Of a stretch of 20,624 nt of DNA, positions 1-20,624 are shown in pieces (position 1 is the stretch's first letter; each line of letters starts with the position of its first letter). Origin of the DNA: a virus; IMG/VR virus record IMGVR_UViG_3300004463_000166, positions 1 through 20,624 of that record; one strand, given 5' to 3'. Under the pieces are notes generated by a model. That model ran no database searches and was not told the origin of the DNA. It saw nothing but the letters and a program-made list of their open reading frames with translations. A program made the position numbers and the translations under genes.

Positions 1-135
1 GAGCCAACGATGGAGATGTGGGAAGCCGGCGATGAGGCTGACGGATACGATGTCCACGGGTCTGTTTGGCGCGCTATGATCGACGCCGCTCTCCAGAAAG
101 GGGGAGGGGATGAGCCCGTCCTATGTCGAGCATGA
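1..135 (+). CDS. C-terminal end of a small phage protein (partial)
   Basis: Frame 1 is open from the first base to a TGA at 133-135 and gives 44 residues, beginning EPTMEMWEAG and containing VWRAMIDAALQ. From memory, the pattern 'REPT..M...G ... VWRAMIDAAL' is a recurrent C-terminal signature of small hypothetical proteins in phage early regions and in bacteria, so this is very probably the end of a real gene whose start lies outside the window. Its function is unknown. Its last 26 bases overlap the start of the next gene, which suggests translational coupling within one operon. Confidence 0.65.
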   Translation, partial: EPTMEMWEAGDEADGYDVHGSVWRAMIDAALQKGGGDEPVLCRA

Positions 136-379
136 AGATTTCCGCGTCGTAGGCGAATGGCGCATCGGCTGTGCCGGCCGCAGCCTACACGTCAGATGCT
201 ACCGGCTCAGGGCTAATCCAGACCAGCGCGCCAGAGGGACCGAGCCGTTCCTGTACACGGTCTGCGCTCACTATGCGCTGGCAGGGTTCCCGAATGATGA
301 GGTGTTTCATCTCGGGGACTTCTGGCGCGTGACAGATATTACCGGGGAATTGAATGAAGCGGCGCAAACCACCCCCTAA
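110..379 (+). CDS. hypothetical phage protein, 89 aa
   Basis: This is a small soluble protein with no membrane segment or signal peptide. It is rich in aromatic residues and carries three cysteines, in GCAGR, VRCYRL and YTVCAHYAL, too widely spaced for an obvious zinc knuckle. The ATG at 110 follows a purine-rich AGGGGGAGGGG stretch that can act as a ribosome binding site, though its spacing is tight. The gene overlaps the partial gene before it and the DUF6456-like gene after it, so it belongs to the same operon. I do not recognise its family. The antisense frame is also open over part of this region, but lacks a comparable start and operon context. Confidence 0.7.
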   Translation: MSPSYVEHEDFRVVGEWRIGCAGRSLHVRCYRLRANPDQRARGTEPFLYTVCAHYALAGFPNDEVFHLGDFWRVTDITGELNEAAQTTP

Positions 380-911
380 GCCAAAGGCAAGACCTATGGA
401 CAGGCCACACCTCGAAATCATCGAGCGGGACATCGAAAACCCGATGTGGACCCGCGCCCATGATGGCGACAGGACAAACCCGCGTATAATCCGGGGACAT
501 GTCAACACGCTGGAAAGCCCTGTCTCATATCTGGCAAGCAAGGGCGCGCTCACAGCCTCCCAGGTTGCAGCGGCAGACAGGTTCCGCAAGCTGTTCGAGC
601 GTGTAGGTGGGGCAGGGGCAAGGGCAATCGACTACAGCCGGCCACAAGTCGATGGCGGGAACATTGCAGATCCCATCAATCCGAACCAGCTTGATGCGGG
701 CTTGCAACTTGCCGCCGCCAACAGGGTGCTTGGAGAAACTTATGGCCGCTATGGCTATCTGCTCGTCTGCTACATCTGCGGCGAAGGGCGGCACATCAAG
801 GAAATGACAACAACGCGCCGGCAGCACGATACCATGCTCGACAATCTCAGGGCATATCTCGACTGCCTGGCAGAGCATTGGCAGATGGCGACAAGGAGGA
901 AGACGGGATGA
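354..911 (+). CDS. DUF6456-like protein, candidate late-transcription regulator
   Basis: This 185-aa protein opens with a basic, proline-rich tail (MKRRKPPPKPKARP). From about residue 50 it follows the pattern I remember for DUF6456: NTLESPVSYLASKGALTASQ, then AADRFRKLFERV, a conserved-looking 'YSRPQVDGG', a helix with ANRVLGETYG, a 'LLVCYICGEGRHIKEM' helix, and a closing 'LDNLRAYLDCLAEHW'. DUF6456 occurs in alphaproteobacterial proteins, often behind a helix-turn-helix; no such domain is visible here. Its place just upstream of an alpha-CTD-like gene and the terminase suggests a transcriptional role, but this is inference. The ATG at 354 has GGGGA upstream; an ATG at 396 is possible and would remove the basic tail. 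The stop overlaps the next start by ATGA. Confidence 0.75.
   Translation: MKRRKPPPKPKARPMDRPHLEIIERDIENPMWTRAHDGDRTNPRIIRGHVNTLESPVSYLASKGALTASQVAAADRFRKLFERVGGAGARAIDYSRPQVDGGNIADPINPNQLDAGLQLAAANRVLGETYGRYGYLLVCYICGEGRHIKEMTTTRRQHDTMLDNLRAYLDCLAEHWQMATRRKTG
893..900 (+). promoter_or_regulatory. ribosome binding site fixing the start of the alpha-CTD-like gene
   Basis: AAGGAGGA lies 7 bases before the ATG at 908. It shows that translation starts at 908, not at the in-frame ATG at 878, which has no such site. Confidence 0.75.
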
Positions 912-1210
912 TGAGTGAAAACGATGAGCCAAAGACTGTGAGCCCAGAGCGTGCGCTGGAGATGGCGGAAATGCTTGAAGCCTGCGCTGCTATGTTTCGC
1001 TCAATGGCGTATATCGAGAACCTGAAGGATTATCGGCTCTCCACGAGAGCGGCCAACATCATAAGGCAGGGTATTGGTCACAAGGGGCCGGTGTGGCCGG
1101 TTCATGCGCGCAGGTATCTGGCTCGATACGAAAATTTGGAAGACATTCTTCGCGAGCCTTCCGTTGGCCGCAAGGCGATGCGTGAGATGATCGAGTTTGC
1201 GAGGCTGTGA
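908..1210 (+). CDS. small protein with an RNA polymerase alpha-CTD-like helix-hairpin-helix domain
   Basis: The protein has 100 residues. The N-terminal ~40 form an acidic tail and a Met/Ala/Glu-rich helix. The C-terminal half resembles the DNA-binding C-terminal domain of RNA polymerase alpha: LSTRAANIIR (44-53) lines up with the alpha motif LTVRSANCLK, and ENLEDILREPSVGRKAMREM (75-94) with TEVELLKTPNLGKKSLTEI. The positions equivalent to E. coli alpha R265, N268, G296, K298 and E302, the DNA-contacting surface, would be R47, N50, G87, K89 and E93. C269 and S299 equivalents are Ile and Ala, and the spacing between the two motifs is about 9 residues longer than in alpha. It may bind promoter DNA or displace or mimic host alpha-CTD; the role is inferred. 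The start is set by AAGGAGGA and the ATGA overlap with the previous gene. Confidence 0.8.
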   Translation: MMSENDEPKTVSPERALEMAEMLEACAAMFRSMAYIENLKDYRLSTRAANIIRQGIGHKGPVWPVHARRYLARYENLEDILREPSVGRKAMREMIEFARL

Positions 1211-1254
1211 ATAACCGTTCCGCCTCCGAAACCATTTGACACCGCGCGCGCGAT
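1211..1254 (+). promoter_or_regulatory. short intergenic stretch with TTGACA and a (CG)5 tract
   Basis: This is the first break in the operon. It holds a perfect -35 hexamer TTGACA at 1236-1241, followed by an alternating CGCGCGCGCG tract at 1243-1252. The nearest -10-like box, GATATG at 1252-1257, is only 10 bases away, and no good hexamer stands 16-18 bases downstream. A normal sigma70 promoter is therefore not supported. An activator-dependent late promoter or protein-binding site is possible. Confidence 0.25.
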
Positions 1255-1476
1255 ATGGCAGGCATGATGCAACATCCCAAAATTGTCAGAAGGCCTAGGC
1301 CAGTTCGCCGCTCATGCGATGACGCATATGAAGTGGACGGCACGGATTTCCTAGCGCGCACTGTCTATGAAGACGCGCCCGTTGGTCCGATAGGCTTCGT
1401 CCACTTCAAAGCCAAGGAGTCTCCCATGGCAGGCAAGAAGTGCAGCGGCAAGAAGGGCGGCAAGGGGAAGAAGTGA
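1255..1476 (+). CDS. small ORF ending in a Lys/Gly-rich basic tail (start uncertain)
   Basis: The longest reading gives 73 residues, but its ATG has no ribosome binding site. The last 16 residues, MAGKKCSGKKGGKGKK, begin at an internal ATG (1426) with AAGGAG six bases upstream, so the translated product may be only this 16-aa basic peptide. Either way the C-terminus is strongly cationic with a single cysteine, as expected of a nucleic-acid- or capsid-associated peptide. It lies directly before the small terminase gene. The part before 1426 could be untranslated control DNA: it contains the palindrome GGCCTAGGCC (1292-1301) and the inverted repeat ATGCG-atga-CGCAT (1314-1327). I do not recognise a family. 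Confidence 0.4.
   Translation: MAGMMQHPKIVRRPRPVRRSCDDAYEVDGTDFLARTVYEDAPVGPIGFVHFKAKESPMAGKKCSGKKGGKGKK
1414..1419 (+). promoter_or_regulatory. ribosome binding site for a 16-aa basic peptide
   Basis: AAGGAG lies six bases before the ATG at 1426, inside the longer frame starting at 1255. It is the best ribosome binding site in this stretch and argues for translation beginning at 1426. Confidence 0.45.
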
Positions 1477-1541
1477 TGGGCTGGCGGTGAATATCGGACG
1501 TTGGCAATTCATCCTGATTAAATATCAAAGGAAATCAAAGA

Positions 1542-1811
1542 ATGGCCCGTGGCGGAAAGCGTGAGGGCGCTGGCCGGCCCGCTGGTGCTATCAACGGCAA
1601 GACGGCGGAGCGTGTCAGCGAGATAGAGGCGTCAGGCCTCACGCCGCTGGACTTCATGCTTCAGATGCTGCGCAACGAAAGCGAGAGCATGGAAAACAGG
1701 TGCTGGGCTGCTGAGAAGGCGGCTCCCTATGTCCATGCGAAGCTGTCTTCTGTCGATGTGAAGGCCGATGTCAATGTGAGCCACGAGGATGCGCTTGGCG
1801 AGCTTGAGTGA
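1542..1811 (+). CDS. terminase small subunit-like protein
   Basis: This 89-aa protein starts with MARGGKREGAGRPAGAINGK, the glycine-rich basic N-terminus typical of small terminase subunits and related phage DNA-binding proteins. It continues with LTPLDFMLQMLRNE and the motif 'NRCWAAEKAAPYVHAKLSSVD', which I know from many terminase small subunit-like proteins ('AAxxAAPYxHPKL'). It should recognise the packaging start and hand DNA to the large subunit. It is short for a full terS: the C-terminal oligomerisation part is minimal. AAAGGA stands nine bases before the ATG. The gene overlaps the large terminase gene, as is common for the pair. Confidence 0.8.
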   Translation: MARGGKREGAGRPAGAINGKTAERVSEIEASGLTPLDFMLQMLRNESESMENRCWAAEKAAPYVHAKLSSVDVKADVNVSHEDALGELE

Positions 1812-3342
1812 CCGAGAGCGCGCTGTACGCCTTCGCCTCAAGACCGAGTTCACCCACTACGCCGAAAGGTGTCTTCGCATCCGCTCCAAGGATGCGGCAA
1901 TCGTTCCGCTCCAGTTGAATGAAGCGCAGCGCTACCTGCATTCCAGGCTTGAGGCACAGAAGGCGGCAACCGGCAAGGTCCGCGCTCTTGTGCTCAAAGG
2001 CCGGCAGCAGGGCATATCCACATATGTGGGTGGACGCTTTTACCATCGCGTCACCCATCACAAGGGATTGCGCTGCTTCATTCTCACCCATGAGCAGGAT
2101 GCGACAAACAACCTGTTCGGCATGGTGGACCGCTATCACCAGCATGTGCCCGATCTGGTGAAGCCGAGGACATCGGCGGCAAACGCGAAGGAACTGTATT
2201 TCGACCGGCTGGAAAGCGGCTATGCGGTTGGCACGGCAGGGGCGAAGGCAACGGGCCGCTCGCAGACAGTGCAGCTATTCCATGGCTCCGAAGTGGCGTT
2301 CTGGCCCAATGCGGCCACGCACTTTGCCGGTGTTGTTCAGGCTATCCCCGATCTGCCCGGCACAGAGATAATTCTGGAATCCACCGCGAACGGCATGGGT
2401 GGCGAGTTCCACGAACGCTGGCAGCAGGCCGAACAAGGGACGGGCGACTATCAGGCCATATTCATCCCGTGGTTCTGGCAGGCCGAATACAGGCGCGATG
2501 TCCCTGCCGGCTTCAGTCTCGATGATGAGGAACAGGCCTATCGCGATGCTCACGGGCTCGACCTTGAGCAAATGGTGTGGCGTCGGAACAAGATTGCCGA
2601 ACTGAAAGACCCGCTGCTGTTCAAGCAGGAGTATCCCGCCACGGCTGCCGAGGCTTTCCAGATGACGGGCCACGACAGCTACATCCCGGCAGAGCTTGTC
2701 CTGGCGGCGCGCAAGAATGAGCGCGAAGCAATCGGGCCTCTGGTCATAGGATACGATCCGGCATGGAAAGGCTCGGATCGGCACTCCATGGCATTCAGGC
2801 AGGGCCGCAAGGTTATCAGGGTGGACAGCCGCAACAAGCTCGACACCATGGAAGGGGCGGGCTGGGCAAAGCAGGTCATCGATACCGAAAAGCCGGCCCG
2901 CATGTTCATTGACGTGGGTGGCGTTGGTGCTGGTGTCTATGACCGGCTGATCGAGATGGGTTACGGCAGCATCGTGACCGCCATCAATTTCGGCTCCAAC
3001 CCTCTGGAGCCCCAGCCTGTTGATGAGCAAGGCAAGCCAAAGGGCGGCTATGCCAATCGACGTGCCGAGATGTGGGGCAAGAGCCGCGAATGGCTTCAGG
3101 ACCCCGGTGGCGTCGATATACCGGACAAGGATGCCTTGCAGGCTGATGCCTGCGCTCCTGGCTACAAATACGACAGCCTTTCGCGCGTGTTGCTCGAAAG
3201 CAAGGACGACATTCGTAAGCGTGGCCTTCGCTCCCCGGATGAGTGGGACGCAGTGGCTTTGACGTTTGCAGAACCCGTCACCGAAACGCCTGCATATCAC
3301 GAAAATCCGCGCGCTTCGTCGCTCGCAAGGAGTATCGTCTAG
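1789..3342 (+). CDS. terL: terminase large subunit (packaging ATPase and nuclease)
   Basis: The motor that pumps DNA through the portal and cuts concatemers. In the 517-aa reading, an atypical Walker A sits at 71-77 (GRQQGIS), a Walker B-like strand with a glutamate at 161-169 (VQLFHGSEV), and a coupling motif at 194-202 (IILESTANG). The C-terminal RNase H-like nuclease half begins near 318; metal-binding acidic candidates are D323 (IGYDPAWKGSD), D375 (RMFIDVGGVGAG) and D487 (SPDEWDAVALTF). Length is normal for terL. The exact start is uncertain: ATG 1789 lies inside the small subunit gene with GAGG directly against it, while TTG 1804 (giving LSDRERAVRL) fits the usual family N-terminus better. 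The stop abuts the portal start. Confidence 0.95.
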   Translation: MRLASLSDRERAVRLRLKTEFTHYAERCLRIRSKDAAIVPLQLNEAQRYLHSRLEAQKAATGKVRALVLKGRQQGISTYVGGRFYHRVTHHKGLRCFILTHEQDATNNLFGMVDRYHQHVPDLVKPRTSAANAKELYFDRLESGYAVGTAGAKATGRSQTVQLFHGSEVAFWPNAATHFAGVVQAIPDLPGTEIILESTANGMGGEFHERWQQAEQGTGDYQAIFIPWFWQAEYRRDVPAGFSLDDEEQAYRDAHGLDLEQMVWRRNKIAELKDPLLFKQEYPATAAEAFQMTGHDSYIPAELVLAARKNEREAIGPLVIGYDPAWKGSDRHSMAFRQGRKVIRVDSRNKLDTMEGAGWAKQVIDTEKPARMFIDVGGVGAGVYDRLIEMGYGSIVTAINFGSNPLEPQPVDEQGKPKGGYANRRAEMWGKSREWLQDPGGVDIPDKDALQADACAPGYKYDSLSRVLLESKDDIRKRGLRSPDEWDAVALTFAEPVTETPAYHENPRASSLARSIV

Positions 3343-5493
3343 ATGGCCAAAGCGAAACCCATGGGTGATGACGAGCTAAAGGCACTCGTCGCCCGTGAAA
3401 TATCGCTGGCCAAGGACGCCCGCGTCGAGCGCTCCGAGGACAATGAGAAGGCCCTGAATTATTACAAGGGCGACATGGGGCGCTATATCCCGGCTGAGGA
3501 AGGGCGTTCCAAGGCTGTATCCCGCGATCTGGCTGATACCGTGGGATGGATGCTCCCCGGCATCATGCGCGTGTTCGCAGCGTCCGAGCATATGGCTGTT
3601 GCAGAGCCGGTCGGGCCCGAAGATGAGCAATGGGCCGAGGATGCGACGGACGACATCAACTATGTCTTCTGGAAGCAGAATGACGGCTACCGCATCGTCT
3701 ATGATGCGACCTGGGACAGTCTTGTCGTCAAGAACGGCATCGTCAAGACGTGGTGGGATGACACGCCGAAATACAAGGTGTCCTTCCATAGCGGTCTGAC
3801 AGAGGAAGAATATACTCTTCTGGTCGGCGGTGACGACATCGAGGTCGTTGCGCTTACGGAAAAGCCGGAAACCATCACGAACCCGGAGACGGGCGAGCCG
3901 ATGGAAATCGTGATGTTTGATTGCAAGATCAAGCGCAGGGTGACGGGCGGCTGTGTGCGTGTCGAGGCCATTCCTCCCGAGGATTTTGGAATCTCTGACG
4001 AGGCCACAATCACGGCAGACGCACGGTTCAAGTATCATCGCTGCGACAAGACCCGCTCCGACCTGATCGAGATGGGCTTTGACAAAGATGTGGTCATGAG
4101 CCTGGGTGTCGCGGCCGACGACGATACCAATGAGAAATTCGCGCGGGACGGTTACGAGCAGTCCGACGAGGCTGACCCGTCCATGGAAATCGTGGACTAT
4201 TACGAATGCTTCCTGCGCGTGGACTACGACCATGACGGGATAGCCGAGCTTCTGAAAATCTCCTATGCGGGCGATTCCGGTGGCGGCGTCATTCTGGACT
4301 GGGAAGAATGGGAAGACGACGACCCGTTTGACGACATTCCCTGCAACCCGATGCCGCACCGCTGGGAGGCAACGTCGATCTCCGACGAGACGATGGACGT
4401 GCAGGACATCAAGACCGCCCTGTTGAGGCAGGGGCTCGACAACACCTATGCGACGAACAATCCGCAAAGGTTCGTCAAGGGCAAGATTCTCAACCCGGAC
4501 CAGTTGTTCTCGCCATCGTTCGGCGGTGTGATTTTCGGGGATGCCAATTCGGAAGTGCAGCCCATCGCCGTCCCTTATGTGGCGCAGCATGTGCAGGCCG
4601 CGATTGCCTATCAGGACCAGGTCATCGAGCGCCGCACAGGTGTTTCACGTTCGACCATGGCGCTTGATCCAGAGGCCTTGCAGAACCAGACGGCCACGGC
4701 TGTCCAGAGTTCCAAGGACGCGGCCTATTCGCAGATCGAGCTTGTCGCCCGCAACCAAGCCGAACTTGGCTGGAAGAAGGTCTTCCGCAAGATACTGCGG
4801 CTGGAAGTCAAGCACCAGGACAAGGCGCGCGACATCCGCATGCGTGGCCGGTTCAAGCAGGTGGACCCGCGCCACTGGAATGCGGACATGGACATTTCAA
4901 TCAACGTGGGCCTGGGAACAGGTTCGCGTGACCGTGACATGGCGATGTTGCAGTCCGTTCTTGGCAACCAGTGGATGCTGACCGACAGGCTGGCAAGTGC
5001 CGGTGCCATGGACAAGGCAATCGGCATGCTGCCCTTCATCATGACGACCTTGAACAAGTCGGCGGAAGCGGCAGGCATCAGGAGCCCGGAACTGTTCTAT
5101 CCCGAGGTCACGCCTGATACGGTTAAGCAGATAGAGCAGGCTGCCCAACAGCGCGCCCAGCAGCCCGACCCGAAGGTGCAGGCCGAGATGGCGAAGACGC
5201 AGGCCCAGATGCAGGGCGACGCCGCCAAGGCCAAGATGCAGATAGAGATGGACAGCGCCAAGGCGGCGAAGCAGTTCGAGATTGACCGCTTCAAGGTGTC
5301 CGAGGAAAGCAAGCTCAAGCGCGAACAGATGGCCATGGACCAGGCATTGAAGCGCGAACAGATGGGCGCGGAAATGGATCTCAAGCGTGAGCAGCTTCAA
5401 GCGGAGATACTGCTGAAGCGTGAGCTTGGCATGCTCAATGCCCAGGTTACGGCTGCCACCTCACAGGTCCACATGGGCGGTGACCCCGGATGA
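3343..5493 (+). CDS. portal protein, SU10/P22-like long form
   Basis: The dodecameric channel at the capsid vertex that docks the terminase and later the tail. The 716-aa length and the N-terminal region with ALNYYKGDMG, SRDLADTVGWMLPGIMRVF and VKNGIVKTWWDD match the long portals of podoviruses such as SU10. The middle is acidic and aromatic-rich (clip/wing). QNQTATAVQSSKDAAYSQIE (~450-470) is a typical helix of this family. The last ~110 residues are almost wholly helical, with Gln/Lys/Glu-rich coiled coil and four 11-residue repeats at 658-701, probably forming a barrel reaching into the capsid. The ATG follows the terL stop directly, with AAGGAG ten bases upstream; the 3' end overlaps the next gene by ATGA. 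Confidence 0.92.
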   Translation: MAKAKPMGDDELKALVAREISLAKDARVERSEDNEKALNYYKGDMGRYIPAEEGRSKAVSRDLADTVGWMLPGIMRVFAASEHMAVAEPVGPEDEQWAEDATDDINYVFWKQNDGYRIVYDATWDSLVVKNGIVKTWWDDTPKYKVSFHSGLTEEEYTLLVGGDDIEVVALTEKPETITNPETGEPMEIVMFDCKIKRRVTGGCVRVEAIPPEDFGISDEATITADARFKYHRCDKTRSDLIEMGFDKDVVMSLGVAADDDTNEKFARDGYEQSDEADPSMEIVDYYECFLRVDYDHDGIAELLKISYAGDSGGGVILDWEEWEDDDPFDDIPCNPMPHRWEATSISDETMDVQDIKTALLRQGLDNTYATNNPQRFVKGKILNPDQLFSPSFGGVIFGDANSEVQPIAVPYVAQHVQAAIAYQDQVIERRTGVSRSTMALDPEALQNQTATAVQSSKDAAYSQIELVARNQAELGWKKVFRKILRLEVKHQDKARDIRMRGRFKQVDPRHWNADMDISINVGLGTGSRDRDMAMLQSVLGNQWMLTDRLASAGAMDKAIGMLPFIMTTLNKSAEAAGIRSPELFYPEVTPDTVKQIEQAAQQRAQQPDPKVQAEMAKTQAQMQGDAAKAKMQIEMDSAKAAKQFEIDRFKVSEESKLKREQMAMDQALKREQMGAEMDLKREQLQAEILLKRELGMLNAQVTAATSQVHMGGDPG
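5314..5445 (+). repeat. four tandem 33-base repeats coding for an 11-residue portal helix repeat
   Basis: The encoded units are LKREQMAMDQA, LKREQMGAEMD, LKREQLQAEIL and LKRELGMLNAQ. Each DNA unit opens with a form of CTSAAGCGYGARCAG. An 11-residue period favours a straight or slightly right-handed helical bundle. A weaker fifth unit may precede them. Confidence 0.8.
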
Positions 5494-5732
5494 TTTCAGA
5501 GGAAGACAAGAAGGCAGGAGCCGAGGCGAACAGGCTTCGCATGGACCCTGCTTTCCAACTCGCAATGACCGAGGCGCGCAAGGGCGCGCTTGAGGAACTG
5601 GCTTCTGTAGAGGCCTCCGACATCAACACCATCATGCGGTTGCAGGCCGAGATCAAGGCAATCGACCTCATCGCAACCAATCTGGCCACGGCGATCATCA
5701 GAGCCACTGAGCCGCGCAAGATAGCGGTGTAG
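5490..5732 (+). CDS. small helical phage protein between portal and scaffold
   Basis: This 80-aa protein has no cysteine, tryptophan or tyrosine and appears to be nearly all helix: DPAFQLAMTEARKGALEELASV followed by TIMRLQAEIKAIDLIATNLATAII. Small helical proteins of this general look are common between portal and scaffold genes in SU10-like modules, with no assigned function that I know of. A role in head assembly or as a portal cofactor is inferred from position only. It starts within the portal stop (ATGA at 5490-5493), so it is translationally coupled to the portal. The 87 bases after its stop contain no other gene. Confidence 0.8.
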   Translation: MISEEDKKAGAEANRLRMDPAFQLAMTEARKGALEELASVEASDINTIMRLQAEIKAIDLIATNLATAIIRATEPRKIAV

Positions 5733-5807
5733 CCCGCTGTAACTGCCGGCACCTCACCGAAGGCCCGCGCAAGCGGCACGCCCGGAGTGAATCGGCGCAA
5801 TCCTGAA

Positions 5808-5813
5808 GAGGAA
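5808..5813 (+). promoter_or_regulatory. ribosome binding site fixing the scaffold start
   Basis: GAGGAA lies six bases before the ATG at 5820. It supports this start over the in-frame GTG at 5787, which would add 11 residues without a comparable site. Confidence 0.65.
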
Positions 5814-5819
5814 AGACCC

Positions 5820-6893
5820 ATGACCGATACCCCGGAAGGGACCGGCACGGAAACCTATGCGTCGATTTCTGACGCAGTACAGGCGCTTGGCAAACTTGAG
5901 GACGAGAATCCCGCAAAGGACACCCTCGACAATCAGGAAAAGCCGGAAGCCTTGTCCGATGAGGACGACACAGTCGAGGCAGCATCGGATGACGATGATG
6001 TTCTGGACGATGATTTCAGCGATGACGAAGGTGACGCCGCAGACGAAGAAGCGGACGGCCCGAGTGCTGATCCAGGCAAGTATGTGGCAGACGATGCCAA
6101 GGTACGGCTTGATGACGGCGCGGAGACAACCGTTGCAGAGCTTCGAAAGGGCAGCCTGCGCCTCGCAGACTATACCCGCAAGCAAATGGCGCTCGCAGAG
6201 GAAAAGAAGGCCACAGAGGCCCTCAAATCCGAATGGGGCGGCAAAGAGCAGCAGGTCAAGTCAATCGCCGCTCAATTGCAGCAAGAGCGCGAGCTTATCA
6301 CGAAGGTTGCACAGCACTACGTTCCGAAGCCTCCCGACCCTGATCTGGTGAATCCGAACAGCGACAAGTACGATCCTCTGGCTTACCAGACTCTACAGGT
6401 CGCCTACAATTCCCAGATGCAAGACCTCAGCCGGCTGATGTCCATCGACAAGGCCAGCAAGGAAAAGCAGCAGAAGGAAGAGGAAGCCAAGGCGACCGAG
6501 CGCCGTGCAAACGAGTGGAAAGCTCTCACGGAAAAGGTTCCTGCTTTTCGCGACCCGAAGACCGGCCAGCCGACCGAAGCCTATCAGGGCTTCTGGAAGG
6601 ACGCAGTAAAGGCCGGTGCGCAATATGGCCTGAGTCCCCAGGACCTCCAGGGCATTACGGACCATCGCTATTACCTACTGCTGAACGATGTTGTCACGCT
6701 CCACCGCGCCAAGGCCCGCAAGGCTGAAGCTCGGCAAAAGGGCGAGGGCAAGCCTCCGGTCATGCCCGGCAGCAAGCGTCAGAACGCAGGGGACCAGAAG
6801 CAGCGCGACCACAGGTCTGCAATGGAGCGCTTGAAGAAAACCGGCTCGATCCGCGATGCGGCAGCCGCCCTCAAAGCTCTCGAAGAAGGTTAA
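5820..6893 (+). CDS. capsid scaffold protein
   Basis: A 357-aa highly charged protein directly before the major capsid gene, as expected for the internal scaffold that templates procapsid assembly and then leaves. Residues 47-79 are a run of Asp/Glu (SDEDDTVEAASDDDDVLDDD and onward). A coiled-coil-rich middle follows (RLADYTRKQMALAEEKKATE; KASKEKQQKEEEAKATERRA). The tail is basic (KARKAEARQKGEGKPP onward) and ends in a short helical segment (IRDAAAALKALEEG), resembling the basic coat-binding end of scaffolds. A YGLSPQDLQGITDHRYYLLL segment near 275-295 is typical of this scaffold type in SU10-like phages, from memory. No protease motif is seen. Confidence 0.88.
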   Translation: MTDTPEGTGTETYASISDAVQALGKLEDENPAKDTLDNQEKPEALSDEDDTVEAASDDDDVLDDDFSDDEGDAADEEADGPSADPGKYVADDAKVRLDDGAETTVAELRKGSLRLADYTRKQMALAEEKKATEALKSEWGGKEQQVKSIAAQLQQERELITKVAQHYVPKPPDPDLVNPNSDKYDPLAYQTLQVAYNSQMQDLSRLMSIDKASKEKQQKEEEAKATERRANEWKALTEKVPAFRDPKTGQPTEAYQGFWKDAVKAGAQYGLSPQDLQGITDHRYYLLLNDVVTLHRAKARKAEARQKGEGKPPVMPGSKRQNAGDQKQRDHRSAMERLKKTGSIRDAAAALKALEEG

Positions 6894-6899
6894 TACCCC

Positions 6900-7889
6900 A
6901 TGGCAGCGCCAGTAAATACGGTGTTGTCGACAGCCGCTGTCGGCAACAAAGAACAGCTCTCCGACATCGTTTCCCTGATCACTCCCGAAGATACGCCCAT
7001 CTATGACATGGCGGGCAAGGAGAAGACCAAGGGGACCCATCCCGAATGGGAAATCGATGAACTTCGTGCCCCGGCCGAGAACATCCAGACGGAAGGTGAC
7101 GACTATACCTTCAGTTCGGTTGCCCCGCCCGAGCGCGTCGGCAATTACACGCAGATTTTCCGCGAAACCTGGGTCTATTCCAAGACACAGGACACCGTGG
7201 AAAATGCGGGTAATGTCGAAAAGACCCGCGAAAAGCGCGTCAAGGCCGGCGTCGAAGTCCGCAAGGACATCGAGCTTTCCATGGTCGTGAACAATGCCTC
7301 TGTTGCGGGCGCTACCCGCGAAAGCGGCTCGCTCCCGACCTGGATCACCTCCAACGTTTCCCGTGAAGGCGGCGGCTCCAATGGTGGGTACAATTCCGGC
7401 ACCGGACTGACGGTCGCTGAGGGCACTGGCTCGCAGCGTGCGTTCACGAAGGACCAGTTGGATACCGTCATGCAGTCGGCCTACCAGAGCGGGGCCAACG
7501 TCTCCAAGGTGGTCACGTCGCCATACGTCAAGTCGGTCTTCGTGTCCTTCATGTCGGACACCGATGTTGCACAGTTCCGCTATTCGGTGGGCAGCGGCAA
7601 GAAGACCATCTACGGAACGGCCGACTACTACGAAGGTCCGTTCGGCAAGGTGATGATCGTTCCCAACCGCGTCATGGCTGCGAATGCCGGTGCCGCGCGT
7701 CGTGCGTTCCTGCTCGATCCCGAGATGATTTCCTGGCTGTCGCTTCGACCTATCCAGGACGATCCGGGCCTTGCCAAGACCGGCGACAACGTCAAGGGCG
7801 TCATCATCGGCGAAGGCTGCCTGAAGGTGAAGAACGAGGCCGGCATCGGTGTCGTTGCCGATCTCTATGGCCTGACTGCAAGCACGTAA
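6900..7889 (+). CDS. major capsid protein, DUF5309/SU10-type HK97 fold
   Basis: The main shell protein, 329 aa. The N-terminus SDIVSLITPEDTPIYDMAGK followed by THPEWEIDEL is the signature start of the DUF5309 (SU10 major capsid) family. Further family-like segments are FRETWVYSKTQDTVENAG, KRVKAGVEVRKDIELSMVVN (the long backbone helix), a Gly/Ser-rich loop at ~145-175, and ADYYEGPFGKVMIVPNRVM before the C-terminal SWLSLRPIQDD. It begins six bases after the scaffold stop, with AAGAAGG about ten bases before the ATG. It should be the most abundant product of the operon. A 541-aa frame on the opposite strand covers it but has no credible protein features. Confidence 0.95.
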   Translation: MAAPVNTVLSTAAVGNKEQLSDIVSLITPEDTPIYDMAGKEKTKGTHPEWEIDELRAPAENIQTEGDDYTFSSVAPPERVGNYTQIFRETWVYSKTQDTVENAGNVEKTREKRVKAGVEVRKDIELSMVVNNASVAGATRESGSLPTWITSNVSREGGGSNGGYNSGTGLTVAEGTGSQRAFTKDQLDTVMQSAYQSGANVSKVVTSPYVKSVFVSFMSDTDVAQFRYSVGSGKKTIYGTADYYEGPFGKVMIVPNRVMAANAGAARRAFLLDPEMISWLSLRPIQDDPGLAKTGDNVKGVIIGEGCLKVKNEAGIGVVADLYGLTAST

Positions 7890-7901
7890 GGAGACAGGAC
7901 C

Positions 7902-8231
7902 ATGAGCACGATCAATACCGTAGGAGCAGGCACCGCAACGGCCACAACCGGCGCGGCAACGCTCAACAACCGCTTCGGCAAGGTGACGACCGAGTCGCTG
8001 ACCACGGCACAGAATGCGTTCTACACGCTGACTGTGACGAGTTCGGCAATCAAGGCCTCGCACCTTCCTTTCGTGTCCGTCGCCAATGGCACGAACACGC
8101 AGGGCACGCCGATGGTGGAAAAGGTGACCGCCGCCGATGGCTCGCTGGTGATCCGCATCTGCAACAAGCATGCGACAGCGGAAGCCCTCAACGGTACGCT
8201 GGTCATCACCTTCGCGGTCTTCGGCAACTAG
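7902..8231 (+). CDS. capsid decoration or head-fibre-like protein
   Basis: This 109-aa protein is rich in Thr, Ala, Val and Asn, with alternating hydrophobic strands (AFYTLTVTSSAI, HLPFVSVANG, SLVIRICNK, LNGTLVITFAVF), suggesting an all-beta sandwich. A small beta protein placed right after the major capsid gene and before a strong terminator is the usual setting for a capsid-cementing or surface decoration protein made in high copy. The N-terminal TVGAGTATATTGAATLNNRF looks flexible and could form the attachment arm. The family is not recognised with certainty. GGAGACAGG precedes the ATG at good spacing. Confidence 0.72.
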   Translation: MSTINTVGAGTATATTGAATLNNRFGKVTTESLTTAQNAFYTLTVTSSAIKASHLPFVSVANGTNTQGTPMVEKVTAADGSLVIRICNKHATAEALNGTLVITFAVFGN

Positions 8232-8256
8232 CCGAAACGGCAACAAAGCACATGAA

Positions 8257-8287
8257 AGGGGCGGGCTTCGGTCTGCCCCTTTTTCTT
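8257..8287 (+). terminator. intrinsic terminator after capsid genes
   Basis: A 10-bp stem (8257-8266 with 8271-8280; two G-T pairs) closes a TTCG tetraloop in the very stable C(UUCG)G form. It is followed by TTTTCTTT. It lies 25 bases after the decoration gene stop. No promoter is visible between it and the next ATG at 8309. Confidence 0.9.
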
Positions 8288-8308
8288 TGCCCCAACACAA
8301 GGTGATCC

Positions 8309-8656
8309 ATGATCGACATCCCGGAAGGCTGGCAGCAGTTCCACTGGAAACAGCAGGTTGCGCTGGCGAACGAGCTTTTCCCCGAAAAGAACATCAAGGA
8401 AGCCTCGCAGGCGCGTGGCGCTGTCGAGCAGGAAGTTCGCCGCCGTCAGCAGGAAGCATCGAAGCCGGCCATCGACATGCCGAAGACCGAACCGGGCGTT
8501 CCAACGCTTATGGTCTTCCTCGACTACGATGTCTGGATCGGCTCCGACGAGCGTGTCCGCAAGAGCCCTGACGTGGCCGTAGCAATACCGCGCGAACTCG
8601 CCAAGAAGTTCCTGGCCGAGGGCAAGGCGCGGCGCGGCGACCCACTGCCGGATTGA
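8309..8656 (+). CDS. hypothetical structural-region protein, 115 aa
   Basis: A soluble protein with an N-terminal WQQFHWKQQVALANELF segment, a charged helix (EQEVRRRQQEA), a proline-rich linker, then VPTLMVFLDYDVWIGSDERV and a basic C-terminus. I do not recognise the family. It is the first gene after the capsid terminator and is followed four bases later by another small gene, both lying before the adaptor gene. A role in head completion, or as a minor virion component, is inferred from position. AAGGTGAT precedes the ATG at 8309. Confidence 0.75.
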   Translation: MIDIPEGWQQFHWKQQVALANELFPEKNIKEASQARGAVEQEVRRRQQEASKPAIDMPKTEPGVPTLMVFLDYDVWIGSDERVRKSPDVAVAIPRELAKKFLAEGKARRGDPLPD

Positions 8657-8660
8657 TCCG

Positions 8661-8984
8661 ATGGAGGTTCGTGACGGCAAGTGGACGTTGTTCGACTACG
8701 ACTTCCATTCAGGCCGCAGCACGTGGGTTACCCACGAAGACGACAAGATGATTTTCCGGGTGGATCAACCCCTGGAACACATCATCGCCGCGAACAATGA
8801 AGCGGCCATCGATGCGCAGAACAAGCGCTTTGGCGAGTGGAACCGTATCGGCTCGGTGCCTTTGCATCTGGCCTACCAGAACGGCCTTTCGCAGGCTGCG
8901 GACCAGCATGATGACAGGTTCATCGCGCGGTTCTTCAACGATTCCGACAATCGGAAATTCAAGGTTGGGCGAGGGCGTGTCTGA
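8661..8984 (+). CDS. conserved phage protein upstream of the adaptor, 107 aa
   Basis: The pattern 'FDYDFHSGRSTWVTHEDD', 'QPLEHIIAANNEAA', 'WNRIGSVPLHLAYQNGL' and the ending 'FNDSDNRKFKVGRGRV' resembles small proteins I remember from many podovirus head-tail regions, where the ending has the form 'LNDPDNRxFRTxxGRV'. Their function is not established to my knowledge. The protein is soluble, with no signal or membrane segment. Its TGA overlaps the adaptor ATG by one base (TGATG), so the two are probably translated together. The upstream site before its own ATG is weak, consistent with coupling to the gene before. Confidence 0.8.
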   Translation: MEVRDGKWTLFDYDFHSGRSTWVTHEDDKMIFRVDQPLEHIIAANNEAAIDAQNKRFGEWNRIGSVPLHLAYQNGLSQAADQHDDRFIARFFNDSDNRKFKVGRGRV

Positions 8985-9616
8985 TGGCAATCACGGACTT
9001 TGCATCGCTCAAGACCGCCTTGACCGATCATATGGCGAGGTCCGACCTGGCGACGGTTGCTGACGAGCTTGTCAGCTTCGCAACCGATTACTTCAACTAT
9101 GGCGGCGACCCGCTGACCGACCCGCCCTTGCGCTGCCGCGACATGGAGGAAGTGGCCTCCCTGACGCCTGCAAGCGGTGTGTGCGCCCTTCCTGCCGATT
9201 ACCTGCAATATCGCCGTGTGGTCGAGGAAATGGCCACCCGCAAGCCGCTTTCCTACATCGCGCCATCCTCTGCCGAAATCATGTATCCGTCGCGATACGC
9301 GGGCACGGCACGGCACTTCACCATCATTGGCGGTGATCTCTATGTCTTCCCGCTTGCGACCAATGACATTGAACTGACCTACTACCAGAAAATCCCGCAT
9401 CTGTCGGACGCCAATACGACCAACTGGCTACTGACCAAGCATCCGCAGATTTACCTCCGCGCCTGCATGGTCATGGCCTGCGTCTACATCAAGGACATGC
9501 AACAGGCGGAAGCCAACCGCGCCTTGCTTCGTCCGCTGGTGTCCGGCCTGAGCGGGTCCGACATGATGAGCCAGTATGCCAACGCTGGCCTGACGATTGC
9601 CGGCTACGTCGCATGA
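8984..9616 (+). CDS. head-to-tail adaptor protein
   Basis: A 210-aa protein of the SU10/P22 gp4-like adaptor type, forming the ring under the portal. Features are an N-terminal helix (LKTALTDHMARSDL) and a segment that senses or lines the channel (VADELVSFATDYFN). Next come 'MEEVASLTPASGVCALPADYLQYRRV', 'SSAEIMYPSRYAGTARHFTIIGGDLYVFP' and 'IELTYYQKIPHLSD', and then a helical C-terminal part ('WLLTKHPQIYLRACMVMACVYIKD'). This order is characteristic of phage adaptor proteins. It sits immediately upstream of the nozzle gene, with an ATGA overlap, and is coupled to the gene before by TGATG. Confidence 0.88.
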   Translation: MAITDFASLKTALTDHMARSDLATVADELVSFATDYFNYGGDPLTDPPLRCRDMEEVASLTPASGVCALPADYLQYRRVVEEMATRKPLSYIAPSSAEIMYPSRYAGTARHFTIIGGDLYVFPLATNDIELTYYQKIPHLSDANTTNWLLTKHPQIYLRACMVMACVYIKDMQQAEANRALLRPLVSGLSGSDMMSQYANAGLTIAGYVA

Positions 9617-11067
9617 TCCCCTACCAGCTTGGGCCGTTCGAGCCGGATCGTCCGAAATACGCGCCGAACGCCTCGACCTGGGCCGTCAACTGCCTTCCGA
9701 CACAGGACGGATGGGGGCCAAAGCCCGATATTGTCGCCATCTCCGAAGCCCTGCCGAGCGAATGCCTTGGGGCGATCTATGTGCGTTCCTCTACAGGCTC
9801 CTTCGACATCATAGCAGGGACGATTGACGGCCTCTATCGGCTCGACCCGACCGATTACACATGGACGAATATCTCGCAGGGTGGGGGCACACCCTACAAC
9901 GTCCCAACGGGCGACAACTGGTGTTTTGTGCCGTGGGGCACGAAGCTGGTCGCGCTCAATCTCAATGATGATGCGCAGGTCTATGACATTGATGCCGGCA
10001 CGGCCTTTGCGGATTTGGGGGGCTCCCCTCCAAATGCGAAATATGGCTGGGTGGCCGGCGAGTTCCTTGTTCTAGGGCATATCGCGTCATTCCCCAACCG
10101 TATCCAGTGGTGCCAGATCGGCAATATCGAGGGCTGGGAGGTTGGCGTCAGAGGCGCTGATTTCCAGGACTTCCCCGATGGCGAGGATGTCATGGGGGGG
10201 ATTGGCTCATCCAATGGCGCAGTCGTTTTCCAGAGGCGCAAAATCCGCTCCATGGTGGTGACGCAGAACGCCGACTATGTGTTCCAGGTCTCTGTTCTCA
10301 ATCCAGACCGGGGCGTGATTGCCCCTCTCTCCATCGCCTCTATCGGGGCGAACATGTTCGCCTATCGCTCCGAAGATGGCTTCTTCATGGGGGTTGAAGG
10401 TACTGCAATTGGCGCAGAACGTGTCGATCGCTGGGTTCTGGAGCAGGCCGACCCCGAATACATCCCCGACATGAAGGGGGTGGCCGATCCGTTCCGAAAA
10501 ATCTTCTGGTGGCAGATACAGAAGATCGACGGGACCAAATTCCTGCTTGGCTATAACTGGCAGCTTCAACGCTGGTGCTATGCCGAGAATAACGTCTCCA
10601 CCATGGCCGTGGCTACCACAATCGGCATTTCGTGGGATGGGCTGGACGATCTGTATGCCACGATTGATGACGTGGACCTGCCTTTTGACTCCCGGCTGTT
10701 TACGGGTGGAAGACCCGAGTTTGCAGCCTTCACGACCGACCACAAGCTGGGCTTCTTCTCCGGTGCTGCCATGGTGGCAACGCTGGAAGGTGCATCGGTA
10801 AAGCTCGCCCCTCCGAACCGTGCCTTTTGCCAAGGTGCCAAGGTGCTGACCGATGCGCAGAACTTCACGGTGAAGGTCGGGACGCAGAGCAACTATCAGG
10901 ACAGCGTTACGTGGAGCGCGGCACAGTCGCCATTCACTGGAACGGGCCAATGTCATTTCCGGGCGAGTGGCGACCTGCATCGCTTTCAGGTGGAAATTCC
11001 GGCCGGGGAAAGCTGGACGAATGCCGCCGGCCTTGATGTCATTGCCGTGCCGGAGGGCAGCCGATGA
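9613..11067 (+). CDS. tail nozzle / P22 gp10-like beta-propeller protein
   Basis: A 484-aa beta-rich protein. It opens with MIPYQLGPFEPDRPKY and 'ASTWAVNCLPTQDGWGPKPD', the usual start of podoviral nozzle proteins (SU10 nozzle, P22 gp10 DNA-stabilisation hub). Repeated blade-like segments follow: TIDGLYRLDPTDYTWTNIS, NWCFVPWGTKLVALNLND, GWVAGEFLVLGHI, NRIQWCQIGNIEGWEV, FAYRSEDGFFMGV and KFLLGYNWQLQRWCYA. The C-terminal ~80 residues are a separate beta domain. The nozzle closes the tail channel and carries fibres. It shares ATGA overlaps with both neighbours. Confidence 0.88.
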   Translation: MIPYQLGPFEPDRPKYAPNASTWAVNCLPTQDGWGPKPDIVAISEALPSECLGAIYVRSSTGSFDIIAGTIDGLYRLDPTDYTWTNISQGGGTPYNVPTGDNWCFVPWGTKLVALNLNDDAQVYDIDAGTAFADLGGSPPNAKYGWVAGEFLVLGHIASFPNRIQWCQIGNIEGWEVGVRGADFQDFPDGEDVMGGIGSSNGAVVFQRRKIRSMVVTQNADYVFQVSVLNPDRGVIAPLSIASIGANMFAYRSEDGFFMGVEGTAIGAERVDRWVLEQADPEYIPDMKGVADPFRKIFWWQIQKIDGTKFLLGYNWQLQRWCYAENNVSTMAVATTIGISWDGLDDLYATIDDVDLPFDSRLFTGGRPEFAAFTTDHKLGFFSGAAMVATLEGASVKLAPPNRAFCQGAKVLTDAQNFTVKVGTQSNYQDSVTWSAAQSPFTGTGQCHFRASGDLHRFQVEIPAGESWTNAAGLDVIAVPEGSR

Positions 11068-11423
11068 GCGTCAATCTGGTTCATAGCGGTGCCATTGAAA
11101 GACAGGTCACCACGGCTCTATCGACCGACGGCCTTACGGCCATTCTTACCGACCCCGTCACGAAGGAAATGAACGCCAAGGTGGCCTCGATTGCCATTGC
11201 CAACGTCGATGCCAGCAATGCTTGTGCGGTGTCGCTCTACTACACCGATGCCACGGATACGGATTATCTCTTTGCCCGCTACAACGTCGCGGCGAATGAC
11301 ACCAAGATTATCGACAGCCTGCCGATTGTCCTTCAGGGCGGCTACACGCTCAAGGCACAGGCGGCAACAGGCGGTGACCTGACCATTACCGTCATCCTGG
11401 CAAAGTCCTCGTCTCTGGGATGA
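11064..11423 (+). CDS. small beta-sandwich structural protein, 119 aa
   Basis: Alternating hydrophobic strands (VASIAIANVDASNACAVSLYY, YLFARYNVAANDTKIID, YTLKAQAATGGDLTITVIL) suggest a compact beta-sandwich, a fold common in small tail-attached proteins in this position. It is coupled to the nozzle gene upstream and to the GNAT-like gene downstream by ATGA overlaps. A role as nozzle accessory or fibre-joining protein is inferred. I have no firm family match. There is no signal peptide or membrane segment. Confidence 0.75.
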   Translation: MSVNLVHSGAIERQVTTALSTDGLTAILTDPVTKEMNAKVASIAIANVDASNACAVSLYYTDATDTDYLFARYNVAANDTKIIDSLPIVLQGGYTLKAQAATGGDLTITVILAKSSSLG

Positions 11424-11824
11424 ACTTCATTCCCGTGCCGGTCCCTGAGGTGGACCGGATATGGCCGCAGGTTGCTCCTGGGTTCGAGAAGGCTATTGCC
11501 CGCTCGACGGGGGATATGAACCTTGGCTGGCTCTATCAGCAATGCAGGGCGGGCAACATCATCCTGCTTGTCGTGGTGAAGGACAAGACAATCATCGGGG
11601 CATTTGCGCTCCGTCCTGAGCAAGGGAGGCGCGGCACGAGAACCTGCATCGTCGAGATGTGGGGCCACGATTTCCGCGACTGGCAGGACGAGGGCATCGA
11701 CGCGCTTCTTGCGCTTGGGAAGCAATGCTGGGGCGCTGATGCGCTGCTGTTCACGGGCCAGCGTGCCTATTCCCGCTTTTCCCCCCGTGCCCGTGAAATC
11801 CGCAGAATTTATGAGGTGAAGTGA
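11420..11824 (+). CDS. GNAT-fold-like phage protein
   Basis: A 134-aa protein built like the small GNAT-like proteins found in many podovirus structural operons. It opens 'VDRIWPQVAPGFEKAIARS', has a helix 'NLGWLYQQCRAGNI', strands 'ILLVVVKDKTIIGAFALRP' and 'RTCIVEMWG', a helix 'DALLALGKQCWGADALLF', and ends 'RAYSRFSPRAREIRRIYEVK'. The classical acetyl-CoA pyrophosphate loop (R/QxxGxG/A) is not evident, so acetyltransferase activity is doubtful. It may be a structural derivative or modify a virion or host protein. It overlaps the previous gene by ATGA and the next by one base. Confidence 0.8.
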   Translation: MNFIPVPVPEVDRIWPQVAPGFEKAIARSTGDMNLGWLYQQCRAGNIILLVVVKDKTIIGAFALRPEQGRRGTRTCIVEMWGHDFRDWQDEGIDALLALGKQCWGADALLFTGQRAYSRFSPRAREIRRIYEVK

Positions 11825-12930
11825 TGGGCGAAGAAACCACCACGACCGGCAATTCCAACACCAATCAGACGCAGTTTTCGGACCCATGGGGCTCGGCGAG
11901 CAATCTGATCGGGCAGGGTATGAACGATGCCCTGTGGACGTACAATTCCCAGCTTCGGAACAACGACTGGACCTCGATGTTCAACGATGCCGTTGGGGGC
12001 ATGTCGTCGCTGGCCAACAACGCCATTGCGACCAATCCCCTGCAAGGCTCGATGAACGAGTGGCAGTCCACCTTTGGGACGGATGGCTATAACCAGACGC
12101 AACGCGATGCACTGGCACAGCTACAGGGCTTTTCTGCCGGGCAGAATCCCAATCAGGCTATCGGCCTTCTCCAGCCATTCACGCAGCAGACCGACAATCC
12201 GGCCCTTGCCGGCTTTTCACAGATGGCGGCTGGTGGGCCGAACTACTATTCGGAGGACAACCTTGCCGGCATTGCACGGGGCGATTTGCTCAACCGTGAG
12301 GATCCGAACTTCGAGCGTGTGCTTGACCGTTCGCTGGAAAGAGCCGCCACGGAAGCGGCCTTGGTATCGGGTGGCATGGGCCGCTATGGCTCGGGCGCTC
12401 ATCAGGGTGTGGTGACGCGCAATATCGGTGATACTGCCGCCAACGCCCGCATGGGGCAATACCAGTTCGAGCGCGGCCAGCAGCTACAGGCAAACCAGCT
12501 TATGGACGCCGCCCGCTCGGCCCGGGATGCAACGCAGCTCTCCGCACTATCGGGTCAGGCCGGCACATATGCCGACGACAGGAACAGCGCGATAAACGCC
12601 ATCAACGCGCTTGGCTCGCTCGACGCTGCGGATCAGGCGCTACAGTATCAGGCCATCACCGACCAGTTCAACATGGGTCAGCAGGGCATGAGCAATCTGG
12701 CCTCTGCCGGCGATGTCTGGTCCAGCCTCTACGGCGCGCAACAGCAGCCCTACAACGACCTGTATTCCCTGTCGCAAACGCCCTGGAATCTCATGTCCCA
12801 GCTTATGGGCATTGCCGGGGCTTCCTCGCCCTATGGGACGCAGACGAGCACGTCCACGACCGACTCCACGAGCGAGACGGAAAAAGACAACACCTGGGGC
12901 ACGGTCGCCGGCCTCGCAACGCTTCTGTAG
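11824..12930 (+). CDS. putative internal virion (DNA-ejection) protein 1
   Basis: A 368-aa protein rich in Gln, Asn, Ala, Gly and Ser. It begins with a Thr/Asn-rich tail (GEETTTTGNSNTNQTQFSDP) and continues with helical Gln-rich segments (YNQTQRDALAQLQGF, MGQYQFERGQQLQANQLMDAARSARDATQL). A small conserved-looking core 'DPNFERVLDRSLERAATEAALVSGGMGRYGSGAH' recalls internal proteins of podoviruses that leave the head before DNA. The C-terminus is Ser/Thr-rich (TQTSTSTTDSTSE). It is the first of three large internal-protein-like genes, matching the T7 gp14-15-16 arrangement in position. The start is ATG 11824 rather than the GTG one codon earlier: GAGGTG is five bases upstream and the ATG overlaps the previous stop. 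Confidence 0.75.
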   Translation: MGEETTTTGNSNTNQTQFSDPWGSASNLIGQGMNDALWTYNSQLRNNDWTSMFNDAVGGMSSLANNAIATNPLQGSMNEWQSTFGTDGYNQTQRDALAQLQGFSAGQNPNQAIGLLQPFTQQTDNPALAGFSQMAAGGPNYYSEDNLAGIARGDLLNREDPNFERVLDRSLERAATEAALVSGGMGRYGSGAHQGVVTRNIGDTAANARMGQYQFERGQQLQANQLMDAARSARDATQLSALSGQAGTYADDRNSAINAINALGSLDAADQALQYQAITDQFNMGQQGMSNLASAGDVWSSLYGAQQQPYNDLYSLSQTPWNLMSQLMGIAGASSPYGTQTSTSTTDSTSETEKDNTWGTVAGLATLL

Positions 12931-12939
12931 GAGGGCGAT

Positions 12940-14064
12940 ATGGCAGGTCTGCTTTCAAATCTCCTTGGCCTTGGCGGGGATGCCGGGGGAAGTGGCCTCT
13001 CCGGCCTTCTGGGCCTCGGTGGCACGCAGGACAACACATCGGGGGCGATGGGCCTAGGCAATGCCACGGACAGCGGTGGCGGGCTTCTGGGGCTCAATCT
13101 GTTTGGTGTGGATAATTCCATGCGCCTGCCTCTTGCCCTGTCCATGCTAGGCGGGGGCTCCAATTCGGGAGCCTTTACCAATGCCGCCAATGTCATGGCG
13201 AACATGGGTCCGAAGCTGGAGGAAAAGCGCCTTGCACAGGCCCAGCAAAACAAGACGCTGGAATTCCTGAAGCAGAACAACCCCGAGCTTGCGCAGATGG
13301 TTGATGCCGGCATGCCTATCAACGAGGCGTGGAACCAGGTGCTCAAGAGCCGCCAGCCGGGGAGCGGCGTATCCTACAGCAAGACGCCCGTCTATGGCAC
13401 GGTCAACGGCAAGACCGTTCTCGGCACGGTTGGCGAAGACGGGTCGTTCAAGCAGATCGACACTGGTGAGTTCCAGCCGTCTAGCGGGTTCGACCGGGTA
13501 GACCTCGGCACCGGCATTGGCATCGTGGACCGGCGAACAGGCCAAGTAGTCCAGACCATTCCCAAAGACAATTACGGCGCGGCCTATGATACGGGCTCGG
13601 GCACAGCAGACGCCAAAACAGCCGCCACCGCGCGCGAAGAGTATGCTTCCATTGCGAGCAAGATGCCGGGGCTTCGTGCCGTTATCGGCAATCTGGACCA
13701 ACTGGCAGAAAAGGCCACCTACACACTCGCCGGGCAGGGGCTTGACGAGGGCATGAAGCAGTTGGGCATGGAGCCCCGAGAGGCTGCCGTCGCCCGAACC
13801 GAGTATATTGCCATTGTGGACAATCAGGTGCTGCCCCTGCTTCGCGACACGTTCGGCGCTCAGTTCACCGTCGAGGAAGGCAAGGCCCTTCGTGCCACCT
13901 TGGGCGATCCGAACAAGACGCCGGCACAGAAGCAGGCTGTTCTCAAGGCCTTCATCGAGCAGAAGGAGCGTGACCTTGCCGCGCTTGCTTCGCGTGCTGG
14001 CATGAACACCCCGGCAGCGCCCGGCGCTTCACCGGCTGCGGCTGACCCGCTGGGAATACGCTGA
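12940..14064 (+). CDS. putative internal virion (DNA-ejection) protein 2
   Basis: A 374-aa protein whose first ~55 residues are Gly/Leu-rich, with repeated LLGLGG motifs (NLLGLGGDAGG, GLLGLGGTQ, GLLGLNLFG), likely membrane-active or flexible. A helical, Gln-rich segment follows (KLEEKRLAQAQQNKTLEFLKQN). The C-terminal region includes 'EYIAIVDNQVLPLLRDTFGAQFT' and 'GKALRATLGDPNKTPAQKQA', a pattern I know from internal/ejection proteins of many podoviruses. The last ~20 residues are a disordered Pro/Ala tail. AGGAGGG stands five bases before the ATG. The stop overlaps the next gene by TGATG. Confidence 0.8.
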   Translation: MAGLLSNLLGLGGDAGGSGLSGLLGLGGTQDNTSGAMGLGNATDSGGGLLGLNLFGVDNSMRLPLALSMLGGGSNSGAFTNAANVMANMGPKLEEKRLAQAQQNKTLEFLKQNNPELAQMVDAGMPINEAWNQVLKSRQPGSGVSYSKTPVYGTVNGKTVLGTVGEDGSFKQIDTGEFQPSSGFDRVDLGTGIGIVDRRTGQVVQTIPKDNYGAAYDTGSGTADAKTAATAREEYASIASKMPGLRAVIGNLDQLAEKATYTLAGQGLDEGMKQLGMEPREAAVARTEYIAIVDNQVLPLLRDTFGAQFTVEEGKALRATLGDPNKTPAQKQAVLKAFIEQKERDLAALASRAGMNTPAAPGASPAAADPLGIR

Positions 14065-15716
14065 TGCCGACGATTGCGGAAATCCGTCAGCAGTATCCTC
14101 AATATGAGGACCTGACCGACGACCAACTGGCCGACAGCCTTCATAAGAAATTCTATGCCGACATGCCTCGGGAGGAATTTGACCTGAAGGTGGGATTAAC
14201 TCCTGAAAGCCAGCAGTCCAAGGACTTGCGCGGCGAACTGTCAGCGATGACCCTTAACCCCGCAAAGGCAGCCTACGACCGTCTGCCCGAATGGCAGAAG
14301 CCCATGGTCGCGGCAAAGGATATGCTTGACCTTGGCGTCAATGGCATCACCATGGGTTTCGGTGACAAGGCGGTGGCTGCCGCCCGCGCGCCATTCACGG
14401 ACAAGTCCTATGAGGAAGAACTGGCCGCACAACGGGGCCTGACGGAAGGCGCACGCAAGCGCGCCGGCAGCGCCGGGCTTGTTGCTGAGGTGGGAGGCGC
14501 TGTTGCTACTCCAATGGCACTCGCAAGCAAGGGCGCAACCTTGGCCGGGCGGCTTGGAACGGGAACGATGACCGGGGCCAAGGGGGTTGGCGCTCGCACG
14601 GCTCTAATGGGCGCTGAGGGCGCGGGCTATGGTGCGTTGACAGCGGCGGGGAACGACCAGGACATCAGCGATGGGGCGCTCGTTGGCCTTGCCGGTGGCG
14701 CTTTGGGCAACCTGGCAGGCGAAGCCATCTCGAAGGGCGTTCACAAAATCGCTGGCGCGTTCAACAAGAAGCCGCCTCGCATGAGCGCCGACGAACTGAA
14801 AACTGCGGCGCGTGACGCTTACAGGAAGGCCGAGGATGCCGGTGTGGTTTTCACCCCGACCGGCGTTCAACAGCTTCAGCGCGGGGTCGTGGACGATTTC
14901 ACGAATCATGGCTTTCATCCAACCAATGAGCCGGGGGCCGCGACTGTTCTCCGCGAACTTCAGAAGCTCGGCGGCAAGAATGTCACCTTGAAGGGCCTCG
15001 ATACGATCCGCAAGATCGCCTCCAACGGCTTCCAGCCCGGCAACCAGTCCAACAATGCTCTCCTGACCCAAGTCATCAAGCGCATTGACGACTTTGTGGA
15101 AAATGCCGGGGGCGATGCCGTCATGATGGGCAGCAACTCCAAGGCTGCCGGGAAAATCATAGCCGATGCCCGCAAGCTGTGGGGCAGGGCTTCCAAGCTG
15201 GAGCGGGCTGAATCTCTGGTGGACAAGGCAGGACGCCGGGCGTCCGCAACCGGCTCGGGCGGGAACGTCGAGAACGCGACCAGACAGAACATCAACCGCA
15301 TGATTGACAATCCCCGGCTGTCGCGCGGCATGACGCCAGATGAATTGGCCGCAGCCCGTAAGGCGGTTGAAGGCACGACGACACAAAATGTCTTGCGTCA
15401 GGTTGGGAAGCTATCCCCGCAGGGAAATGGGCTGATGCAGGCGCTTGGCGTCGGCGGTGTCATGGCTCAGCCTGCCATTGCGGTCCCGACCCTCATTGCA
15501 GGGTATGGGGCCAAGAAGGCTTCCGAAATACTGGCCCAGCGCTCGGTTGACGATCTGGTCAACCTTATCGCGCAGGGCGGGAATGCTTCATCGCTTAAAG
15601 TTGTGGAGAACGCGGTTCAGCTTCTTTCCAAGTCGAAACGCGAAGCCCTGTCCCGCGCCCTCATGGCTATCGGCGTCAACCGAACGGTCGGGGCTGGTAA
15701 TCAGCCAGCCTACTAG
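14064..15716 (+). CDS. putative internal virion (DNA-ejection) protein 3 with membrane-active segments
   Basis: A 550-aa protein. Residues 5-45 (AEIRQQYPQYEDLTDDQLAD, then KKFYADMPREEFDLKVGL) form the short N-terminal domain shared by many large phage internal proteins. A middle part, ~90-230, is Gly/Ala-rich and hydrophobic (GVNGITMGFGDKAVAAARAP, EVGGAVATPMALASKGA, GALVGLAGGALGNLAGEAIS), fitting insertion into the host envelope during ejection. A charged helical region follows, then another apolar stretch near 465-485 (GVGGVMAQPAIAVPTLIAGY). The final 129 bases are overlapped on the opposite strand by the membrane-protein gene of the moron cassette. Confidence 0.82.
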   Translation: MPTIAEIRQQYPQYEDLTDDQLADSLHKKFYADMPREEFDLKVGLTPESQQSKDLRGELSAMTLNPAKAAYDRLPEWQKPMVAAKDMLDLGVNGITMGFGDKAVAAARAPFTDKSYEEELAAQRGLTEGARKRAGSAGLVAEVGGAVATPMALASKGATLAGRLGTGTMTGAKGVGARTALMGAEGAGYGALTAAGNDQDISDGALVGLAGGALGNLAGEAISKGVHKIAGAFNKKPPRMSADELKTAARDAYRKAEDAGVVFTPTGVQQLQRGVVDDFTNHGFHPTNEPGAATVLRELQKLGGKNVTLKGLDTIRKIASNGFQPGNQSNNALLTQVIKRIDDFVENAGGDAVMMGSNSKAAGKIIADARKLWGRASKLERAESLVDKAGRRASATGSGGNVENATRQNINRMIDNPRLSRGMTPDELAAARKAVEGTTTQNVLRQVGKLSPQGNGLMQALGVGGVMAQPAIAVPTLIAGYGAKKASEILAQRSVDDLVNLIAQGGNASSLKVVENAVQLLSKSKREALSRALMAIGVNRTVGAGNQPAY

Positions 15717-15869
15717 TGCGAAGGTTCCCACAATACATGTCCAGTCGAGCCACCCATAATCGGACGGAAAGCCCTGCCTGCTGAAATACCCTGCAAAGGC
15801 GATGGACAGAAAGCCTATATAGAGCGTGAGCTTTGCCGGCCTGCCAACTTCGTTTTCGTCGTCTTTCAC
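15588..15869 (-). CDS. small two-helix membrane protein (moron)
   Basis: This 93-aa protein has two clear membrane segments, ~13-30 (KLTLYIGFLSIAFAGYF) and ~41-58 (LDWTCIVGTFALVGWLIT), joined by a short loop, with a charged N-terminus and a basic cytoplasm-type C-terminal tail. It starts at GTG 15869, with AAAGGA five bases upstream on the minus strand; this site and the hydropathy argue that it is real although it lies antisense to the end of the internal-protein gene. It follows the four-cysteine gene by 16 bases. Superinfection exclusion or another envelope role is possible; a holin is an alternative, though the position is unusual. I recognise no specific family. Confidence 0.7.
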   Translation of the reverse strand: MKDDENEVGRPAKLTLYIGFLSIAFAGYFSRQGFPSDYGWLDWTCIVGTFALVGWLITSPDRSVDADSHEGAGQGFAFRLGKKLNRVLHNFKR

Positions 15870-15885
15870 GAAATTCCTTTGAGCG

Positions 15886-16104
15886 TCAGTTGTTGATGGT
15901 CAAGGGGCACAGGCTGACCGAGCTAATATTAATCGCCACGGTTGATCCGAGGCAGTCATAATAGCAAATCTTGTTCATCCCCGATACGCGCTCGCCTGAT
16001 TTGAAGCACAGGACGGCAATCTGTGTTTCATCGGCCGGCTTCGACATCGGCGGTTCGGCTTGTGCGCCACCAAATAGAGCGGCCAATACGATTGCAGTTT
16101 TCAT
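15886..16104 (-). CDS. small secreted four-cysteine protein (moron)
   Basis: This 72-aa protein has a signal peptide (MKTAIVLAALFGGAQA, likely cleaved before E17). The mature part carries four cysteines, C33, C47, C51 and C66, in 'LCFKSGERVSGMNKICYYDC' and 'SVSLCPLTI', fit for two disulfides in the periplasm. From memory, small proteins with 'KxCYYDCLGS...ITxxxxxLCPL' recur in Rhizobiales genomes and prophages with no known function. GGAGGGAG lies eight bases before the ATG on the minus strand. A promoter sits about 30-55 bases upstream, so it can be transcribed alone, together with the membrane protein downstream. Confidence 0.82.
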   Translation of the reverse strand: MKTAIVLAALFGGAQAEPPMSKPADETQIAVLCFKSGERVSGMNKICYYDCLGSTVAINISSVSLCPLTINN

Positions 16105-16131
16105 TGGTTTTTCTCCCTCCGTCCCCTGAGT

Positions 16132-16160
16132 AATATGGCGGTGGAGGGCAGGGGCGTCAA
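16132..16160 (-). promoter_or_regulatory. sigma70-type promoter of the moron genes
   Basis: Read on the minus strand: TTGACG (16160-16155), a 17-base spacer, then CATATT (16137-16132). The -35 matches 5 of 6 and the -10 matches 4 of 6 consensus bases at the optimal spacing. Transcription would start near 16125, about 20 bases before the ATG at 16104. The -35 overlaps the stop codon of the upstream gene. Confidence 0.6.
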
Positions 16161-16564
16161 CGGCGGATCAGACTTGCGTCTATCTCATCATCAGTCAGCA
16201 GGTTGAAGCCGCGCTGGACGGCAGCCTCTATCTCGCCATCAACGTAGGCCGCGCGGGCTTTCGGGTCTTGTGTCGCGTCTGACCATTCGCCCCATTCCTG
16301 AATTACGGTGTCATCCGTCTCGATGCTGTGGATTACGTCATAGCAAAAGGCGCGGTGCTCGGGCAGGCAATCATGCGGGGAGCGGATGATGCCCACCTCT
16401 ACCATTTCGTCAATGGCCTGACCTGCTTGCATGCCTCCGACCACTCGCTGGACGCGATCTGTCGGATGGCTGGACGCATGGACGAAAGCGTTCACGTAGA
16501 CATCGCTGGCAGCAAAAGCCGGTGAAACGAGTGCGGCCAGAACAGCGGCCACTAAGATTCGCAT
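16157..16564 (-). CDS. secreted hypothetical protein (moron), 135 aa
   Basis: It has a signal peptide (MRILVAAVLAALVSPAFA, cleavage expected before A19). The mature protein is acidic and helical, with two cysteines (C67, C75, in HDCLPEHRAFCYDV) that could pair in the periplasm. A long C-terminal helix includes ARAAYVDGEIEAAVQRGFNLL. There is a faint likeness to Rap1a/Tai-type periplasmic proteins in the layout 'GG..AG.......C.P......', too weak to assign. It starts at ATG 16564 with a perfect AGGAGG site six bases upstream, read divergently from the hydrolase gene only 21 bases away. It is the first gene of the three-gene minus-strand cassette. Confidence 0.8.
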   Translation of the reverse strand: MRILVAAVLAALVSPAFAASDVYVNAFVHASSHPTDRVQRVVGGMQAGQAIDEMVEVGIIRSPHDCLPEHRAFCYDVIHSIETDDTVIQEWGEWSDATQDPKARAAYVDGEIEAAVQRGFNLLTDDEIDASLIRR

Positions 16565-16570
16565 TTCTTA

Positions 16571-16580
16571 CCTCCTGAGG
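16571..16580. promoter_or_regulatory. back-to-back ribosome binding sites of divergent genes
   Basis: CCTCCTGAGG encodes AGGAGG on the minus strand (for ATG 16564) and TGAGG on the plus strand (for ATG 16586), sharing base pair 16576. The two start codons are separated by only 21 bases, leaving no room for promoters between them. Confidence 0.7.
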
Positions 16581-16585
16581 TCGGC

Positions 16586-19054
16586 ATGGCAAAAGCTACA
16601 TCGGTGGTCGATGTCATCCTTGGCGAAGCCGTTTCCGGCTCTCGGGATGACCGCTTCAACGATATGTTGGGGATTGCATCGGTCATTGACAATAGGGCCG
16701 ATCGCGGAAGGGTTACCCCCGAACAGGTTATTTCCAACACCAGGGAGTTCAACGCCTACAATAACAGCCTTCCCAAGGGCGTTGAAAGCTACCGCGATTT
16801 GGCCGAACAGGCATGGGCGCAGGTGCAGACCTATGGCCCGGTTCATAACGGCATGTTTTATGCGACGGAGACGGCCAAGGGCAACCTTCCAAAAGGCCTT
16901 GAGGAAGTCGCCCGCACGACAGGGCATGTCTACTACGACGATCCTCAGAACCGTTCCTTTGCCATTCAGGGCGGGCAATTCGTGGCCCCTACCGCCGAAC
17001 GGCAGGCGGTGGCAGAGGCTTTCAACCCAGTGGTTGATGTTGACTTGCCGGGGCTGGCCGTCCCTGAGGCCGCTGTATCGGCTTATGCGCCGAACATCAC
17101 GAACCCCGCACAATATGCCTTCTCTGACGTTCTTGCGCCCACTCCCGTCCAGACAACCAGCATCAATCCAAATGCCGCCCCGTCAATAGCGCCCGCACCT
17201 CCCGCCGTCCCGAGCGTCCCGTCCAGTGGCTTGGGCATGGCGGCGCTCGCTCCAAATGGCCTCATAGGCGAGCCCCAATTCAACATGGGAGACAACCGGT
17301 CTGCACCTCCCGGCGACGATATTCTCGGCATTGTCGATGGCGCGGTGAAAAGCGTCCTTGGCGATGAATGGACCGTGGACATCACCAGCGGGACCTATAA
17401 TCCCGGCCAGCCGCAATATGGGTCCGATCGCCACGATGACGGCAAAGCCATGGACTATTCCGTGGTTAACCCGTTTACGGGTGAAACTCTTTCCCGTGGC
17501 GTCGATGACGACAAGCTGAATGATATTGCCCGCGAAGCCGCCGCCCGTGGCGTCACAGGCATGGGTTACGGCAAGGGCTACATGGACCGTGACGGCACCA
17601 CGCGGTTTCACATGGACGTTGCCCGACCTGGTACGTGGGGAGCGGCGGGCAGGGCGGTCAATGTTGACCCGGTTGCCAATGCCGCATTCACGGCAGGTCT
17701 AGGCGGTGTCGGGGCGCTGCCAAACACCTATACCCCAGGTGGCATTCCTGAGCCTACCAGCCGCGACGAAGCCTATGCCAATATGCTGGCCGACCAAGCC
17801 GCGACGGTTCAAGGCTACAACGAGCTCGCAGCCGGTCTAGGCGCGGCGGGTATCCCGAATGTCGGCGGTTCATCCTCCACCTTTGCCGCCCCTGTCGGTG
17901 AAGTAGAGCGCGCATCGCTGCCGGATATTGCCCCGTCCGTGCCCGATGCGGTCCTGAGCGATGTCCCCGCCGGCTATGCGGACAGAATAACCGATCCGGG
18001 CTTTGACTACACCATTGCAACACCGGGAACACAGGTAGCATCTCTTGCGCCCGCGCCCGTGGAAAGTGTAGAACGTAGTAGCCTGCCAGACATCGCCCCG
18101 GCGGTCGCCACCCCTTCCGTTCCATCCCTTGCCGATGCCTATGGGCAGCTTGCTTCCACCATGGGGCAGGCCGGGATTACCGGATTGGCGGGGAACCCGA
18201 CGCCTAGCGTTCCTTCTTCAACCTTCGCCTCGCTGCCGAATGAACTGACAGCCCCGGCAAACACGTTCCAGAGTGTCACGAACCCAGCGCAAAATGTCAC
18301 GACTCCGGCTCCTGCGCCAACGATTTCAACGCCTTCCCCGGCTCAGAATGTCACAACTCCAGCGCCGAATGTCACAACTCCATCCGTACCGGCAACGCCT
18401 TCCGTAGCGGCTCCAAGCGTTCCGAGCGCCACGAAGACGGAAGACAAGGGCACCAGCCTCGGCTCCCGTCTCGGTCACGCTGCTATCGGTGGAATGATTG
18501 GCGGCTTGCCCGGTGCGCTTGTCGGTGGCCTGTTCGGCCCTGCTATTACAGGCACCGCAAAGGATGTGCTGGGCGGTGTCGGCAAGGGTCTTGGGCTTGA
18601 TGGTAAGGGCCTTGGCCTCGGCGACATCAGCCTCGGGGGCCTGTTCGACAGCAATGTGCAGATGCCTGAATCCACCTACAGCGTGGGCAACGGGCTGGAC
18701 GCAATCGACGGGGTGTTCAACGGCTCGTTCGGCGTAGGGGCAACGGCTACCTCAGTTGGAAATCCCAATGTGTCGTTCACCGATATTGGCAACGGCATGG
18801 TAGCGAAGACCAACAGTGAGTTCGGCACCACGTCGCTTGTCAATGCCTCGTCCTTTGGCTGGAATGGCGGCTCTCAGAAATCTTCCACGCCTTCCTCATC
18901 TGGCAATAGCTGGGGCCTTGGCGATGTGTTTGGTGGCTTGGGTGACTCCATAGCCGATGCGTTCTCTGGCTGGGGCGGGGAAAGCACGGCCAGCACTTCC
19001 GACGAAGACGATAGTTCCGACAGCTACGGCTACGGCGAGTTCTCGCCAACCTAG
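16586..19054 (+). CDS. virion cell-wall hydrolase: SleB-like plus M15-like peptidase plus glycine-zipper region
   Basis: An 822-aa modular protein. Residues ~7-135 resemble a SleB/CwlJ-type hydrolase: catalytic-type E14 in VILGEAVSG, IASVIDNRADRGRVTPEQVI, REFNAYN and TGHVYYDD. Residues ~241-352 resemble an M15-like metallopeptidase, with H283 and D290 in RHDDGKAMDY and H342 and D344 in RFHMDV as zinc or catalytic ligands, then WG. Between and after these lie Pro/Ala/Val-rich linkers, including VER.SLPDIAP twice (440-449, 495-505) and NVTTPAP repeats. Residues ~626-670 are a glycine zipper (HAAIGGMIGGLPGALVGGLF). The C-terminus is Gly/Ser-rich and acidic. It probably opens peptidoglycan and perhaps forms a channel during ejection. 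Its position after the internal proteins, rather than in a lysis cassette, supports a virion role. Confidence 0.82.
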   Translation: MAKATSVVDVILGEAVSGSRDDRFNDMLGIASVIDNRADRGRVTPEQVISNTREFNAYNNSLPKGVESYRDLAEQAWAQVQTYGPVHNGMFYATETAKGNLPKGLEEVARTTGHVYYDDPQNRSFAIQGGQFVAPTAERQAVAEAFNPVVDVDLPGLAVPEAAVSAYAPNITNPAQYAFSDVLAPTPVQTTSINPNAAPSIAPAPPAVPSVPSSGLGMAALAPNGLIGEPQFNMGDNRSAPPGDDILGIVDGAVKSVLGDEWTVDITSGTYNPGQPQYGSDRHDDGKAMDYSVVNPFTGETLSRGVDDDKLNDIAREAAARGVTGMGYGKGYMDRDGTTRFHMDVARPGTWGAAGRAVNVDPVANAAFTAGLGGVGALPNTYTPGGIPEPTSRDEAYANMLADQAATVQGYNELAAGLGAAGIPNVGGSSSTFAAPVGEVERASLPDIAPSVPDAVLSDVPAGYADRITDPGFDYTIATPGTQVASLAPAPVESVERSSLPDIAPAVATPSVPSLADAYGQLASTMGQAGITGLAGNPTPSVPSSTFASLPNELTAPANTFQSVTNPAQNVTTPAPAPTISTPSPAQNVTTPAPNVTTPSVPATPSVAAPSVPSATKTEDKGTSLGSRLGHAAIGGMIGGLPGALVGGLFGPAITGTAKDVLGGVGKGLGLDGKGLGLGDISLGGLFDSNVQMPESTYSVGNGLDAIDGVFNGSFGVGATATSVGNPNVSFTDIGNGMVAKTNSEFGTTSLVNASSFGWNGGSQKSSTPSSSGNSWGLGDVFGGLGDSIADAFSGWGGESTASTSDEDDSSDSYGYGEFSPT
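18293..18381 (+). repeat. short direct repeats coding for Asn-Val-Thr-Thr-Pro units
   Basis: AATGTCACRACTCC occurs three times (18293-18306, 18347-18360, 18368-18381) inside a Thr/Pro/Ala/Val-rich linker of the hydrolase. The linker between the enzymatic domains and the glycine zipper appears to grow and shrink by such units. Confidence 0.75.
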
Positions 19055-19080
19055 ACGCAAACGACATTCACGACTGAGAC

Positions 19081-19105
19081 AGGGCTCGCTTCGGCGGGCC
19101 TTTTT
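19081..19105 (+). terminator. intrinsic terminator before the tail fibre gene
   Basis: A 7-bp stem (19083-19089 with 19094-19100; one T-G pair) encloses a TTCG loop in the C(UUCG)G form. It is followed by TTTTTATT and lies 26 bases after the hydrolase stop. The tail fibre ATG is only 15 bases past the T-run. Confidence 0.88.
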
Positions 19106-19119
19106 ATTGAGGCAATGCC

Positions 19120-20169
19120 ATGGCGAAACCTAAGGTCACCGACTGGTCCGCGACTGCGGCCGACAACGAAGATATTGGCGGCATCGACATTCGAGGGACA
19201 GCCAAACCCTCCAATATCGACAACGCCGAACGCGAAATGATGGCGCAGATTGCCAAGGTCAACGCGGGCACCGATCCTGTAGCGGATACATGGTCATTCG
19301 CGGACCCCGCCGACCTGACGAAGATTGTCCGTCTCGATGCGGGCAACATCACGGCGGGCAACACCCGCGTCCTGACAATGGCGGATGAGGATGTCGACCT
19401 TGGCGATGTTGTTTCCAACATCAATGCCGTGCTTCCGGGCTATCTGTACGGCCTCACCCTCTACCACGCGACCGACACCGATCACGACATCCAGGTGGGG
19501 GCTGGCACAGCAGCAAGCGACGATGTTGACCCGGTGCTGATGCGTTTGCCTTTTCCAATAACGAAGCGCTTTGATGCGGAGTTTGCGGAAGGCCACAACA
19601 GCGGAGGAATGCGGGCGGGTAATTCTCTCCCGGCGAACGGGACCATTCACATCTTCCTCATTATGAAGGCTGATGGAACGACCGACGTCATCGCTTGCAA
19701 CCATGCCACGGCGGGTATTGACCCACCACCGCCCGGAGATTTCATCTACAAGCGTCGGATCGGTTCGCTTCGTACAGACGCCAGCGCCAATATTTATGGC
19801 TTCATCCAGACCGGCGACAGGTTTATTTATAAATCCCCAATCCTTGACGTTTCGTCTTCGTCACAAGCGACGACACCTTCTCTTAGAAGTTTGAGCATTC
19901 CGCATGGGTTGAAAATGTCAGCGATACTTAGCACGTTAAGTTTCGCATCATTTGCGGGTTTCGCAGTATATCGAGACCCGGATTCGACCGGCAAGACTGC
20001 ATCAAATTCCAATTTTGACGTATACACCGATGCGAACGAATATAGATCAGAGAGGATGGAAGTTATAACGAACACATCTGGGCAAATCTCTACGTCCCTG
20101 AATGCCACCGGGGGGACAATGAGTATTATCAACATTGGCTATATCGACACGCGCGGGAGGCTCGGCTGA
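19120..20169 (+). CDS. tail fibre / receptor-binding protein
   Basis: A 349-aa protein. Its N-terminus 'DWSATAADNEDIGGIDIRGT' plus 'NIDNAEREMMAQIAKVNAG' is the short virion-attachment module found on many phage fibres ('W..TA..N..I.G......NIN...R'). The centre has beta-rich segments (GYLYGLTLYHATDTDHDIQV, GTIHIFLIMKADGTTDVIA). From about residue 228 on (bases 19800-20110) the sequence becomes Ser/Thr-rich, and base composition falls to 45% GC over 19861-20100 (counted by hand), against 60% in 19321-19380. This suggests a recently exchanged receptor-binding half. No enzymatic (depolymerase) motif is seen. GAGG precedes the ATG; the stop overlaps the next ATG by one base. Confidence 0.82.
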   Translation: MAKPKVTDWSATAADNEDIGGIDIRGTAKPSNIDNAEREMMAQIAKVNAGTDPVADTWSFADPADLTKIVRLDAGNITAGNTRVLTMADEDVDLGDVVSNINAVLPGYLYGLTLYHATDTDHDIQVGAGTAASDDVDPVLMRLPFPITKRFDAEFAEGHNSGGMRAGNSLPANGTIHIFLIMKADGTTDVIACNHATAGIDPPPPGDFIYKRRIGSLRTDASANIYGFIQTGDRFIYKSPILDVSSSSQATTPSLRSLSIPHGLKMSAILSTLSFASFAGFAVYRDPDSTGKTASNSNFDVYTDANEYRSERMEVITNTSGQISTSLNATGGTMSIINIGYIDTRGRLG

Positions 20170-20564
20170 TGTTTGTACAACGTGAGAATGGCAAGGTCGT
20201 TGGCCTCTTTGAACTGCCGCAGCCGGGTTATGCCGAGGAAGAGATTGCGGCAGATCATGCTGATGTGGTGGCCTTTCTGGTCCCGGTCCCTACGTCCGTC
20301 TCCCGCCGCCAGCTTCTCCTAGCCTTGGCTCAGATGGGCCTCATCACGGGCGAGGAAGCGGTCGCCTCGAATGTGGCCGTTCCGGCCGGCGTTCAAGCCG
20401 TGCTCGACAACATGGAGCCGGCCGAGAAGCAGACGGCGGAAATCACATGGCTGAACTTCACGGAAGCCCTCCGCAATGACCCGCTCGTGGCTGCACTGGC
20501 GCAGGCCAACGGCATGACATCGGCCGAGGTTGACGACTTCTTCCGGCTCGCCGCCAGCCTCTAG
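20169..20564 (+). CDS. tail fibre assembly-like small protein
   Basis: A 131-aa protein starting at the fibre stop (TGATG). Its layout is one I remember from small proteins following fibre genes in alphaproteobacterial phages: 'GYAEEEIAADHADVVAFL', 'SVSRRQLLLALAQMGLITGEEAVA', a conserved-looking 'WLNFTEALRNDPLVAALA' and a closing helix 'MTSAEVDDFFRLAASL'. It probably acts as a fibre-folding chaperone or minor fibre component; this is inferred from position. It returns to the GC-rich codon use of the rest of the operon. The 60 bases after it hold no gene, only short hairpins. Confidence 0.75.
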   Translation: MFVQRENGKVVGLFELPQPGYAEEEIAADHADVVAFLVPVPTSVSRRQLLLALAQMGLITGEEAVASNVAVPAGVQAVLDNMEPAEKQTAEITWLNFTEALRNDPLVAALAQANGMTSAEVDDFFRLAASL

Positions 20565-20624
20565 ACCTCCACAAACATCAACGGTTTCCGCCCCATCGGG
20601 CGCAACACTCCCTCAACAGGGAGA

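Follow-up and report, generated by a model that had tools for sequence, protein, structure and literature searches.

The window analysed, i.e. the whole stretch of 20,624 bases of an IMG/VR virus record, is a fragment of a phage genome with the terminase-to-tail gene order of P22-related podoviruses of Alphaproteobacteria. Among the isolates recovered, the Rhizobium phages RHph_I1_23 and RHph_N3_2 are the closest (portal 46% identical) and both have integrase genes, and the tail tube protein is shared at 44-51% with prophage-like loci in genomes of Mesorhizobium, Ensifer, Aquamicrobium and Allorhizobium. Neither an integrase nor a repressor gene was found within the 20,624 bases; the phage was presumably temperate. 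Three ORFs on the minus strand, m93, m72 and m135 (Table 1), separate the last gene for an ejection protein from a hydrolase gene of the SleB type. The earlier note had placed three minus-strand genes at 15588-16564, and these ORFs were indeed recovered there. Its description of the products, two proteins with a signal peptide and a two-helix membrane protein, agrees with the outcome of hydropathy and motif scripts, which were used here in place of a trained predictor. The Hydrolase_2 match of the right-hand flanking gene (E 0.023) is below the curated cut-off, and the gene is syntenic with the annotated SleB-like genes of RHph_I1_23 and RHph_N3_2.

Table 1. The inverted segment and its flanks (window coordinates)
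Feature	Position	Strand	Remarks
g550, last internal/ejection protein gene (P22 gene 16 position)	14064..15716	+	left flank
m93	15588..15869	-	93 aa, GTG start, AAAGGA upstream, two predicted TM helices
m72	15886..16104	-	predicted exported protein of 72 aa, signal peptide and 4-Cys core
sigma-70-like match TTGACG-N17-CATATT, between m135 and m72	16132..16160	-	weak, putative
m135	16157..16564	-	predicted exported protein of 135 aa, signal peptide, two Cys in mature part
SleB-type (Hydrolase_2) peptidoglycan hydrolase gene, 822 aa	16586..19054	+	right flank

All three ORFs are preceded by a Shine-Dalgarno sequence, which is strong for m72 (GGAGG) and m135 (AGGAGG). The codon scores per codon were 0.12 for m93, 0.04 for m72 and 0.12 for m135, compared to 0.07-0.36 for the plus-strand genes and a mean of -0.16 (maximum 0.12) for 52 other antisense ORFs; m93 and m135 thus equal or exceed the best of the latter and m72 lies in the upper tail. 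On this basis m93 and m135 are supported as coding and m72 less clearly so, although coding of m72 is backed by the existence of homologs with a conserved core. The low GC content that was noted before (52.5% over 15721-16080) is exact, but it does not extend over the whole cassette (55.9%): it is confined to the m72/m93 part, whereas m135 (58.5%) has the GC content of the phage itself (59.3% for the window). A promoter proper to the cassette, as had been claimed, could not be established. Three sigma-70-like matches were present in 2.5 kb, where 1.1 +/- 0.9 were expected, and none of them is located just upstream of m135. The match within the cassette comes after m135 in the direction of reading, and m72 and m93 are the only genes that it could serve. 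Given that the divergent starts of m135 and the hydrolase gene are 21 bp apart, any promoter of m135 must be located within the hydrolase gene. A sequence scan revealed no terminator for the inverted segment. At the other end, 129 bp (15588-15716) are coding on both strands, the C-terminus of m93 being antisense to that of g550. Within this two-strand stretch the sequence 'FRLGKKLNRxLH' is kept in four of the loci surveyed below (L037, L039, L074 and L085).

The core of m72 reads 'C-x3-GE-x2-SGMNKICYYDC-x-GS...LCP' and the mature part contains four cysteines. Homologs were found in five viral contigs, together forming a small phage family with four cysteines, and a search of 397 genomes of the order yielded a single match, in the prophage of an isolate (L001). 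The AlphaFold2 model of m72 (mean pLDDT 77, core above 90) shows a small beta fold without a Foldseek match in the PDB, and sequence searches of the PDB with m72 and m135 gave no match either. For m135 no relatives were recovered among the annotated phages, the viral contigs or the 397 genomes, which makes it an orphan; its structure model is poor and unusable for comparison. A lipobox is absent from both proteins. In line with the earlier statement that the three products have no recognised function, Pfam, NCBIfam, PHROG and PADLOC returned nothing significant for m93, m72 or m135. In another locus (L002, 5887-6324, plus strand) the four-cysteine core of m72 is tandemly duplicated within one exported protein.

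To place the segment among its relatives, the tail-tube gene was used as bait, which gave 99 loci, 80 being kept of 548 tail-tube loci. The ejection-protein homolog was located by profile in about 70 loci. The junction downstream of it was readable in 71 and, after removal of redundancy, 63 were left. An inverted ORF was scored when it had at least 40 amino acids, a hydrophobic segment and an end near the stop of the ejection gene. We found that 55 of the 63 non-redundant relatives have an inverted ORF with one or two TM segments that abuts or overlaps this stop, against 5.7 of 63 expected by chance when the downstream 300 nt are shuffled. The same kind of ORF occurs at 203 of 926 other plus-strand gene ends of these loci, and at 50 of 253 when only ends with a gap are taken (20-22%). 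Including four borderline cases, three just below the hydropathy cut (L026, L074, L121) and one just beyond the position cut (L085), the total amounts to 59 of 63 (about 94%), the exceptions being L041, L048, L053 and L054.

Most of these junction ORFs are unannotated. In RHph_I1_23 and RHph_N3_2 the junction measures 196 and 180 bp, respectively, and has no annotated gene, yet it contains an inverted ORF with TM segments, which has 57 aa in the former (L027, 13390-13563) and 61 aa in the latter (L028, 13011-13196). An inverted gene of 58 aa is annotated at the junction of RHEph18 and a TM gene of 71 aa (phiGT1_20) at that of phiGT1. The junctions of EBPR podovirus 2 and Sulfitobacter phage NYA-2014a carry an annotated inverted lipoprotein gene and, in addition, an unannotated inverted TM ORF. 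Loci with the TM gene and no exported neighbour are common. In Ochrobactrum phage OH, which has no integrase among its annotated genes, the m93-like ORF reads with the replication genes, as would be expected of an early exclusion gene. At the junction of one locus (L107) an inverted gene for a small protein (16600-16896, minus strand) lies beside the TM gene; its product may be Cas2/SinR-like.

Within six subfamilies of the TM protein the pN/pS ratio had a median of 0.29 and a maximum of 0.57 over 60 pairs, counting only codons outside the overlap and with the restriction that the pairs share members and are not independent. This shows that the TM families are real proteins under purifying selection at the family level. 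For m93 itself, the ratios to the nearest relatives (0.53 and 0.67) are saturated, the relatives being too distant for this test. The homology of m93 amounts to 50% identity over 50 aa with L074 and 36% over 95 aa with a Mesorhizobium prophage (L037), and part of this similarity falls where g550 constrains the sequence as well. By single linkage the m93 family spans 31 loci, and its profile matches that of the 'IDHDPxEPPRD' subfamily (hhalign E 2.8e-5, probability 74%). None of seven survey proteins that were scanned had a significant PHROG match. The shuffles, the other gene ends and the pN/pS ratios led us to reject chance antisense frames as an explanation of the TM ORFs. Judged by sequence and position, m93 is a member of a resident, positionally conserved family of inverted TM genes convergent with the ejection gene, lytic phages included. 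The GenBank note of phiGT1_20 (MT584811) already mentions small inverted frames at this place, for close relatives only and with no function read from it, and word searches of the phiGT1 paper (PMC10386132) returned no discussion of them. What is new beyond the former is the reach into phages and prophages of Rhizobiales, the selection and the link to exported cargo.

The genes upstream of the TM gene behave differently. Under strict scoring, an inverted ORF for an exported protein was present in 14 of 61 gaps, where 0.03 would be expected from shuffles, and the plus strand gave 0. Looser inspection raises the number of such loci to about two dozen. The slot is filled by more than a dozen exported families without relation to one another, lipoproteins among them in some relatives. 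Several TM subfamilies occur at the site and the exported families reassort against the TM gene. Among the members of the m93 subfamily, L037 has a lipoprotein as partner, L074 and L085 have a member of a protein family that we refer to as SP-A, the window has m72 plus m135, and L130 has none. This variety of partners implies that the TM gene is resident and that the exported genes are exchanged. The classification of the segment as a moron therefore holds in part: the site corresponds to a known moron site of P22-like phages and its exported genes, present in some relatives only, are exchanged, but the TM gene is resident and does not belong to one acquired three-gene cassette. The junction survey led us to discard the idea that all three genes make up one recent unit.

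In many loci the plus-strand gene on the right encodes a peptidoglycan hydrolase, the type of which, as judged by sequence motifs, varies. SP-A ('C..L.GKPIS..ES..QC..L...GKELKANGYCW....EW.PCK') was found in the gap after the ejection gene in L056, L059, L062, L064, L074, L085, L091, L097 and L112; the copy in L091 was found by eye, and no PHROG was obtained for the member in L112. It accompanies every long 'NNNPGN' hydrolase (8 of 8 loci), although the TM genes of these loci belong to four subfamilies, and it is present in one further locus. The naive p value of the association is 1e-7, which ignores shared descent, five of the eight loci being close relatives. The presence of SP-A in all 'NNNPGN' loci would fit a role matched to the hydrolase, like that of Spackle (see below). 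Given that adjacent divergent genes travel together, linkage alone could yield the pairing, and we regard it as a lead rather than as proof.

The arrangement resembles that of the sieA site of phage P22, in which gene 16 (plus) is followed by sieA, orf59a and mnt (all minus) and the tailspike gene 9 (plus). The 'ant moron' with sieA or immI is the moron site of P22-like phages (PMC2629481). When the gene order of the window was compared with that of P22, RHph_I1_23, RHph_N3_2 and phiGT1, inverted genes were found between the last ejection gene and a tail gene. Shared with the P22 site are a small protein, predicted for the inner membrane in the case of m93, whose gene is convergent with gene 16 or its equivalent, and further inverted genes upstream, and among the relatives of the window the content of the site is variable as well. 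The TM protein phiGT1_20 is likewise inverted and placed at the same junction. Unlike the P22 site, the one described here has exported-protein cargo and lacks arc, ant and mnt. Furthermore, SieA, an inner-membrane protein that keeps related phages from injecting their DNA, has three TM helices and 162-164 aa, whereas m93 has 93 aa and two hydrophobic segments. Homology of the m93 family to SieA was rejected (hhalign against P22 SieA: probability 0.8%, E 0.07). The m93 family may act like SieA, yet by sequence it stands outside the SieA family. The best explanation of the site is that it would correspond, in phages of Alphaproteobacteria, to the sieA site of P22, as a locus with a fixed place between the ejection and the tail/hydrolase genes that is read in the direction opposite to the late operon.

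Phage T4 provides a second comparison. Its Imm is a small membrane protein. Spackle is a periplasmic disulfide protein of 75 aa that inhibits the tail lysozyme and, with Imm, confers exclusion (PMC7677548). The similarity lies in the small size of m72 and m135, their signal peptides and their four and two cysteines, respectively, which could form disulfides at the predicted location; sequence similarity was not detected, the phage type is another one and exclusion is only proposed for the genes of the window. Moreover, Spackle is alpha-helical and the m72 model is a beta fold without Foldseek match. Lipoprotein exclusion factors such as Ltp of TP-J34 and Cor of phi80/N15 are also small exported phage proteins that block related phages, but m72 and m135 lack a lipobox and no homology was detected.

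Considering the position, the orientation, the membrane/periplasm anatomy, the conservation in temperate and lytic phages and the turnover of the cargo, superinfection exclusion is the most likely function of the locus, with a probability of around 0.5; the assignment is based on position and anatomy and not on homology to SieA. The lack of sequence similarity to SieA, the orphan status and poor model of m135, and the fact that m93 has no PADLOC, Pfam, NCBIfam or PHROG family count against it. Made in a lysogen or early in infection, m93 would reside in the inner membrane and, when a related podovirus arrives, interfere with the building of its trans-envelope conduit or with the insertion of that conduit into the membrane. 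In the periplasm, m72 and m135 might act on the incoming conduit or its peptidoglycan hydrolase, comparable to Imm and Spackle of T4, the role of m135 being suggested by its place alone. More specifically, and only tentatively, the podoviruses of the phiGT1/Rhizobium type could possess an undescribed two-tier exclusion locus, in which an inverted inner-membrane protein is matched to the conduit and periplasmic inhibitors are matched to, and exchanged with, the virion hydrolase.

The earlier note had left the choice between lysogenic conversion and superinfection exclusion. The latter part is retained as the best explanation, and the former, taken strictly, is unlikely. A conversion moron, with exported proteins that alter the host envelope (surface, stress resistance or immunity to competitors) to the advantage of the lysogen and have no action on the entry of incoming phage DNA, would fit the turnover of unrelated exported proteins, the AT-richer DNA of m72/m93 and the temperate nature of the closest relatives. 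However, the TM gene is conserved, the site is flanked by the ejection and hydrolase genes, and the TM gene is also present in lytic phages, namely phiGT1 and Ochrobactrum phage OH, which argues against strict conversion. The published description of phiGT1 calls it lytic (PMC10386132).

The presence of the TM gene in lytic phages, and the resemblance of small TM plus exported protein or lipoprotein pairs to spanin or holin/antiholin sets, could also point to a late-gene or lysis accessory (antiholin-like, spanin-like or a factor in conduit timing) with the exported proteins as periplasmic lysis modulators. We consider this quite improbable, as the genes are oriented against the late operon, loci with the TM gene alone are frequent, and RHph_I1_23, RHph_N3_2 and phiGT1 have annotated endolysin/holin genes elsewhere. 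The convergent overlap with g550 is what would be expected if the segment acted mainly at the RNA level, by antisense transcription or as an RNA element, to adjust late read-through into the hydrolase and tail genes; such a role has been suggested for the ant moron of P22, and the proteins would then be a secondary matter. This is still more doubtful, since the TM family is under purifying selection at the protein level, signal peptides and Shine-Dalgarno sites are present, and the inverted segment has no Rfam match and folds in an ordinary way. Finally, minor virion or assembly factors would suit the fact that nearly all relatives keep the position within the virion operon, but this is the least probable explanation as the strand is opposite to that of all virion genes, the exported partners are quickly replaced and the genes are absent or replaced in a few relatives.

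A fixed and largely unannotated family at the equivalent site in phages and prophages of Rhizobium, Mesorhizobium, Sulfitobacter and related genera offers many natural test cases. Position alone may suffice to find new exclusion proteins at this site, and possibly inhibitors of virion hydrolases; small inverted genes with GTG or TTG starts within virion operons are missed by annotation.

Some further observations concern the surroundings of the locus. A second inverted small gene is located just upstream of the endolysin gene in RHph_I1_23 (L027, 17432-17605, minus strand) and RHph_N3_2 (L028, 16589-16849, minus strand), and the two products share 'RR-x-PG-x-WEY' near the C-terminus. Within the 822-aa hydrolase of the window, the SleB part is followed (17303-17665) by a motif 'RHDDGKAMDYS...FHMDV' that resembles M15 peptidases; a sequence search of the PDB gave no confirmation of such a domain. 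Further downstream, the GC content falls to about 49-53% (19501-20250) within the gene at 19120-20169. The first 44 residues encoded by this gene are more than 50% identical to the product of the gene that follows the hydrolase gene in the RHph phages and the remainder does not match that product, so that it looks like a domain-swapped tail gene.
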